A stretch of 64,000 bases of DNA from Lacinutrix sp. Hel_I_90 (GTDB lineage Bacteria > Bacteroidota > Bacteroidia > Flavobacteriales > Flavobacteriaceae): contig NZ_JYNQ01000001.1 in the NCBI RefSeq assembly GCF_000934685.1, positions 1,166,501 through 1,230,500 of the forward strand, given 5' to 3'. Numbering within the stretch: position 1 is the first letter of the stretch; every line of letters begins with the position of its first letter. The notes under the pieces were generated by a model. It saw only the letters and a program-made list of their open reading frames with translations. It was not told the DNA's origin and did no database searches. Shown in pieces: positions 1 to 64,000 of this stretch. Both the position numbers and the translations under genes were made by a program.

Positions 1-1096
1 CATGCAAATACTGAAGCAAATAGGCCATAGCAAAAAACGATGGGATAATGGCTATTTTTTGACTTCTAATCAGTTGAAAAGAAAGCCTCAAATTCAAGTT
101 CAAAATACGATTAACGAAACCTTCTACATAAACGCTAATAGACGGTAAGACGATTAAAATCACAGTGAGTAAAATGATGATTTTTGCGCGGTTATTCGAT
201 TCTTTATGGCTTCGGGATACCAGGTAATAAAGGATTACAGGTAGTATATAAAACAATGTTTTAAAATGTACCCATTGCTTTAAAAAAGTTATAGGCTCAG
301 AAAACAACATTGGAATTCGTGCATTAAACGCTTGTGAAAAAGCATTCATATCGTAGGTAATATTGCTGGATGTCTTACCAAAATAGGTTAATATAAAGGG
401 CAACATCCCTATTAACAAGGCTAGTAAAACACCAAGACTATTTTTAACCGTTACTTTACTTTTCTGTTTATAGACTATAACATATAAGACAATAAAAGAA
501 AGATAGAGCAAGATCCCGCCTAATCCCGTTATGGGATGAAAATTAAAGACCAACCCTATTAAAAAAGCAGATAGAACGACTCTTAGAAATGAGGGTTTCA
601 AAATTAAAAATGGAATAGGAAAAAAAGTAATGTATAAGGTTCTCGGCATCATGGTCCACAGATCTGCAATCCCCCATATTTCGAAGCCTGGCAGCCAGAC
701 AATACCTCTTACTAAAACAGAAATTAGTAAGGCGATCCAGAAATTGGATACAAATTTGTAAATAAGAAAAAACCATAAAACACCAAATAAAAGATGACAG
801 ATGCCATTCATAATATTTACAGACTGCACATAATCCTGATTTGTGAATTTCCCAAAAAACCGTAAGGATTGCACATAAAAAGGCGTGTAATACCGCACAT
901 TATCGATTGTATTTAGGTAAAGGTCTTTTTTAAATAGTTCAGGATTATCGAACTTTTGCGCTACTGGTATAATGTTTTGAATATCAGAAGACAAACTACT
1001 GTAATTCGCATTCAAATTACCTATAAAGAAGCCTAAAGCAATCGTTACATTTATTGCAATGACTAGAATAAGCTGTCTGGTTTCATTCTTTAGCAT
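1..1096 (-). CDS. Polytopic membrane protein, C-terminus cut by window edge
   Basis: An ATG at 1096-1094 opens an uninterrupted minus-strand frame that runs off the left edge, so at least 365 codons are present. It begins MLKNETRQLILVIAINVTIA and continues with many hydrophobic segments separated by short loops. One loop between about residues 40 and 80 is longer and polar, ending in YYTPFYVQSLRFFG. That layout (TM helix, large first periplasmic loop, then many helices) is typical of GT-C type glycosyltransferases and related polysaccharide membrane proteins, but I recognise no specific family motif. The start directly follows the TAA of the upstream GT2 gene at 1097, so it is the next cistron of the polysaccharide operon. 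Function is inferred from context only; it could also be a flippase-like protein. Confidence 0.75.
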   Translation of the reverse strand, partial: MLKNETRQLILVIAINVTIALGFFIGNLNANYSSLSSDIQNIIPVAQKFDNPELFKKDLYLNTIDNVRYYTPFYVQSLRFFGKFTNQDYVQSVNIMNGICHLLFGVLWFFLIYKFVSNFWIALLISVLVRGIVWLPGFEIWGIADLWTMMPRTLYITFFPIPFLILKPSFLRVVLSAFLIGLVFNFHPITGLGGILLYLSFIVLYVIVYKQKSKVTVKNSLGVLLALLIGMLPFILTYFGKTSSNITYDMNAFSQAFNARIPMLFSEPITFLKQWVHFKTLFYILPVILYYLVSRSHKESNNRAKIIILLTVILIVLPSISVYVEGFVNRILNLNLRLSFQLIRSQKIAIIPSFFAMAYLLQYLH

Positions 1097-2035
1097 TTAC
1101 GTTGCTTTTGGCGCTTTAGTAATATCGTAATGTATTGCTTGCAATAACAACTGAAAGCCAATAATAATGGTTAAAGTCACTAGCATGATGGTTCCTGTTG
1201 GCGCAAAAATGTCTTGACTGGAATAGAACCACCAGTTATATACGCCATAAATCAATCCGAATAAAAATAAAGGCGATCCAATTAAAATATAGATTGACGA
1301 CATATTAAAATCGTAAACAAAATAGGATTTATAAATACGACTTACGAAGGTTTTTATCAATTGAGGCAAAAAAACAAACGGCATTTTCCAAACGACCATA
1401 TTGGATTTTTCACCATTATAAACAGCTGGCATAGGTATATCTTTAATAACGGCTTCTTGAAAATACAATTGCGCAATTAGGGAGGTTTCAAAGTAATAAC
1501 GATTGGCTATGGCTTCAAAATCTAAGCCTTTTAAGGTCTCTGTCTTAATGGCAAAAAAACCATTGGTTGGATCAAAATTATTCCAATAACCGGTAGCGGC
1601 TTTAGTTAAAAAAGACAAGCCCAAATTACCCACTTTTCTAAAAAAGGGCATTTTTCTCAAGGCTTTAAAATCTCTAAAGCGATTGCCTTTTGCGTAACTC
1701 GCTCTATTTTCAATTAAAGGTTTTACTAAATCTTTAATGTAAGTGGTATCCATCTGGTCATCGGCATCTACTTTAACAACAATAGCCATGCCATCGGCAA
1801 TCGCTTTTGTAAATCCTGTTTTTGTAGCACCACCTACACCTAAATTCTTTTCGTTCTTAAGGTATTCTACATTTTTAAATGCATTTAGTGCTGTCTCAGG
1901 AAAAGGCTCTGGACTACAATCGTCTATAACATAGACTTTGGTGACCAAATCGGGTAATTTATTTAATACATCAACAATGTGTTTTGATGCATTATAATAA
2001 GGAATGACCACTGCTATGTTATTTTGGTTTTGCAT
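1097..2035 (-). CDS. Glycosyltransferase family 2, DPM/GtrB-like with C-terminal membrane hairpin
   Basis: This 312-residue protein has an N-terminal GT-A domain. It starts with the nucleotide-binding strand IAVVIPYYNA (residues 7-16), has DD at 38-39 and carries the metal-binding motif VDADDQMD at about 89-96. Two hydrophobic segments near residues 245-265 and 280-300 anchor the C-terminus. This build is that of polyprenyl-phosphate glycosyltransferases (DPM1, ArnC, GtrB), which load a sugar from a nucleotide donor onto a lipid carrier at the inner face of the membrane. The sugar cannot be read from sequence. The gene overlaps the upstream O-antigen ligase-like gene by 17 nt and directly precedes the truncated polytopic membrane protein. 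A GtrB-like protein followed by a GT-C-like membrane protein would fit a periplasmic side-branch system, but this is inference. Confidence 0.85.
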   Translation of the reverse strand: MQNQNNIAVVIPYYNASKHIVDVLNKLPDLVTKVYVIDDCSPEPFPETALNAFKNVEYLKNEKNLGVGGATKTGFTKAIADGMAIVVKVDADDQMDTTYIKDLVKPLIENRASYAKGNRFRDFKALRKMPFFRKVGNLGLSFLTKAATGYWNNFDPTNGFFAIKTETLKGLDFEAIANRYYFETSLIAQLYFQEAVIKDIPMPAVYNGEKSNMVVWKMPFVFLPQLIKTFVSRIYKSYFVYDFNMSSIYILIGSPLFLFGLIYGVYNWWFYSSQDIFAPTGTIMLVTLTIIIGFQLLLQAIHYDITKAPKAT

Positions 2036-3356
2036 TGTTAAAATAATATCTAGGCGCGATTAATAATACTGTTATGAGTATAAAGTAACCTAAAATAGTA
2101 AATACAGACCTATAAAGGTATAAATGTTCCCCGAAATATAAGGTAACAATCATGGCAAACACTAAGCCACTTAATACATTTTTGAGTCCACTTACTTTTC
2201 CAAATTTAACATATAAAAAAGACGTAAGCCATTTGATATAAATAAATAAACCAACGAGTCCAACTTCATTAATTAAACTGAGGTAAATATTGTGAGCAGA
2301 AGATGTAACTAGTAGTCTATTATTAACACCAATACCTATTGGGATGACATACGGATTTTTAGCAATATAGTTCAAATACATTACTACAAGTCTATCTCTT
2401 CCGGCCCCCAAGTCTTCATACAATTGACCAACATCTACATTTGCATCTTCCCCAGGAATGAATGTTGGTGCCGAGACTTTATTAATCACACGATTCTCTA
2501 TCGTTGTAGTAATGGTTTCTATAAGTTCTAAGTTCAAAAAAAACGCGATGATTACTGCTAAAGACAAGACTACAGACAAGGCTAAAAACTTACGTGTTCT
2601 CATGATAAAAATATAACAGGAAAATACTATTAATGCGAGATAAGTGGTTCTAGAACCAGAAATCCCTATAACGGATAAGCTAGTCACCATGCATGTGATA
2701 ATGAGTATTTTATTTACTTTTAATTGTTTCTGCATAAACAAACCAATGGCATAAACTAAAGAGATAAACATGGTCATGCCTAAAACAATCTTATTAGGGC
2801 CCAGGGTACCCGACAAAAAGCCACCATAAGCTTCTTTATAAACTGCGTTCCATAGAAAAGGCACAAACCCATAATGCTGTAAAAACACGAGTACAGCTTC
2901 CAATATGGCCAATATTAAAACGATGGAGGCGACTAAGTTATATTTTGATCGGTCTCGTAAATACATGGCTACTAATGCGCCGGTATAGAAGAAAACAACC
3001 ATGTGGTAATAATATAAAACTGATTTAATAAACCATAGCGGCCTGCCTTTAAAAAGACTAAATAATAAGGTAAAAATCAAAGTAAAAGCACACCATAAAA
3101 TAAAGGTATGCATGTGTTTTAGGTAAGCTTTAGAGCGGATATAAAATGAAATTAAGGGCCAATTATTATACAGTATAAAAAGAACTAAAAGTCCTGCAAC
3201 ATCAAACAATCGTAATTCATTATCGCCCTGTACACTATAATTTATAACGGGTAGATTATAAAAATAAGAAACAATCATAAGTAGTACTGCCACCCTTACA
3301 TACAGAGGTTTGAACACTTGTTTTATACGCTTGTTTATGTATTCGGTTTTGGTCAT
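2019..3356 (-). CDS. O-antigen ligase/polymerase family membrane protein (WaaL/Wzy-like)
   Basis: This 445-residue polytopic protein has about ten to eleven hydrophobic segments and one long periplasmic loop around residues 280-345. The Wzy_C/O-antigen ligase signature is visible as SGSRTTYLALIVF followed, after the large loop, by SSAHNIYLSLINEVGLVG, where the conserved His of the family sits. Such proteins either join finished O-polysaccharide to lipid A-core (WaaL) or polymerise undecaprenyl-linked repeat units (Wzy). Because the locus also encodes a Wzm/Wzt ABC exporter, which needs a ligase but no Wzy, a ligase role is attractive. The presence of Wza and Wzc keeps a Wzy role open. It starts directly after the stop of the upstream GT4 gene (3357) and overlaps the next gene by 17 nt. 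Confidence 0.85.
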   Translation of the reverse strand: MTKTEYINKRIKQVFKPLYVRVAVLLMIVSYFYNLPVINYSVQGDNELRLFDVAGLLVLFILYNNWPLISFYIRSKAYLKHMHTFILWCAFTLIFTLLFSLFKGRPLWFIKSVLYYYHMVVFFYTGALVAMYLRDRSKYNLVASIVLILAILEAVLVFLQHYGFVPFLWNAVYKEAYGGFLSGTLGPNKIVLGMTMFISLVYAIGLFMQKQLKVNKILIITCMVTSLSVIGISGSRTTYLALIVFSCYIFIMRTRKFLALSVVLSLAVIIAFFLNLELIETITTTIENRVINKVSAPTFIPGEDANVDVGQLYEDLGAGRDRLVVMYLNYIAKNPYVIPIGIGVNNRLLVTSSAHNIYLSLINEVGLVGLFIYIKWLTSFLYVKFGKVSGLKNVLSGLVFAMIVTLYFGEHLYLYRSVFTILGYFILITVLLIAPRYYFNNAKPK

Positions 3357-4430
3357 TTATACAATTTGCTGATACTGAGCTATGAGGGTGTTCATTATTA
3401 CACGTTCTGAAAAATGAGCCTTTACATGCCCTTTCAAATGTAATCCCTTTTTTTTTGCTGATTCCAAGTCGCAAATATACTTGATTATTGCCTGGCTTAA
3501 TCGCGACGCATTTTCAGCAGGAATTAATTGACCTAAATGCGGACTTTCAATCACCCGTTTACAATCTCCAACATCACTTACTACCACAGGCAAACCGGCT
3601 AATCCATATTCTAATAACGCGATAGGCAGCCCTTCCGATTTTGAAGCTAATACAGCAATTGTAGATTGTTTCAAAATATTTGAAATGTCTGGCAAGCTTC
3701 CATAAATAAACGCTTGTTTTTCTAATTTTAAGCCTTTTATTCTATTATGAATGGCTTTAGAATACGCATCCTCAAAATCTTTCCCTACACAGTGTAAGCT
3801 CCATTCTGGATAAAGTGAATTTACTTTTTTAAAAGCCTCCAATAGCGTGAAATGATCCTTTTGTGGTCTTAAGTTTGCTAAATGGATGATTCGTTTTCCA
3901 TCGCCCCCCTTTAAACTGGTAACCGCTTGGTTTGCATTTTCGATCGCAAAATTTGACAAATACATCACTTCTTTACACTTTAAATTTGTCTTCGCCCAAG
4001 CTTCTAAAGCGGTATTCACACTAAAAATTTGAGAAAAGTATCCAGAACAGATTTTTAATATTTTGAATGGGCGTTTTTCTAAAAACGCACTACCGCCATA
4101 ATGATCATGCCATACTATTTTTAGTCGTTTATTAACTAATTTAAGCAACACTGCTAGAAAAAAAGAGGTAGAATGGGCATGAATAATTTCAATTTTATTT
4201 GATTTGATATAGTTGCTCAAGGTGCTAATCGCTTTAAGGTCGATTGCTTTTTTCTTGCTTAAAAATAAATAACCAACGTCTTTAGCAATACTTTCTTTTA
4301 ACAACCCCTCTTCACGAGTCGCACACAAATAAGACGCAGTAATCTGCGAGGCCAAAGCATTAGCAATATTAACGGCCACGCGTTCTGCTCCTCCAGTATG
4401 TAATGAATCTATTAATTGTAAAACTCTCAA
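3357..4430 (-). CDS. Glycosyltransferase family 4, start ambiguous at a heptamer repeat
   Basis: This is a GT-B glycosyltransferase. From the TTG at 4430 the protein would begin LRVLQLIDSLHTGGAERVA, which is the usual GT4 N-terminus with the GGAE donor-side loop. The C-terminal half carries HLANLRPQKDH, SKSEGLPIALLEYG and the E-x7-E arrangement expected to bind the nucleotide sugar. The frame stays open 25 codons further to a GTG at 4505, but those codons only translate a (CAACCAA)n array, giving repeated NNQQPTT, and the GTG itself lies inside a second heptamer array. I therefore prefer 4430 (357 residues); the longer form would be 382. Acceptor and donor are unknown. Its stop abuts the ligase-like gene. 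Confidence 0.85.
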   Translation of the reverse strand: MRVLQLIDSLHTGGAERVAVNIANALASQITASYLCATREEGLLKESIAKDVGYLFLSKKKAIDLKAISTLSNYIKSNKIEIIHAHSTSFFLAVLLKLVNKRLKIVWHDHYGGSAFLEKRPFKILKICSGYFSQIFSVNTALEAWAKTNLKCKEVMYLSNFAIENANQAVTSLKGGDGKRIIHLANLRPQKDHFTLLEAFKKVNSLYPEWSLHCVGKDFEDAYSKAIHNRIKGLKLEKQAFIYGSLPDISNILKQSTIAVLASKSEGLPIALLEYGLAGLPVVVSDVGDCKRVIESPHLGQLIPAENASRLSQAIIKYICDLESAKKKGLHLKGHVKAHFSERVIMNTLIAQYQQIV

Positions 4431-4446
4431 GGTACTATTTGTTTTT

Positions 4447-4481
4447 GGTTGTTGGTTGTTGGTTGTTGGTTGTTGGTTGTT
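4447..4481. repeat. Tandem heptanucleotide array, five GGTTGTT units
   Basis: Five exact copies of GGTTGTT (CAACCAA on the coding strand) fill 35 bp. They lie just upstream of, or within the first codons of, the GT4 gene depending on which start is used. A 7-bp unit changes the reading frame whenever one copy is gained or lost. Confidence 0.95.
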
Positions 4482-4500
4482 TATATCTAATTTATGCCGT

Positions 4501-4591
4501 TTCACTTTTCACCCTTCACTTTTCACTTTTCACTTTTCACTATTCACTATTCACTATTCACTATTCACTTTTCACTATTCACTTTTCACTA
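4501..4591. repeat. Tandem heptanucleotide array, about 13 TTCACT(T/A) units
   Basis: Thirteen consecutive 7-mers (TTCACTT, TTCACTA and one TTCACCC) make up 91 bp, followed by a decayed unit TTCAAAA. The array fills the gap between two GT4 genes and supplies the last codons and the stop of the upstream one (ending at 4579) and the GTG candidate start of the downstream one. It is different in sequence from the neighbouring GGTTGTT array but has the same 7-bp period. Confidence 0.95.
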
Positions 4592-5697
4592 TTCAAAAGC
4601 TTAACAACTTCATGTTCAAACACATCTAATGTATACGCCTGTGACCACTCTAAAGCAGCCTCAGACATCAATTCTAAATCTCCTACATTCTCTATCGCTT
4701 TGCTAATTTGAGCTACTGCCGCTTCTAATTTTGGTTCGATTAATAAACCTCTTTTTCCATAATCCAACATATAGGGCACACATGAGATTTTTGTAACAAT
4801 GGGTATGGCACCAAAAAACATGGCTTCTGCAATGGCTTTGGGCCAGCCTTCAGATTTTGAAGGTAATATAGAGAAATGTGCTTCCTTTAGGGCTTGCTTG
4901 ACCACTGCTTTGGTTTGATTCCCATTAACTATCACAAAAGCACCCAGATTGTTTTCATGGATGTACTGTTCTAATGCTGGTCTTAAGGGGCCATCGCCAA
5001 ATAACTCTAAGGACACGGATTTTCCTTGTTTATGCAGTTCTTCAACGATTTGAATCGCTAATAGTGGTCGTTTTCCTTTGACCAAACTCCCTACGAAAAC
5101 AAACTTTAAAACAATAATGTAGTCTCGTATCGTACGCGTTTCAATTTCATCCTTTCCATAGGTCGCGGTAAAAAAAGGTTTAATATTCTTCGTTTTATTC
5201 GGCCAATCGCCATAGACCAAAACCTGCATGTTTTTAGTGAGTGTTGTGTTACTCAATAACCACTTTTGAATACGGTAACTTAAGGGTTGCTGAGCGCCCG
5301 GATCCCAGTTTCCCGCATATTTTGCAGTTTTGGGTTTCTTAGGGAAAAACAGCTGTACCACACAGCCTAACAAGCCTATGTTTCCTGGACATCGTAAATG
5401 AATATGATCGGCCCACAACATGGCTTTATACAGTTTAAAAAGTACCATCGGAATTTTTAACAAGCTCAACAAGAATTGGTTAACAGTGCTAAACTGCAAA
5501 CTAGAAATAGCCACCAATTCTGGTTGCTTTTTAAAAGGTAGCGTTAATAACTCTTGAGCATACTGGTTAGGAGAGACCACTTTAAACTCCTTAACATATT
5601 TTGTCCAAACATCCATTTCTATAACGTAAGGTGCATAGGCACAAAGTTGTCCGTTTTGTGTTAATGTAGGGGCATTAGTTATGACCAGAAACTTCAT
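4579..5697 (-). CDS. Glycosyltransferase family 4
   Basis: This 372-residue GT-B enzyme has a degenerate N-terminal acceptor domain. The C-terminal donor domain is clearer, with FVGSLVKGKRPLLAI, ELFGDGPLRPALE and ILPSKSEGWPKAIAEAMFFG, the last holding the GT4 E-x7-E-type region. It would transfer a sugar with retention of configuration at the cytoplasmic face of the inner membrane. Donor and acceptor are unknown. The ATG at 5697 overlaps the last base of the upstream acetyltransferase stop codon. The three C-terminal residues (SEK) and the stop come from the heptamer array, so the end of this protein could change length if the array changes. Confidence 0.9.
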   Translation of the reverse strand: MKFLVITNAPTLTQNGQLCAYAPYVIEMDVWTKYVKEFKVVSPNQYAQELLTLPFKKQPELVAISSLQFSTVNQFLLSLLKIPMVLFKLYKAMLWADHIHLRCPGNIGLLGCVVQLFFPKKPKTAKYAGNWDPGAQQPLSYRIQKWLLSNTTLTKNMQVLVYGDWPNKTKNIKPFFTATYGKDEIETRTIRDYIIVLKFVFVGSLVKGKRPLLAIQIVEELHKQGKSVSLELFGDGPLRPALEQYIHENNLGAFVIVNGNQTKAVVKQALKEAHFSILPSKSEGWPKAIAEAMFFGAIPIVTKISCVPYMLDYGKRGLLIEPKLEAAVAQISKAIENVGDLELMSEAALEWSQAYTLDVFEHEVVKLLNSEK

Positions 5698-6248
5698 TAT
5701 ATGTAGCCTTTTGAAGAATTCGTATTAATAACTTTAGCAGGAACACCAAGCAGTGTCACACCGCCTTCAAACGAATCGACTACTAAAGAGTTTGCTCCAA
5801 TAAGACAATCATCGCCAATGCTTATTTTTCCTGCTATAACCGCATTCGCGCCAATATATACATTATTTCCTATACTGGGAACCCCTCGTTTATCATCCCG
5901 ACCACTAACGCCAATGGTAACCCCTTGTGAGATATTACAATGATTACCAACACTACTTTTTGCATTTAGGATAATGCCTCCAAAATGCCCGATATAAAAG
6001 GAATGCCCTATTGTTACCGAATAAGGTATAGAAATACCGGTTAAAATTTCAATTAGTTTTTGCCAAATCAAGCATAAAACTAGAACTATATGTTTTACAA
6101 CTGGAATTCTTAATTTATAACACCAATGAGCGATTCTGTATTGAAATACCGCCCAAAAGCCTTGCGTAAAAAAGAAAATGGAAAAAAAATGACCCCCATA
6201 AGTCTTGTATCTTTTATAATCTGATGCGATAAGTGAAAACAAATTCAT
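5697..6248 (-). CDS. Serine acetyltransferase-like left-handed beta-helix O-acetyltransferase
   Basis: This 183-residue protein has an N-terminal part with hydrophobic stretches (FFSIFFFTQGFWAVF and about residues 48-66) and a C-terminal hexapeptide-repeat domain. The repeats read GHSFYIGHFGG, SVGNHCNISQGVTIGVSG, IGNNVYIGANAVIAG and IGDDCLIGANSLV. The order GH-GG-NI-Q-VTIG is that of CysE-type acetyltransferases. In polysaccharide loci such WcaB/CysE-like proteins acetylate sugar hydroxyls with acetyl-CoA rather than making O-acetylserine, and the membrane-leaning N-terminus fits that role. Context decides this assignment. It lies between GT2 and GT4 genes with spacings of 10 nt and a 1-nt overlap. 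Confidence 0.88.
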   Translation of the reverse strand: MNLFSLIASDYKRYKTYGGHFFSIFFFTQGFWAVFQYRIAHWCYKLRIPVVKHIVLVLCLIWQKLIEILTGISIPYSVTIGHSFYIGHFGGIILNAKSSVGNHCNISQGVTIGVSGRDDKRGVPSIGNNVYIGANAVIAGKISIGDDCLIGANSLVVDSFEGGVTLLGVPAKVINTNSSKGYI

Positions 6249-6258
6249 TACTAAACTA

Positions 6259-7257
6259 TTATTTAACTTTTGGTGGATTAAAAACTAAAGATAACCATCC
6301 TACGACTCTACCCAAACTTTCGGTAAGCGCTTCTTTCTTTTTCTTTGAAGTCAACCCATTTATAATGCGGATGGCGGTTAACAAGAATGCTGTCCCATGC
6401 CATTTAACCCGTGCTTTCAAGCTAGGTTTTGGATATTTCACCCGCCATACATACCAACCGTTTCTTAGTACCATTTTGCCATAATGAAACTGATTGGGTC
6501 TCCCTAAAGTGTCATGATTATGCACCAATTGCGCATTAGTATTTAAATAGATGTCCCCCATTTTTGTTAATCTTAACGAGAAATCAGCATCTTCGTATAA
6601 GCCATACCCTTCAAAATACGTTGCAAAACGAAGCGTTTTAAAGATTTCTACCCTGTAGGATGAAGCACCACCCATTAGAAGTTCAATGTTATAAACTTTC
6701 CCTGAAGGCGGTAAAAAACTCACAGGCCTTCCGTGTGAAAAATCAGGCATTATTCCTGGTGCTGCATTGGGTTGCAAAGCCAATTTAGAACGTATTTTAA
6801 AACGTAAGGGCTCACTTCGCATCCAGCCATCATAATAAAATTTCGAAGGATCTTGTAAGCCATCCGTCTTCTCCCATTGGACTTCATTGGTAATATAGCC
6901 CCCAACAGCTAATGTCTTTGGATGTGTGTCATAGGTGCCTAGCAACTGTTCAAAATAACTTGGCGACAACACAATATCATCATCTAAAAAACAAACGATT
7001 TCAGATGACTCCTCAACTTTACTTATTCCAAAATTCCGTTGTTTGGTTAGTCCACGGTCTTCAGCAGACACTTTAAAGTACTTTAGATTTTTAAACTGAT
7101 TTTCAGCTAAAATGTTTTCCGTTTCAGTAGTGGTAGAGCCATCAATAATGAGTATCTCGTTGGGGTAAAATGTTTGACTAGTCACCGAATGCAACAATTG
7201 CAACACCGGTTGCGGGCGCATATAGGTACAAACAATCAATGTAAAGGGTTTACTCAT
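6259..7257 (-). CDS. Glycosyltransferase family 2
   Basis: This 332-residue GT-A enzyme begins FTLIVCTYMRPQPVLQLL. It has LIIDG near residue 36-40, the RNFGIS motif near 74-79 and the metal-binding FLDDDIVLSP (DDD at about 92-94). A distal GLYEDADFSLRL supplies the ED catalytic pair typical of GT2. It should be an inverting cytoplasmic transferase that builds the polysaccharide; its sugar is unknown. The C-terminus is basic and amphipathic (KARVKWHG...TSKKKKE), which may hold it at the membrane. Its start lies within the last 8 nt of the exostosin-like gene, which suggests coupled translation. Confidence 0.9.
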   Translation of the reverse strand: MSKPFTLIVCTYMRPQPVLQLLHSVTSQTFYPNEILIIDGSTTTETENILAENQFKNLKYFKVSAEDRGLTKQRNFGISKVEESSEIVCFLDDDIVLSPSYFEQLLGTYDTHPKTLAVGGYITNEVQWEKTDGLQDPSKFYYDGWMRSEPLRFKIRSKLALQPNAAPGIMPDFSHGRPVSFLPPSGKVYNIELLMGGASSYRVEIFKTLRFATYFEGYGLYEDADFSLRLTKMGDIYLNTNAQLVHNHDTLGRPNQFHYGKMVLRNGWYVWRVKYPKPSLKARVKWHGTAFLLTAIRIINGLTSKKKKEALTESLGRVVGWLSLVFNPPKVK

Positions 7258-8290
7258 GAACTTCTAATTTAGCAATAAATACATCATGAATTGCAATAAA
7301 ATAAGCATGCCGCATCAACTTGGTTTTCCAGATTTCACGATTGTTATGCTGAATGTTTTCAAAATCGGCAGATGATAAAGCCTCATGAAAGGCTAAAATA
7401 TGCGCTGGCATTTTATGAACCTCAGCTTCCTCAATAATCACACAATGGGTTTTCCAATCGATAGTGGTATGTAATGGTAAGCGACAATCTGTATTTAACA
7501 AAATAGGAATACGCCCCATGGCTAAGGTTTCATAAAAACGGACAGAAAAATTACCCACGCCACGACTGCAAAAAGTATAGGCATTGTTAAAGATATTCTC
7601 GTAAAACTCAATCATTGATTTTTGCTTTTCCGCTTCAGAAGTCACGCCAGCACGATACTTGTTTCTTAAGATAAAATGGGAGTCTATGCGATTATCTTTT
7701 AATAAAGCCGATAGATACCCTGCACGCTTTACACTTGACGGATAAAAGACTTGCGCGTCTACCAACACCCTATGTAATGCCCTTATTACACCAACTTTTA
7801 AGTGACCTACGCCTTCTTTTAAATACTTTAAAAATCCCGATTGAGCATGCCCAACAAATCCAATAGAAGGCTTCTTTGTTTTCTTTAAAACAGAAAAAGA
7901 GTTTGGCATTTGTGCTACATAAGGATCGTTTATAAAAGCGGGCATAATAAAATTCGTGTCACTCAACGTACTGTCAAAACCACCCAATCTAAAGGTATAA
8001 CTGTTTTTTATATAATTAGTAAACCCAAAATCGCCTGCTGTATAGATCCATAAGGGTTTGTGATTTGTTTTTGAAGCCTTTAAAAGGGCATCGAACGCCT
8101 TTTTGTGTTTTATAAAACGAGTGTAATCAATGGGCATCACGATAATATCACAGGCTGCAATACTTTCCACTACTTCATAATAGTGTGCTAGCCGCTCATC
8201 GGGTTTGAAATGCAGATCAAACAACAACGGAAACACTTCCTTACGATGCGTTTCGGTTAAAAACTGAGTATCGGTATACAGTTTAAGCAT
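7250..8290 (-). CDS. Exostosin-like (GT47-type) glycosyltransferase
   Basis: This 346-residue protein has the C-terminal half of the exostosin family. SIGFVGHAQSG starts the donor domain, and CSRGVGNFSVRFYETLAMGRIPIL holds the conserved R-x-E region that contacts the nucleotide sugar; it is followed by LPLHTTIDW. The N-terminal half (HYYEVVESIAACDIIVMPIDYT) also matches the usual exostosin layout. Such bacterial GT47-like enzymes occur in capsule and O-antigen loci; donor specificity cannot be called. The gene overlaps both neighbours by 8 nt, so it is embedded in the operon. Confidence 0.82.
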   Translation of the reverse strand: MLKLYTDTQFLTETHRKEVFPLLFDLHFKPDERLAHYYEVVESIAACDIIVMPIDYTRFIKHKKAFDALLKASKTNHKPLWIYTAGDFGFTNYIKNSYTFRLGGFDSTLSDTNFIMPAFINDPYVAQMPNSFSVLKKTKKPSIGFVGHAQSGFLKYLKEGVGHLKVGVIRALHRVLVDAQVFYPSSVKRAGYLSALLKDNRIDSHFILRNKYRAGVTSEAEKQKSMIEFYENIFNNAYTFCSRGVGNFSVRFYETLAMGRIPILLNTDCRLPLHTTIDWKTHCVIIEEAEVHKMPAHILAFHEALSSADFENIQHNNREIWKTKLMRHAYFIAIHDVFIAKLEVHE

Positions 8291-9839
8291 GTTGTTGTTG
8301 TTTTAGCTTTTGACTCCAAAGCACACTTTGTTGCCATTGTTTTTTAAATCGTTTCTTAAATGCGATTGGGTTTTTAAAGCCGTTAGCCTTTAACAACTTT
8401 AAAAATAGTAATAATTTATAGCCTAAAAGTTGCTGCTTCGTAAAATAGGTTTGATATAATAATTGAATGGTGGGTGATGGTTTTGGCTGAATCGCTGCAT
8501 CCTCCCATTGCTGTTTAATTTTAGTTCTATAACCCCCCATTGGAGCTTTAAGATGTGTAATACTTACATCGGCTAAAAAAATAACATCTTCGCCTAAATG
8601 GCGCAATTGCATCCCGAAATCGGAATCCTCACCATAATTGAATTCATAGTTTAAATTAAAAGCTGTTTTCTGTATTAATTCAGATTTAATAATTGAATTT
8701 CCTGATCCAAAAATACTGGTTTGTGCAGTCTTGAAAAAGGTTTGGGCTTCATGCGATTGCAAATAAACGGTAGATGCAACTGTTACGCCATACTTTTCGA
8801 TAGCTTTAAATAGTGATTCAATTAAGTTGGACTTAAATCTATTGTCGTCATCTCCTAAAAGTGTCCATTCACTTTCCACTTGGGATAATGCGATATTTCT
8901 GGCATTACAAACCCCTGGTTGGTGGGTGAAGGTATGCTTAATAGTAAATGGCCAGATTTCTGTTAATAGATAGTCTAATTCTGACACTGCATTGGATTGT
9001 GGATTCTGTTCTACAATAATCACGTTTTTAGGCAAATGGGTTTGTTTAGCCAAATCCTGTAGCACATCGTACAAGTATTTTTTTCTACCTATCGTTGGAA
9101 TAATAACATCAATGGATTTGTTTTCAATTTCCCTTTTAGTGGATTGTATTGCAATTGTTTCTAAATTAAAATCGGTTTTTAATCGTTTGTAGAAAACACA
9201 CTTCAAAACACTAAACACAGAAGTCTTGCGCTCAAATATGGCATAACACCAAGCTAAGAAAATTACCCAAACCCACTTGTAATGTTGTCTTACAAACTTA
9301 AAGAGTTCTTGTTTCGACGCTTGCGGCGTTGTAATGACTTCTGTAGGTTTTGAAGTCAATAGTTTATGCTCAGAATAACAAAACAGACCTTCTACCATGG
9401 CACGTTTTGCTAATGAGAGCAAAAAGTAGTCAAAGGATTCATTATGGTTTAAGTGTCTTGTTAAATTGCGGAGTACTTCGGTATTTAATCCGCCAATATG
9501 GCTACTCATCAACCAGGTGGGATAGGTTACTGTTTTATTTACCTTCAAAAAAAACGAGCGTTCAACATAGCCAAGCTGTTTGGGTAAATAGTCAGTGGTT
9601 GATGGATTATAAGAGGCAAAAATGCGTTCGTGGTGAAAAATAGTCTCAAAAGCTTCACTATTCACGTGCTCCTTTAAATGTTCATGACACCAAACCACCA
9701 AAGTCTTTCTGTTTGTTTGCGCTATCGTTTTTAAGGTTATTGGCACTGGATTACCAGTATCAAAAAGTGACACAGGCTCAAGTGCTTCATCTAAAATTGA
9801 AGATACCACTCCGTCATTATGTAACACTATAAACATCAT
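8283..9839 (-). CDS. Glycosyltransferase family 2 with extra N-terminal domain
   Basis: This 518-residue protein is about 200 residues longer than a simple GT2. The catalytic GT-A domain starts near residue 243 with IDVIIPTIGRKKYL, has IIVEQNP, NARNIALSQ and the metal site LLGDDDNRF (DDD at about 330-332), and ends with YGEDSDFGMQLRHLG. The first 235 residues form a separate region with an FDTGNPVPITL segment and a tryptophan-rich hydrophobic stretch near 186-203 that may touch the membrane. I do not recognise a named domain there. The C-terminus ends in a short Gln run (KQQQQHA). It overlaps the exostosin-like gene by 8 nt and the upstream gene by 1 nt. Confidence 0.88.
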   Translation of the reverse strand: MMFIVLHNDGVVSSILDEALEPVSLFDTGNPVPITLKTIAQTNRKTLVVWCHEHLKEHVNSEAFETIFHHERIFASYNPSTTDYLPKQLGYVERSFFLKVNKTVTYPTWLMSSHIGGLNTEVLRNLTRHLNHNESFDYFLLSLAKRAMVEGLFCYSEHKLLTSKPTEVITTPQASKQELFKFVRQHYKWVWVIFLAWCYAIFERKTSVFSVLKCVFYKRLKTDFNLETIAIQSTKREIENKSIDVIIPTIGRKKYLYDVLQDLAKQTHLPKNVIIVEQNPQSNAVSELDYLLTEIWPFTIKHTFTHQPGVCNARNIALSQVESEWTLLGDDDNRFKSNLIESLFKAIEKYGVTVASTVYLQSHEAQTFFKTAQTSIFGSGNSIIKSELIQKTAFNLNYEFNYGEDSDFGMQLRHLGEDVIFLADVSITHLKAPMGGYRTKIKQQWEDAAIQPKPSPTIQLLYQTYFTKQQLLGYKLLLFLKLLKANGFKNPIAFKKRFKKQWQQSVLWSQKLKQQQHA

Positions 9840-10798
9840 TAATCTGTAATCATTTTAAACGGTATATTCCCTACAATGGCTGCATATTTTGAAAAACTAC
9901 TGTGGTACATTTTACCACATTTCAAAAAATAAATAGACTCACTTTCAGAGAGCATAAAAAAATCTAAAAGCGTTTTTAAGTGCCCTTGAATTGGCGTGTC
10001 ACCACCAAAGTTATCCATATGAAAGGGATTACCTTCCACCAAATACACGGATTCTCTTTGTTTAATCGTTTCTAAAAAACGAATACTATCTGAAAAAGCA
10101 TAACATTTATAATGCGTGTCTTCTAAAATAGGCTTTATTTTTTGCTGTAGCTGCTCTAGTAGTACATTCTGTTGTTTACCATCTAATACCAACGCCGTCG
10201 TATCCTTAAAATCACCCATTAAGCTGGTGAATCGGGTATGAAAAGCAATATATTTTTCATTTTCTACAGCCTTTAATTTACTGTTTAGCAGTGCTGATTT
10301 TTTAAACACCATATTGAAGTTCTTACGCCAATGCGCTTCCTTCTCTTGCGTGGTCCATTCTGGATATAGCGTATTCGAATAATCAATGTTCGCATAAACA
10401 AGAAAGGTGTCGGCCTTAGAGTCCTTAATTATTTGTAACGGATGACACTCAAAGTCATTGACCAGGTATAAAATTTTTGTTTTTAGTGGATGGTACTTAA
10501 TAGCCGCTCTGTTCATTTGCCATTGTACTTGATTAGGTTCTAAAAACACCGCTAACCTAAAAGGCGTATCAAACTGAATAAAAAACTCATAATCCAAGAT
10601 TTTAGCAATATCATAAAATGAGATTATACCTTTCAGTCTATCGACCAAGCCACCATGAGGTACAACGCCGTTAAAGCAAATAATGATTCGTTTTTTAGGA
10701 TTGCTTTTAAAACTGAATTGTTGACTATGAAAAGCTAACAATTTTAAACGTTTAATACGTTTACCAAAAGTTTTTTTTATGTTTTTGAATCGGCTCAA
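9839..10798 (-). CDS. Uncharacterised GT-B protein, possibly fucosyltransferase-like
   Basis: This 319-residue protein has a basic N-terminus (KNIKKTFGKRIKRLK). It then shows NGVVPHGGLVDRLKGIISFY, which resembles the GGLxxRLxxLxSxY start of NodZ/O-FucT-like and GT11-like fucosyltransferases. A central YIAFHTRFTSLMGD resembles their H-x-R strand. Near the C-terminus, FFMLSESESIYFLKCGKMY followed by SSFSKYAAIVG resembles the end of the donor domain. I infer a GT-B fold, cytoplasmic location and possibly a GDP-deoxysugar donor, which the gmd/colD module would supply. No family assignment is certain. It sits 3 nt after a GT4 gene and overlaps the next GT2 by 1 nt. Confidence 0.7.
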   Translation of the reverse strand: MSRFKNIKKTFGKRIKRLKLLAFHSQQFSFKSNPKKRIIICFNGVVPHGGLVDRLKGIISFYDIAKILDYEFFIQFDTPFRLAVFLEPNQVQWQMNRAAIKYHPLKTKILYLVNDFECHPLQIIKDSKADTFLVYANIDYSNTLYPEWTTQEKEAHWRKNFNMVFKKSALLNSKLKAVENEKYIAFHTRFTSLMGDFKDTTALVLDGKQQNVLLEQLQQKIKPILEDTHYKCYAFSDSIRFLETIKQRESVYLVEGNPFHMDNFGGDTPIQGHLKTLLDFFMLSESESIYFLKCGKMYHSSFSKYAAIVGNIPFKMITD

Positions 10799-10801
10799 TG
10801 C

Positions 10802-11953
10802 TTATGCTTTTGATAGTACAGCTCTATAAAAGTCTATGTTCTTACCTACCTGTTTCTCAATATCAAAGGTGGTTTCTACTTTTTTTCGTGCGGCTTTGCC
10901 AATACTGGCACACAATTTTACATCATTTAAAAGCATGGTGATTCTTTTGGCATATCCCTCAATATCTGCAGGATGCACTAAATAGCCATTCACGCCATCA
11001 TCTATTAATTCTTGAGCCCAACCCATATTTGTATTAACGACTGGTTTTTGGAGCGCCATAGACTCTATGGTAACCATACCCAAGGTTTCGGCAAAGGAAG
11101 GAAAGACACAAACCTGTGCTTTCTTTATGTGTGATTTTACTTCTGAATAGGGAATCTTACCCAGGTAGTTTACCTTCGGTTTTGCTTTATCAGAAAACAG
11201 TTTTTCCATTAATTTATAAGTTGAATCACTTCCGGTTTTAATATCTGGCGCATCCCCTCCTATTAATACCAGCTTCGCTTTTGAATTGGTTTCTAATACT
11301 GTATTAAAAATTTGAGCCAATTCTAAAACCCCTTTTTTTCTAATAATCGTACCAATGTATAAAATAGTATTGACCTCAAAATCCTGAGGCGTTTCATTCA
11401 CAAAACGTTCCAATTGTAGCCCGTGGTGAATGGTTTTAATCTTGTTTATATTTAGTCCAAAAATTTTTTGGGTTTCTGCACCTGCAAAGGTGGTTGGTGC
11501 AATATAAGCTTGGCCCCCTTTTAACGCTATTTTTTCGAAGACAAAATTTTTAAACTTCTGTCTTCGGTTATCTAATTTACAAAAATAAGCATCACTGCCA
11601 TGAAACCGAATCACTAAAGGCACTCGAAAGCGCATAAAAGCTGTGACACCTGTCCAATCTGGTGCTTCTAACAAATCAATAGTTTCTTTTTTAATAATAG
11701 TATTTATATAGTTTTGTAAGTACTTCCGGTATTTAAACCAAGTAAACAATTCATAACTTTTCTTTTGAATAGAATGAATGACGACTCCTGAATCCTCAAA
11801 AACAACATCTCGTTCTTGATGATATGTAAACACTGTTACTTTTACACCTTTTTGCACTAAAGCAATCGCCAGATTTTTTATACTGGTAGCTATCCCTGCA
11901 GCATACTTTATATTAGGGTGTGGATATTCTGGTGTTATAAAAGCTATATGCAC
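10802..11953 (-). CDS. Glycosyltransferase family 4
   Basis: This 383-residue GT-B enzyme begins MHIAFITPEYPHPNIKYAAG, a canonical GT4 N-terminus with the Gly-rich acceptor loop. The donor domain contains ILYIGTIIRKKGVLELAQIF, NYLGKIPYSEV, VFPSFAETLGMVTIESMALQ (E-x7-E) and VNGYLVHPAD. It should be a retaining cytoplasmic transferase of the polysaccharide assembly line; donor unknown. It is preceded by 76 bp of very AT-rich DNA after the SGNH gene, one of the larger gaps in the locus. I see no clear promoter or terminator there. Confidence 0.92.
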   Translation of the reverse strand: MHIAFITPEYPHPNIKYAAGIATSIKNLAIALVQKGVKVTVFTYHQERDVVFEDSGVVIHSIQKKSYELFTWFKYRKYLQNYINTIIKKETIDLLEAPDWTGVTAFMRFRVPLVIRFHGSDAYFCKLDNRRQKFKNFVFEKIALKGGQAYIAPTTFAGAETQKIFGLNINKIKTIHHGLQLERFVNETPQDFEVNTILYIGTIIRKKGVLELAQIFNTVLETNSKAKLVLIGGDAPDIKTGSDSTYKLMEKLFSDKAKPKVNYLGKIPYSEVKSHIKKAQVCVFPSFAETLGMVTIESMALQKPVVNTNMGWAQELIDDGVNGYLVHPADIEGYAKRITMLLNDVKLCASIGKAARKKVETTFDIEKQVGKNIDFYRAVLSKA

Positions 11954-12029
11954 TAGATAGATTTAATTGTTTATTATTTGGCTAATATTTTTTTAAAAAG
12001 ATACTAAAATGTATTTTAAATTTAATTCT

Positions 12030-12905
12030 TTATAGATTATTATCATTAGCAAAAATTAAACTGAATACCGCAGCGCCTTTATCATTTAAATGTAAATTAT
12101 CTCTAAATAATATTGGATCTTTTACTGCTCCTGAGTAATCTTTTAAATCTGGAACCTTTTCTTTAAGAAGACTAAAATACTTTAAATTTTGTGTGTCTGG
12201 CCGCATAGGAGAAGAAAAGAAACCAACATTAAGGTTTTTAGTTTTAATATATTCCAATATCTCTTGAAATAACTTGTTTTCTGCTATAATTTCTGAAGGC
12301 AAATTATATGTGCTTTTAAAATTAGTGCCAGGATTTGGCATAAAACCATTGTACTTAGAAACCATAGATTTTTTATCAATACTATTCGCAAATAATTCTC
12401 TCACACCTAACTTTTGATCGTATAAAGTGAATCTTAAAAAAGGAAAATTATCCAGCATGAAATTATTATCGCATTCACTCAGATAGTCTTCTACAGCCCT
12501 ACTTTCATCTTTGAAGGGTAATAATTGATTATTTAAAAAAAAAGAATAGGCATCAGGCAAATTATAATTATAATCTAATTGAATAAATATTTTTTCATGT
12601 GCTACTTTGTAATCTTCTATGGCTTTTAAAAACATGAAAATATCTTTTAATCGTGCACTTTGGACACCTAAATTAATGGTTGTTTTTCCTGTTATAGAAT
12701 CCAAGATCTCAGGGTTTATTATGTTTTCAACTCTGGATGACCCAAGAAGTATATAATCTACTTTCTTGTTTGCATACGTTCTAAAATATTGAAATTTTGT
12801 TCGTGCACCTTGTGCATATACTTTTGAATATAATATGTCTAATAGTTTTAAACTAATAAGGCTTAACACCAAGACAAATAGTATGTATTTAAAAAATTGT
12901 TTCAT
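12030..12905 (-). CDS. SGNH-hydrolase-like (AlgX/DltD-type) partner of the MBOAT protein
   Basis: This 291-residue protein has one N-terminal membrane segment (about residues 5-25) and a periplasmic domain. The SGNH features are LLGSSRVENI, with the candidate nucleophile Ser in GSSR at 55-58, and the C-terminal RDNLHLNDKGA, with the Asp-x-x-His pair at about 269 and 272. Proteins of this build act beside MBOAT acyltransferases: the MBOAT carries the acyl group across the membrane and the SGNH protein places it on, or removes it from, a glycan. It begins directly after the MBOAT stop codon at 12906, which supports a two-gene unit. I see no signal peptidase site, so it is probably membrane-anchored. 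Confidence 0.75.
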   Translation of the reverse strand: MKQFFKYILFVLVLSLISLKLLDILYSKVYAQGARTKFQYFRTYANKKVDYILLGSSRVENIINPEILDSITGKTTINLGVQSARLKDIFMFLKAIEDYKVAHEKIFIQLDYNYNLPDAYSFFLNNQLLPFKDESRAVEDYLSECDNNFMLDNFPFLRFTLYDQKLGVRELFANSIDKKSMVSKYNGFMPNPGTNFKSTYNLPSEIIAENKLFQEILEYIKTKNLNVGFFSSPMRPDTQNLKYFSLLKEKVPDLKDYSGAVKDPILFRDNLHLNDKGAAVFSLIFANDNNL

Positions 12906-14336
12906 CTAAAATTGAAAATATATAAAATCCTGGGGATTTGAAAAGCTACCCAAAACAAAAATAACAAGAATACAAATCGTTAGTTTAACCAAACTATGTT
13001 TACCCGAAATTGGTTCTTGCTTAAATCTAGAAAACCATTCTACACTAATAAACCCTAACAGTAGCAATACTAATTCGGGAGCATAACGATCTATACTTAA
13101 ATATTCGATTTTGAAATTTAATCTGGTAATTCTATATAAATAATTAAAGGCCTCCATGACTGTATCTGCTCTAAAAAAAACCCAAGCAATACAGGTGAGC
13201 ACAAACGTTATCATAATTTGAAATGCTATTATAACTCCAGATTTAAAATTGTTGATTTTTATATTTGAAGTATGTCTTCTGTTTGTTTTAGCTAACAACG
13301 ATGGTAAGAAATACAGAGCATTTAAAAATCCCCAAACAACAAAAGTCCAGTTTGCTCCATGCCAAAATCCACTGACTAGAAAGATAATGAATACATTTAG
13401 TACTTGTCTTTTTTTACTACCTCTAGACCCCCCTAGAGGAATATATAAGTAATCTCTAAACCAAGTAGAAAGTGAAATATGCCAACGTCTCCAAAACTCT
13501 CCAATATTTCTTGAAAAATAGGGGTAATTAAAGTTAATCATCAAATCAAATCCAAACAATCTCGAAATCCCTATGGCCATATCGGAATATCCTGAAAAAT
13601 CACCATAGATTTGAAAAGCAAAATACACAGCACCCAATATCAAGGTCATTGCACTGGCACTTTCATAATTTGAAAAAATACTATTCACATAAATGGCACA
13701 GGAGTCGGCTATGACCACTTTTTTTAATAATCCCCAAACAATTAAATGCAGTCCAGATTTGGCACGTTCTAAATTAAATGTTCTTTTGCTTTGAAATTGA
13801 GGTAGTAAGTGGTTGGCTCTTTCTATGGGACCTGCTACCAATTGAGGAAAAAAAGCCACAAAGGCAGAAAAATCTATAAAATTAGAAGTAGGCTGAAGCT
13901 GTTTTCTGTAAACATCGATGGTATAACTTAAGGTTTGAAAGGTATAGAATGAAATGCCCACAGGTAGTATAATATTCAAAGTCGATGTTTGCATAGTGAC
14001 ACCTATCGCGCTCCAGCCCTCCACCCAACTTTCAATAAAAAAATTATAATATTTAAAAAAACCTAAAAGCCCTAAATTAGTGATCAAACTAACCGCCAGA
14101 ATTCTTTTTCTTGATTTAGGACCTTCTGTATTTGCTAATTGTTTTGCGACAAAGAAATCTACAAGAGTACTAAATAGTATTAAACTTAAAAATCTGTAAT
14201 CCCACCAGCCATAAAACACATAACTAACTATAAGTAAAAATAGATTTTGAATTTTTAAAGTTTTTTTAAAAACAAACCAATACAGTAAAAAAACTACAGG
14301 CAAAAAGCCTAGAAAAAGAAGTGAATTAAAAAGCAT
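12906..14336 (-). CDS. MBOAT family O-acyltransferase (AlgI-like)
   Basis: The ATG at 14336 lies 1 nt after the stop of the upstream gene and gives a 476-residue polytopic protein that begins MLFNSLLFLGFLPVVFLLYW, the normal AlgI-type N-terminus. The frame is open further upstream, but only through the end of the previous gene. Family motifs are present: VAGPIERANHLLPQF, FWRRWHISLSTWFRDYLYIP, LGGSRGSKKRQ and the catalytic-His motif VSGFWHGANWTFVVWG. AlgI-like proteins take acetyl groups from the cytoplasm and deliver them to periplasmic or lipid-linked glycans. Here it pairs with the SGNH-like gene that starts right after it. Substrate unknown; the preceding nonulosonate genes make that sugar a candidate. 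Confidence 0.93.
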   Translation of the reverse strand: MLFNSLLFLGFLPVVFLLYWFVFKKTLKIQNLFLLIVSYVFYGWWDYRFLSLILFSTLVDFFVAKQLANTEGPKSRKRILAVSLITNLGLLGFFKYYNFFIESWVEGWSAIGVTMQTSTLNIILPVGISFYTFQTLSYTIDVYRKQLQPTSNFIDFSAFVAFFPQLVAGPIERANHLLPQFQSKRTFNLERAKSGLHLIVWGLLKKVVIADSCAIYVNSIFSNYESASAMTLILGAVYFAFQIYGDFSGYSDMAIGISRLFGFDLMINFNYPYFSRNIGEFWRRWHISLSTWFRDYLYIPLGGSRGSKKRQVLNVFIIFLVSGFWHGANWTFVVWGFLNALYFLPSLLAKTNRRHTSNIKINNFKSGVIIAFQIMITFVLTCIAWVFFRADTVMEAFNYLYRITRLNFKIEYLSIDRYAPELVLLLLGFISVEWFSRFKQEPISGKHSLVKLTICILVIFVLGSFSNPQDFIYFQF

Positions 14337-14337
14337 C

Positions 14338-15729
14338 TTAGAGTATCTTTTTGATTGCTTCCCAAATATTTTTGGATGCCCTTGTAGGTGATTTCCCTGC
14401 AACTATTTCAAACCATTTTAAGCCCTCTTCAACATTAGAGGTTTTGCCTTCTAAAATATTCTTAATAATGGCTTCTAAGTCTTTTTTATCTGTACAAAAA
14501 ACAGCTGCGTCCTGACTAGGCATCGATCTAAAATGCACATAGTTGTAATTTTGACCGATATCACGAATCCCTTTTTTTAATTGTGGTTGTTCATATTTAT
14601 AGTAAATACATGGCTTTTTATGGGCCACGAAATCGAACACGGTAGAGGAACAGACGTTGGTCACAAATTCACTGTGCTCGCAAACATTATACAGTAATTT
14701 AAAATCTTCTTTTGCTGGTAAAACTTGATTCCATTGATCACCAACAGGTTTCCAAATGGGATCGATAACTTCAATAAGGTCTTTATTTGCGGCTATAACC
14801 GCATCATAGCGCTTTGTAAAATCGACAGGGCATTTACGGTAAATAATACCCAGATTTTCACCTTTTGCATTAAGGCGTCTAACCGCATTTGCCAGATCTT
14901 CTAAATAGTATTGGTCTAAGGGCGATGTGGTTTCATCATCTCCAGAAAAACAAATGTATTTCTTATTTTCATCCAGATTATATGCTTTAAAAAAGGCTGC
15001 TCGCGATTGTTTTAAACTGTTATCAAAATGCGGTTCAAATTGTGGTGTTCCTGTGACTATAACCTGTTCGTCCTTTACATAAGGATAATATTTCAAAACC
15101 TCAACTTTCATTAAATCACTCCAAACAAAATAGTAATCGGTTTCCACCACTTGCATGGCTTTAGGGACATTATCCCAAGAATAGACAAAAGCAACGGTTG
15201 GAATACCTAAATCTTTAGCCGCTAATAAGGCACTAATTGCTTGTGTTGCACGTTGCGTTGTACAGAATATTAAGTCTGGTTTATGCTGTTCTAATTGTGC
15301 TTTACAATACGCGTATTTAGAAGTCGAGCGCTCTAAGGCGTTAATTTTTTTACGAAGTTTAACCACGCCAACTTCTGAGGAATACAAACCAATAAGCAGT
15401 TTTGTATAAACACTTTTAAACGTATTTTTTAAACCCTTATAACTAAATGGGAACTTATAGGTTGGGTAGACCGAATCATTAAATTTATCACGGGACACAT
15501 TGAGCTCCGCACGTTTTCGGGCTCTGGAGAAAATGGGTAATAGTTTATGACTGCTATGGTCTTCAATCTTAACCTCCTGAAAGCCCAACTCTTCTTTTAA
15601 AGAAAAAACTGTATTGTTCCAATAGGTAATATCAAAGCCCATGTGCTCACCAATCGCTTTAAAATCAGTAAAGGCAAAGTTTCTCAACCCTACGCCATCA
15701 GGAAAAAAAACAAATACTTTTTTTTTCAT
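14338..15729 (-). CDS. GT-B glycosyltransferase of unassigned family, candidate nonulosonate transferase
   Basis: This 463-residue cytoplasmic protein begins MKKKVFVFFPDGVGLRNFAF. Its middle has PDLIFCTTQRATQAISALLAA and VAFVYSWDNVPKAMQ; its second half has YICFSGDDETTSPLDQYY, a YRKCPVDF segment and, near the C-terminus, NVCSSTVFDFVAHKKPCIYY. The last element resembles the Ser/Thr-rich donor motif of CDP-glycerol transferase-like and polysialyltransferase-like GT-B enzymes, which use cytidine nucleotides. It lies directly downstream of neuB and neuA, and no known sialyltransferase family is visible in the window. I therefore infer that it may use the CMP-nonulosonate made next door. This is a hypothesis: only the GT-B fold is reasonably supported. 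Confidence 0.7.
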   Translation of the reverse strand: MKKKVFVFFPDGVGLRNFAFTDFKAIGEHMGFDITYWNNTVFSLKEELGFQEVKIEDHSSHKLLPIFSRARKRAELNVSRDKFNDSVYPTYKFPFSYKGLKNTFKSVYTKLLIGLYSSEVGVVKLRKKINALERSTSKYAYCKAQLEQHKPDLIFCTTQRATQAISALLAAKDLGIPTVAFVYSWDNVPKAMQVVETDYYFVWSDLMKVEVLKYYPYVKDEQVIVTGTPQFEPHFDNSLKQSRAAFFKAYNLDENKKYICFSGDDETTSPLDQYYLEDLANAVRRLNAKGENLGIIYRKCPVDFTKRYDAVIAANKDLIEVIDPIWKPVGDQWNQVLPAKEDFKLLYNVCEHSEFVTNVCSSTVFDFVAHKKPCIYYKYEQPQLKKGIRDIGQNYNYVHFRSMPSQDAAVFCTDKKDLEAIIKNILEGKTSNVEEGLKWFEIVAGKSPTRASKNIWEAIKKIL

Positions 15730-15736
15730 ATTTATT

Positions 15737-15752
15737 TCCTGTGAAAACAGGA
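15737..15752. other. Small hairpin overlapping the ribosome binding site of the 15729 gene
   Basis: TCCTGT and ACAGGA form a perfect 6-bp stem around a GAAA (TTTC on the minus strand) loop. On the coding (minus) strand the distal arm contains AGGA, seven bases before the ATG at 15729. This is one of few purine-rich Shine-Dalgarno-like sites in the locus. The stem could mask it. Confidence 0.5.
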
Positions 15753-15784
15753 CTCTTTTTTTCTTTTAATTTTAGGACTATAAA

Positions 15785-16660
15785 TTATCCCTTTTGGTTT
15801 TTTAATTTATCGCGTTGTACCTGCTCGATTGGTAAAATATCTTGACTTTTAAAACGCAACGCTTTATGTACCGCATTCAAATCACGAGACAACTTACGCA
15901 AACCCATGGGCTCTAAAGACGCGGCGTGGTCTGTACCTTTCCAGGTCCTGTCTATAGTATAATGCCGTTCTATAATATTAGTCCCTAAGGTGTAGGCAGC
16001 TACATCTACCGCAATGCCTAAATGGTGTCCAGAAAAACCAATATGTTTTACGGTGTCTTTATACTTGTCCATTAACACATTAATATCTAATAAGCAGACG
16101 TCCTCAAAGGGCACGGGATACCCTGAGGTACAATTGTAAAGCACTAGGTCTTGATTTCGATTGTACTTTTTAAACAAACGGACCAAATCGTCAATCTCGT
16201 CTTTAGTGGTCATTCCTGTAGAAATATGAATTTCGCCTTTATAGTTTTCACATAACCACACCAACATCGCCACATTATTATTACAGGCTGAAGGAATTTT
16301 TATAAACTCAGGATGTAAAGATGCAATTTCTTTTGCCGAGCTTAGATCCCATACAGAGGTTGAATACACAAGACCAATTTCTTCGCAATAGTCCTTTAGT
16401 TCCTGATGTTGCGTCACATCAAACTCTAAAAATTCTCTGTGAGCCCCATACGTGTTTCCATAAGCGTTCATGGGATTAGGATGCGGACTATTATACTGTT
16501 CTTCAGTGAGCAACTCTTTATTGTGTCGCTTTTGAAATTTCACCGCATCTACATTACAAAAGATTTTTGCTACTTTAATTAGTTCTTTTGCAATGCTCAT
16601 GTCGCCTTTATGGTTACACCCAATTTCAGCAATAATATATGGTTTTTTATAGGTATTCAT
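15785..16660 (-). CDS. neuB: NeuB-type nonulosonate (sialic acid/KDN) synthase lacking the C-terminal SAF domain
   Basis: The enzyme condenses PEP with a hexose or hexosamine (or its 6-phosphate) to make a nine-carbon sialic-acid-like sugar. The TIM-barrel motifs are intact: IAEIGCNHKG near residue 10-19, DAVKFQKR near 38-45, STSVWD near 100, NCTSGYP near 176-182, HIGFSGHHLG near 206-215 and ERHYTIDRTWKGTDHA near 231-246. The protein has only 291 residues and stops after the barrel. The antifreeze-like SAF domain that usually follows in NeuB (about 345 residues) is absent. I chose the ATG at 16660; a GTG one codon upstream is also possible. It follows neuA without a gap. Lack of a NeuC-type epimerase gene favours a KDN-like product made from mannose 6-phosphate. 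Confidence 0.93.
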   Translation of the reverse strand: MNTYKKPYIIAEIGCNHKGDMSIAKELIKVAKIFCNVDAVKFQKRHNKELLTEEQYNSPHPNPMNAYGNTYGAHREFLEFDVTQHQELKDYCEEIGLVYSTSVWDLSSAKEIASLHPEFIKIPSACNNNVAMLVWLCENYKGEIHISTGMTTKDEIDDLVRLFKKYNRNQDLVLYNCTSGYPVPFEDVCLLDINVLMDKYKDTVKHIGFSGHHLGIAVDVAAYTLGTNIIERHYTIDRTWKGTDHAASLEPMGLRKLSRDLNAVHKALRFKSQDILPIEQVQRDKLKNQKG

Positions 16661-16663
16661 CAC

Positions 16664-17818
16664 TTAGAATCTTTTATTATAATTCATTATAAACTGGCAG
16701 GCTTCTCTAATCGCTCCAGCACCAGAGGGTTTAGATAATACGACATCTGCATTTTGCTTTACAATAGCTGTTGCATTATTAGGCACTAAAGACCAGCCGA
16801 CGCTACAAATATTGGCTAAATCGTTAACGTCATCACCTAAATAGGCAAAATTATTAATGTTTAGGTTTTGTTCTTTTATAATGTGCTGAAGCAAACTGTA
16901 TTTGTCTTTCACCTCTAAATATACGTGTTCAATTTTTAGTTTTTGCATACGTCTAGCAACTAATTCAGAGTTTTCTGAAGTCATCACCATCACTTCTATG
17001 TCAAACTGTCTCATTATTTCTAAGCCCATACCATCACGCATATCAAAACTTTTCGTATGCTCACCATCTTTAGTATAGGTTATGGTACCATCTGTAAACA
17101 CACCATCGACATCTAAGACCACATGTGTTATTTTTGAGGCTTCTTTAGCTCTTTTTTGACGCTCGATAAGCAACTGTTCTACCGCTATCCAGTCGTTTTC
17201 TGTATCTATTTCTAATAGAGACGCTTCAGGCATTTTTACTACAGCCGTTTTTTCTCCTAGTCTGTTTTTATTTTTTTTAAGTGCGTCCTTTGTGGTCGTA
17301 TAAACGGCCCCATTTTCTATTAATAATCCGTCAAAATCTTGACGTCGCGGACGTTGTAATGGGTTATAATTTATAGGCGTCCCATTTTCATTCCACAAAA
17401 AACGATGGGTATTCACTACGGTTAATGCAGAATCATAGCCTTCATTTAATTTTGACAAACAGGCATTGATGTCTGCTCTTGTAGTAAAGGGAGACGTGGC
17501 TTGCAATAAACAAAAGGCATCAAAATCATAAGCAATACGCTCACAAAACTCTAACATGGCCATTTCTGTAGATGCTGTATCACTAGCACTTTCATCACTT
17601 CTCAAGTGTGCTTTTACTTTAGTGGTCCACTGGTATTCTTTTGCAATAAAACTGATAATCGCTTCATCATCTGTATAAATGATAATTTCATCTAAATCTG
17701 AAAAAATAGCTTCACCTAAAACCCAAGTAAATAATGGTCTTCCAACCATTTTACGTTTGTTTTTATTAGGGATGCCTTTTGAGCCTTTACGCAATGGAAT
17801 AAATCCTATTCTCTTCAT
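16664..17818 (-). CDS. neuA: CMP-nonulosonate synthetase fused to a KdsC-type HAD phosphatase
   Basis: This 384-residue protein has two domains. Residues 1-225 form a NeuA cytidylyltransferase, with the CTP loop IPLRKGSKGIPNKN at 7-20, LQATSPF at 105-111 and RRQDFDG at 158-164. It activates the free nonulosonate with CTP. Residues about 230-384 form a C0-type HAD phosphatase like KdsC, with VVLDVDGVFTDG (Asp236 and Asp238), MTSENSE (Thr280) and YLGDDVNDL (328-333); all catalytic acids are present, so it should be active. The natural reading is a two-step enzyme: dephosphorylate the 9-phosphate made by the adjacent synthase, then form the CMP-sugar. The same domain order occurs in animal CMP-sialic acid synthetases. 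It starts 86 bp after colD. Confidence 0.93.
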   Translation of the reverse strand: MKRIGFIPLRKGSKGIPNKNKRKMVGRPLFTWVLGEAIFSDLDEIIIYTDDEAIISFIAKEYQWTTKVKAHLRSDESASDTASTEMAMLEFCERIAYDFDAFCLLQATSPFTTRADINACLSKLNEGYDSALTVVNTHRFLWNENGTPINYNPLQRPRRQDFDGLLIENGAVYTTTKDALKKNKNRLGEKTAVVKMPEASLLEIDTENDWIAVEQLLIERQKRAKEASKITHVVLDVDGVFTDGTITYTKDGEHTKSFDMRDGMGLEIMRQFDIEVMVMTSENSELVARRMQKLKIEHVYLEVKDKYSLLQHIIKEQNLNINNFAYLGDDVNDLANICSVGWSLVPNNATAIVKQNADVVLSKPSGAGAIREACQFIMNYNKRF

Positions 17819-17847
17819 TGATTAGAAAGTATTGTTTAGTAATAATG

Positions 17848-17874
17848 CCACTAAAATACACATTTTAGCAGTGG
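17848..17874. other. Intercistronic imperfect hairpin between the colD-like gene and neuA
   Basis: CCACTAAAAT pairs with ATTTTAG-CA-GTGG through a 4-base loop and a 2-base bulge. It lies in the 86-bp gap between two co-directional genes. No U-run follows on the coding (minus) strand, so it looks more like an RNA processing or stability element than a terminator. Low confidence. Confidence 0.35.
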
Positions 17875-17904
17875 AATAGCAAAAAAACAGGGTCAAAAGG
17901 TAAG

Positions 17905-19065
17905 CTATGATAAAACTTTGAAAAGATATGCTATCTCACTATTTAATGGCATTTGATGATTTCCTACAAACAGTCCATTTTCATCCAAATATTTGGCGTT
18001 TTTCATGTCGCCAAAAATTTCATAATCAAAATAGGATAAGACTTCATTCTTTGTGAAATCACCAGTAACAATGGGTCTGCAATCTATATTGTGTTTTGTG
18101 AGTTTTTCAACAATATCTTTACGTTTTAATTTTGACTCTGGTTTAATTATTAAACTAAAACCAAACCAACTACTATTGCCTGTATTCCTTTGAATATAAA
18201 ACTCTTTATGATCTTTAAACAGACTCACGAAACATTCCGCATTCATTCGTCTATGCTTTAGGAAATCTGGTAGCTTTTTTAATTGCTCTATCCCTATTGC
18301 CCCACTCATCTCTACAGGTCTTACATTATAACCTGGCAAAACAAAACGAAAAGACTCTGTAAACCAATCCTCACTTTTATTAGCTACTTTATTTTCTTTT
18401 GGCAGATGTCTTGTCCAACCATGCGCTCTTAAACTTATTAGCACATGGTATAACTCTTCATCATCTGTGGCAATTAATCCGCCTTCCATAGTTGCCATAT
18501 GATGTGAAAAGAAGGTGGAAAAAGTTCCCATAAGACCAAAGGTACCCGTTTGCTTTCCTTTAAACTCGGCTCCCATCGACTCACAATTATCTTCTATCAA
18601 AATAATATCCCGCTCTCCAATAATTTCATTTATGGTATCAAAATCGTTAGGATTTCCTAGTAGATTAACTGCAAAAATCATTCTAGTTTTGTCAGTCACG
18701 GCTTTTGCCAACTGGTCTAAATCGAAATTTAAAGTGTGTAAATCGACGTCAACGAATTTCAGCTTTAAACCATATTGGTATAATGGATAATAGGTTGTCG
18801 ACCAGGAAACCGCGGGTACAATAACCTCATCCCCGCGTTTTAATTTGGGATTTTTAGTATAAAACAAAGCTGCTACAGCCAATAAATTAGCCGAAGAACC
18901 AGAATTCACCATCAGGCAAAATTTTGCTTTTATAAAGTGAGCAAACTCCGTTTCAAATTGTTTTACCTGTGCTCCCATGGTATACATATCGCTAGCAATA
19001 ACCTTTTGTATCGCCTCAATTTCTTTTTCATCCCAAGTGGAAGTCGCTAATGGATATTTAATCAT
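17905..19065 (-). CDS. colD: ColD-like GDP-4-keto-6-deoxymannose 3-dehydratase (PLP/PMP, His in place of Lys)
   Basis: This 386-residue DegT/DnrJ/EryC1-family protein has FSTFFSHHMATMEGGLIATD where ordinary family aminotransferases have the PLP-binding lysine (SFFxxKxxxTGEGG). Here the position is His188. That His, at that residue number, is the hallmark of ColD, which removes the 3-hydroxyl of GDP-4-keto-6-deoxy-D-mannose on the way to GDP-L-colitose. Further family features are NSGSSANL at 54-61, LIEDNCESMG at 156-165 and the long run LRAHGWTRHLPKEN. GDP-perosamine synthase is the closest alternative but keeps the lysine. The start overlaps the upstream fcl/colC-like gene by 8 nt, and gmd comes before that, so substrate supply and use are adjacent. 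Confidence 0.92.
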   Translation of the reverse strand: MIKYPLATSTWDEKEIEAIQKVIASDMYTMGAQVKQFETEFAHFIKAKFCLMVNSGSSANLLAVAALFYTKNPKLKRGDEVIVPAVSWSTTYYPLYQYGLKLKFVDVDLHTLNFDLDQLAKAVTDKTRMIFAVNLLGNPNDFDTINEIIGERDIILIEDNCESMGAEFKGKQTGTFGLMGTFSTFFSHHMATMEGGLIATDDEELYHVLISLRAHGWTRHLPKENKVANKSEDWFTESFRFVLPGYNVRPVEMSGAIGIEQLKKLPDFLKHRRMNAECFVSLFKDHKEFYIQRNTGNSSWFGFSLIIKPESKLKRKDIVEKLTKHNIDCRPIVTGDFTKNEVLSYFDYEIFGDMKNAKYLDENGLFVGNHQMPLNSEIAYLFKVLS

Positions 19066-19981
19066 TAATTACGGTCTTTTTATAATAGTCATAGGTTAAT
19101 TGAATGCCTTCTTTTAACGATGTTTTTGGTTGCCATCCAAAAGCTTTTAGTTTGGTATTGTCAATCAATTTTTGTTTCATTCCTACGGGTTTAGACAAAT
19201 CGTGTTCAAATTCTCCTCTAAAATTTATACTTGCAGCAATACTTTTGTAATATTCATTAATCGTATAATCTTCACCTAATCCAACATTTAAGTTCTGTGG
19301 CATGGTTTCAAAATTGGAGATGGCATAAAATATAAAATCTGCTAAATCCTGAACATACATAAATTCTCTTCTGGCTTCTCCATCACCCCAGATAGAAATG
19401 CTTTTAAGGTTATTAACTTTGGCATCATGAAGTTTTCTAATAACAGCTGGCACCATATGTGAATGTTCTGGCGAAAACTTATCGTACTTACCGTATAAAT
19501 TACATGGAATAATTGTTTTGTACTCAAAGAAGTCATCTTCTTTAGTTATGTATTCACACAAGCGTGTTGTTACAATCTTTGCTAAGGCATAACCTTCATT
19601 TGAAGGCTCTAACTCCCCTTTTAATATTAGATGTTCCTGTAACGGATTGACCGCATCTCGAGGATACATGCAAGAGCTTGATAGATTAATAAAACGCTTT
19701 ATTCTATTTGCTTTTGCAGCCATTATAATATTTCTACCGATGTCTAAATTCTTAACTAAAAAGTTAACAGGATGTGCAATATTATCTTGTATCCCTCCTA
19801 CTAATCCAGCGGCATGAATAACATAATCTGGTTGATGTGTTTTAATATAAGTACAAACTGCTAAGAAATCTTCAAGATTAAGTTCTTTTCGATTTGGTGC
19901 TAAAATGTGATGATCCTGTTGATTAAAATCCAAGATATTTTTACCAACCATTCCATTTCCACCTGTTAGTAAAATCTTCAT
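19058..19981 (-). CDS. fcl: GDP-fucose synthase / ColC-like GDP-colitose synthase (epimerase-reductase)
   Basis: This 307-residue short-chain dehydrogenase has the NADPH loop LLTGGNGMVGKNI at 4-16, HAAGLVGG near 56-63, the catalytic LSSSCMYP and YALAK (Ser-Tyr-Lys plus the Cys used in epimerisation) and SHMVPAVIRKLHDAK with the conserved His. Fcl converts GDP-4-keto-6-deoxymannose to GDP-L-fucose; its relative ColC acts on the 3,6-dideoxy intermediate to give GDP-L-colitose. Sequence motifs do not separate the two. Being placed between gmd and a colD-like gene, with an 8-nt overlap to the latter, favours ColC here, though it might do both jobs. Confidence 0.9.
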   Translation of the reverse strand: MKILLTGGNGMVGKNILDFNQQDHHILAPNRKELNLEDFLAVCTYIKTHQPDYVIHAAGLVGGIQDNIAHPVNFLVKNLDIGRNIIMAAKANRIKRFINLSSSCMYPRDAVNPLQEHLILKGELEPSNEGYALAKIVTTRLCEYITKEDDFFEYKTIIPCNLYGKYDKFSPEHSHMVPAVIRKLHDAKVNNLKSISIWGDGEARREFMYVQDLADFIFYAISNFETMPQNLNVGLGEDYTINEYYKSIAASINFRGEFEHDLSKPVGMKQKLIDNTKLKAFGWQPKTSLKEGIQLTYDYYKKTVIND

Positions 19982-19986
19982 ACTTA

Positions 19987-21051
19987 TTATTTACTATTGT
20001 TTTTTAAAACGTGCTTTAAATCATGTTCTACCATAATTTTAACCAAGGCTTTAAAAGATGTTTTATTAGGGTTCCAACCTAAATTTTCTTTTGCTTTTGT
20101 GGGATTCCCTAACAGGGTTTCTACTTCTGCTAAACGGTAATAATTGGGATCAATTTCAATAAGTGTTTTATTCGTTTTGGCACAAACACCTTTCTCCTGT
20201 TCACTATGCCCTTCCCATTTGAGTGCTATACCTGCTTCGGCAAAGGCCAATTCACAAAACTCTCTAACGGTGTGTTGTTCTCCTGTACCAATAACGTAAT
20301 CTTCTGGCACCTCCTGTTGCAACATGAGCCACATACATTCTACAAAATCTTTGGCATACCCCCAATCGCGTTTAGCTCCTAAATTTCCAAGATATAATTT
20401 ATCTTGAATACCATGCGCAATGCGGGCAACAGCTAATGTTATTTTCCGAGTTACAAAAGTCTCGCCACGTCTTTCAGATTCATGGTTAAACAATATACCA
20501 TTCACAGCATACATACCATAAGATTCACGGTAGTTTTTGGTAATCCAAAACGCATAAAGTTTTGCAACACCGTAAGGTGATCGCGGATAAAAAGGCGTCG
20601 TTTCAGTTTGTGGTGTCTCCTGTACCTTACCAAACAATTCTGAAGTTGAGGCCTGATAAATTCTGGTTTTTGTAGTTAAATCACAAATACGAACGGCTTC
20701 TAGTAATTTTAAGGTTCCTATGCCATCTGTTTCAGCGGTGTACTCTGGCATATCAAACGATACTTTAACATGTGACTGCGCTGCCAAATTGTAGATCTCA
20801 TCGGGCTGAATTTCTTTAACTAATCGAATGAGATTAGTCGCATCTGTCATATCGCCATAATGCAATTTTATATTTTGCTTTTTATGTAAATCCTTTAATA
20901 ATGTATCAATATACAAATGCTCAATACGCTCGGTATTAAAAGTAGAACTTCTCCTTATAATACCATGTACCATGTAATTCTTTTCTAAAAGTAATTCTGC
21001 CAGATAAGAACCATCTTGACCATTTATTCCTGTTATTAAGGCTACTTTCAT
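19987..21051 (-). CDS. gmd: GDP-mannose 4,6-dehydratase
   Basis: This 354-residue extended SDR enzyme turns GDP-D-mannose into GDP-4-keto-6-deoxy-D-mannose, the shared precursor of fucose and colitose. Motifs: [18 protein letters not shown] (4-21, NADP binding), [13 protein letters not shown], the catalytic [10 protein letters not shown] and [10 protein letters not shown] (Thr, Glu, Tyr, Lys), [17 protein letters not shown] and [13 protein letters not shown]. All are textbook Gmd. It is the first gene after a 230-bp gap, so it may have its own promoter; a TACCTTTA box lies 20 nt upstream of the ATG. The next gene (fcl/colC type) starts 5 nt after its stop. Confidence 0.98.
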
Positions 21052-21070
21052 TTTTATTTTTTTTGAGAGA

Positions 21071-21078
21071 TAAAGGTA
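21071..21078 (-). promoter_or_regulatory. Possible internal promoter -7 box before gmd
   Basis: On the minus strand TACCTTTA matches seven of the eight positions of the Bacteroidota -7 element TAnnTTTG and lies 20 nt upstream of the gmd ATG. That is the same geometry as other -7 boxes in this window. No TTG is present at the expected -33 position. The 230-bp gap 21052-21281 holds nothing else that I can identify. Confidence 0.35.
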
Positions 21079-21281
21079 CTTAATTCTGGTTTTAAAGTCT
21101 CTTTATCTATTTTTATTAAATTTTTACCATCAATGGTATTGTACCCATTCAAATATATTAAAAGTTAAATAATAAAAACCAACAAAGCGCTCAAAACAAA
21201 CAAATGGAAATCACACTAATAAACATTTTATATCGTCATCTTAAACCCATCTTTAAAGGAAAAACTAAAGATTTGAAGCTA

Positions 21282-22160
21282 TTAATAGGTCAAGTTTTTA
21301 AGTTCTTTTTTTAATTCCAAAGTTTCTTTTCTAACTGGCTTTCTTGATTTTAGAATTATGGGCAAATTATATAGTGTAAAAAAAAAGACTTTCATAAAAG
21401 ACCTAAAATACAGCATGTCTTTGACTGCATATTTTCTAAAATTATGTGCGAGCGCTTTAACAACCTGCAATGTAGGCTTAGGATAATAAACCAGATAATA
21501 ACGAAGGGTATTTCTTAATTGATGCTCAAATCTAAAATAATTACGCCCTAGTTTTTTTCGCTTTGTGACATCTACTCTATGGTTTACAATTATATCATCA
21601 ACGTATTTAATGGCAAACCCTGAGTCTAAAACCTCTAAAGCTAATGCCGATTCTTCTCCGTATATATCCATCCAAACCGGAAAGCCGTTTGTAGCATGAT
21701 ACACCGTCTTACGTATTGCAAATCCACAACCAACAAAATCATTTGTAAAGTGAGATGTACCATAAATTGCTTTTTCTAGTGCTGCTTGGTCAGAATCAAA
21801 ACAACCTCTCACTTCCTGAAATGCTAAGATGCCAATAGTTTTATTACTTTCAAATTCAGTTTCAATATTTTTAATAAAATGATTACTTATTGGATGTGCA
21901 TCATCATCCAGTCCTATAAAATAATTTCCTTTTGCTTGATTATAAAGTGTGTTTCTTGCAGGGGAAGCACTAATACTTACTGGAGACACTGTCCAATTTA
22001 CCCAATCAAAGTCAGACCTAATTTTTTCTGTTTCTTTACAGCCATCTATAAAAACTAAAACTTCATGTTTAGATATATCGACCATTTCCTTAAGTCTATT
22101 TAAAGTAAAGGTTAAATCTTCAGTTCTGTTTTTAGTAACGATTAAAAAAGATAACTGCAT
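21282..22160 (-). CDS. Glycosyltransferase family 2
   Basis: This 292-residue GT-A enzyme starts MQLSFLIVTKNRTEDLTFTL. It carries VFIDG near 36-40, SPARNTLYNQAKG, the metal-binding FIGLDDDAHPIS near residue 85-96, and a GEESALALEVLDSG segment with the catalytic acid region. Cytoplasmic, inverting, donor unknown. Its start lies 2 nt from the stop of the upstream GT4 gene. After its stop comes the 230-bp spacer before gmd, so it may end one transcription or translation block of the locus. Confidence 0.9.
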   Translation of the reverse strand: MQLSFLIVTKNRTEDLTFTLNRLKEMVDISKHEVLVFIDGCKETEKIRSDFDWVNWTVSPVSISASPARNTLYNQAKGNYFIGLDDDAHPISNHFIKNIETEFESNKTIGILAFQEVRGCFDSDQAALEKAIYGTSHFTNDFVGCGFAIRKTVYHATNGFPVWMDIYGEESALALEVLDSGFAIKYVDDIIVNHRVDVTKRKKLGRNYFRFEHQLRNTLRYYLVYYPKPTLQVVKALAHNFRKYAVKDMLYFRSFMKVFFFTLYNLPIILKSRKPVRKETLELKKELKNLTY

Positions 22161-22162
22161 AC

Positions 22163-23314
22163 TTAATTTCGTTTTAGTAATATGGTGTTATACAATGTTA
22201 CTATTTTAGGCTTTAATGCAATACGATTGTAGTTTTCCTTAATAAAAGTTACATTATAACCTTGTGCGCTTTCTCTTAATGTCTCATTAAATATCGCCTC
22301 CTTAATTAAAACTGCAATACGATTTTCATCCAAAGGATTATCAATTAAAAATCCATTTACACTATTTGTAATCACTTCTTCTGTCACGCGACCAGGATTA
22401 GATTGTATAGGAAAAGCACCCATTCCCATAGCCTCTAACAAGGCATTTGGCATACCGTCTGAAAGACTATTTGCAATATGAATAGCTGTACTACCCATAA
22501 TTTCCAATAATTGTTTGTTTTTCATAAATTGATAACGAGACTGTATCTTTATATTTAGTGCCGAGAGTTTTTTACTGTTTCTAACAACTGATTGAATACT
22601 AGTATCTGCGCTATAAATTATAATTTCAAAAGCAGCTAATGTTTCTTTTGAAATGGTTTCTAAAGCGCTTAGAACTATTGATGCTTTTCCCAAACCATCG
22701 TCATAACCTTTAATTAAAATCACCCTTCTTTCTCTTGTGGGCTTAATTGCGATAGGGTCAAGCGTTAAACCACCGTTCCCAGGAAAAACACCTAAAAAAA
22801 CGCCTTTAAATTGATGCGACAACGCAATACCATAATCACGTTTGCAATCTGTTATTAAATAATTGACGCGTTGTAGAAACGTTTCTACTTCTAATTTTGA
22901 AAAACCCTTCTGTTCAAAATAAAATAAGTCGCTTCCCCAAGAAGAATAGATAAATGGAATTGTATTCGTTTGCATCGTTTGTAAAATAGGAAACCCCGCC
23001 AATTGCATTTCAAAACAATGCACTATATCTGGTTTTTCTTGTTTTAAAAGTTGTTCGAATACTTTAGAAGTACTTTTGGTATTATATTTTAGAAGCCATT
23101 TGTATAATTCTGGCCATTTTGTTTTAACTCTGCTTCTCATTGGAAAGTCCCAACGCAACTTCCACCCTTTTATTTGTTTTACCCAGTCAATTTTATCTGC
23201 TTTGGGGCCACCATCAGTGATATCAAACCAAATAACCTCATGACCAGCATCTTTCAATTGGTTTACCCATTGAAAGAAATGGTGATTAGGGATGGCGACC
23301 ATTAAAATCTTCAT
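22163..23314 (-). CDS. Glycosyltransferase family 4-like
   Basis: This 383-residue GT-B protein begins MKILMVAIPNHHFFQWVNQL. It has DIVHCFEMQLAGFPIL in the N-terminal domain, LFYFEQKGFSKLEVETFL in the middle, and HIANSLSDGMPNALLEAMGM plus TNSVNGFLIDNPLD in the donor domain, with the GT4 acidic residues. It differs from typical GT4 proteins in having an SSWGSDL segment, seen in several Bacteroidota GT4 enzymes. Donor and acceptor are unknown. It lies 2 nt from both neighbours. Confidence 0.88.
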   Translation of the reverse strand: MKILMVAIPNHHFFQWVNQLKDAGHEVIWFDITDGGPKADKIDWVKQIKGWKLRWDFPMRSRVKTKWPELYKWLLKYNTKSTSKVFEQLLKQEKPDIVHCFEMQLAGFPILQTMQTNTIPFIYSSWGSDLFYFEQKGFSKLEVETFLQRVNYLITDCKRDYGIALSHQFKGVFLGVFPGNGGLTLDPIAIKPTRERRVILIKGYDDGLGKASIVLSALETISKETLAAFEIIIYSADTSIQSVVRNSKKLSALNIKIQSRYQFMKNKQLLEIMGSTAIHIANSLSDGMPNALLEAMGMGAFPIQSNPGRVTEEVITNSVNGFLIDNPLDENRIAVLIKEAIFNETLRESAQGYNVTFIKENYNRIALKPKIVTLYNTILLKRN

Positions 23315-23316
23315 AA

Positions 23317-24264
23317 TTACAATTTAAATAGTGGTTTAAATTTTGTATCGCCTCTTTTTACGAATTTAAAAATTCTGTAGAAAAAGTGAATACGTGACAT
23401 TTTTAGTTTTAAATCAAAGGTATAAGCCAGTTGGTTTTTTGTAATAAAATCTAAGCAATTATTAGCCGCTTTCATGTTTCGCTCTGCTAAGGCTTGCCTA
23501 AAAAAACCTAAGGTCATTTTTAAGATGGCTAATCTTATTTTATTTGATGCCGAGAGATTTAAAACGGTTCGTTTTGCTTCAAGGTATGACTCTAAACCGT
23601 AATCCACGTTAGTATAAAAATTATGAGTTGAAGAGCTCTCACCTACGCGATAAAAAATGAGTGGTTTGTTTATTATAGCATATGTTTTGGTATTAAATAA
23701 TGCGCGCGCATACAAATCGTGATCTTCAAGAATGTGTAAGTCTTCACGAATGGGCAAATACTTTTTTATCGTAGCTGCTTTCCATAGTGGCGCCAACATC
23801 ATCATAGGAAATGTTCCTGTCGCAAAATCTTCAAATACATTTGAACTATACAGAATTTCTGGTTGATTAGCCGTAGTAAATAAGTGGGTATCAAAATGGC
23901 CTTTAAACGCTTGCAATTGACAAACTACAAAATCATGATTCATGATAGCTTCTCGCTTTTTTTGTAAATGCTCCGGGTGCATAATATCGTCACTATCGAA
24001 AAACTGAATGTACTCACCTTTAGATAAACTTACACCGTAATTTCTACAACTACTTGGTCCTTTTACTTTATTTTTAGGTCTTTTGTATAAAGTAAAACGA
24101 ATGTCTTTTCTTATATAATTTTTAACAGTATTTACTGTGTTATCATCACTGCCATCATCTACTATTATACACTCCCAGTTTTTATAAGTTTGGTCACTAA
24201 TATAGTGTAATGTTTCTTCTATTAAATGCGCGCGATTATATATGGGGATAATAATAGAAATCAT
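23317..24264 (-). CDS. Glycosyltransferase family 2
   Basis: This 315-residue GT-A enzyme has a very standard N-terminus: MISIIIPIYNRAHLIEETL, with IIVDDGSDDNT at about 33-43, SSCRNYGVSLSKGEYIQFFD and the DSDD metal motif at about 91-94, followed by HILEDHDLYARAL as the catalytic acid region. It should be a cytoplasmic inverting transferase. The start overlaps the stop of the upstream GT2 by 4 nt, so the two GT2 genes are translationally coupled and may add consecutive sugars. Confidence 0.93.
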   Translation of the reverse strand: MISIIIPIYNRAHLIEETLHYISDQTYKNWECIIVDDGSDDNTVNTVKNYIRKDIRFTLYKRPKNKVKGPSSCRNYGVSLSKGEYIQFFDSDDIMHPEHLQKKREAIMNHDFVVCQLQAFKGHFDTHLFTTANQPEILYSSNVFEDFATGTFPMMMLAPLWKAATIKKYLPIREDLHILEDHDLYARALFNTKTYAIINKPLIFYRVGESSSTHNFYTNVDYGLESYLEAKRTVLNLSASNKIRLAILKMTLGFFRQALAERNMKAANNCLDFITKNQLAYTFDLKLKMSRIHFFYRIFKFVKRGDTKFKPLFKL

Positions 24265-25289
24265 ACTCCCTGTTTTTTAAAAAATAGAAATGCTTTAATA
24301 AACAGTTTGAATTTTTCGGTTAAACTAAAATCAGTGTTCACCAATCCGGAAATGGTTATAAACTGACCAATCATTTTTGGACTGTAGCTTTTATTAGCTT
24401 TAAAATACTGATTAATGTTTTCTGTTTGAAAGGTTTCTAAAACCGCTTTTAGTGCTTCTGAATTAAAAAACCCCTTATTCGCTTTCAGCGCTTTTTCTTT
24501 TAAATAAATTAAGGTTCTTAGCTCCTCAAAATTTAACCGCTCTGTAAACGAAAATTGTTTGATGTAAGCTTGCTTTTCTTCTGCTGAATATTCAAAATCT
24601 ATTTGACTTAACATATTAAATCGAGATAAACTAGCACGTTTACGTTGTATCTCTTTTTTTGTGATCGATACCTGATTGTCATGGACTCTGTATAAAAATA
24701 AGGCCTCCTGAATATTGTATAATTTACCTAATTGAGACAGCCTTACCCATAAATCATAATCTTCCGCTGGTTCATATTCTGTATTGTAGTTTATTTGATT
24801 ATCATCTAAAACAGATTTTCTAATCATTGCTGTTGGGTGACCTATGCAAGAATCCTTTAGCAACCCTATTTTTATTTCCTCGTGATGCTCCGGAGCCTCA
24901 ATTACAATTTCTGAATCTATAATTTTAAAGACAGAGCCACAAACCACTATATTATCATCGTTTTCTAATACCTCTATTTGCTTTTCAAACCGATGTGGTA
25001 AACAAATGTCATCACCATCCATACGGGCAATGTATTTACCTTTTGAAATGGTCAAGCCATAGTTTAAACTATTAGTATAGCCTGAGTTTTTAGACTTGAT
25101 TATTAAGTTGATACGACTATCATTAAACGCTTTTATAACTCCTACTGTATTATCTGTACTACAATCGTCTATTATCATACATTCAAAATTGGTATAAGTT
25201 TGGTCAAGGATACTTTGTACTGCCTCATGAACATATTGCTCACAATTGTAAGTAGGAATTAAAACGGTTATGAGTGGTTGATCGTTCAT
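24261..25289 (-). CDS. Glycosyltransferase family 2
   Basis: This 342-residue GT-A enzyme starts PLITVLIPTYNCEQYVHEAV. It has MIIDDCSTDNT, KNSGYTNSLNYGLTISKGKY, the ARMDGDDICLPHRFEKQ metal site and EPAEDYDLWVRLSQLG with the catalytic Glu-Asp. It should act in the cytoplasm as an inverting transferase; its sugar is unknown. Its coding region follows a GT11 fucosyltransferase gene with 1 nt between them and overlaps the next GT2 by 4 nt. Confidence 0.94.
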   Translation of the reverse strand: MNDQPLITVLIPTYNCEQYVHEAVQSILDQTYTNFECMIIDDCSTDNTVGVIKAFNDSRINLIIKSKNSGYTNSLNYGLTISKGKYIARMDGDDICLPHRFEKQIEVLENDDNIVVCGSVFKIIDSEIVIEAPEHHEEIKIGLLKDSCIGHPTAMIRKSVLDDNQINYNTEYEPAEDYDLWVRLSQLGKLYNIQEALFLYRVHDNQVSITKKEIQRKRASLSRFNMLSQIDFEYSAEEKQAYIKQFSFTERLNFEELRTLIYLKEKALKANKGFFNSEALKAVLETFQTENINQYFKANKSYSPKMIGQFITISGLVNTDFSLTEKFKLFIKAFLFFKKQGV

Positions 25290-25290
25290 T

Positions 25291-26112
25291 TTAAATTTTT
25301 ACCCAGGTTTCAGGTACGACATCTGTGTAGTCATATTTATTACCATTAAACCATTGCTCTGGAGCAATCACTATTTTACTTGGATTTGTATTCAACCAAG
25401 CCGCCCACCAACTAAAACTGCTATTGGCAATAATATTATGCTTACAATTAGACATCAAAACCAGATCCTCGAAAGCCGTTTGGGCGTCATTAAAATCTAC
25501 ATAAACAGTTTTAAAATTTGATTTAAAATTTAATTTCACCCATGGCATATCATCAGAAAACAAATAGTAGGTTGGATTATCTATTTTACTTTCAATTGTT
25601 TTCATAGCCTTTTTATAATACTCTTCTTTGAATGTGTTGTGGACGTCATGCTTTAAAAAATCACCTCTTCTTATATGAATGGATACAGCATTGGTTTTAT
25701 GAACCTTCTGAAGTAATGCTTTCGTTTCTGGTTTTAAAGGACTTGTTATGCTAAAGTCTTTTATAATTTCTTCTCTATATTTTAAAAAATACTGTTCGCT
25801 CTGAAAATAGCCATTTAAAAGAATGGTTTTTGCATTACTATCGAATAGGAATGAATTATAGCGGAAAGACTCTTCATTATAATACGTTTTTGGTTTTAAT
25901 TTATTTTGAATTTTTTTTAGCCATTTGGGAGGTTGCTGATACTTCTTTGCTGTGATGTTAAAATGATCTAAGCTGTAATCATGTAGATCATAATTTTCAA
26001 ACGCACTAACATCCAGCTTAAGCGTTGTATTTTTATGCAGAGCTATAGCCTTAGCCGTTGCGTACTGAAACATTTGATTCCCTAATCCGCCAATTAACTT
26101 TATAACAATCAC
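25291..26112 (-). CDS. GT11-type alpha-1,2-fucosyltransferase-like enzyme
   Basis: This 273-residue protein shows all three GT11 signatures: KLIGGLGNQMFQYATAKA at 5-22, SIHIRRGDFLKHD near 144-156 and ANSSFSWWAAWLN near 230-242. GT11 enzymes move L-fucose from GDP-fucose onto a galactose O-2. Relatives in colitose-containing O-antigens may use GDP-colitose, which is 3-deoxy-L-galactose-like fucose, and the colD/gmd genes nearby make that donor plausible here. The donor cannot be fixed from sequence. The start overlaps the FkbM methyltransferase stop by 1 nt. Confidence 0.94.
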   Translation of the reverse strand: MIVIKLIGGLGNQMFQYATAKAIALHKNTTLKLDVSAFENYDLHDYSLDHFNITAKKYQQPPKWLKKIQNKLKPKTYYNEESFRYNSFLFDSNAKTILLNGYFQSEQYFLKYREEIIKDFSITSPLKPETKALLQKVHKTNAVSIHIRRGDFLKHDVHNTFKEEYYKKAMKTIESKIDNPTYYLFSDDMPWVKLNFKSNFKTVYVDFNDAQTAFEDLVLMSNCKHNIIANSSFSWWAAWLNTNPSKIVIAPEQWFNGNKYDYTDVVPETWVKI

Positions 26113-26798
26113 TACTTATCTTTTAAGGTCCAATTTTCCCAAACAAACTCATATTGATACGTGAGCTTGTGTGTTTTGGCTAATTCGTTTTGAATACTTT
26201 TCATTCTTATTTTAGCATCTGGTATTATAAAGTCATGGAACTGCACTTGTATATCTTTAAATAAACCTAACATATTATGTGCTATCAACGCTTCCATGAC
26301 CTCGTATTCGCCACCTTCAATGTTAATTTTCATCAAATCGATATGCTCTATTTTGTTATCATTAATAAATTGTACAATAGATTTTAATTGAATGGTTTCT
26401 GAATTTTTAGCTTTTATAAAAACAGAAGACGCATCATCTGTCATGCTTATATTAAGTGTTTGGTCTGAACCAGCCAGACCGTAGTTATAGGCTTTAATTT
26501 TAGTATTAGATTTGAATTTTTGCTCAATACTATCATAAAACCTTTTGACTGGTTCAAAAATGTAAATACCAGATCCATATTTGTTGTAAATCGAACTTGC
26601 AAACTCTCCTATATAACCACCCAAATCAAATACTACGGAATTTTCATTTAAAGGATAATCTAAACGTAATGTTTGGTCGCCTTTTACCGAAAACCAAGGT
26701 TTGCAACGTTCTTGCTGCAACTTATTTTGTCTCCTTTGCTGCTCTAAACGTTTTTTAAATAGCGTATTCTTTAGTAATTTAATTAGTTTTTTTAACAT
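26112..26798 (-). CDS. FkbM family methyltransferase
   Basis: This 228-residue protein has a basic N-terminus and then a Rossmann SAM-binding fold: VVFDLGGYIGEFASSIY near 54-70, YIFEPVKRFYDSIEQ, and the FkbM hallmark DLMKINIEGGEYEVMEAL near 155-172. FkbM proteins O-methylate sugars. In ABC-exported O-antigens a terminal methyl group can act as a chain-stop, so this enzyme could be a cap-former, but it could equally modify an internal sugar. It overlaps the GT10 gene by 20 nt at its start and the GT11 gene by 1 nt at its end. Confidence 0.9.
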   Translation of the reverse strand: MLKKLIKLLKNTLFKKRLEQQRRQNKLQQERCKPWFSVKGDQTLRLDYPLNENSVVFDLGGYIGEFASSIYNKYGSGIYIFEPVKRFYDSIEQKFKSNTKIKAYNYGLAGSDQTLNISMTDDASSVFIKAKNSETIQLKSIVQFINDNKIEHIDLMKINIEGGEYEVMEALIAHNMLGLFKDIQVQFHDFIIPDAKIRMKSIQNELAKTHKLTYQYEFVWENWTLKDK

Positions 26799-27744
26799 GT
26801 CTTAAATTTGAAAGATGTCTTTTTATAGAAATGATTTTTTTACTTAGCTTGCTCCTTTTATTTATTTTTAATGTTATCTTTTTCTTTTTTAAATTAGCAT
26901 CCAAGTCATCTAGAATACTGGTAAGCAATGGAAAAAGCTGATCATTATTAAGACTTTTAATTTTTTGATTATTTAATATCTTTAATCTGTTTTCATATTC
27001 GTTATTTTCAATAGCATCCTCAATTACAGTTATAGCTTCTTCTAATTTATTTATATCTATACGAATAAAGGAGTTTTTATCCACTATAGTTTCAAGATTA
27101 GGACAGCCATAATAAAATGGCAAAGTATTGGATAGCATACAATCAAAATATTTTTCGGTTACCCAGTCATCACAATAGTCATTTTCAATGGCAACAGTAT
27201 ATTTATAATCTGCTAAAACATCCCATTTGTCTTCAAAATCATTAATACCTCTTCCAAACAGATCTATTTTATCTCCAAAATGTTTTTTTAAGGCCATCAC
27301 AAAATCATAGCGTTTTTGATGTCCTTCAGTGAAAACCTTATTTGAGGTTACTACCGAAATTAATTTTGTTTTGTTTGGTGGTATTACATCTATTAACTCA
27401 TCATAGCTTCTACCTACAAACCAGGGATTCGCATTATGGGTATATTTTATATTCTTATGTTTAAGCTCTCTTTGTACTGTTAAGATTAAACCAAATTGAT
27501 TTAAAAATGTCTGGGTAAATCTTGGGCTGGTGGCATAACATTCCGCAGGAATGAATATGGTGTTTTCTGGGTTGCATTTTACAGTTTCAGGCTGCAATTT
27601 ATAATCACTGTATATAATCCAAAAATCACATGCTTTTAAATTTTCATCAATAATAAATTTGTAATCTCCCCAAATTTGAGAATACGCTTTAGTTTGCCTG
27701 AAAATTGGCCAGTCGTAATTAAAAGTAAGTTTAACAATTTTCAT
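26779..27744 (-). CDS. GT10-type alpha-1,3/1,4-fucosyltransferase-like enzyme
   Basis: This 321-residue protein has the GT10 donor-binding region in its second half: VVTSNKVFTEGHQKRYDFV, then YKYTVAIENDYCDDWVTEKYF and LPFYYGCPNLETIV. These contain the conserved Glu-Asn, TEK and GC/PN residues that bind GDP-fucose. The N-terminal acceptor domain is shorter and divergent. The C-terminus is strongly basic (KKKKITLKINKRSKLSKK), as in Helicobacter FucTs, and probably holds the enzyme at the membrane. GDP-colitose is a possible alternative donor. It overlaps the FkbM gene by 20 nt and lies 17 nt from the upstream gene. Confidence 0.92.
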   Translation of the reverse strand: MKIVKLTFNYDWPIFRQTKAYSQIWGDYKFIIDENLKACDFWIIYSDYKLQPETVKCNPENTIFIPAECYATSPRFTQTFLNQFGLILTVQRELKHKNIKYTHNANPWFVGRSYDELIDVIPPNKTKLISVVTSNKVFTEGHQKRYDFVMALKKHFGDKIDLFGRGINDFEDKWDVLADYKYTVAIENDYCDDWVTEKYFDCMLSNTLPFYYGCPNLETIVDKNSFIRIDINKLEEAITVIEDAIENNEYENRLKILNNQKIKSLNNDQLFPLLTSILDDLDANLKKKKITLKINKRSKLSKKIISIKRHLSNLRHVKKTN

Positions 27745-27761
27745 AATCTCAAATCTTAGGA

Positions 27762-28796
27762 CTAAAATCCACCTATAAACAACTCAACCTGTTTTTTCGT
27801 TAATCCTTTAAACTGGTATATCTTTCTTTTAAAAAACTCAAAATAGAATAGTTTTTTAAAACACTTTTCTGCTAAAAAATAATTGAGCGAATTTTTCTTT
27901 AATATTTTAAAATTTTCGAAATCCTTGTAACTTTTCTTTTCAATATTCAGGTTTTCAAATATACTTATCATCCATGGCTCTATGGTGTTTCCCATATGAT
28001 AGGCAAAATTATCATAGGTCGCTAATCGATAACCTCCGTGCTTTAATACTGGTTGATCAGTATATAAACGCTCGCTATTACCGCCTAATTTATAAACACT
28101 ATTTTGCTTTGGCATTGATTTAAATATTTCATTTTTGTAAGTTCCTACAAAATGTGCATTCCCAACCACAGATAAGATATTATTTTTCCCTTCCAATGTT
28201 ACTGTAACATCTGTTAGGTGTGGTTTTAATCCCGGCCAACCTACACTTTTTGCGAACTTAATTAACGCTTCCGGGTTTTTAACAGGACTAAAGCGTAATT
28301 TTTTTGAAAATAAATAGCGTAACCATATGTTACTTGTGTAACGTGTTTGTGTGCGATACATTGGTACTGGACTCACCATTCCAGCGTTTGGAATAGCTTC
28401 AAAAACATTTAACACCTCTCTCTCCCAATTATTTAAAAATAAAACATCAGCATCTGTAATGGTGATTAAGCGTTCTTCTGCCGTGCGTAATGCTTTTAAA
28501 ATACTGTTTATTTTACCTATGGCTTCGGTTTCAATGATGAGTTCATCTATTTCTCCTTCCTGGCTTAGTTTAAGTAATTCATTATTAACTGAAGCTATAC
28601 ATCCGTTAGATATTACCGAAATTTTTAAAGGAGAAACCGCTGTTTTTTGAACAGACACTAAACACATTTTAAAAATCTTAAAAGCGTCTTGATAATAATC
28701 CTCTTCATTTGGAATATACAAAGGAATAATAACCCTATGCGAACAGGGTTGCAGGTTTAACTTTTGGTTTCTAACAGTATTTGGACCCTTTCTCAT
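27762..28796 (-). CDS. GT-A glycosyltransferase, GT2-like
   Basis: This 344-residue protein has a GT-A core: HRVIIPLYIPN near 20-30, KISVISNGC near 58-66, and the metal-binding TITDADVLFLNNWE near 112-125. The last is followed by a GMVSPVPMYRTQTRY segment. A NAHFVGTYKNEIF region may contact the acceptor. It lacks the usual MxxxSVIIPxYN start; the first 18 residues are polar. The family cannot be named more exactly than GT2/GT-A. The gene overlaps the upstream GT2 by 4 nt. Confidence 0.82.
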   Translation of the reverse strand: MRKGPNTVRNQKLNLQPCSHRVIIPLYIPNEEDYYQDAFKIFKMCLVSVQKTAVSPLKISVISNGCIASVNNELLKLSQEGEIDELIIETEAIGKINSILKALRTAEERLITITDADVLFLNNWEREVLNVFEAIPNAGMVSPVPMYRTQTRYTSNIWLRYLFSKKLRFSPVKNPEALIKFAKSVGWPGLKPHLTDVTVTLEGKNNILSVVGNAHFVGTYKNEIFKSMPKQNSVYKLGGNSERLYTDQPVLKHGGYRLATYDNFAYHMGNTIEPWMISIFENLNIEKKSYKDFENFKILKKNSLNYFLAEKCFKKLFYFEFFKRKIYQFKGLTKKQVELFIGGF

Positions 28797-29638
28797 GAAT
28801 GAAATAATATAACTCTGTTTAAAAATCCAAGACCTATATTCGAAAAAAATCTAACAACTTTAAGCTTTAATTTAATAATACGTCTGCTTCCCCATTTATC
28901 ATGGAACTGAATTAATCCTTTCATCATCTTTTCGTTTTCCAAAACCCAGGTCCAATTTTCTTTAATTATGTAGTTTGGCAATTTCTTATTTAAGGAAACA
29001 GTTTTTTTTACTTCTTTCTTGTGATTTGAATTCCCACTCTCTAAATGATGGACGATAGCTTTTGTTATTAAAGCGTGTTTTATATTATACTTCTGCAATT
29101 GCATTGCATAATCATTATCAGCATAATAAAACTCAAATCGCTCATCTAACTTTTTAATAGTATTGAATACAGATTTATGGATCACAATACACCATCCTGT
29201 TAGGTGTTTTTGAATTTGATACCCTAAAAGGTAATTATTATTTTCAATTAATTTTTTTGGCAGCTTGTTTGTTTTTGGGTCAAGAGGCGAAGAAGATACT
29301 ATTTTAGGATTATTTACCATTACTTTAATTGACTCTTTTAACCAGTTCACATTAAAAACAACATCGTTATTACTCAATATAAAATAATCTCCATTGGCAT
29401 GCTCAACACCAATATTTAAAAATTTATGAAAATTAAAAGATTCTACAGGCGTGATGATTTCAAAATTTTTAACCGTATAATTATAGTTAGCGTTTACGTT
29501 ACTTTCTATTAATATTATTTCATAATCTACACCTGCTTTTTTTGCACTGTCTATAAAAGTATTAAAACATTCTACGTTCATTTTGAAAATAGAATCCTTA
29601 TCGGTTTTTGATAATACTATTAATGAAAACTTTGTCAT
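28793..29638 (-). CDS. Glycosyltransferase family 2
   Basis: This 281-residue GT-A protein starts MTKFSLIVLSKTDKDSIFKM and has YEIILIESNVNANYNYT, FLNIGVEHANGDYFILSNND (metal-binding SNND) and FYYADNDYAMQLQKYN, where the acidic pair fits the GT2 catalytic base. The Asp-x-Asp is replaced by NND, common in rhamnosyltransferase-like GT2 enzymes. It is in the very AT-rich core of the locus. One base separates its start from the stop of the pyruvyl transferase gene, and it overlaps the next gene by 4 nt. Confidence 0.85.
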   Translation of the reverse strand: MTKFSLIVLSKTDKDSIFKMNVECFNTFIDSAKKAGVDYEIILIESNVNANYNYTVKNFEIITPVESFNFHKFLNIGVEHANGDYFILSNNDVVFNVNWLKESIKVMVNNPKIVSSSPLDPKTNKLPKKLIENNNYLLGYQIQKHLTGWCIVIHKSVFNTIKKLDERFEFYYADNDYAMQLQKYNIKHALITKAIVHHLESGNSNHKKEVKKTVSLNKKLPNYIIKENWTWVLENEKMMKGLIQFHDKWGSRRIIKLKLKVVRFFSNIGLGFLNRVILFHS

Positions 29639-29639
29639 G

Positions 29640-30797
29640 TTAAAACTTACTAAACATTATATCATAATTTTTATAAACCAATGCTTTTTGTTTATCTGTT
29701 TTACTCTTATACAATTCTGTATTCCAATTATTTAAAATATATTCTAATGAATATTCATCTTTAAAACAAAATTCTTCTAACCAAGTATTTATATAGGATT
29801 TTAATTTAGTTACATTTTTATTAAAAAGATAAAATGGCACATTAAAGCTTTGTGCTGTAATTAAACCATGCAAACTAGTCCCTAAGTAACAATTTGATTT
29901 TGATATAGTTATCATTATATCTTCAATATTTTTTGGGTAAACCAATATGGTTTCAGGATATACTTTGTGTATTTTTTTTAATACCTCATAATCATTATGC
30001 CCAGAAGCTAAACCTATTGGACACAAAACTATTTTGCAATTAGAACTTATAGAATACGTTAATAAATTTTGAAAAAAAAGATCAAAGTCGTTAGGCATTT
30101 TACTTTGACCTATTTGAACCATAAAATAACTTTCTGGTAAAGATTCAAAAGCTTTAGAACAATTATTTTTTAAATAATTCAGACTAAAATAGTTTGACAT
30201 GATAAGTGCAGAATCTGGAAACAGCGAAGCTTCAACTTTATTCTCATGCATAGACTTAAGAGACCTATTATCTCTAACACTAACATAATCAGAATCATTT
30301 AAGGCTGATATTAACTGCGCTTTATCTTTAGTTGAAATAGTATTAAAAGTACCTCCAACAGTATTATAAAAAATCTTCAATTGGTTATTCTTAAAAGTAC
30401 TTTTTGTAGGAGTAAATGGGTATACTATTTTTTTTGATGTTATAATTCTGCTAGAAATAGAATAGTTACGTTCTATTCTTTTTAGAGTATAACGCCGCAT
30501 TAAAAAATCAAAAAAACGATTAATATAAGAGTACAATGTTGTAAATCTGGGAAACAAAGCTTCACCACCACCAATAATCAATATAGGATTTTGTTCTTTC
30601 CTAATGCTATTGAATAATGATTTGTAAGACTCTGTTTTTAAAGCATTAAAACTACTAAGATTACTGTTTATTAATCCATAATTTAAAAACTTATGCGCTA
30701 CCTTCTTTTCAACTAAAACTTTTTTAAATAAAATAGGAAACAATAAGTCTCCGTAATTTAATCGGTCTGAAGCTGATAAAAAATAAATTTTTCTCAT
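29640..30797 (-). CDS. Polysaccharide pyruvyl transferase family protein
   Basis: From the ATG at 30797 (2 nt after the wzt stop) the protein has 385 residues and starts MRKIYFLSASDRLNYGDLLF; an ATG at 30809 would add four residues. Family features are NYGDLLFPILF, LIIGGGEALFPRF, SVRDNRSLKSM and, near the C-terminus, YLGTSLHGLITAQSFNVPFY, equivalent to the conserved GxRxHxxI/A segment. These GT-B-like enzymes use PEP to put a pyruvate ketal on a sugar. The C-terminal Arg of the classical motif is replaced here by Ser-Leu, so some other family activity is possible. It is coupled to wzt, which suggests a link to export or chain capping. Confidence 0.82.
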   Translation of the reverse strand: MRKIYFLSASDRLNYGDLLFPILFKKVLVEKKVAHKFLNYGLINSNLSSFNALKTESYKSLFNSIRKEQNPILIIGGGEALFPRFTTLYSYINRFFDFLMRRYTLKRIERNYSISSRIITSKKIVYPFTPTKSTFKNNQLKIFYNTVGGTFNTISTKDKAQLISALNDSDYVSVRDNRSLKSMHENKVEASLFPDSALIMSNYFSLNYLKNNCSKAFESLPESYFMVQIGQSKMPNDFDLFFQNLLTYSISSNCKIVLCPIGLASGHNDYEVLKKIHKVYPETILVYPKNIEDIMITISKSNCYLGTSLHGLITAQSFNVPFYLFNKNVTKLKSYINTWLEEFCFKDEYSLEYILNNWNTELYKSKTDKQKALVYKNYDIMFSKF

Positions 30798-30799
30798 CT

Positions 30800-32065
30800 C
30801 TAATTCCATTCAAAGTCACAAAAAAAACCTTTTTTCCAAGACGGTAGTTTTCCTGTGTTATAAAAATCTCCTTTCTCAACACGAATCCATTTTGACTCAA
30901 CCACATGATCCAAAAGATCTTGTTTGCATCTTATGTATGCATTTATATAGTATTCGCCTTCAGATAAAGGCCACTTTTTTATTTTTAACAATGCCGTGAA
31001 TTGCTCACTGTTACTAGTATATTCTTTATCTAAAACTTCAGTAGAGCAGTGAATCATAGGGCTATCGTTAATATCATATATTCCAAGACCAACAGATAAT
31101 GGTTCTTTAAACTGATTTTTTTCTATTTGTAATGAAATTATAATTTCATCACCAGATAAAGCAATATCAATCTCCTCACCACCTCTGTTATTTATTCTTA
31201 TATCTGAAATAAAAACATTTTCAATTCCTTTTTTGGCATTATTACGATTAAAATTACTGCTTTTTTCTTGATTGGTAGTATAAAAATCTACAGCGCTATT
31301 CTGGTCGCCTTCAAAAACAACTTTACCATGTTCCAATACTAAACATCTAGTACATAGGTTTTTAATCGCAGCCATATTATGACTCACAAATAGTACTGTA
31401 CGACCTTCACCCCGAGAAATATCCTGCATTTTCCCAATCGCTTTTTTTTGAAACTCAGCATCTCCAACGGCCAACACCTCATCAATCACCAAAATTTCTG
31501 GTTCTAGAAAGGCTGCTACTGCAAAGGCCAAACGCACGGTCATACCCGAGCTATAACGCTTTACAGGCGTGTCTATATACCTTTGACACCCCGAAAAATC
31601 TATGATCTCTTCTATTTTAGAAGCAATCTCCTTTTTGGTCATGCCTAAAATGGCACCATTTAAAAACACATTTTCACGGCCTGTCATCTCGCCATGAAAA
31701 CCTGTACCCACTTCTAACAATGACGCTATACGCCCTTTGGTTTTTATTTCTCCTGTAGTGGGACCAGTAACCTTAGACAAAATTTTTAATAAGGTAGACT
31801 TTCCTGCACCGTTTTTACCTATAATCCCCAAAACCTCACCACGTTTCACTTCAAAACTAATATCTTTTAAAGCCCAAACGTATTGGGACTCCCCTTTTGT
31901 ACTGCGATCGTTACTTTCACCTACTTTTAAATAAGGGTCTTCTTTTCCTCGTAATTTACTCCACCATCTATTTAAATCGTGACTAATGGTACCTGTACCT
32001 ACAAGCCCTAAACGGTATTGTTTGGAGACATTTTCTGCCTTAAGTATGATATCTTTGTCTTCCAT
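30800..32065 (-). CDS. wzt: O-polysaccharide ABC exporter ATPase with C-terminal carbohydrate-binding domain (Wzt)
   Basis: This 421-residue protein has an N-terminal ATPase with Walker A GIIGKNGAGKSTLLK, signature YSSGMTVRLAFAVAA, Walker B EILVIDEVLAVGDAEF and the His switch VLFVSHNMAAI. This is the TagH/Wzt type. After about residue 255 a beta-rich domain of about 165 residues follows (VFISDIRINNRGGEEIDIAL, and LKIKKWPLSEGEYYINAYI). In E. coli O8/O9a Wzt this domain recognises the modified non-reducing end before export. It works with the Wzm permease, which starts its own frame just upstream (1 nt gap). A capping enzyme is expected nearby; the pyruvyl transferase and FkbM genes follow. Confidence 0.96.
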   Translation of the reverse strand: MEDKDIILKAENVSKQYRLGLVGTGTISHDLNRWWSKLRGKEDPYLKVGESNDRSTKGESQYVWALKDISFEVKRGEVLGIIGKNGAGKSTLLKILSKVTGPTTGEIKTKGRIASLLEVGTGFHGEMTGRENVFLNGAILGMTKKEIASKIEEIIDFSGCQRYIDTPVKRYSSGMTVRLAFAVAAFLEPEILVIDEVLAVGDAEFQKKAIGKMQDISRGEGRTVLFVSHNMAAIKNLCTRCLVLEHGKVVFEGDQNSAVDFYTTNQEKSSNFNRNNAKKGIENVFISDIRINNRGGEEIDIALSGDEIIISLQIEKNQFKEPLSVGLGIYDINDSPMIHCSTEVLDKEYTSNSEQFTALLKIKKWPLSEGEYYINAYIRCKQDLLDHVVESKWIRVEKGDFYNTGKLPSWKKGFFCDFEWN

Positions 32066-32066
32066 A

Positions 32067-32945
32067 TTATACAGTGTCGATAAACGATTTCTCGGTTTTA
32101 TTAAAGATAATCAATCCTATTAAAAAAAACACAACACTCACCAACCCAGCATACAAAAACTTAAATCCCGAAAAATCACCGATTCCTAAAGTCATATATC
32201 TAAATAATTCGATGATGGTGGTCATGGGGTTGTATTCTACTAACCACGAATATTCCGGCACTTTTTCCTTGAAATAAGATAAAGGGTACATAACTGCGGA
32301 GGCGTACATTAACAACTGCACGCCAAAACCAACTAAAAAGGTTAAATCGCGATATTTTGTAGTCATAGACGAAATTATCATCCCAAAACCTAAACCAAAC
32401 AGTCCCATAAATAAAATAAGTATCGGAAGCAAAACAATGGCCAGTTGCGGCATGGCATTATCTGCTTTTGTAGTAAAAAAAACAAAATAAAGATAGAAAG
32501 AAATAAATACCAGCAACTGAATACCAAACTTTATTAAATTAGAAAACACGACAGATAACGGGGTGATGACTCTGGGAAAATAAACCTTCCCAAAAATACC
32601 TTGATTTGCTTTAAAGGTATCACTGGTACCCGTGAGGCAAGAGCTAAAATAATTCCATGAGGTAATACCAGCCAAATTAAATAAAAAAGAAGGAATACCA
32701 TCTCCTGTAGGGATGGCTGCTAAATTATTAAAGATTAGAGTAAAAATAACAGAGGTAAATAAGGGTTGTATAAAATACCATAGCGGCCCTAAAATCGTTT
32801 GTTTGTATTGCGTTATAATATCACGTTTTACAAACAAAATTAATAAGTCACGGTAGCGCCAAATTTCTTTAAAATTTAAATCTATCATTTTACGCTTAGG
32901 CGAAATGGTATACAACCAATCGTCTTGTACTATTTCTTTATTCAC
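32067..32945 (-). CDS. wzm: O-polysaccharide ABC exporter permease (Wzm)
   Basis: This 292-residue protein has about six membrane helices and an amphipathic N-terminus. It belongs to the ABC-2 polysaccharide exporter permeases: IDLNFKEIWRYRDLLILFVK, then FVKRDIITQYKQTILGPLWY with the classic RDI-YKQ-LG-LW region, and YNPMTTIIELFRYMTLG near the C-terminus. Together with Wzt it moves undecaprenyl-linked glycan across the inner membrane. The start overlaps the WbpP-type epimerase gene by 8 nt. Confidence 0.96.
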   Translation of the reverse strand: MNKEIVQDDWLYTISPKRKMIDLNFKEIWRYRDLLILFVKRDIITQYKQTILGPLWYFIQPLFTSVIFTLIFNNLAAIPTGDGIPSFLFNLAGITSWNYFSSCLTGTSDTFKANQGIFGKVYFPRVITPLSVVFSNLIKFGIQLLVFISFYLYFVFFTTKADNAMPQLAIVLLPILILFMGLFGLGFGMIISSMTTKYRDLTFLVGFGVQLLMYASAVMYPLSYFKEKVPEYSWLVEYNPMTTIIELFRYMTLGIGDFSGFKFLYAGLVSVVFFLIGLIIFNKTEKSFIDTV

Positions 32946-33930
32946 TGTTGTTATTTTTAAAATAGTCCCAGGTTTTTACCAAACCGTCCTTTACCGAAAA
33001 TTTAGGTTGATAGTTTAATAGTTTTTCTGCCTTACTAATATCTGCCAGAGAATCTTTGACATCACCCATTCGATTTGGTCCGTAATGAGCCTGTATATTT
33101 TTCCCCGCAGAAGTATTTAAAATCTCCCAAAGCGCGTTCACACTAATGCGTTCATGACACGCAATATTAAAGACTTGATTTTTTGCTTCCGTCCCTGCAA
33201 AAAAGCTTTTCATATTTGCTTGCACCGCATTATCCACATAGGTGAAATCTCGTGTTTGTAAACCATCACCGTTAATCGTTGCCGGCTGATTGTTTTTTAT
33301 AGCTTCCATAAACAATGGAATCACCGCTGCATAAGCGCCATTGGGACTTTGCTTTGGGCCGAAAATATTAAAATACCGTAAGCCTATGGTATCGGTATTA
33401 TAGGTTTTACCAAAAACGTCTGCATACAACTCATTAACATATTTCGTCACAGCATAGGGCGATAAGGGCTTCCCAATGGTATCTTCAACTTTAGGCAAGG
33501 CTTTACTATCGCCATAAGTAGAACTGGAAGCTGCATACACCATACGTTTTACAGTAGGACTCTCGTTTAAGGCCACCATCATATTTAAAAACCCTGTCAC
33601 ATTTACTGCGTTGGTCGTTATCGGGTCATGTATTGACCGTGGTACAGAGCCCAAGGCTGCCTGATGGCTCACATAGTCTATAGCTAACATCGCTTCCTTG
33701 CAGGTCTCTAAATCCCGAATATCGCCTTCTAATAATTCGAAATTAGGATGCGACAAAAACACTTCAATATTTTTACGATAACCATTTGAAAAATCATCTA
33801 AAACCCTTACTTTCTTCGCCTTGTGCTTTAATAAATAACCCACCAAATTAGAACCAATAAAACCTGCACCTCCTGTTACCAGAAAAGCGTATTTACTTAA
33901 ATCATGGGTATGATGTGTGTGTTCTTTCAT
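32938..33930 (-). CDS. wbpP: UDP-N-acetylhexosamine 4-epimerase, WbpP/TviC type
   Basis: This 330-residue extended SDR protein has LVTGGAGFIGSNLVGYLL at about 17-34, GDIRDLE, HQAALGSVPRSI, the catalytic AASSSTYGDS and SPYAVTKYVNELYA (Ser-Tyr-Lys), and NIFGPKQSPNGAYAAVIPLF. The ALGSVPRSI and FNIFGPxQxPxGAYAAVIP features mark the WbpP/TviC group, which interconverts UDP-GlcNAc/GalNAc or their uronic acids. The next upstream gene is the matching UDP-HexNAc dehydrogenase, so UDP-GalNAcA is the likely product. It begins right after that stop codon. An odd His-rich N-terminus (KEHTHHTHD) precedes the fold. Confidence 0.93.
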   Translation of the reverse strand: MKEHTHHTHDLSKYAFLVTGGAGFIGSNLVGYLLKHKAKKVRVLDDFSNGYRKNIEVFLSHPNFELLEGDIRDLETCKEAMLAIDYVSHQAALGSVPRSIHDPITTNAVNVTGFLNMMVALNESPTVKRMVYAASSSTYGDSKALPKVEDTIGKPLSPYAVTKYVNELYADVFGKTYNTDTIGLRYFNIFGPKQSPNGAYAAVIPLFMEAIKNNQPATINGDGLQTRDFTYVDNAVQANMKSFFAGTEAKNQVFNIACHERISVNALWEILNTSAGKNIQAHYGPNRMGDVKDSLADISKAEKLLNYQPKFSVKDGLVKTWDYFKNNNSE

Positions 33931-35217
33931 TTATAATCGGCCATCGGCCTGATTTCTTTTAAGTTGACTTTTGACATCAAAAACGACTGCCTTTTCTCCT
34001 TTTACCGCGTCCAGATCGAAGGCTAAAAATTCATGATGTGCTACAGCTAACACCACAGCATCATAATTTTTATTTAATAGTCCAAGGTCTGTTATTAACT
34101 CTAAATCATATTCTTTTTTTACCGCTTCACCCGAAGCCCAAGGATCGTAAACATCAACCTTTAATGAAAAGCTTTTAAATTCATTAATAATATCTATCAC
34201 TCTAGAGTTTCTAATATCCGGGCAATTTTCTTTAAAGGTCATCCCCAAAATCAAAACGCTAGCTTTGTTAATAACCGTTCCTTTAGCCACCATTAATTTA
34301 ACGGTCTCCTGGGCCACATAAGCCCCCATACTATCATTCATACGCCGTCCCGCCAAAATAATCTCTGGGGTATACCCCACTTGCATGGCTTTTTCTGCCA
34401 AATAATAGGGATCAACCCCTATACAATGCCCGCCCACCAAACCTGGCGTGAATTTTAAAAAATTCCATTTGGTTCCAGCAGCTTCTAATACCGCTTGGGT
34501 ATCAAGGTCTAAACGTCTAAAAATTTTCGACAATTCATTAACGAATGCAATATTAATATCACGTTGCGAATTTTCAATCACTTTTGCTGCTTCTGCCACT
34601 TTTATTGAGGGTGCCAAATAGGTCCCTGCAACAATGATGGAACGGTATAAGGCATCTATTTCCTGAGCTATTTCTGGCGTAGACCCTGAGGTCACCTTCA
34701 GAATTTTAGTAAGGGTATGTTTTTTATCGCCTGGATTGATGCGCTCTGGTGAATAGCCCGCATAAAAACCGTGATTAAATTCTAATCCTGACTGTTCTTC
34801 TAAAACTGGCACGCAAATATCTTCAGTAACACCGGGATATACTGTAGACTCAAAAATAACAATATCTCCAGATTTCAAAACCTTACCTACCGTTTCACAG
34901 GCTTTTAAAAGGGGGGTAAAATCTGGTTTATTATCCTGAGTTGTAGGTGTTGGAACCGTTACGATGTAAATAGAAGCTTCGATTAAATCGGCATGCTTTT
35001 CTGTAAGCCATAAGCCTTTGTTTCCTGAATAATTTAATACCTTTTTTAAGTCCAAAGAAGACACTTCAAGCGTATCATCTTGTCCATTACTCAAAGCTTG
35101 CACGCGATTATAATCTATATCAAAACCAATAACCTGATACTTTTTGGCAAAGGTAACCGCCAGTGGCAAGCCAACATATCCTAATCCTATTATTGCTATT
35201 TTTTTTGAATCACTCAT
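33931..35217 (-). CDS. wbpO: UDP-N-acetylhexosamine 6-dehydrogenase, WbpO/TviB type
   Basis: This 428-residue nucleotide-sugar dehydrogenase has IAIIGLGYVGLPLAVTFAKK at 7-26, VPTPTTQDNKPD near 88-99, ESTVYPGVTED, GYSPERINPGDK and the catalytic-Cys motif GLVGGHCIGVDPYYL (Cys265). The GHCIGVDPYYL form is typical of WbpO/TviB/WecC-type enzymes that oxidise C6 of UDP-GalNAc or UDP-GlcNAc with two NAD+. With the WbpP-type gene that follows, the pair mirrors Vi antigen TviB/TviC, which make UDP-GalNAcA. WecC (UDP-ManNAc) is a less likely reading because no WecB is seen. Confidence 0.93.
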   Translation of the reverse strand: MSDSKKIAIIGLGYVGLPLAVTFAKKYQVIGFDIDYNRVQALSNGQDDTLEVSSLDLKKVLNYSGNKGLWLTEKHADLIEASIYIVTVPTPTTQDNKPDFTPLLKACETVGKVLKSGDIVIFESTVYPGVTEDICVPVLEEQSGLEFNHGFYAGYSPERINPGDKKHTLTKILKVTSGSTPEIAQEIDALYRSIIVAGTYLAPSIKVAEAAKVIENSQRDINIAFVNELSKIFRRLDLDTQAVLEAAGTKWNFLKFTPGLVGGHCIGVDPYYLAEKAMQVGYTPEIILAGRRMNDSMGAYVAQETVKLMVAKGTVINKASVLILGMTFKENCPDIRNSRVIDIINEFKSFSLKVDVYDPWASGEAVKKEYDLELITDLGLLNKNYDAVVLAVAHHEFLAFDLDAVKGEKAVVFDVKSQLKRNQADGRL

Positions 35218-35231
35218 TAAAATCTTGCTTA

Positions 35232-37682
35232 TTAGCTTATTTTAAAAATAGACTTCACACGATCCAGTAGTGTCATTTTATTTTTATCGTTTTCATGATA
35301 GCCGTTACCATAGTCGCCATAACCATAGCCATAACCGTAGCCATAACCATACTTGCCTTTTTGGTCGTAATCATTATAAAGCAAACTAATATTTTTAATT
35401 TCACCACGCTTATACTTATCATTAATAAGATTCAACATGGCTTTTTTAGTATAATCCTGTCTGGTAACGAACAAAGTCGCATCTGCATACTCTACCAACT
35501 CAATAGCATCAGACACTAATCCTAATGGTGGCGTATCTAAGATGATATAATCGTATTTTTCCTTTAATGCAGCTATTAATGCATCCATTTTATCACCTAT
35601 CAATAACTCTGAAGGATTTGGTGGTATTGGTCCTGAGGTAATCACATCAAGATTATCTATCCCTGAGGGCTGAATGACTTCATTAAGTTCTTTTTGACCA
35701 ATCAAATAATTAACCGCTCCAATTTCGTTTTGAATATTAAAGTCTCCAAAGATTTTAGGTTTTCTTAAATCTAAACCAACCAATACTGTTTTCTTACCAC
35801 TCAATGCAAAAACGGTGGCTATATTAATAGAGCAAAAGGTCTTCCCCTCTCCACTAACAGAGGAGGTGACCATAACCGTTTTAGAACCTTCTAATTCGTG
35901 TTTTTTGTACATGAATTGTAAACTGGATCTTATGGCTCTAAAAGATTCTGCTACTGCAGATTTTGGTTTACGATGCACCACTAAATTATTATCCAAAGTA
36001 TTTTTACCTATAACACCCAAAAGCGGGATACTGGATTGACTTTCCAAATCTTTTGGACTATGTAATTTGTTATCAAAAAAGGTAATAAGAAAAGCTAACA
36101 ATAAGGGTGGTATTAAGCCTCCAAAAACAGCAACGATATATCGTGAACTCAACTTTAAATCTATAGGCTGAGCACCAACATCTTTGGCTTTATCAATAAC
36201 CACGATATCACTTACGCTGGCCGATTTGATAATGTCTGCCTCTCCACGTTTTGCTAAGAACAAATTATAAGTTTGTTCATTTAAGGCATACTGACGTTGA
36301 ATATCTAGTAATTTTTGCTGGCTTTTAGGTAGTTTTCTTATTTTCTCAGTGGCATTGGCAATTTTAGAATTCACATAATTTAACTCACGGGTAAGACCAT
36401 TTGTAGCTGTGCTGATATTTTCTAACAACACCAATTTTAATGCGTCTATCTGACTGTCTAAATCTGAAAAAATAGAAGCATCACTTCTTACTGTTTTTTC
36501 ATAGTTTGCCTTTTGTACTGATAACGCGTTTATACGCCCTATATTACCTTGAATGTTACCATCGTCTACACCCGCTAATGATGGTGCTGGAAGCTCAGTC
36601 GTATTCTCGCTATTCTCTAAGTAGCTTTTTAGACTTGAGTAATAGGCTAGCTTCCTATTGATCCCATCTTTTTCTATTTCTAAAACGGCTAACTGACTAT
36701 TAATGTTAGTGCTTTCTTCATCTATATTGAAGATTTTATTCTCTACCCGATAGTCGTTTAAAGAATCTATATTAGAGGTTATTTTAGACTTGACACGACC
36801 AAGTTGTTGGTCTATAAAATTAATGGTATTGGTTACAAATTGATTTTTACGTTCTAAGTGATCTACGCTTAATACCTCAACCGTTTTATTCAAATAATCC
36901 ACAATTTTACTTTTATTAAAATCGGTCATGCTCAGATTTAAAATAGCAGAATTTTGAGGATTGCTTATAATAAGCTTACTTTTATAGTTCCCAACCACAG
37001 TATTAAACTTTTCAAACTGAAAAAAATAAGAGTCTCCCGGTTTTATTTCGCGGTTTTCAACCAAATTAATGGTGCCTTTAAAAAAGGGTTTATTGACTAT
37101 TTCGCCAAAATTAAATTGTTGCTTAGACGCTCCTATACTAACTTCTGTCGCTTTAATTGACTTGTCTGAATAGTTCTGCGCATTAACCATGCTATTTTCA
37201 AAATTCCAACTTAATTCGTAGGTTAATAAATTGATTAACGTGATTTTTATGGGCTGATCAAGCACTTGATAGGAATCTGGAATTAAAGACACTCTAAAGG
37301 GCGCCGCCTTATAAATGTCGTCTTTTCTAAAGCGCGATTGTTTTAAATAGGTAATATAAAATTGAAGGCTATCCACAACCTTTTCATGAATAGAACGCGA
37401 TTGTAAAGAAGTTCTAATCTTATTCACTTTCCCTGAAACACCCCCCCAATTAAACGTTAAACTTGTGTTAGATGTAAACAAGGGATTTGTTTCATCTTCA
37501 ACAGAGATTTGAGTACTTAGTCTATATGAGGCCTGTTCTCTAATATTTTGCTGGTAGATGATAAAAATACCTATGCCAATGCAAAGTATAAACAACTTCC
37601 AATACCTTAACGCTCTAAATAAAAAGGCTTTAATATCGAAAGCAGGTGCTGAAGACTCTAATAAATCAAATTCATCATTCAT
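35232..37682 (-). CDS. wzc: Wzc-like polysaccharide co-polymerase with BY-kinase domain
   Basis: This 816-residue inner-membrane protein has TM helices near 28-44 and 513-536, a long periplasmic Wzz-type coiled-coil domain between them, and a C-terminal bacterial tyrosine kinase. The kinase has Walker A TSSVSGEGKT (606-615), Walker A' VLVGLDLRKP (633-642) and Walker B YIILDTPPLG (712-721). The Tyr-rich tail is at about 769-795, including a (Tyr-Gly)n run. The GNVR-type region IRKLPKSQQKLLDIQRQYAL is also present. It controls chain length and links to the Wza channel through cycles of tail phosphorylation. It lies 10 nt after wza. No separate phosphatase (Wzb) gene is seen in the window. Confidence 0.97.
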   Translation of the reverse strand: MNDEFDLLESSAPAFDIKAFLFRALRYWKLFILCIGIGIFIIYQQNIREQASYRLSTQISVEDETNPLFTSNTSLTFNWGGVSGKVNKIRTSLQSRSIHEKVVDSLQFYITYLKQSRFRKDDIYKAAPFRVSLIPDSYQVLDQPIKITLINLLTYELSWNFENSMVNAQNYSDKSIKATEVSIGASKQQFNFGEIVNKPFFKGTINLVENREIKPGDSYFFQFEKFNTVVGNYKSKLIISNPQNSAILNLSMTDFNKSKIVDYLNKTVEVLSVDHLERKNQFVTNTINFIDQQLGRVKSKITSNIDSLNDYRVENKIFNIDEESTNINSQLAVLEIEKDGINRKLAYYSSLKSYLENSENTTELPAPSLAGVDDGNIQGNIGRINALSVQKANYEKTVRSDASIFSDLDSQIDALKLVLLENISTATNGLTRELNYVNSKIANATEKIRKLPKSQQKLLDIQRQYALNEQTYNLFLAKRGEADIIKSASVSDIVVIDKAKDVGAQPIDLKLSSRYIVAVFGGLIPPLLLAFLITFFDNKLHSPKDLESQSSIPLLGVIGKNTLDNNLVVHRKPKSAVAESFRAIRSSLQFMYKKHELEGSKTVMVTSSVSGEGKTFCSINIATVFALSGKKTVLVGLDLRKPKIFGDFNIQNEIGAVNYLIGQKELNEVIQPSGIDNLDVITSGPIPPNPSELLIGDKMDALIAALKEKYDYIILDTPPLGLVSDAIELVEYADATLFVTRQDYTKKAMLNLINDKYKRGEIKNISLLYNDYDQKGKYGYGYGYGYGYGDYGNGYHENDKNKMTLLDRVKSIFKIS

Positions 37683-37692
37683 AAACTATAAT

Positions 37693-38496
37693 TTAGAGAT
37701 TCCTTGCCAAAAAATACGTTGAGACAACAATAGAAAATATAGAGGCAATCGTGGTAAAGGTTTGAGCTGCCGTCTCTCCGCTTCCTAATGCTTTGCGTTT
37801 AAGCGGTTTAACCAAAATGATATCATTGGGCTGAATGTAATAATAAGGTGATTTCATAGCCGCAATATCGGTTAAATCAATACTGTGTATTTTTTGACCG
37901 TAGGGATATTGTCGCACAATTTTAATATCACGTCGGTCTGCGACATTCGATAAGCCACCAGCATTAGCAATGGCTTCAATGATATTTACACGGTCCTGAA
38001 ATAATGTATAGACACCAGAAACACCTTCCCCTGTTACTGTATAGCGTAATCCCGCTAATTTTATTGTCACAAATATTTGTGTGGTTTCTTTTAAATAGGT
38101 TGCCAGTATTTCCGTTTTGACTTTATCTTCTATCTCATCTGTAGTAAAGCCTAGCACATTGATATCTCCAAGAATAGGGAATTCGATATTACCATGTAAG
38201 TCTACTGTAAAACCATTAAAATATAAAGCCCCCTGACCACCCGCAGCTCCTGCAGCTCCTTCAGCAACTGGTTGAAACACTTCGACTAATTTCTTGACCT
38301 CACTATCAATCGCTTTAATATTAACGCTCAAGATATCGTTTACTTGAACACGGTAGGGTTTAGACAATTCTGCAATTTGTAAAGAATCATTCACTACAGT
38401 GCCCTTATCCTGAAGATAAACAACATCTTTATTAGTGACACAAGAAGAACATAACACACTGAATAACAGCATAATACCAAACAGCAATCGATTCAT
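37693..38496 (-). CDS. wza: Outer-membrane polysaccharide export lipoprotein (Wza-like)
   Basis: This 267-residue protein has an N-terminal lipoprotein signal (MNRLLFGIMLLFSVLCSSC, Cys19 as probable lipidated residue), then a Poly_export domain (PYRVQVNDILSVNIKA), SLBB-type regions (IEFPILGDINVLGFTTDEIE and YTVTGEGVSGVYTLFQDRVN) and a C-terminal hydrophobic segment (FTTIASIFSIVVSTYFLA). It is shorter than E. coli Wza, as is usual in Bacteroidota. It is the first gene of the locus, with a clear -7 promoter box 21 nt upstream of the ATG, and should form the outer-membrane exit for the polymer. Confidence 0.96.
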   Translation of the reverse strand: MNRLLFGIMLLFSVLCSSCVTNKDVVYLQDKGTVVNDSLQIAELSKPYRVQVNDILSVNIKAIDSEVKKLVEVFQPVAEGAAGAAGGQGALYFNGFTVDLHGNIEFPILGDINVLGFTTDEIEDKVKTEILATYLKETTQIFVTIKLAGLRYTVTGEGVSGVYTLFQDRVNIIEAIANAGGLSNVADRRDIKIVRQYPYGQKIHSIDLTDIAAMKSPYYYIQPNDIILVKPLKRKALGSGETAAQTFTTIASIFSIVVSTYFLARNL

Positions 38497-38517
38497 TTTG
38501 GACTCATTGATTTACAA

Positions 38518-38525
38518 CAAATATA
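38518..38525 (-). promoter_or_regulatory. Promoter -7 box for the polysaccharide locus
   Basis: The minus strand reads TATATTTG, a full match to the Bacteroidota -7 consensus TAnnTTTG, 21 nt before the wza ATG. No TTG is found at -33. As the first gene of a 38-kb co-directional run, wza is the expected site for the main promoter. The whole divergent spacer to the ABC-F gene is only about 100 bp. Confidence 0.6.
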
Positions 38526-38600
38526 GCTTTTCGTCGTGAATAATAAAACATTTGTCGGATTTTTTGGTTTTTTATCCGTTATTTGCAAAAAAATCACTCA

Positions 38601-40463
38601 TTGAATTATCTTAACGTTGAAAACATATCGAAATCTTATGGAGAGCTTACCCTTTTCGAAGACCTTTCATTTAGCATCCATAAGGATCAAAAAGTGGCCT
38701 TTGTGGCTAAAAATGGTACAGGAAAAACCTCCATTTTAAATATACTTGCCAATACAGACACCCCAGATTCTGGACAGGTAATTTTTAGAAAAAATATTAA
38801 AGTCTCTTTTTTACCGCAAGACCCCTATTTAGATGGCAGTCTAACAGTTGAAGAGACGATTTTTAATAGCGACAATCCGATATTAGACGTCCTAAAAAAT
38901 TATGAACTCGCTTTATTAAATCCGGAAGATGCCGAAGCCTACCAAAAAGCCTTTGAGAAAATGGACGCTTTTAATGCCTGGGATTTTGAAACGCAATACA
39001 AGCAAATTCTTTTTAAGTTAAAGCTGGACGACCTGCATCAAAAAGTAAGTAGCATGTCTGGCGGACAAAAAAAGCGACTCTCTTTAGCCAATGCCTTAAT
39101 TAATAAACCCGATTTATTAATTCTCGATGAGCCTACCAACCATTTAGATTTAGAAATGATTGAATGGCTGGAAGCCTTTTTTGCAAAAGAGAACATCACC
39201 CTGTTTATGGTCACGCACGATCGTTACTTTTTAGAACGGGTGTGTAATGAAATTATAGAGTTAGATCAAGGTCAATTATACAATTACAAAGGCAACTATT
39301 CTTATTATTTAGAGAAAAAAGAAGCCCGTATCGAACAAGAAACTACAGAAACTGGTAAGGCCAAACAACTTTATAAAAAGGAACTCACCTGGATGCGTCG
39401 CCAGCCCAAAGCGCGAACTACAAAATCTAAATCTAGAATAGATGATTTTGCAGATATCAAACACCGTGCACACCAACGTCGTAATGATCACGAAGTACAG
39501 TTAGAACTCAATATGGAGCGTTTAGGAAGCAAGATCCTAGAGCTTAAAAAAGTATCGAAGTCTTATAAAGACAAAATTATTTTAGATCAATTTGATTACA
39601 TGTTCCAAAAAGGGGAGCGTGCGGGAATAATTGGCAAAAACGGCACAGGGAAATCAACCTTTTTAAATATTATTACCCAGTTAACCGAACCCGACTCTGG
39701 AAAGATTATTATTGGCGAAACGGTTAAGTTTGGTTATTATACTCAAATGGGTATCACGCCTAAACCAGATCAAAAAGTAATTGATGTGGTGCGCGAATTC
39801 GGGGAGTATATCCCTTTAAAAAAAGGCCGTCAAATTAGCGCACAGCAATTACTAGAACGCTTTTTATTTGACCGTAAAAAGCAATATGATTTTGTTGAAA
39901 AATTAAGCGGTGGCGAGCGTAAACGCTTATACTTATGCACCGTTTTAATTCAAAATCCAAACTTTTTAATTCTAGATGAGCCTACAAACGATTTAGACAT
40001 TGTCACTCTTAATGTGCTTGAAAGCTTTCTCTTGGATTTCCCTGGCTGTTTGTTAGTGGTGTCTCATGATAGGTATTTTATGGACAAAGTTGTCGATCAC
40101 CTTTTTGTTTTTAGAGGGGAAGGCGTAGTCGAGGATTTCCCAGGAAATTATAGTGACTTTAGAGCCTATGACGATAGCAAACCTGTAGTTATTGAAGCTT
40201 CGGAAGACAAAAAAGAGACTAAAAACTGGAAGAAAGACAGCAATCCCAAGCTCTCTTATAACGAACAAAAGGAATATAAAAACTTAGAAAGTAAAATCAA
40301 ATCCTTAGAGTTTGACAAAGCTGAATTAGAACAAAAATTTTTAAACCCCGAGCTTCCTCAAGATGAAATTAATGCGTTGTCTAACAAACTTCAAAAAATT
40401 ATTGATAGTATCGAAGAAAAGGAAATGCGCTGGTTAGAGCTCAGTGAAAAGATGGAAGGGTAA
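38601..40463 (+). CDS. uup: ABC-F ATPase, Uup type
   Basis: This protein of about 620 residues has two ABC domains and no membrane helices. NBD1 has VAKNGTGKTSILN, MSGGQKKRLSLANAL and LLILDEPTNHLD; NBD2 has IIGKNGTGKSTFLN, LSGGERKRLYLCTVL and FLILDEPTNDLD. An arm/linker rich in Arg and Lys lies between them (MRRQPKARTTKSKSRIDDFA). The C-terminal KLSYNEQKEYKNLESKIKSL is a coiled coil as in Uup. ABC-F proteins act on the ribosome or, for Uup, on branched DNA and ribosome assembly. I chose the TTG at 38601, which gives the usual MNYLNVENISKSYGE; a TTG six codons upstream (38583) is also open. It diverges from the wza promoter. Confidence 0.93.
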   Translation: MNYLNVENISKSYGELTLFEDLSFSIHKDQKVAFVAKNGTGKTSILNILANTDTPDSGQVIFRKNIKVSFLPQDPYLDGSLTVEETIFNSDNPILDVLKNYELALLNPEDAEAYQKAFEKMDAFNAWDFETQYKQILFKLKLDDLHQKVSSMSGGQKKRLSLANALINKPDLLILDEPTNHLDLEMIEWLEAFFAKENITLFMVTHDRYFLERVCNEIIELDQGQLYNYKGNYSYYLEKKEARIEQETTETGKAKQLYKKELTWMRRQPKARTTKSKSRIDDFADIKHRAHQRRNDHEVQLELNMERLGSKILELKKVSKSYKDKIILDQFDYMFQKGERAGIIGKNGTGKSTFLNIITQLTEPDSGKIIIGETVKFGYYTQMGITPKPDQKVIDVVREFGEYIPLKKGRQISAQQLLERFLFDRKKQYDFVEKLSGGERKRLYLCTVLIQNPNFLILDEPTNDLDIVTLNVLESFLLDFPGCLLVVSHDRYFMDKVVDHLFVFRGEGVVEDFPGNYSDFRAYDDSKPVVIEASEDKKETKNWKKDSNPKLSYNEQKEYKNLESKIKSLEFDKAELEQKFLNPELPQDEINALSNKLQKIIDSIEEKEMRWLELSEKMEG

Positions 40464-40568
40464 TTTAGTCTGCATTTTGCAGCTACCAATGATTAGTTAG
40501 TGTTATAGCTATTGAACTAATTAAATTTTGAAATTAATAAAAAGCATCCCGCTTTCGCGGAAAATCCT

Positions 40569-41342
40569 ATGCGAAAACTAATTATTGCTTACCTAAAATT
40601 CTGGTTGCGTTCTAAAAACCAACATGGTGTGCAGTCTCCTTTTGTCTATGATTTGGTAACTAAATGTTTCTACGACCGCAAAAAACAGGCTATTTATTCA
40701 GAATTAAAGGCCTACAGGACTTATTTGCTTTCAAACAGGACTAAAATAGAGGTTAGCGATTTAGGTGTTGGGTCTCGCGTAAAAAAAGGCCACACCCGCA
40801 GCGTTTCAGAACTGGTTAAAAATGCAGGAACCACGAGATACCGCGCAAAATTACTCTCTCGTTTCGCACAGTATTTTCAGTTTAAAAACAGCTTAGAACT
40901 AGGAACTTCACTAGGCATTGCGACACAGGCGCTACATTTGGGGCATCCCGCTGGCGACATTACAACCATAGAAGGCTGCCCAGCCATTGCTGCTTTTACA
41001 GAACAAACCTTTGAACAGTTCGGCTTAAAAAACATCAGGCTTATAACAGGTGATTTTAATGACGTCACAAAGACACTCACTAAAAACACCTATGACTGCA
41101 TTTATTTTGATGGTAATCACCAAAAAGAGGCAACCTTAAATTATTTTGAAACCCTGCTCCCAACCGCAACCAATGATACTGTTTTTATTTTTGATGACAT
41201 CTACTGGAGTACAGGCATGACCGAAGCCTGGACTCTTATAAAACAACACCCAAAAGTGACCGTTACTATAGATACTTTTTTCTGGGGCATTGTTTTTTTT
41301 AGAAAAGAACAAGCTAAAGAGCATTTTACACTACGAGTTTAA
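40569..41342 (+). CDS. Class I SAM-dependent methyltransferase (O-methyltransferase-like)
   Basis: This 257-residue protein starts MRKLIIAYLKFWLRSKNQHG. The SAM fold is visible as SLELGTSLGIATQALHLG (motif I), TTIEGCPAIAAFTEQTF (acidic residue at the end of strand 2), LITGDFNDV and DCIYFDGNHQKEATLNYFE, followed by VFIFDDIYWSTGMTEAW. The FDGNH and DDIYWS motifs resemble the metal-dependent O-methyltransferases of the Methyltransf_24 group. Substrate unknown. The protein is common in Bacteroidota near housekeeping genes. It follows the ABC-F gene by 105 bp in which I see no terminator, so co-transcription is possible. Confidence 0.85.
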   Translation: MRKLIIAYLKFWLRSKNQHGVQSPFVYDLVTKCFYDRKKQAIYSELKAYRTYLLSNRTKIEVSDLGVGSRVKKGHTRSVSELVKNAGTTRYRAKLLSRFAQYFQFKNSLELGTSLGIATQALHLGHPAGDITTIEGCPAIAAFTEQTFEQFGLKNIRLITGDFNDVTKTLTKNTYDCIYFDGNHQKEATLNYFETLLPTATNDTVFIFDDIYWSTGMTEAWTLIKQHPKVTVTIDTFFWGIVFFRKEQAKEHFTLRV

Positions 41343-41484
41343 TCGCTTAGTTTATAAAAAAATAATCGTAATACTTATAATTTCAATAGTCCTTATTGTT
41401 GTTTTTGTTGGTATTCTTAGAAAGAGCAACACTTTTTATAAAGTGAGCGATGACACAAAGAAAACGAGTAGAAAATTCAAGTAG
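41290..41484 (+). CDS. Possible small single-pass membrane protein
   Basis: A frame of 64 codons from a TTG overlaps the last 53 nt of the methyltransferase gene and continues beyond it. It encodes one clear membrane helix (IIVILIISIVLIVVFVGIL) flanked by a basic N-side (YKKIIV) and a polar, Lys-rich C-terminal tail ending KKTSRKFK. The positive-inside pattern and the tail are protein-like, but the start is weak and no motif is recognised. It may be an artefact of AT-rich DNA. Confidence 0.35.
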   Translation: MFFLEKNKLKSILHYEFNRLVYKKIIVILIISIVLIVVFVGILRKSNTFYKVSDDTKKTSRKFK

Positions 41485-41648
41485 ATTTTTATTTTAATAA
41501 AAAATCGCTAAAGCTGTTTTTCGTCAAACCTTCCGAGTTTTGTTGAAAGCCCCCTCCCTTCCCCTAACTGAAGAAAGTCGCGAAAATTGTATTTTATTTT
41601 AATAAATAGAATTGAAACTTCTAACTTGCAACTTCTAACCCTAGAAAA

Positions 41649-42221
41649 ATGAAAGTATATACAAAAACAGGAGATAAAGGCACCACCGCATTGTTTGGTG
41701 GTACTCGCGTTCCTAAACACCATATTCGCATTGATAGTTATGGTACTGTAGATGAACTAAATTCTCATATTGGTCTTATTCGTGATCAAGACATCGACCC
41801 AGCTTATAAAGCTGTTTTAGTGAGCATCCAAAACAAACTCTTTACCGTTGGCGCTATCCTAGCGACCGATCCAGAGAAAATGATTCTTAAAAATGGAAAA
41901 GAAAGACTAAACATCAATAAGGTTTCGGAGGAAGATATTGCGCTTTTAGAACAAGAAATGGATACCATGAATGCCGTTTTACCTCAAATGACACACTTCG
42001 TACTCCCTGGCGGCCACCAAACGGTGTCATTCTGTCACATAGCACGTTGTGTTTGTCGCCGTGCTGAACGTTTAGCCTCAGCGCTTAATGATTTAGAACC
42101 CTTTTTACCAGAAGCGCTCATCTATTTAAACCGTCTTTCTGACTATCTTTTTGTGTTGGCACGAAAGTTGTCCTTTGATTTGCAAGCAGATGAAGTAAAA
42201 TGGATTCCTGAAAAGCATTAA
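41649..42221 (+). CDS. PduO-type cob(I)alamin adenosyltransferase
   Basis: This 190-residue protein transfers the adenosyl group of ATP to cob(I)alamin, giving coenzyme B12. Family motifs: KVYTKTGDKGTTALFGGTRV at 2-21 (ATP-binding N-terminus), DSYGTVDELNSHIGL near 30-44, FVLPGGHQTVSFCHIARCVC and RRAERLASAL near 120-150, with the ATP-contacting Arg residues, and YLNRLSDYLFVLARKLSF. Length and motifs are complete. It is a cytoplasmic homotrimer in characterised relatives. A short upstream direct repeat (ACTTCTAAC twice within about 25 bp, near 41618-41640) has no clear role. Confidence 0.95.
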   Translation: MKVYTKTGDKGTTALFGGTRVPKHHIRIDSYGTVDELNSHIGLIRDQDIDPAYKAVLVSIQNKLFTVGAILATDPEKMILKNGKERLNINKVSEEDIALLEQEMDTMNAVLPQMTHFVLPGGHQTVSFCHIARCVCRRAERLASALNDLEPFLPEALIYLNRLSDYLFVLARKLSFDLQADEVKWIPEKH

Positions 42222-42345
42222 AAGCTACACAGAAAAACAGCCTACAACGCCCTGTGATTACATAACACTGCAAAAGATTTACAGTTAAATTGTTTCAGTG
42301 AAAAATGACGTTCTTTTTTATTATTGAAAATAATTCACTTTTTTC

Positions 42346-42375
42346 TTGACTATTAAAACTAAAAAATTATTTTTG
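42346..42375 (+). promoter_or_regulatory. Full Bacteroidota promoter (TTG-N19-TATTTTTG)
   Basis: TTG at 42346-42348 lies exactly 19 nt before TATTTTTG at 42368-42375, which matches both the -33 and -7 elements of the Bacteroidota primary sigma factor. The DUF2795 gene starts 24 nt downstream, with a short A-rich leader. This is the best housekeeping promoter in the window. Confidence 0.75.
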
Positions 42376-42398
42376 CAAAAAAATAAACCCATAAAGAA

Positions 42399-42620
42399 AT
42401 GTATTGGACTTTAGAATTAGCATCTTATTTAAGTGATGCACCTTGGCCAGCAACTAAAGATGAGCTTATAGATTACGCTATTAGAACTGGCGCACCTTTA
42501 GAAGTTGTTGAAAATTTGCAAGCCATTGAAGATGAAGGCGATTCTTACGATTCTATCGAAGAGATCTGGCCTGATTACCCAACAGATGAAGACTACCTCT
42601 GGAACGAGGACGAATATTAA
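42399..42620 (+). CDS. DUF2795-type small acidic protein
   Basis: This 73-residue, very acidic protein carries LSDAPWPATKDELIDYAIRT and GAPLEVVENLQAIEDEG, the DUF2795 pattern, and ends in EDYLWNEDEY. The function of DUF2795 is not established. Homologues are small, conserved and nearly always present as single genes in Bacteroidota, which suggests a core role. It has a full-consensus promoter directly upstream and its own terminator downstream, so it is a monocistronic and probably highly expressed unit. Confidence 0.92.
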   Translation: MYWTLELASYLSDAPWPATKDELIDYAIRTGAPLEVVENLQAIEDEGDSYDSIEEIWPDYPTDEDYLWNEDEY

Positions 42621-42660
42621 AAGACTTAGCAGTGCTACGTCTAAACTATAAAAACAAAGA

Positions 42661-42687
42661 AAAAGTCTCTATTTGAGACTTTTTTTG
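42661..42687 (+). terminator. Intrinsic terminator after the DUF2795 gene
   Basis: AAAAAGTCTC and GAGACTTTTT form a stem around a 5-base loop (TATTT), followed by a run of seven T. It lies 40 bp after the stop codon. Because of the A-run on the other side it may also work from the opposite strand. Confidence 0.85.
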
Positions 42688-42778
42688 TGCTTTAATTTTT
42701 AGAAATGAAGCGCACAAAACGTATCTTTAAGCCCTTTTTATAAGGAATTAATAATACCTCTAAATATAAATAAAGACC

Positions 42779-42849
42779 CTTCGACTGCACTTCGTGTGAT
42801 AGTCGCAGACACTATAACAAACAAAATGTCAAATGGAGTGCAAGCGAAG
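42779..42849. repeat. Imperfect inverted repeat upstream of secA
   Basis: CTTCG-AC-TGCACT (from 42779) is mirrored by AGTGCA-AG-CGAAG (to 42849) about 45 bp later. The arms pair over 5 + 6 bp with a 2-base internal mismatch. Sequences of the CTTCGAC...TGCACTTCG type recur between genes in flavobacterial genomes, so this may be a small REP/MITE-like copy. No second copy is seen here. It sits in the secA leader, where no TAnnTTTG box was found. Confidence 0.45.
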
Positions 42850-42878
42850 CACTTAAGACAAAAAAATATTATAAGCTT

Positions 42879-45800
42879 ATGAATTTTTTAAATTCCGTAC
42901 TAAAAGTCTTTGTTGGCGACAAATCTAAACAAGATGTCAAAGCCATCTCACCTTTAGTAGATAAAATTAAAACCTTTGAAACCGCTTTAGAAGCTTTATC
43001 TCACGATGAATTACGAGCTAAAACAGTAGAATTCAAAGCCATTATTGCCGAAACTCGAAAACCTTTTAACGAACGTAAAGAAAAGTTACGCGTAGAAGCA
43101 GAAGCAATTGATGACATTGACAGACGTGAAGACATTTATCAAGAGATTGATAAAATTGAAGACGAATCGTATGCTGCAGTAGAAGATACTTTAAATGCTA
43201 TTTTACCTGAAGCATTCGCTGTGGTTAAAGAAACAGCAAAACGTTTTACAAACAACACCGAAATTACAGTAACCGCTACCCCGTTTGACAGAGAAGTCTC
43301 TGGCATGGGAGAGTATGTTGCGCTTGATGGTGAAAAAGCCACCTGGTCAAACTCATGGGATGCTGTGGGAAAAGCCATTACTTGGGACATGGTTCATTAC
43401 GATGTACAACTTATTGGTGGTGTCGCTTTGCATGAAGGTAAAATTGCCGAAATGCAAACAGGTGAAGGTAAAACTTTAGTCGCAACCTTACCGGTTTACT
43501 TAAATGCCTTAGCCGAAAAAGGTGTGCATTTAGTAACAGTAAACGACTATTTAGCAAAACGTGATATGGCCTGGATGGCGCCCATTTTCCAATTCCATGG
43601 CATGAGTATAGATTGTATCGATAACCACAGACCAAATTCTGAAGGGCGTCGTAAAGCCTATAACTCTGATATTACTTACGGTACAAATAACGAATTTGGT
43701 TTTGATTATTTACGTGATAACATGGCGAATTCGCCAGACGATTTAGTACAACGCCCGCACCATTACGCGATTGTCGATGAGGTTGATTCTGTATTGGTTG
43801 ATGATGCCAGAACACCCTTAATTATTTCAGGTCCGATTCCACAAGGTGACCGCCATGAATTTACAGAATTAAAGCCAAAAGTTGAAGATATTGTTGCAGT
43901 ACAACGCAAACATTTAACTCAGGTTTTAGTGGATGCTAAAAAATTAATAGCGGAAGGTGACACCAAAGAAGGTGGTTTTCAACTGTTAAGAGTGTACAGA
44001 GGTATTCCAAAGAATAAAGCATTAATTAAATTCTTAAGTGAAGAAGGTAATAAGCTATTACTTCAAAAAACAGAAAACACCTACATGGCAGATAACAACC
44101 GTGAGATGCCAAAGGTTGATGCAGAATTGTACTACGTTATTGAAGAAAAAAATAATCAAATTGAATTAACCGATAAAGGGGTTGAATACATTTCAGGAAA
44201 AGATAATCCAGACTTCTTTGTCATGCCAGAAATTGGTATTGAGATAGCCAAAATTGAAGCACAAGGTTTATCTTCTGAAGATGAAGCCAACTTAAAAGAA
44301 GAGTTATTTAGAGAGTTTGGTGTAAAATCTGAACGCATACATACCCTAAATCAATTACTAAAAGCCTATGCTTTATTTGAAAAAGACAACCAATATGTTG
44401 TTATGGATAATAAAGTTATGATTGTTGATGAGCAAACAGGTCGTATCATGGATGGTCGTCGTTATAGCGATGGCTTACACCAGGCTATTGAAGCTAAGGA
44501 AAATGTAAAAATTGAAGATGCCACACAAACTTTCGCGACAGTAACCCTTCAAAATTACTTTAGAATGTATCGTAAACTGTCTGGTATGACAGGTACTGCG
44601 GTTACAGAAGCAGGCGAATTGTGGGAGATCTATAAATTAGATGTTGTTGAAATTCCAACGAACAGACCCATTGCACGTCACGATAGAGAAGATTTAGTTT
44701 ATAAAACAAAGCGTGAAAAATACAATGCGGTTATTGATGAAGTAACCAACTTATCGCAACAAGGCCGTCCTGTTTTAATAGGTACCACTAACGTAGAAAT
44801 TTCTGAGTTACTAGGGAAAATGCTAAGCATTAGAAAAGTACCGCACAATGTATTAAATGCAAAACTCCATAAAAAAGAAGCCGATATTGTAGAACAAGCT
44901 GGGCAACCTGGTCAAGTAACCATCGCTACGAACATGGCTGGTCGTGGTACCGATATTAAGTTAAGCGATGCCGTTAAAAAAGCTGGTGGTTTAGCTATTG
45001 TTGGTACAGAACGTCATGATTCTCGTCGTGTAGACAGACAATTACGTGGTCGTGCTGGACGTCAAGGAGATCCAGGAAGCTCACAATTTTATGTGAGTTT
45101 AGAAGATAATTTAATGCGACTGTTTGGTAGTGAGCGTATTGCCAAAATGATGGACCGTATGGGACTTAAGGAAGGCGAAGTGATTCAGCATTCTATGATT
45201 TCTAAATCTATTGAGCGTGCACAGAAAAAGGTTGAAGAAAATAACTTTGGCGTGCGTAAGCGTTTATTAGAATATGACGATGTTATGAACTCGCAACGTG
45301 AAGTAATTTACAAACGTCGCCACCATGCGTTATTTGGAGAACGTTTACGTGTTGATTTAGCAAACATGCTTTTCGATACTTCGGAAGGCATGGCTGAAAC
45401 CAATAAAGCTGCGAGTGATTTTAAAAATTTCGAATTCGAATTAATCCGTTACTTCTCTATGGCATCGCCAGTGACAGAAGCAGAATTCAATAAATTATCA
45501 GCAACGGCATTAACAAAACGTATTTACAATGCTGCTTTTGATCACTACAAGGCAAAGATGGCTCGTAATGCTGAGATTGCGTTTCCTGTGATTAAAGATG
45601 TTTTTGAAAACCAAGGCGATAAATACAAACGTATTGTTGTACCGTTTACAGATGGTAAAAAAACATTACAGGTCGTAACAGATTTAGAAACGGCTTACAA
45701 TTCAGAAGGAAAGCAATTAGTTACAGATTTTGAAAAGAACATTACTTTAGCCATTATTGACGATGCCTGGAAAACGCATTTACGTAAAATGGATGAGTTA

Positions 45801-46235
45801 AAACAGTCTGTTCAACTTGCGGTTCATGAGCAAAAAGATCCACTTTTGATTTATAAGTTTGAAGCTTTTGAATTATTCAAAGGCATGATAGACCGAGTAA
45901 ACAAAGAAGTAATTTCGTTTTTATTTAAAGGAGAATTACAAGCCAATCAAGGCAACGAAATAAGTGAAGCAAGACAAACCCGTAAAAAGGAAAATCTGAA
46001 AACACAAAAAGACGAAATCCAAAATTTAGATGAGCGTTCTGCTCAAAACAGAGCCGCCGGTAACACACAGCAACAGCAACAAGTTGTAGAAACCATTGTA
46101 CGTGACCAACCTAAAATTGGGCGTAATGACCGTGTGACCATTAAGCATGTTATGAGTGGTGAAAATAAAACCGTAAAATACAAGCAAGCAGAACCTTTAA
46201 TCGCTAAGGGCGAATGGGTTTTAACAGAAGAATAA
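42879..46235 (+). CDS. secA: Preprotein translocase ATPase SecA
   Basis: This 1118-residue motor drives preproteins through SecYEG with ATP. Motifs: MQTGEGKTLVATLPVYLNAL (Walker A), TYGTNNEFGFDYLRDNM, AIVDEVDSVLVDDARTPLII (DEVD box), GMTGTAVTEAGE, TNMAGRGTDIKL and RQLRGRAGRQGDPGSSQFY. It is longer than E. coli SecA (901) because of insertions around residues 55-100 and 330-500, normal in Bacteroidota. The C-terminus ends HVMSGENKTVKYKQAEPLIA and lacks the Cys-rich SEC-C zinc motif. A strong terminator follows 26 bp after the stop. Confidence 0.99.
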   Translation: MNFLNSVLKVFVGDKSKQDVKAISPLVDKIKTFETALEALSHDELRAKTVEFKAIIAETRKPFNERKEKLRVEAEAIDDIDRREDIYQEIDKIEDESYAAVEDTLNAILPEAFAVVKETAKRFTNNTEITVTATPFDREVSGMGEYVALDGEKATWSNSWDAVGKAITWDMVHYDVQLIGGVALHEGKIAEMQTGEGKTLVATLPVYLNALAEKGVHLVTVNDYLAKRDMAWMAPIFQFHGMSIDCIDNHRPNSEGRRKAYNSDITYGTNNEFGFDYLRDNMANSPDDLVQRPHHYAIVDEVDSVLVDDARTPLIISGPIPQGDRHEFTELKPKVEDIVAVQRKHLTQVLVDAKKLIAEGDTKEGGFQLLRVYRGIPKNKALIKFLSEEGNKLLLQKTENTYMADNNREMPKVDAELYYVIEEKNNQIELTDKGVEYISGKDNPDFFVMPEIGIEIAKIEAQGLSSEDEANLKEELFREFGVKSERIHTLNQLLKAYALFEKDNQYVVMDNKVMIVDEQTGRIMDGRRYSDGLHQAIEAKENVKIEDATQTFATVTLQNYFRMYRKLSGMTGTAVTEAGELWEIYKLDVVEIPTNRPIARHDREDLVYKTKREKYNAVIDEVTNLSQQGRPVLIGTTNVEISELLGKMLSIRKVPHNVLNAKLHKKEADIVEQAGQPGQVTIATNMAGRGTDIKLSDAVKKAGGLAIVGTERHDSRRVDRQLRGRAGRQGDPGSSQFYVSLEDNLMRLFGSERIAKMMDRMGLKEGEVIQHSMISKSIERAQKKVEENNFGVRKRLLEYDDVMNSQREVIYKRRHHALFGERLRVDLANMLFDTSEGMAETNKAASDFKNFEFELIRYFSMASPVTEAEFNKLSATALTKRIYNAAFDHYKAKMARNAEIAFPVIKDVFENQGDKYKRIVVPFTDGKKTLQVVTDLETAYNSEGKQLVTDFEKNITLAIIDDAWKTHLRKMDELKQSVQLAVHEQKDPLLIYKFEAFELFKGMIDRVNKEVISFLFKGELQANQGNEISEARQTRKKENLKTQKDEIQNLDERSAQNRAAGNTQQQQQVVETIVRDQPKIGRNDRVTIKHVMSGENKTVKYKQAEPLIAKGEWVLTEE

Positions 46236-46260
46236 AACAATAAATAAGCAATTATAATAA

Positions 46261-46292
46261 AAAAACCTGAAGCCATACTTCAGGTTTTTTTT
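46261..46292 (+). terminator. Intrinsic, probably bidirectional terminator after secA
   Basis: AAAAACCTGAAG and CTTCAGGTTTTT form a perfect 12-bp stem with a CCATA loop and run into T8. The A-run on the left makes it equally suited to stop transcription of the minus-strand lipoprotein gene that ends at 46349. Confidence 0.93.
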
Positions 46293-46348
46293 GCTTTAAT
46301 GTCAAAAGATATATTCTATAACTGTATTAATGTATTACTCTTATATTT

Positions 46349-47242
46349 CTAGCTGTTTTGTTTATTTAAAACCTCAATAGCATCTCCCTTTCTTTTTTGA
46401 ATTTTAGAATACAACTTCATTAATATTTCATAATTATCTTTCACCCAGTCTCTAGTCGATGTTGCTCTTATTACGCCTTGCTTACCAAGATAACTATTAT
46501 ATAAATAATAGGCTTTCATCGCATCTTCTTCATCATAAAAATAACTTTTCCATGTTTCGTTAATCCTGTTTTCTTTAACAACACCTATTCCCCCTTTAAA
46601 CACTTTAATTATTCCTTGAGAATGTTTAAAAGTAACAGTAACATCATTCCTTTCATAGGCTGATTTTAAAAGATAGGCATTATGCAATATATAATTTGCC
46701 AAGCGAGATACAATTTCCGCATTCGTCTCTTTTTCTAGTGGTCGCTGTCTCCATTTGTTATTCGCTACGTAAAAAGGGTCTTCCTTATAGTTTTCTAATT
46801 TCTCTAACTCTTCGACTAACTTAAGTTCTGATGCAACAGCATCGTTTTCATTGCGAATCGTTACAAGCATGCTCCTCATTGTCCCTTCTTGATCAAAGTG
46901 TTCTATTTTAAGTTTATTATTTCCGTATTTAACCTCTTTCTCATTAAGGTAAGACCATTCACCGTTCTTAATATTATCGTCTTCTATTACGGTGTAGGAT
47001 GAATCAGGGTAAAAATATAGCATTAACCCTTTAGAGAGCATCTCATTTGCCAAGGTTGCTTTTGTCTGATTGTCCATGTCCAAATTAGCTTTATCATAAT
47101 TTATTACTTCTGATAACGTCCATGATCCAACTATTGTGTCTTTACCTGATTTTTCAATTGTTGTATTCTTATCTGACTTTTCAGTTGAATTACAGCTGCT
47201 AAAAAAAATTACAAATACTAGTAGTAGGTATTTAATCTTCAT
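46349..47242 (-). CDS. Lipoprotein with lipocalin-like N-terminal region, function unknown
   Basis: This 297-residue protein has a lipoprotein signal (MKIKYLLLVFVIFFSSC, Cys17) and then a Ser/Lys/Thr-rich linker. Around residues 37-125, IVGSWTLSEV...GLMLYFYPDSSYTV and GEWSYLNEKEVKYG follow the lipocalin-like/DUF4488-type pattern of Bacteroidota lipoproteins. The second half (about 150-297) is helical and rich in Tyr and charged residues (VSRLANYILHNAYLLKSAYE) and I do not recognise it. It should sit at the cell envelope. It is a single gene on the minus strand between plus-strand neighbours. No consensus promoter was found upstream. Confidence 0.8.
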   Translation of the reverse strand: MKIKYLLLVFVIFFSSCNSTEKSDKNTTIEKSGKDTIVGSWTLSEVINYDKANLDMDNQTKATLANEMLSKGLMLYFYPDSSYTVIEDDNIKNGEWSYLNEKEVKYGNNKLKIEHFDQEGTMRSMLVTIRNENDAVASELKLVEELEKLENYKEDPFYVANNKWRQRPLEKETNAEIVSRLANYILHNAYLLKSAYERNDVTVTFKHSQGIIKVFKGGIGVVKENRINETWKSYFYDEEDAMKAYYLYNSYLGKQGVIRATSTRDWVKDNYEILMKLYSKIQKRKGDAIEVLNKQNS

Positions 47243-47574
47243 AATAGGTTTGGTTTAATGATTATAACTTATAATTTATTGTGTTTCTATACAATTGTAA
47301 ATCTACTGTTTTTTTTAATATGAAAATATTTATTGCTAATCTGCGATTAAGTTTTGCTATTCTAAGTCACTAACAATGAACACCTTTTTTTTCTCAATCG
47401 GCCATTATAAATACTATAAAAAAGACCTATAAGGCTTAAAGAGATACAGGTCTTTATACTAATTAAAACTACATTTTTCTATTTCGCATGGTATAGAAAC
47501 TTTAGGAATAACGAAAAAAATCGTACCTTTAATAGAACCAATCAAACTCCTTTTGAGTTTAAAATTTAAATGTC
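47243..47574. other. 332-bp divergent intergenic region
   Basis: This AT-rich spacer separates the minus-strand lipoprotein gene from the plus-strand membrane protein gene. It holds an 8-bp inverted repeat (AAAGACCT at 47421-47428 and AGGTCTTT at 47448-47455) with a 19-base loop. It also holds a TACCTTTA box at 47524-47531, a near match to the -7 element that could serve the gene at 47575. I see no other gene or RNA. Confidence 0.5.
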
Positions 47575-47982
47575 TTGATTAGAAATATACTCGCCACCTT
47601 CGCTGGTTTTATTTTGGCTTCAATGGTCGTTTACATTTTTGAAACGGGTATTGGCCACAACCTATTTCCGCTACCTGAAGACGCTAATCCTACAGATATG
47701 GATTGGATAAAGAATAATATGAATAGAATTCCTGTAGGCGCTAAAGTATTTGTAGTTATTGGTCACTTTATGGGTATTATTAGCGGCATGTTTATAGCAG
47801 GATTTATCTCAAAAACAAGTATGATTCCAGCCTATATTGTTGCAGGTCTAATGATTTTGGCTACCGCTTTTGTTACGTTAACACTACCAAAAGGCCTTTG
47901 GTTTATCCTTGCTGAAGTTATTGCGGTTTTTGCTGGATTTCACTTTGGAAAACCACTGGCTCAAAAACATGTTTTTAATTGA
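47575..47982 (+). CDS. Small integral membrane protein, unknown function
   Basis: This 135-residue protein from a TTG start begins MIRNILATFAGFILASMVVY and has about four membrane helices, with a polar loop PEDANPTDMDWIKNNMNRIP between helices one and two. The loop and the second helix (GAKVFVVIGHFMGIISGMFI) recur in short Bacteroidota membrane proteins of unknown role. An ATG five bases upstream is out of frame and meets a stop at once, so TTG is the most 5' usable start. The gene stands alone between two non-coding spacers of over 300 bp. Confidence 0.75.
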   Translation: MIRNILATFAGFILASMVVYIFETGIGHNLFPLPEDANPTDMDWIKNNMNRIPVGAKVFVVIGHFMGIISGMFIAGFISKTSMIPAYIVAGLMILATAFVTLTLPKGLWFILAEVIAVFAGFHFGKPLAQKHVFN

Positions 47983-48192
47983 TATTAAGACATGCCGAGT
48001 TCAACGAACGTGAGTAAAGATCTTAATTTTATATGGTCTAAGCGAACTGTTTTAAAATCGTGAGACTACCAAAATGTCAGAAAGCGCCAAAACAAATTAA
48101 AGAAGCGGGCCCCACAAATTAGTCTTTATAATTACGTATTATACAAAATCAAATTCAATCTCATCTCCTACTCTTTTTTTAATAAAACGTAT
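47983..48192. other. Non-coding spacer, part of a 317-bp gap
   Basis: No open frame is convincing here. A nested inverted structure is visible near 47984-48030: ATTAAGA ... TCTTAAT enclosing GTTC-AAC-GAAC. It may be a decayed repeat. A GGGCCC palindrome lies near 48110. The remaining sequence is plain AT-rich DNA before the regulatory elements at 48193-48299. Confidence 0.4.
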
Positions 48193-48246
48193 TAAAAACC
48201 AGGTTTCACTCATTGAAAAGCCCGGTTAACTCATTGCTGGTTTTTA
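48193..48246. promoter_or_regulatory. Inverted repeat enclosing two 21-bp-spaced direct repeats (candidate activator site)
   Basis: TAAAAACCAG (48193-48202) and CTGGTTTTTA (48237-48246) form a perfect 10-bp inverted repeat. Between them ACTCATTG occurs twice (48208-48215 and 48229-48236), start to start 21 bp, so both copies lie on the same face of the helix. Two short direct repeats with a period of about 21 bp is the site layout of LytTR-type response regulators. The -7 box of the gene at 48300 is 28 bp further on. Confidence 0.5.
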
Positions 48247-48259
48247 TATACTCTGTTAA

Positions 48260-48299
48260 GTTATAGGTTTGAGGCATCATAACTTTTAAAACCTATAAC
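48260..48299. promoter_or_regulatory. -7 box inside an 11-bp inverted repeat before the 48300 gene
   Basis: TAGGTTTG at 48264-48271 matches TAnnTTTG and lies 28 nt before the ATG. It overlaps the left arm of a perfect 11-bp inverted repeat, GTTATAGGTTT (48260-48270) and AAACCTATAAC (48289-48299). The right arm ends at the ATG. A protein bound here would cover promoter and start; the right arm would also be in the mRNA leader. Confidence 0.55.
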
Positions 48300-48980
48300 A
48301 TGAAAAATCAATTTAGCTTAAACATCAAAACACCTTGTCACGAAAACTTTAATCAATTTTCTCAAACTCCAGACGGTGGCTTTTGTGGCTCTTGTGAAAA
48401 GGAGGTCATCGACTTTACAAAAATGAACACTCAAGATCTTGTTAATTATTTTCAAAATCAAAAGCGTCAAAACACCTGCGGAAGATTTAATCGTTCTCAG
48501 TTAAGCACGGTCAACGAAAATCACAAGCAAGGTAAAAACCTTAGCCTTGTTGGTGGTATTGGACTGGCGTGTATACTGGCTTTTTCAATGAATACAATAC
48601 AAGCACAGGAGTCTCAAAACCCAACAAAAACGGCTGTAAACACTCAGGAAGTTCAAAATTCAGCATTTCAAAATAGCTTTATTGTAAAAGGAAATGTGTC
48701 TGACAACTCTGAACCATTAGTTGGTGTTAATGTGACATTAGAAGGAACCAAAACTGGAACAGTAACAGATTTTAATGGGCATTTTGAATTTCCTATAAAG
48801 CTTAAAAAAGGAGACGTTTTAGTTTTTAGTTATCTCGGACTGGAATCACAAAAAGTAGTTATAGAAAATGAAAATTCAGCGTCAAACATAGCACTAGACA
48901 TAAAAATGACATTAGATACAGTGGTTATTATGGGGAAAGTAGCCGTAAAAGGCGTGTATCAATCAAAGCGAAATAAATAA
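48300..48980 (+). CDS. Cys-rich N-terminus, one TM and CarboxypepD_reg-like domain protein
   Basis: This 226-residue protein has three parts. Residues 1-60 are cytoplasmic with PCHENF (Cys13), GGFCGSCEKEVIDFTKM (Cys29, Cys32) and Cys60, a spacing that could bind zinc or form redox pairs. A single membrane helix is at about 82-99 (LVGGIGLACILAFSMNTIQA). The outer part, about 126-190, is a CarboxypepD_reg-like Ig fold (VKGNVSDNSEPLVGVNVTLE, GTVTDFNGHFEF), as found in front of TonB-dependent receptors. Proteins with this start are common in Flavobacteriia but I know of no proven role; signal relay from the periplasm is one idea. It is co-directional with and 12 nt from the transglutaminase gene. 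Confidence 0.85.
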   Translation: MKNQFSLNIKTPCHENFNQFSQTPDGGFCGSCEKEVIDFTKMNTQDLVNYFQNQKRQNTCGRFNRSQLSTVNENHKQGKNLSLVGGIGLACILAFSMNTIQAQESQNPTKTAVNTQEVQNSAFQNSFIVKGNVSDNSEPLVGVNVTLEGTKTGTVTDFNGHFEFPIKLKKGDVLVFSYLGLESQKVVIENENSASNIALDIKMTLDTVVIMGKVAVKGVYQSKRNK

Positions 48981-48992
48981 ACCCAAACTGCT

Positions 48993-50000
48993 ATGAAAAA
49001 CACCTTCATTTATCTCGTCCTTTTTGTCTTCAATAGTACGATGGCTCAAGTCTCAGATTTTAAATCTATAAATTTTACCATTGCAGATAATGTAGCGACC
49101 TTAAATGAAGGTAGCAGCTTGGAAAACTTACCATTATTAGCGTATAAATTAACGCACAAACTTCCTACCCAAGTTGAAAAATTTAGAGCCATATATACAT
49201 GGGTTTGTAATAATATTGAAGGCGATTACTATCAGCATGAAAAAATAAATAGAACACGAAAAAGATTTCAAAACGATAGTCTAGGGTATATTAAATGGAG
49301 TAATGGTTACAAAAAAACCGCCTTCAAAACGTTACGAAAGCACAAAAAAACCATGTGTACCGGCTATGCTTATTTAATAAAAGAACTTTGTTTTTTAGCC
49401 AATATAGCCTGTGAAATTGTCGATGGTTATGGGCGCTCTATAAACGCTAATGTAGAAGAATTTGAAATGACTAACCATTCTTGGAATGCCGTGAAATTAA
49501 ACAACAAATGGTATCTCTGTGACGCCACATGGTCTAGTGGGTATACTGATGAAAACAATAATTTTGTTAACGACTATAATGAAGGCTATTTTTTAACAGA
49601 CCCTACATTATTTGCTAAAAATCATTATCCAACACTTCAAAAGTGGTTGCTTAACGCTACCGTGACACCTACAGATTTTGTTTCATCCCCACTAGTGTAT
49701 GGTGACATTTTTAAGCATAAAGTGATACTTATAAGTCCTGAACAGATGCAAATAAAAACAAAAGAGAATGCCGAAATCTACTTTAGTTTTAAACATTTAA
49801 AGAACAGCACTCTTGATACTGTTTCTCTAGTGCTCTTTTCTGGCAGTAACACGCGGCCTCTAAAAATTTATGCCCTTAAAACCGAAAACAAAATAGTGAA
49901 TTTTAAATACCGATTTGAACATAAAGGGTATTACGATGTACATTTAAAAATAAATAACGATATCGTAGCGACCTACACCGTAGAAGTCTCTAAACGTTAA
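48993..50000 (+). CDS. Secreted transglutaminase-like (papain-fold) protein
   Basis: This 335-residue protein has a signal peptide (MKNTFIYLVLFVFNSTMAQV, cleaved near residue 18). The transglutaminase-core triad is present: TMCTGYAYLIKELC (Cys nucleophile), MTNHSWNAVKLNNKWYLCDA (His and Asp of the triad), then TWSSGYT. The family includes proteases and peptide-crosslinking enzymes, so the reaction cannot be named. The C-terminal third (about 225-335) looks like a beta-rich domain ending VHLKINNDIVATYTVEVS. It lies 12 nt after the CarboxypepD_reg-like gene, so both are one operon and may act together in the periplasm. Confidence 0.88.
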   Translation: MKNTFIYLVLFVFNSTMAQVSDFKSINFTIADNVATLNEGSSLENLPLLAYKLTHKLPTQVEKFRAIYTWVCNNIEGDYYQHEKINRTRKRFQNDSLGYIKWSNGYKKTAFKTLRKHKKTMCTGYAYLIKELCFLANIACEIVDGYGRSINANVEEFEMTNHSWNAVKLNNKWYLCDATWSSGYTDENNNFVNDYNEGYFLTDPTLFAKNHYPTLQKWLLNATVTPTDFVSSPLVYGDIFKHKVILISPEQMQIKTKENAEIYFSFKHLKNSTLDTVSLVLFSGSNTRPLKIYALKTENKIVNFKYRFEHKGYYDVHLKINNDIVATYTVEVSKR

Positions 50001-50055
50001 ATTAATAGCCTGCTTCTATTATTCATTTTTTAATAAAAAAGCGTGGTAAAAAAAC

Positions 50056-50063
50056 TACCTTTG
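50056..50063 (+). promoter_or_regulatory. Promoter -7 box of the DEAD-box helicase gene
   Basis: TACCTTTG is a full match to TAnnTTTG and ends 17 nt before the ATG at 50081. No TTG is at -33. Confidence 0.6.
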
Positions 50064-50080
50064 CAGTAAATATTTTTTAC

Positions 50081-51322
50081 ATGTCATTTAAAGACCTAAA
50101 GCTTAACAGACCATTATTACGTGCCATTGCCGAAAAAGGCTACGACAACCCAACGCTTATTCAAGAGCGTACCATTCCGTTAGTTTTAGATAAAAAAGAT
50201 GTCATTGCTTCTGCACAAACGGGAACTGGAAAAACAGCGGCGTTCGCCTTGCCCATTTTGCAGTTGCTGTATGATAAACAAGAAGCTCCAAAAAAAGGTA
50301 AAAAAATACGTGCGGTTGTGGTTAGTCCTACTCGGGAATTGGCCATCCAAATTCAGGAAAACTTTGAAGGTTACGCCACATATACTAATTTAACCTCTGC
50401 TGTTATTTATGGAGGAACTGCTATTGAGCCTCAAAAAGAGCGCTTAAAAGCAGGTGTCGATATCTTAATTGCGACACCAGGTCGTTTACTCGATTTACAT
50501 AAGCAAGACAGTCTCAATTTAGATTATGTAGAAACCTTAGTTTTAGACGAAGCAGATTTAATGCTAGACATGGGTTTTATAGATGATGTCAAAAAGATTG
50601 AAAGACTCTGCCCTAAAGAAAAACAGACACTCTTGTTTTCAGCAACAATCCCTTACAAGGTTGAACAATTAGCGAATGGCATCTTAAAAGCACCTAAACG
50701 TATTGAAGTTTCCCAGAATTCTTCAACGTCTAAAAATGTTGAGCAAGCCTTATATTTCGTGCCTAAACCAAAAAAAATCGAATTGTGTTTGCACTTGCTC
50801 CGCGATACAATAAAAGGACGCATCATTATTTTTCGTAGAACAAAATATGGTGTTGATAAACTAGAAAAAACGCTACTTAAAAACAACTATAAAGTAGATA
50901 GTATTCATGGTGATAAAAGCCAGACACTACGTCAAGAGGCATTAAGTGATTTTAAGAAAAATAAGGTGGATATTTTAATTGCAACTGATGTTGCCGCGCG
51001 TGGTATTGATGTTGATGATGTGGATGCGGTTATTAATTTCGATATGCCAAATGTACCTGAAACCTATGTGCATCGTATTGGAAGAACGGCGCGTGCCGGT
51101 AATACTGGTGCCTCTTATTCCTTTTGCTCTGCTGATGAAAAAGAATATGTAAAAGCGATACAACAACTTATAAATCTTCAGTTAAATGTCGTAGAAGACC
51201 ATCCGTATCCTTTAGATCCCAAAGCTAAAAAAGAAGTGCATACCTCTAATAAAACTGGAAGTAAGCACAGAAAAGGACGGAAGAGCGAAGGCTCGAAAAA
51301 GAAAAAGAAACGTTGGTACTAA
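50081..51322 (+). CDS. DEAD-box ATP-dependent RNA helicase, RhlE-like
   Basis: This 413-residue enzyme has every DEAD-box motif in order: Q motif with GYDNPTLIQERTIP, ASAQTGTGKTAAFALPIL (I), PTRELAIQI (Ia), ATPGRLLDL (Ib), VLDEADLMLDMGF (II), LLFSATIP (III), DVAARGIDVDDVDAV (V) and HRIGRTARAG (VI). The C-terminal tail is strongly basic (KTGSKHRKGRKSEGSKKKKK), typical of RhlE/cold-shock type helicases that bind structured RNA. It acts in rRNA or mRNA remodelling. Its stop codon overlaps the stop of the convergent minus-strand gene by a few bases. Confidence 0.96.
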   Translation: MSFKDLKLNRPLLRAIAEKGYDNPTLIQERTIPLVLDKKDVIASAQTGTGKTAAFALPILQLLYDKQEAPKKGKKIRAVVVSPTRELAIQIQENFEGYATYTNLTSAVIYGGTAIEPQKERLKAGVDILIATPGRLLDLHKQDSLNLDYVETLVLDEADLMLDMGFIDDVKKIERLCPKEKQTLLFSATIPYKVEQLANGILKAPKRIEVSQNSSTSKNVEQALYFVPKPKKIELCLHLLRDTIKGRIIIFRRTKYGVDKLEKTLLKNNYKVDSIHGDKSQTLRQEALSDFKKNKVDILIATDVAARGIDVDDVDAVINFDMPNVPETYVHRIGRTARAGNTGASYSFCSADEKEYVKAIQQLINLQLNVVEDHPYPLDPKAKKEVHTSNKTGSKHRKGRKSEGSKKKKKRWY

Positions 51323-51717
51323 ACCTCTAAGCGATTATTAAAATACTGTTTAAGGAGCGGCAATTGTACCAGGAGCATGATGCCAAATAAAACAATGGCA
51401 TATAGTGCTGTACTTGAAATATTAAGCTCAGGAATTAATGCTGTCATCTTAATATTAGACCTTGTACTAAACCAACTTTCAGTAGTAAGCACCTTAGCAA
51501 ATACAGCAAAACCTAACAACCCACTAAAAACTAAGCCTAGTATATACCAGACTTTTTTAGAAATAAGTGGGGTGTATTTTACGCTTTTATTTTCTGATAG
51601 TAGGACCACTTCTTGCATTACCTGAGCAGTAAAATTAAACGAAGGGGATTCTAAAGATGCGGTATCAAATAATTTCTTAGACCATTCATCTAATTGCTTT
51701 TCTTTATTATCGCTCAT
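51319..51717 (-). CDS. Membrane partner of the ECF sigma factor, candidate anti-sigma factor
   Basis: This 132-residue protein has a soluble N-terminal part (about 1-50, EKQLDEWSKKLFDTASLESP) followed by two membrane helices near 55-75 and 103-122. It starts within the last 11 nt of the sigma factor gene, so the two are translationally coupled. Small proteins with a cytoplasmic head, one or two helices and this position usually hold an ECF sigma factor at the membrane. No zinc-finger ZAS motif (HxxxCxxC) is present, so if it is an anti-sigma factor it is of another class. The assignment rests on context. Confidence 0.8.
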   Translation of the reverse strand: MSDNKEKQLDEWSKKLFDTASLESPSFNFTAQVMQEVVLLSENKSVKYTPLISKKVWYILGLVFSGLLGFAVFAKVLTTESWFSTRSNIKMTALIPELNISSTALYAIVLFGIMLLVQLPLLKQYFNNRLEV

Positions 51718-52285
51718 AATGTTCTAGTATTTCTGGTTCTAACTGTGCTCTTAAAATAGCAGCTAACTTTTTTCGACTTCTAAATAATTTGACCTTAACA
51801 TGATTCGCTTTTAAACGCATTGCTTTTGCTATCTCATCTAAAGATTGTTCTTCATAATAATACAAGGTGAGTATAAATGAATCTGCGATTGGCAACTGGT
51901 TTAAACACCTTAGTATGGCTTCATTTCGTTCTTTAATTTCCATAGCAAATAAGGTATCGTCTATCGTCTGGATTTGATGTTCTGTAAACGCATCAATAGT
52001 AACAGTGCTGTGCGTCCGCTTTAACTTTTTAATACGATCTAAACAGGTATTGTAAGACACTCTGTACACCCAGGTTGAAAATTTTGAATCTCCTTTAAAT
52101 TTCGCTAAATTCTTATATACCTTTACAAATACATCCTGCGCTACTTCTTCAGCTTCTTCCCTATTCTTAGTCATTGTTAAGGCTAAGGTGAATACCAAAT
52201 CTTTGTAACGGTCTACCAGTACTGCATAAGCATGGGTATCGCCTTCTAATACTTTAGTAATATAATGTTGGTCGTTGGTGGTCAT
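51707..52285 (-). CDS. ECF-type RNA polymerase sigma factor
   Basis: With the ATG at 52285 this is a protein of 192 residues. Region 2 is YAVLVDRYKDLVFTLALTMT, NREEAEEVAQDVFVKVYKNL and FSTWVYRVSYNTCLDRIKK; region 4 is LNQLPIADSFILTLYYYEE, QSLDEIAKAM and VKVKLFRSRKKL. The frame is open 25 codons further up, but that stretch contains the TGTAAC-N17-CGTC promoter, so the upstream ATG at 52360 is rejected. The predicted transcript start is only a few bases before the ATG, giving an almost leaderless mRNA. The gene is coupled to the membrane protein downstream. It probably controls its own promoter and the divergent one. Confidence 0.95.
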   Translation of the reverse strand: MTTNDQHYITKVLEGDTHAYAVLVDRYKDLVFTLALTMTKNREEAEEVAQDVFVKVYKNLAKFKGDSKFSTWVYRVSYNTCLDRIKKLKRTHSTVTIDAFTEHQIQTIDDTLFAMEIKERNEAILRCLNQLPIADSFILTLYYYEEQSLDEIAKAMRLKANHVKVKLFRSRKKLAAILRAQLEPEILEHYER

Positions 52286-52295
52286 CTGCTCATTA

Positions 52296-52322
52296 GACGA
52301 CCACTTAATACCCGCGGTTACA
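52296..52322 (-). promoter_or_regulatory. ECF-type promoter of the sigma factor gene
   Basis: On the minus strand TGTAAC (52322-52317) and CGTC (52299-52296) are separated by 17 nt. This is the -35/-10 layout of ECF sigma factors. It sits 10 nt before the sigma factor ATG, which suggests autoregulation. Confidence 0.7.
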
Positions 52323-52351
52323 CCCTGAAAGAAAAAATAGTTTAAAAAAGT

Positions 52352-52378
52352 TGTAACCATCAGTTAAATGTTATCGTC
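52352..52378 (+). promoter_or_regulatory. ECF-type promoter of the DUF6249-like gene
   Basis: On the plus strand TGTAAC (52352-52357) and CGTC (52375-52378) are again separated by 17 nt. It is the mirror copy of the promoter of the divergent sigma factor gene. The two -35 elements are 29 bp apart. The gene at 52425 starts 46 nt after the -10. Confidence 0.7.
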
Positions 52379-52424
52379 TTAAGCTAAGAACACATTAAAA
52401 ATAATCAATTAAAAAACAATCATT

Positions 52425-52769
52425 ATGGGATCAGAAGTCATTATTATGCCAATTATAATTGGATCAATTTTCGGAATATTTTATTTGTATTTTTCAACTA
52501 GAAATAGAGAACGCTTAGCCTTAATAGAGAAAGGTGCAGACGCCAGTATTTTTGGCAAAGGTCAAGAACATACTGCGCCTATATGGAAAGTACTTATTTT
52601 GAATATCGCATTACTTTTAATGGGTATTGGATCTGGTATTTTTATCGCCATGCTATTAGAAACTTATACCACTATAGATGAAGGTGCTATCTATCCGGCT
52701 TGTATCTTTTTAATGGCCGGATTAGCCTTATTTGCAGGTTTTAAGATGACTAAACAACTGGACAAGTAA
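52425..52769 (+). CDS. DUF6249-like small membrane protein
   Basis: This 114-residue protein starts MGSEVIIMPIIIGSIFGIFY and has three hydrophobic segments: about 4-24, 52-76 and 88-105. Between the first and second lies the conserved STRNRERLALIEKGADASIF, the pattern seen in DUF6249-type proteins of Bacteroidota. Function unknown. It is transcribed away from the ECF sigma factor gene and carries an identically spaced ECF-type promoter, so it is a likely regulon member, perhaps an envelope stress protein. A very strong terminator follows, so it is monocistronic. Confidence 0.85.
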   Translation: MGSEVIIMPIIIGSIFGIFYLYFSTRNRERLALIEKGADASIFGKGQEHTAPIWKVLILNIALLLMGIGSGIFIAMLLETYTTIDEGAIYPACIFLMAGLALFAGFKMTKQLDK

Positions 52770-52791
52770 TAACAAACGCTTCGTTTTAATT

Positions 52792-52824
52792 AAGCCACTT
52801 TATTCAAAATAAAGTGGCTTTTTA
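52792..52824 (+). terminator. Strong intrinsic terminator after the DUF6249-like gene
   Basis: AAGCCACTTTATT and AATAAAGTGGCTT form a perfect 13-bp stem with a 3-base loop (CAA), followed by TTTATTTT. It lies 22 bp after the stop codon. Confidence 0.95.
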
Positions 52825-53023
52825 TTTTAAATTAGTAAGAAACCCCTAAAATTGTATCAAACGAAGCCCAATTAACTGTTTTTAAAACAGCCATACAGCA
52901 CTGTGCATTGTGCTTCTTTTTTACTATAGATGAAACAGATACTTCCCGTATTAGATAAAATGTAGATACATTATTTCATGTTAGTTTTAAATAGTATTTT
53001 AGTCTTCCAAAACTGAAATAAAC

Positions 53024-54811
53024 ATGAAAAACTATCTCATACTCTTTTCTACTATCTTATTATTCGCTTCTTGTAAAGACACCACAAGTTCAGAAACTCA
53101 AGAAATCACGTCTGAAAAAAATGAAGCCTTCAGCAACATGTTGGATGATTTTTATGAAGAAGGCTTGAAACTAAATCCGCTTAATGCCACAGCTGCTGGT
53201 GATAACCGCTATAACAATAGCTTACCAAACACACTAACAGAGGCCTATGTTGCTCAAGAAAAAGCCTACTACCAAACCTTTAAAACAAAAGCCGAAAGCT
53301 ATACTAATACAACTCTTAATGCTAGTGAACAACTTAGTCGTGACATTCTTATTTGGGATTGTGAAGTTAACTTAGAGCGTTTTGATTTTAGAGAAGATTT
53401 AACGCCAATTAACCAAATGTGGACCAAGCAATTAACCATTGGTCAATTAGCAAGTGGGGCTAGTTCCCAACCTTTTAAAACGGTTGAAGATTATGATAAT
53501 TGGCTAGAACGCATAGATCAGTATTTAGAATGGGTGGCTTCTGCCGAAGAAAAGATGAAGGCAGGTATGGCTGCAAACCATGTTTTACCAAAAAGCCTGA
53601 TTGTTAAAGTCGTACCGCAATTAAAAACAATTGCAGACACACCATTAGAAGACCATTTATTCTATCAGCCGATTAAAAATCTGCCGGAAAGTTTTTCTGC
53701 TGAAGACAAAAAACGGATCACCGAAGCGTATACTACTATGGTTGAAAACAAAGTGATTCCGGCCTATGCCAAACTATATAACTTTATGAATATTGATTAT
53801 ATGAATGCTGGCCGATTAACCAGTGGTATTGATGATACACCTAAAGGAGCCGCCTATTACAAGCATCAAATAAAGTTGTACACGACGACAGATATGTCTG
53901 CAGACGACATTCATAATCTTGGCTTAAAAGAAGTCGAACGTATTCTTACTGAAATGGAAAAAGTTAAAACCGAAGTGGGCTTTACGGGTGATATTATTTC
54001 ATTTTTCGATTATGTTAGAAATAATCAAGCGTTAATGCCCTATAAAACACCTGAGGAGATTATTGCCCATTTTAATGCCATTCATGAGCGCATGAAACCG
54101 CAAATTGAAATCCTTTTTGATGTAAAACCAAAAACAGGCTTCGAAGTACGAAGAACCGAAGCCTTTCGGGAAGCCTCTGCAAGTGCAGAATACAATCCAG
54201 GTTCTTTAGACGGCACACGCCCAGGTATTTTTTATACACCAATTCCGGAGGCTACAAAATACAACATCTTTAGTGATGAAGCCTTGTTCTTACACGAAGC
54301 CATTCCTGGACACCATTACCAAATTTCATTACAACAGGAAGACACCAATTTACCAAAATTTAGAAAAACATTATGGTACAGTGCATATGGTGAAGGCTGG
54401 GCTTTATATAGCGAATCTTTAGGCAAAGAATTAGGGTTGTATACCGACCCTTATCAATACTTCGGGATGCTAGGTATGGAAATGCATAGAGCCATTCGCT
54501 TGGTGGTTGATACTGGTCTGCATGCTAAAGGCTGGACAAGAGAACAGGCCATCAACTATTCTTTAGAGCACGAAGCCGAGAGCGAAGCTAGTATTACCTC
54601 AGAAATAGAGCGTTATATGGCAAATCCAGGGCAAGCCTTGTCTTATAAAATCGGACAATTAAAAATTAGAGAATTACGTGCTAAAGCAGAAAAGGCTTTA
54701 GGAGACACTTTTGATATTAAGCAATTTCATAATGAGGTATTAGAACCTGGCTGCGTACCGCTGACTTTATTAGAAACTAAAATTGATACCTGGATTGCTA
54801 ATTATAAATAG
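53024..54811 (+). CDS. DUF885 family lipoprotein, predicted zinc metallopeptidase-like
   Basis: This 595-residue protein has a lipoprotein signal (MKNYLILFSTILLFASC, Cys17) and a long helical body with the DUF885 core. The LFLHEAIPGHHYQISLQQ segment near residue 422-438 has the HExxx-HH metal-binding arrangement, followed by YGEGWALYSESLGKELG near 453-469 with a likely third ligand Glu. TRPGIFYTPIPEATKYN precedes it. The family resembles M32-like carboxypeptidases. Catalysis is not demonstrated for most members, and the substrate is unknown; dipeptide or peptide degradation at the envelope is likely. It lies 254 bp after the previous gene. Confidence 0.92.
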   Translation: MKNYLILFSTILLFASCKDTTSSETQEITSEKNEAFSNMLDDFYEEGLKLNPLNATAAGDNRYNNSLPNTLTEAYVAQEKAYYQTFKTKAESYTNTTLNASEQLSRDILIWDCEVNLERFDFREDLTPINQMWTKQLTIGQLASGASSQPFKTVEDYDNWLERIDQYLEWVASAEEKMKAGMAANHVLPKSLIVKVVPQLKTIADTPLEDHLFYQPIKNLPESFSAEDKKRITEAYTTMVENKVIPAYAKLYNFMNIDYMNAGRLTSGIDDTPKGAAYYKHQIKLYTTTDMSADDIHNLGLKEVERILTEMEKVKTEVGFTGDIISFFDYVRNNQALMPYKTPEEIIAHFNAIHERMKPQIEILFDVKPKTGFEVRRTEAFREASASAEYNPGSLDGTRPGIFYTPIPEATKYNIFSDEALFLHEAIPGHHYQISLQQEDTNLPKFRKTLWYSAYGEGWALYSESLGKELGLYTDPYQYFGMLGMEMHRAIRLVVDTGLHAKGWTREQAINYSLEHEAESEASITSEIERYMANPGQALSYKIGQLKIRELRAKAEKALGDTFDIKQFHNEVLEPGCVPLTLLETKIDTWIANYK

Positions 54812-54876
54812 TCTTTATTAAGTCTTGGAATAGTTCTTGAGTGGATTAAATGACAGGTAATATTATAAATTGATCT

Positions 54877-55863
54877 ATGCTTAAAAAAGAAATTCCCGTA
54901 CTACTAATGTTAGTTGTTACACTTTTTAGTGGAGCACAAAACACTACTTTAATCTCTGAAAATCAAGAGCCTATTTCGTATGCAACCATCTCTTTTGGTA
55001 ATGGCAATGGGCTTTTCGCAGATGATGCCGGTCAATTTTACTTTACAAAAAAGTTGTACAGTGATATTGATTCCTTATACATCTCTGCCTTAGGCTATAA
55101 AAAACTAACGCTGTCTACAATAAATTTACCAAGCACTATCGTTTTGGAATCTAAAGTGAGCAAACTTCAGGAAATTATTATTAGTGGTTTACCAAAAGGT
55201 AAATTTAAAATTGAAGAAATAGAACCGATTACACACGACGATTATTTTAAGTGCTGGCTACCAACCATTGAAAGCGAAATCGCTGTATTTTTCCCAAACG
55301 AATCAGCACACATTAAACGTCTAAAAACACTAGAAATCCCGATAAAAGTAGAATCGAAAAACTGGGGTGACCGCAAGCAAAAAACAAGTGAAAAAAGACC
55401 CTTTTCAACACTTTTTAAGGTCAATTTTTATGAGAATGCTAACGGATTCCCTGGTGAGGTAATAACTTATGATAAGATTGTATTTATAGCCACTGAAAAG
55501 AATGAAGACATTTATGAATTGGATGTTTTAGACCACAACCTTATCATGCCTAAAGAAGGGCTATTTATTTCTTTACAGGTTTTAGGCTATACCGATAACA
55601 AAGGAAAATTGCTGCCTAATAAAAAATACCAAGAAGTAAAAACCAAGCGTGGCATAGTGAAAGTATCAACAACCTTTAGACCTTTATTACCTTTTACAGA
55701 TGACATTGTAGAAAAAAGAACGTTTGTAAAACGCGTGTTTTTAAATGGCGGCGCATGGGTGCGCTATGAAAAAGAAAACATTGACAACTCTAACTTACTA
55801 AAAGCCGGTTTAAACAATTACGGATTAGGTTTTAAAATGGAAGTCTATAAAACGGAGGAATAA
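54877..55863 (+). CDS. Secreted protein with CarboxypepD_reg-like domain, function unknown
   Basis: This 328-residue protein has a signal peptide (MLKKEIPVLLMLVVTLFSGA). Residues 22-105 form a CarboxypepD_reg-like domain: QEPISYATISFGNG, GLFADDAGQFYFTK and SALGYKKLTLSTI. The remainder, from about 108, has a beta-rich region (PISVESKNW-like strand, LFKVNFYENANGFPGEVI) common in uncharacterised Bacteroidota envelope proteins. The job cannot be named; similar proteins occur around surface structures. It follows the DUF885 gene by 65 bp and may be co-transcribed. A 292-bp spacer without recognisable elements follows. Confidence 0.82.
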   Translation: MLKKEIPVLLMLVVTLFSGAQNTTLISENQEPISYATISFGNGNGLFADDAGQFYFTKKLYSDIDSLYISALGYKKLTLSTINLPSTIVLESKVSKLQEIIISGLPKGKFKIEEIEPITHDDYFKCWLPTIESEIAVFFPNESAHIKRLKTLEIPIKVESKNWGDRKQKTSEKRPFSTLFKVNFYENANGFPGEVITYDKIVFIATEKNEDIYELDVLDHNLIMPKEGLFISLQVLGYTDNKGKLLPNKKYQEVKTKRGIVKVSTTFRPLLPFTDDIVEKRTFVKRVFLNGGAWVRYEKENIDNSNLLKAGLNNYGLGFKMEVYKTEE

Positions 55864-56120
55864 TTGTATGTATTGGAAAAAGACGGCTCATTGGGCATTG
55901 CCCTATATTGGTAGAGTAATAAATACGTAAATACGCTCGCAATAGCTTCAGTAGCACAGTTTTAAAACAAGACTCTAAATCAATACAATAGCGTAATCGT
56001 TAGTTCGAAAAAGCGACAAAAAAACAATCCGAGTGTTTCAGAGTATCTAAGCACAATCTACAGCGTATTATACGTTTGAATTAGCCTCTATACACTTCAA
56101 CTAAAAAACAAAAAAACAGC

Positions 56121-56150
56121 TTGCTGATTAACATTTTTATATTATTTTTA
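56121..56150 (+). promoter_or_regulatory. Possible promoter TTG-N19-TATTTTTA before relA/spoT
   Basis: TTG (56121-56123) and TATTTTTA (56143-56150) have the right 19-nt spacing and miss only the final G of the -7 element. The ATG is just 5 nt downstream, so the mRNA would be leaderless, which lowers confidence. Confidence 0.3.
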
Positions 56151-56155
56151 ATACT

Positions 56156-58375
56156 ATGACAGAAGTGGAAATTGAAAATGAAAATGCTGCTATTGCAAAA
56201 GCCTACAAGAACCTTCTAAAAGTTAGCTACACAACACTAACCACCGAAGACAAAAAATTGATTCGTAAAGCCTTTGAGGTTGCTGTTGATGCGCATAAAG
56301 AACAACGTAGAAAAAGCGGAGAAGCTTATATTTTTCACCCTATTGCTGTAGCGCGTATTGTAGCTTCAGAAATTGGGTTGGACGCAACATCTATTGCTGC
56401 CGCTCTACTTCATGATGTCGTTGAGGATAACGAAAACTATTCTATTAAGGATATTGAACGCCTATTTGGTGAAACGGTTGCCCGAATCGTAGATGGCCTA
56501 ACTAAAATTGCCTCAATGAGCAAAGAAAAAGATATGGACATTTCTTTGCAAGCCGAAAATTTCAGGAAAATGTTGCTCACGCTCAATGACGATGTGCGTG
56601 TGATCATTATTAAAATTGCAGACAGACTTCACAACATGCAAACCATGGACTCTATGCGTCCAGACAAGCAAGTGAAAATAGCGAGTGAAACGCTTTATAT
56701 TTATGCGCCTTTAGCGCATAGAATAGGCTTATACAATATAAAAAATGAACTCGAGGACTTAAGTTTAAAATATACTGAGCCAGAAGTTTACGACGACATT
56801 TTATTGAAAATGAAAGAAAGTAAGCAGCAACAAGATGCTTACATAAAAGAGTTTAACGATGTTATTAAAACAGCTTTAGATCGGGAAGGTTTAAATTATA
56901 CTATTAAAGGGCGACCTAAATCTATTTTTTCTATTAAACGAAAAATGGATAAGCAAGGCGTCACTTTTGATGAAGTCTATGATAAGTTTGCTGTTCGAAT
57001 TATTTACAGAACAGATACTGAAAATGAAAAGTTTATAGCATGGAAAATCTATTCCGTGGTTACAGATCATTTTAGACCGAACCCTATTCGCTTACGAGAT
57101 TGGATTTCTTCTCCAAAATCTACAGGTTACGAAGCCCTGCATATTACCGTAATGGGCCCTAAAGGGCGTTGGGTAGAAGTACAAATTCGTAGTGAACGCA
57201 TGAATGAAATTGCCGAAAAAGGCTATGCTGCGCATTACAAATACAAAAATGAAGACGATAAAGAAGACAACCTCGATATCTGGATTAATCGCTTGCAAGA
57301 AGCCCTCGAAAACCCAGAAACGAATGCGGTTGACTTTGTAGAGCAGTTTAAACTCAATTTATACTCTAAAGAAATTTTTGTTTTCACACCAAAAGGAGAT
57401 TTAAAATCCCTGCCTAAAGGAGCCACTCCATTAGACTTTGCTTTTAATATTCATACAGAAGTTGGTATGAAAACACGTGGCGCGAAAGTCAATGGTAAGC
57501 TAGTGCCTTTAAGTCATGAGCTACAAAGTGGTGATCAGGTCGATATTTTAACTTCTGAAAACATAAAACCAAATCCTAACTGGTTAGACTATGCTACTAC
57601 ATCCCGAGCGCGAGCAAAGATTAAATCGTTGCTTCGTGAGGAAAAGAAAGAAATAGGAGAAGATGGTAAAGAAATCTTGCGCCGAAAATTAAAACAATTA
57701 AAAATTACACTCAACGAGAAATCGGTTAATGAAATGGTAAGCCATTTTAAATTAAAAACGAGTCTCGATTTGTTTTATCGCGTAGGCATTGGTACCATTA
57801 CTAACCCCATGTTAAAGGAGTATGCCGCGTCTCGTAGCAATGCCTTAATGACCTTCTTCAAGAGTAAAATCAACAGAAAAAATACAATTTCTAAAGAAGA
57901 GATAGAAAAAGAAGAGATTACCAACAAGTACGACATGTTGGTCTTTGGTAAAGAAGAAGAGCATCTGGATTACAAATTAGCAACCTGTTGCAACCCCATA
58001 CCAGGTGATCCTGTTTTTGGTTTCTTAACCGTGTCTGAGGGCATAAAAGTGCACAAGAAAAATTGTCCTAATGCCTTGAGTTTACAATCTAATTATGCAT
58101 ACAGAATCATGCAAGCTAAATGGATTGATTCTTCACAAGAAGAATACCATGCTAATATTATACTATCAGGAATTGATAATTTAGGCTTGGTAAATGATAT
58201 CACTAAAGTTATTTCATCAAACATGCACGTTAATATGTCGAGTATTAGTTTTCAAAGCGACGACGGTATTTTCTCAGGAAAAATTAATGTCAGTGTTAAA
58301 AACAAAACACTGCTTAAAAAGGTCATGGATAACCTGAAGAAAATTAACGGCATTGAAAAGGTGACACGTGTTTAG
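56156..58375 (+). CDS. spoT: Bifunctional RelA/SpoT (p)ppGpp synthetase/hydrolase
   Basis: This 739-residue protein has all Rsh domains in order. The HD hydrolase is near 50-200 (YIFHPIAVARIVASEIGLDA, AALLHDVVEDNENYS, KIADRLHNMQTM). The synthetase is near 245-370 (GRPKSIFSIKRKM, DEVYDKFAVRIIY, DWISSPKSTGYEALHI). A TGS domain is near 400-460 (KEIFVFTPKGDLKSLPKGAT), followed by a helical and Cys-containing region (DYKLATCCNPIPGDPVFGF) and a C-terminal ACT domain (NIILSGIDNLGLVNDITKVI). HD and synthetase motifs are both intact, so it should both make and degrade (p)ppGpp, as the single Rsh of many Bacteroidota does. It lies 97 bp upstream of a Fur-family gene. Confidence 0.97.
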   Translation: MTEVEIENENAAIAKAYKNLLKVSYTTLTTEDKKLIRKAFEVAVDAHKEQRRKSGEAYIFHPIAVARIVASEIGLDATSIAAALLHDVVEDNENYSIKDIERLFGETVARIVDGLTKIASMSKEKDMDISLQAENFRKMLLTLNDDVRVIIIKIADRLHNMQTMDSMRPDKQVKIASETLYIYAPLAHRIGLYNIKNELEDLSLKYTEPEVYDDILLKMKESKQQQDAYIKEFNDVIKTALDREGLNYTIKGRPKSIFSIKRKMDKQGVTFDEVYDKFAVRIIYRTDTENEKFIAWKIYSVVTDHFRPNPIRLRDWISSPKSTGYEALHITVMGPKGRWVEVQIRSERMNEIAEKGYAAHYKYKNEDDKEDNLDIWINRLQEALENPETNAVDFVEQFKLNLYSKEIFVFTPKGDLKSLPKGATPLDFAFNIHTEVGMKTRGAKVNGKLVPLSHELQSGDQVDILTSENIKPNPNWLDYATTSRARAKIKSLLREEKKEIGEDGKEILRRKLKQLKITLNEKSVNEMVSHFKLKTSLDLFYRVGIGTITNPMLKEYAASRSNALMTFFKSKINRKNTISKEEIEKEEITNKYDMLVFGKEEEHLDYKLATCCNPIPGDPVFGFLTVSEGIKVHKKNCPNALSLQSNYAYRIMQAKWIDSSQEEYHANIILSGIDNLGLVNDITKVISSNMHVNMSSISFQSDDGIFSGKINVSVKNKTLLKKVMDNLKKINGIEKVTRV

Positions 58376-58453
58376 CATGTGGTTGTTAATAACTGTCTGA
58401 TAACACCTCATCAAAACTCATCCTTTTTTAATAGTACACCTCAAAAAAATACG

Positions 58454-58461
58454 TAAATTTG
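58454..58461 (+). promoter_or_regulatory. Promoter -7 box of the Fur-family gene
   Basis: TAAATTTG matches TAnnTTTG and lies 11 nt before the ATG at 58473. The next gene, purA, starts only 15 nt after the Fur gene ends and should share this transcript. Confidence 0.55.
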
Positions 58462-58472
58462 TTCCGTTATAT

Positions 58473-58928
58473 ATGAGCGCAAATACAGACAGTAAAAATC
58501 AAGAGATTGTAAAAAACGTTTTTACAGCTTTCTTAGAAAGCAATGGCCATCGCAAAACGCCAGAACGTTACGCTATACTTCAAGAAATCTACAATAATAA
58601 AGAGCATTTTGATATCGAATCGTTGTATTTAAAGATGAAAAATAAAAAGTATCGCGTGAGTCGTGCTACGCTTTATAATACCATCGAATTATTATTAGGT
58701 TGTGGTTTGGTGCGTAAACACCAGTTCGGACAAAACCAGGCCCACTACGAAAAATCATATTTCGATAAGCAACATGATCATGTTATTTTAACAGACACTG
58801 GCGAAGTGATTGAGTTTTGCGATCCAAGAATACAATCCATAAAAAAAACTATAGAAGAGGTTTTTGATATAAAAATCAATAATCATTCGCTCTATTTTTA
58901 CGGCACAAAAAATACAACAGACAACTAA
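58473..58928 (+). CDS. Fur family transcriptional regulator
   Basis: This 151-residue metal-responsive repressor has an N-terminal winged helix ([20 protein letters not shown], then [20 protein letters not shown]) and the C-terminal dimer/metal domain with [20 protein letters not shown] and [13 protein letters not shown]. The HDH and FCDP features are those of Fur/PerR-like proteins of Bacteroidota. The structural CxxC zinc pair is absent; only one Cys is left (FCDP), as in other Bacteroidota members. Whether it senses iron, zinc or peroxide cannot be told. It lies 15 nt upstream of purA. Confidence 0.95.
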
Positions 58929-58943
58929 AAACAACTTACTATA

Positions 58944-60215
58944 ATGGCAGTAGATTTACTACTAGGATTACAATGGGGAGACGAAGGCAAAGGAAAAATT
59001 GTCGATGTTTTAACCGCTAATTACAATATCATTGCACGTTTTCAAGGCGGTCCAAATGCAGGCCACACACTAAAATTCGATGGCATAAAACACGTTTTAA
59101 GAACAATTCCCTCTGGAATCTTTCATAAAGATGCCATGAACGTTATTGGAAATGGCGTCGTGGTCGATCCAGTGGTTTTCATTAAAGAATTAGAAGGTTT
59201 AGACCAGTTTGACATCGATTATAAAGCAAAGTTAATTGTATCGCGTAAAGCTCATTTAATTTTACCAACACACCGTTTATTAGATGCAGCTAGTGAAGCC
59301 TCTAAAGGGAAAGCCAAAATTGGCTCAACCCTAAAAGGTATTGGTCCAACATATATGGATAAAACTGGCCGAAATGGTATTCGTGTGGGTGATTTAGAAA
59401 TGCCTGACTGGAAAGAAAAATACAGAGCTTTAGCAAACAAGCACGAAGCGATGATTGCTTTCTATAATGTTGATGTACAATACGATTTAGCAGAAATGGA
59501 AATTGAATTTTTCGAATCTATTGAACGCTTAAAAGAATTACAATTTATAGATAGTGAAGCGTATTTACACCAGGCGTTAAAAGATAATAAAACCATTTTA
59601 GCCGAAGGCGCTCAAGGTTCGCTTTTAGATATCGATTTTGGAACCTATCCTTTTGTAACCTCTTCTAACACCACTGCTGCTGGCGCTTGTACTGGCTTAG
59701 GCATTGCACCAAATCAAATAAAAGAGGTGTTTGGTATTTTTAAAGCCTATACCACTCGCGTAGGTTCTGGCCCATTTCCAACCGAATTATTTGACGAAGT
59801 TGGTGCCGAAATGGCTAAGATAGGACAAGAATTTGGAGCGGTTACAGGAAGACCAAGACGTTGTGGCTGGTTAGATTTAGTCGCCTTAAAATACACCTGT
59901 CGTATTAATGGCGTGACGCAACTCATGATGATGAAAAGTGACGTACTTTCTGGTTTCAAAACCTTAAAAGTAGCAACGGCTTATAAATATAAAGGAGAAA
60001 CAATAACCCATCTCCCCTTCAATATCGAACCAGAAAACGTAGAACCTATTTATACTGATTTTAAGGGTTGGGCTGCAGATTTAACAGCAATGAGCGAAGC
60101 GTCTCAATTGCCAGATGCGCTTAACGATTATATCGCGTTTTTAGAAAAAGAATTAGAAATCCCTATTACGATTGTTTCTGTTGGTCCAGATAGAAAACAA
60201 ACGATTTTTAGGTAA
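58944..60215 (+). CDS. purA: Adenylosuccinate synthetase
   Basis: This 423-residue enzyme converts IMP and aspartate to adenylosuccinate with GTP in AMP synthesis. Motifs: LLLGLQWGDEGKGKIVDVL at about 5-23 (GTP loop, catalytic Asp), ARFQGGPNAGHTLKF (catalytic His), GSTLKGIGPTYMDKTGRNGI, LAEGAQGSLLDIDFGTYPFV, VTGRPRRCGWLDLVALKY and PDRKQTI near the end. All are canonical and the length is normal. It lies 15 nt after the Fur-family gene and ends 23 bp before an intrinsic terminator. Confidence 0.99.
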   Translation: MAVDLLLGLQWGDEGKGKIVDVLTANYNIIARFQGGPNAGHTLKFDGIKHVLRTIPSGIFHKDAMNVIGNGVVVDPVVFIKELEGLDQFDIDYKAKLIVSRKAHLILPTHRLLDAASEASKGKAKIGSTLKGIGPTYMDKTGRNGIRVGDLEMPDWKEKYRALANKHEAMIAFYNVDVQYDLAEMEIEFFESIERLKELQFIDSEAYLHQALKDNKTILAEGAQGSLLDIDFGTYPFVTSSNTTAAGACTGLGIAPNQIKEVFGIFKAYTTRVGSGPFPTELFDEVGAEMAKIGQEFGAVTGRPRRCGWLDLVALKYTCRINGVTQLMMMKSDVLSGFKTLKVATAYKYKGETITHLPFNIEPENVEPIYTDFKGWAADLTAMSEASQLPDALNDYIAFLEKELEIPITIVSVGPDRKQTIFR

Positions 60216-60238
60216 AACACATCATATCATATCATTTC

Positions 60239-60275
60239 AAACCTGTCACGTTTTCAAAGCCTGACAGGTTTTTTT
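60239..60275 (+). terminator. Intrinsic terminator after purA
   Basis: AAACCTGTCA (60239-60248) pairs with TGACAGGTTT (60262-60271) in a perfect 10-bp stem with a 13-base loop, followed by T-run. Confidence 0.93.
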
Positions 60276-60302
60276 ATCTCTGGAATAAAACACAATCCTA
60301 CT

Positions 60303-61121
60303 ATGAAAAAAAGCATTCTTTGTCTATTCTTAATTCTTAACGCAGCACACGCATTCGCTCAGATTAAAGTAAAAACGTATTCTGAGTCCATTGAAAATGG
60401 TTTCGCCTTTTTTGCAGATAACAATGAACCCTGCGAAGTTTCTATTAAAATAACATTTGATCTTAAAAACTTAAACTCCTCAGCAGGAACTGAGAACGTT
60501 TTCATTCTACCCGCTAACAGCATAAAGAACAAACTAGCCACCCTTTCTATTATAAAAAAAGGCAAAAAATATGGTTATTCGACTCAGGAAAAATCTAACT
60601 ACGGTAATCATTTAGATACTGATTATGACAAAGATTTAAGTTATTATTTGCCTTTTGAAAAAAATAAAGCGATAAAAGTTAACCAAGGCTACAACGGGAC
60701 TTTTTCTCACCAAAACAAAAAGCAATTAGACTTTGAAATGCCAATAGGAACAAAGATAGTCGCTGCTCGAAAAGGTACAGTAATTAAAGTGGTAGACGTA
60801 AATAATAAAACCTGTCCTAAGGAAGCATGCAAAAAATATGCTAATTACATCTTAATTCATCATGATGATGGTACTTTTGCCGAATATGCCCATATTAAAC
60901 AAAAAGGAGCTAAAGTTAAGGTTGGAGAGGTAGTAAAAGCTGGACAACTGATTGCTTTAAGTGGTAATGTTGGTTGGTCTACTGGTCCGCATTTACACTT
61001 CTCTGTATTCTTTCAAAGACTTAATGGTCGTGATCATTTAGAAACTAAATTTAAAACAGGAGCTGGTGATGATTCCAAGCTATTAGTAGAAAAAGAATAT
61101 TATGAAAGAAATTATGACTAG
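60303..61121 (+). CDS. Secreted M23 family (LytM-like) peptidase
   Basis: This 272-residue protein has a signal peptide (MKKSILCLFLILNAAHAFAQ). A beta-rich region follows (about 20-120), then the peptidase domain: SHQNKKQLDFEMPIGTKIVA (zinc His and Asp), YILIHHDDGTFAEYAHIKQK, and LSGNVGWSTGPHLHFSVFFQ with the HxH pair. All ligands are present, so an active zinc endopeptidase that cuts peptidoglycan cross-links or other cell-wall peptides is likely. The insertion with Cys residues KTCPKEACKKY is unusual. It stands between two terminators and is probably monocistronic. Confidence 0.93.
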   Translation: MKKSILCLFLILNAAHAFAQIKVKTYSESIENGFAFFADNNEPCEVSIKITFDLKNLNSSAGTENVFILPANSIKNKLATLSIIKKGKKYGYSTQEKSNYGNHLDTDYDKDLSYYLPFEKNKAIKVNQGYNGTFSHQNKKQLDFEMPIGTKIVAARKGTVIKVVDVNNKTCPKEACKKYANYILIHHDDGTFAEYAHIKQKGAKVKVGEVVKAGQLIALSGNVGWSTGPHLHFSVFFQRLNGRDHLETKFKTGAGDDSKLLVEKEYYERNYD

Positions 61122-61143
61122 TTGATTCCTTTTATTTAAATAG

Positions 61144-61179
61144 AAAACCTGCTCAACCCCAACCTTCGGCAGGTTTTTT
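61144..61179 (+). terminator. Intrinsic terminator after the M23 peptidase gene
   Basis: AAAACCTGC (61144-61152) pairs with GCAGGTTTT (61169-61177) in a 9-bp stem with a 16-base loop and runs into T6. It lies 22 bp after the stop codon. Confidence 0.88.
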
Positions 61180-61222
61180 GGTAAATATATCTTAATAGCT
61201 AATAACAACTCAGATTAATCAT

Positions 61223-61230
61223 TATTTTTG
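61223..61230 (+). promoter_or_regulatory. Promoter -7 box of the OstA-like gene
   Basis: TATTTTTG matches TAnnTTTG and ends 20 nt before the ATG at 61251, in the space after the preceding terminator. No TTG is at -33. Confidence 0.6.
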
Positions 61231-61250
61231 CTCAAACACGATAATAAGAA

Positions 61251-63095
61251 ATGTTTAAAAATCTATTGGTAATAGCATTCCTAAGCCTAATCTCCTTCAA
61301 TGCTTTTGCACAAGAACGCAAAAATATTGAGATTAAAGAGTCTGGTGCTTTTGGTGACATTGATGAAGAAAAATATCCTGGCGCGCGTATTTTAACACGT
61401 AGTGATGCCGGACAAGTGCATGTGTATCATGATGGTATAGATATGTGGTGCGATCAAGCCATTTTATATGGTAAAGAAAATTTTGTAGAAGCCTATGGCA
61501 ATGTGTTAATGAAACAAGGTGACACCATACAAATGGTTGCTAAATATGCCGAATATAGCGGAAAAACACAGTTAGCAATCGCTAAAGGCGATGTGGTACT
61601 TACAGAACCCAGTTCGGTTTTAACCACTCAAAAACTATTTTTCGATCGCCTAAAGCAACAAGCGTTTTATAATAATGAAGGCCAGGTGGTTCGCGATTCT
61701 TCGGGCACCATTACCAGTACTGTTGGACGTTACTATATGCAAGAAAGCAAATACCGTTTTTTAAATACAGTAAAACTGGTTAATCCAGAATATGTCTTAA
61801 CAACGAACCAGCTGGACTTTTATTCTGAAAGCGGCCACGCCTACATGTACGGCCCTTCAAAAATTGTTGGAGAAACGAGTACTATCTACTGCGAACGTGG
61901 TTTTTATGATACCAATGCAGATACGGGCTACTTTATTAAGAATTCAAAAATAGATTACGACAATCGAGAGGTTGTTGGCGACAGTATGTATTTTGATCGG
62001 AAACTTGATTTCGCTTCTGCTACCAACAACATTAAAATTACAGACACCATAAATAATAGTATTATTAAAGGGCATTATGCTGAAGTCTATAAATCTAAAG
62101 ATTCTGCTTTTGTTACTAAACGTGCTTTGGCGATTTCAGTTCAGGAAAAAGACTCGGTTTACATTCATGCAGATACCTTGATGGTGACTGGAAAGGAAGA
62201 CAACCGTATTACGAGAGCTTTTAGAAATGCAAAGATTTTTAAATCAGATTTAAGCGGGAAATCTGATTCTATTCATGTGAATCATCAATCGGGTTTAACA
62301 CAATTGATTAATCTGTCTCGATTATCTTCAACAGATCCTTTTGCAGTAAAACGCAGACCTATTCTTTGGAGTTTAAAAAACCAAATGACTGGCGATACCA
62401 TTCATCTAAAATCAAATCCAGAAACCGAAAAACTAGACTCGCTACTCCTTTTCGAAAATGCGTTTCTAATTAGTAAGGACTCTATAGGTGTTAACGACTA
62501 CAGCCAGGTTAAAGGCAAGCGCTTGGTTGGCTTATTCGATGAGGAAAATCAGTTAAAACAAGTTAATATCTTTAAAAATTCTGAGTCTATTTTTGTGTTG
62601 AGAAACGAAGACGATGAATTGATTGGATACGATAAAGCCCGTTCTGCAAATATTGAAATGTTTTTTGAAGCTGGTGATATCTCTATTTACAAACGACTTA
62701 TTCAGCCAGAAGCCAAAACGTATCCTGAAGAAGATTTTCCAGAAAACCTGAGAAAATTAAAAGATTTCGATTGGCGTGAAGAAGAGAGACCTTTGAGTGT
62801 TGCAGATTTATTTAAAGACGACTTACCTTTAAATCTGCCAAAAATAAAAGGTTTAGAACCTTTTGTGCCTGAAGAAGAGTTTTTTGACAACAACTTGCTA
62901 GGTCGTGTTGAAGATGCAGACAATTCTGCAAAACCAAAAGTACGATATGACGGACAGAAATCAGCGCTTCCAAAAGCGTCAAGAGAACTTCCAAAGCAAT
63001 TAAAAAAACAGAGTAAAGAAGAGAAGCGCACGCCAAATCCGACCGTAAAAAAACCACTATTAGGCAAACCTATTATAGAGAAAGATGAAAATTAG
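61251..63095 (+). CDS. OstA-like protein (LptA/LptD-N type LPS transport domain)
   Basis: This 614-residue protein has a signal peptide (MFKNLLVIAFLSLISFNAFA) and a long beta-jellyroll region of repeated OstA-type strands, from about 40 to 400: MWCDQAILYGKENFVEAYGN, DTIQMVAKYAEYSGKTQLAI, GVLTTQKLFFDRL-type, YSESGHAYMYGPSKIVGETS. OstA-like domains carry LPS from inner to outer membrane (LptA, LptC, LptD N-domain). From about 490 to the end it is rich in Pro, Lys, Glu and Ser, low in complexity and probably disordered. It may be the Bacteroidota LptA-like bridge. Its stop codon TAG shares its last base with the GTG start of the aminotransferase. Confidence 0.9.
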   Translation: MFKNLLVIAFLSLISFNAFAQERKNIEIKESGAFGDIDEEKYPGARILTRSDAGQVHVYHDGIDMWCDQAILYGKENFVEAYGNVLMKQGDTIQMVAKYAEYSGKTQLAIAKGDVVLTEPSSVLTTQKLFFDRLKQQAFYNNEGQVVRDSSGTITSTVGRYYMQESKYRFLNTVKLVNPEYVLTTNQLDFYSESGHAYMYGPSKIVGETSTIYCERGFYDTNADTGYFIKNSKIDYDNREVVGDSMYFDRKLDFASATNNIKITDTINNSIIKGHYAEVYKSKDSAFVTKRALAISVQEKDSVYIHADTLMVTGKEDNRITRAFRNAKIFKSDLSGKSDSIHVNHQSGLTQLINLSRLSSTDPFAVKRRPILWSLKNQMTGDTIHLKSNPETEKLDSLLLFENAFLISKDSIGVNDYSQVKGKRLVGLFDEENQLKQVNIFKNSESIFVLRNEDDELIGYDKARSANIEMFFEAGDISIYKRLIQPEAKTYPEEDFPENLRKLKDFDWREEERPLSVADLFKDDLPLNLPKIKGLEPFVPEEEFFDNNLLGRVEDADNSAKPKVRYDGQKSALPKASRELPKQLKKQSKEEKRTPNPTVKKPLLGKPIIEKDEN

Positions 63096-64000
63096 TGAAA
63101 ACCGATTTCTTTAAATATCAAGCACAAACCACACCACATCCTTTAGCGATGGAGATTTCTCATGCTGAAGGTTCCTATATCTATGACACAAACAACAAAG
63201 CCTATTTAGACTTTGTAGCTGGTGTTTCAGCCTGTAGTCTTGGGCATCGGCATCCCCGAGTGGTTTCTGCTATAAAAAACCAACTCGATAAGTATTTACA
63301 TGTTATGGTTTATGGTGAATACATTCAAAAAACAGCTGTTGACCTCACTAAACTATTAGCTAGACATTTACCAAAACCACTAGAAAAAACCTATTTGGTT
63401 AATTCGGGCACAGAAGCTATAGAAGGGGCCATTAAATTAGCCCGACGTGCCACAGGGCGAAGCCAGATTATAGCCGCGCACAACGCCTACCATGGCAACA
63501 CGATGGGTTCGCTTAGCTTAATGGATTATGAAGAACGCAAAGCCCCTTTTAGACCATTAGTCCCAGATGTAAGTCATATTACATTTAATCACGAGCCTCA
63601 TTTAAAACACATCACTAACAAAACAGCTTGTGTGATTTTAGAAACCATTCAAGGCGGTGCAGGTTTTATTGAGCCACAAAATGGCTTTCTTACAAAAATC
63701 AGGAAACGCTGTAATGACGTCGGTGCTTTATTAATTTTAGATGAAATTCAACCAGGAATAGGGCGCACAGGTAAACTCTTTGGGTTTGAACATTACCACT
63801 GCATTCCAGATATTTTAGTTACAGGCAAAGGTTTAGGTGGCGGCATGCCTATTGGTGCTTTTACCGCCTCGAGTAAATTAATGGATGTATTATATGACAC
63901 GCCTAAATTAGGACACATCACCACTTTTGGGGGCCATCCAGTAATCGCTGCTGCAGCTTTAGCAACACTACAAGAAATTACTGAAAGTGACTTAATGGCA
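63095..64000 (+). CDS. Class III aminotransferase, C-terminus cut by window edge
   Basis: At least 302 codons from a GTG that overlaps the previous stop (TAGTG) run off the right edge. It starts MKTDFFKYQAQTTPHPLAME. Class III motifs: YLDFVAGVSACSLGHRHPRV, YLVNSGTEAIEGAIKLARRA, AYHGNTMGSLSLM, LLILDEIQPGIGRTG (Asp that binds the PLP nitrogen) and ILVTGKGLGGGMPIGAF (PLP lysine at about residue 245), then TFGGHPVIAAAAL. The substrate (acetylornithine, 4-aminobutyrate or another omega-amino acid) cannot be told from this part. The overlap with the OstA-like gene suggests co-translation. Confidence 0.95.
   Translation, partial: MKTDFFKYQAQTTPHPLAMEISHAEGSYIYDTNNKAYLDFVAGVSACSLGHRHPRVVSAIKNQLDKYLHVMVYGEYIQKTAVDLTKLLARHLPKPLEKTYLVNSGTEAIEGAIKLARRATGRSQIIAAHNAYHGNTMGSLSLMDYEERKAPFRPLVPDVSHITFNHEPHLKHITNKTACVILETIQGGAGFIEPQNGFLTKIRKRCNDVGALLILDEIQPGIGRTGKLFGFEHYHCIPDILVTGKGLGGGMPIGAFTASSKLMDVLYDTPKLGHITTFGGHPVIAAAALATLQEITESDLMA

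Follow-up and report, generated by a model that had tools for sequence, protein, structure and literature searches.

Bacteroidota possess many ECF sigma factors, few of which have known promoters or anti-sigma partners. The closest described systems are autoregulated ECF/anti-sigma operons of the RpoE-RseA and SigW-RsiW type. Hallmarks of ECF factors are AAC at -35, CGT at -10 and positive autoregulation (PMC8103513). Class I anti-sigma domains accompany only 6% of Bacteroidetes ECFs (PMC7406223), and class II anti-sigma segments have also been described (PMC8103513). For F. psychrophilum, PMC9723704 describes a CGT-box motif, SM6, found at mapped starts that include an ECF/anti-sigma operon; low-nutrient induction is a further mark of this promoter class.

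The locus analysed here belongs to Lacinutrix sp. Hel_I_90 (GCF_000934685.1, contig NZ_JYNQ01000001.1, positions 1,166,501-1,230,500 of the forward strand), whose genome measures 3.8 Mb and whose closest named matches come from Lacinutrix and further Flavobacteriaceae. This stretch of 64,000 nt is called the window throughout. Judging from its sequence elements, an 83 bp segment of the window very probably constitutes a bidirectional promoter read by the adjacent ECF sigma factor, serving on one side the operon of that factor and a putative anti-sigma factor and on the other a DUF6249 gene. The features are as follows.

51319..51717, minus strand: 132-aa protein with two TM helices, putatively an anti-sigma factor; 11-nt overlap with the sigma gene; role suggested by position and topology
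51707..52285, minus strand: ECF sigma factor, 192 aa; Pfam regions 2 and 4; ATG 10 nt past CGTC
52296..52299, minus strand: -10 CGTC of the sigma-operon promoter, followed by TAA
52317..52322, minus strand: -35 TGTAAC of the sigma-operon promoter; C at base 7; kept in 78/80 loci
52323..52351, no strand: A-tract-rich stretch of 29 bp between the facing -35 boxes (relatives: median 30 bp)
52352..52357, plus strand: -35 TGTAAC of the DUF6249 promoter; C at base 7; kept in 80/80 loci
52375..52378, plus strand: -10 CGTC of the DUF6249 promoter, followed by TTA
52425..52769, plus strand: DUF6249 membrane protein (PF19762), 114 aa, three predicted helices

Promoter elements and their conservation

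The two -35 boxes face one another across the 29-bp A-tract-rich stretch, possibly a shared upstream element, and the -10 boxes lie outward, towards the sigma gene and DUF6249. The initial annotation had described TGTAAC and CGTC on both strands, back to back, with 17 nt between them, and this layout is exact (52322-52296 on the minus strand, 52352-52378 on the plus strand). These are the only two matches to TGTAAC-N17-CGTC in the window, compared with a mean of 0.07 matches, and never two, in 100 dinucleotide shuffles. AAC at -35 and CGT at -10, as expected of an ECF target promoter, are both present at the level of sequence. Across the whole genome, a bare count of TGTAAC-N16/17-CGTC shows no enrichment (16, vs 15 for the reversed pattern), and the fuller consensus TGTAACC-N16-CGTCNTA, with at most one mismatch, returns three matches, namely both window sites and one within a coding frame.

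Conservation was assessed in 80 named Flavobacteriaceae loci retrieved through the DUF6249 protein alone, independently of the DNA motif. A strong ECF relative is present in 79 of the 80, and in 78 it is divergent within 600 bp. When CGTC is required and spacings of 15-19 are allowed, the element is found in 76/80 loci on the DUF6249 side and 69/80 on the sigma side, always at spacing 17; nearly all seeming exceptions have AGTC or TGTC in the same position. Once NGTC is allowed (GTAACC-N16-NGTC), spacing 17 occurs in 80/80 loci on the DUF6249 side and 78/80 on the sigma side, counts that are not independent trials because the loci share descent. Spacings of 16, 18, 19 or 20 were not found in the 80 loci, and the spacing-14 matches arise where the same -10 reads GTCGTC. 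The comparison of orthologous spacers proposed in the initial annotation, in which loss would speak against the promoters, therefore finds both elements kept, which supports its prediction that the factor drives its own operon and a small membrane protein. The first selection had TGTAAC and CGTC among its criteria; base 7 (C), the NTA after the -10 and the fixed spacing lay outside it, and all three are nearly invariant across loci, with spacer letters diverging widely as the elements stay constant. A strict-consensus scan covering 149 Flavobacteriaceae genomes, nearly one per genus, returns 111 sites, mostly as divergent pairs (36 pairs counted), vs 16 for the reversed control. A bidirectional promoter of ECF type is conserved together with a module of three genes. 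In distant classes the DUF6249-ECF neighbourhood is kept, and a spacing-17 DUF6249 site occurs in a minority of loci.

Variants of the -10 that differ in its first base, AGTC or TGTC, occur in L109, L122, L134, L139, L147, L150, L158, L175 and L179. Three of these loci have the same altered -10 at both promoters (A/A twice, T/T once: L122, L158, L150), and in six it is changed on the sigma side only. Co-variation of the two -10 elements is only suggested by this pattern; the matched variants may reflect an altered -10 preference of the factor.

Rearranged loci provide a natural test. DUF6249 and the sigma gene are found on one strand in L051, L068 and L071, with a single site ahead of the first gene; in some order-level relatives and in G034 (L034/L071, L035/L068 and L051) the two genes share an operon whose only spacing-17 site lies ahead of DUF6249. 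In L057 the two genes lie ~1 kb apart, each with its own site, the sigma-side site at spacing 16. The sigma gene is ~3 kb off in L115 and absent within reach in L136, and in both cases DUF6249 retains its site. Since the sites persist in rearranged loci, the element belongs to the transcripts, not to the spacer. This bears on the reading of the inverted elements as an operator, bound by a repressor or activator protein, rather than as sigma promoters, a reading suggested by the inverted repeat itself, which matches its reverse complement at 44 of 83 positions. An operator would be expected to hold its symmetry distance, whereas the distance between the two halves ranges from 20 to 395 nt with only the 17 nt within each half fixed, and single elements stay before single transcripts when the locus is rearranged. 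We consider an operator very improbable and retain the bidirectional promoter.

The sigma factor, its putative membrane partner and DUF6249

The long sigma frame comprises 217 aa from a start at 52360 and takes in the promoter. Within it, PF04542 spans residues 48-116 and PF08281 residues 147-199, with 30 residues between. The protein thus has sigma regions 2 and 4 only and a linker of fewer than 50 residues, as is characteristic of ECF (group IV) factors, and its original identification as such stands. A coding start upstream, with the similarity to promoter elements incidental, would accord with the openness of the 217-aa frame in the window as well as in three relatives of the same genus, but in-frame stops occur in several other genera. 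Moreover, among 69 loci the 25 codons upstream form an open frame in 13, vs 14 and 4 for the other two frames, and conservation is held by the promoter elements rather than by codons. We give the 217-aa protein almost no credence; because these 25 codons are open no oftener than the other two frames, they are read as non-coding, in agreement with the initial annotation.

The ATG of the 192-aa protein lies 9-11 nt past CGTC in 67/70 loci, and 10 nt past it in the window. At ECF promoters, transcription starts ~7 nt past CGTC. If this applies here, the sigma leader would measure 2-4 nt, and the sigma mRNA should be nearly leaderless; the short leader foreseen in the initial annotation accordingly extends, as a prediction, to the orthologues. 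For comparison, PMC9723704 puts the share of leaderless mRNAs in F. psychrophilum at 5.5%. The DUF6249 ATG lies mostly 45-50 nt past CGTC, and an ordinary leader of ~40 nt is predicted for that mRNA. In one relative, L029/L062 (G018:C1:300784-301420), the sigma gene is split across several frames with both promoters intact, which represents either a broken gene or a sequencing error.

In 73 of 75 orthologues, the protein encoded by the gene overlapping that of the sigma factor has two TM helices. The product has no Pfam or NCBIfam match at 0.001, and a weak RseA_N match (0.016) appears in 1 of 34 relatives. Comparison with RsiW gives a match at chance level only (E 0.33). The window protein has no Cys or His, and shows neither a recognisable domain nor the Hx3Cx2C zinc motif by which class I anti-sigma factors are known. 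Its structure model places two N-terminal helices ahead of the first TM helix (mean pLDDT 70), which would be in keeping with a short anti-sigma segment of class II-like type; the models of this protein and of DUF6249 are of moderate confidence, and a fold search with them returned no match. Of the membrane partner that had been proposed, the conserved two-TM protein is confirmed, and its anti-sigma role, with no family match, is putative only.

The rightward gene, originally called DUF6249-like, is a member of that family, matching PF19762 over residues 7-109 with 50.7 bits (gathering cut-off 33). It has a conserved RNxERxALIEKGAD segment after the first predicted helix. A literature search for the function of DUF6249 found no paper, the only text match being a plant gene family. 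Among 60 relatives, 20 have DUF6249, comprising the 19 with a best ECF match of E <=1.4e-33, in which the genes are neighbours, and G053, in which the DUF6249 and ECF genes are also adjacent. In a sample spanning the phylum, DUF6249 occurs in 75 of 247 genomes, and an ECF gene lies within ~1.5 kb in 55 of the 56 DUF6249 loci examined. With ~20 ECF genes per genome, such proximity is estimated to arise by chance in only a few per cent of cases.

Reach of the regulon and a second ECF factor

Searching the window's genome with the full consensus revealed no target outside the locus. A relaxed pattern applied to nine genomes placed 18 of 25 matches at the locus (control, 20). The seven off-locus matches precede a PF00144 serine hydrolase in two genomes and an esterase in one, with the rest inside genes, and no common regulon was found among them. 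Strict off-locus matches in G035, G039, G040 and G057 were rejected as targets, all of them lying within coding frames. The two hydrolase sites (G001:C14:74246-74274, L199; G031:C4:3344-3372, L204) take the form GTAACC-N16-CGTCCAA before related secreted PF00144 (beta-lactamase-fold) serine hydrolases of two genera, and this hydrolase may be an additional target of the ECF factor linked to DUF6249. Small lineage-specific regulons are likewise possible. At L082 (G034:C8:528-557, minus strand) another strict site, lying past the end of the anti-sigma gene, precedes an outer-membrane-type protein with a carboxypeptidase-regulatory-like N-terminus, its gene clipped by the contig end.

The same two boxes also stand before the gene of another factor. 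In the window's genome, an ECF gene of the GFO_1088/PG0214 family (G000:C1:3612686-3613262; L016, L246) follows TGTAACAAAA, at spacing 16 to CGTC. Members of this family have their own upstream element in 26 of 30 loci, always TGTAACA and always at spacing 16. TGTAAC-N16-CGTC with A at base 7 is, on this sequence evidence, a second and distinct ECF promoter class of the same genome. Intergenic N16 sites in that genome precede the GFO_1088-family factor, a DUF4870 protein, an ABC transporter ATPase and two exported proteins, the last three named by sequence. The window sigma factor scores 96.5 bits against NF058625, below the cut-off of 130, and so falls outside the GFO_1088/PG0214 family. The regulon search over N16/17 proposed in the initial annotation would therefore merge two regulons, spacing 16 with A being the signature of the GFO_1088/PG0214-family factor; a search for the window's ECF regulon should be made at spacing 17 with C at base 7. 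One gene mixes both classes: a rhodanese-like gene (L015, G000:C1:3229440-3229466) lies behind TGTAACA at spacing 17 to CGTC, and the code of spacing and base 7 is for that reason not absolute.

Other ECF factors are present in the window's genome, which calls for caution, as cross-reading of promoters is possible. The promoters could be real and yet be read mainly by another factor, such as the GFO_1088/PG0214-family one, the locus being an outpost of a larger network. More than 10 ECF-like genes in the genome, the shared boxes before the GFO_1088-family gene, and the partly overlapping ECF regulons suggested for F. psychrophilum in PMC9723704 all lend this some weight. Nevertheless, all 26 elements found for that family have spacing 16 and A, as opposed to 17 and C in the window locus, and the spacing-17 C-type element tracks the locus, being present in the genomes that have it. 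ECF factors are, moreover, stringent on spacer length; M. tuberculosis sigma-H, for instance, performs best with a 17 bp spacer and less well with 16 or 18 (PMC6411747). Reading chiefly by another factor is in our estimation unlikely, and we infer that the one-base difference in spacer keeps both regulons apart. Autoregulation by the neighbouring factor, as the conserved element implies, is likely.

Proposed mechanism and comparison with known systems

Restraint of the sigma factor by the putative anti-sigma two-TM protein is likely from the arrangement of the genes, and a membrane or envelope trigger is a plausible candidate for its release. The two-TM protein would hold the sigma factor at the inner membrane in an inactive state until an envelope or membrane signal frees it. 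The freed factor would boost its own operon, giving positive feedback together with more anti-sigma for shut-off, and would also boost DUF6249, which might act as a protective output or as a third sensor part. A wider proposal, to which we assign something short of an even chance, is that the ECF module spans the phylum and has DUF6249 as its dedicated third regulatory part, that its targets are almost limited to its own locus, that one spacer base and the base after TGTAAC insulate it from the sister ECF, and that selection keeps the sigma mRNA near-leaderless.

Like operons of the RpoE-RseA and SigW-RsiW type, the locus encodes a factor with regions 2 and 4 only and a short linker, has AAC/CGT boxes before its own operon, and carries a membrane protein gene directly downstream. 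It differs from them in that the two-TM putative anti-sigma has no recognisable class I domain and that a divergent DUF6249 gene uses the common promoter region. Factors of the CnrH-CnrY and EcfG-NepR type (class II) offer a likeness in the short two-helix cytoplasmic segment before a membrane helix, here predicted by a model of only moderate confidence; they differ in showing no detectable sequence similarity, and two TM helices are present here. SM6 promoters, as described in PMC9723704, are also flavobacterial with a CGT box at -10, and their targets there include a rhodanese gene and secretion (T9SS) genes, a larger regulon. SM6 may match the other ECF family, since the rhodanese site in the window's genome is of the TGTAACA type. 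The GFO_1088/PG0214-family ECF (NF058625) shares the genomes and has TGTAAC and CGTC boxes before its own gene, but at spacing 16 with A at base 7 rather than 17 with C. These coexisting 16- and 17-nt spacers form a natural pair with which to test how ECFs of the same genome avoid cross-talk. The locus supplies a sharply defined promoter for a Bacteroidota ECF, TGTAACC-N16-NGTCNTA, and connects DUF6249, an uncharacterised family of membrane proteins, with an ECF module throughout the phylum. Set beside the known systems, it is an ordinary kind of ECF switch, strongly conserved, with a newly visible partner family.
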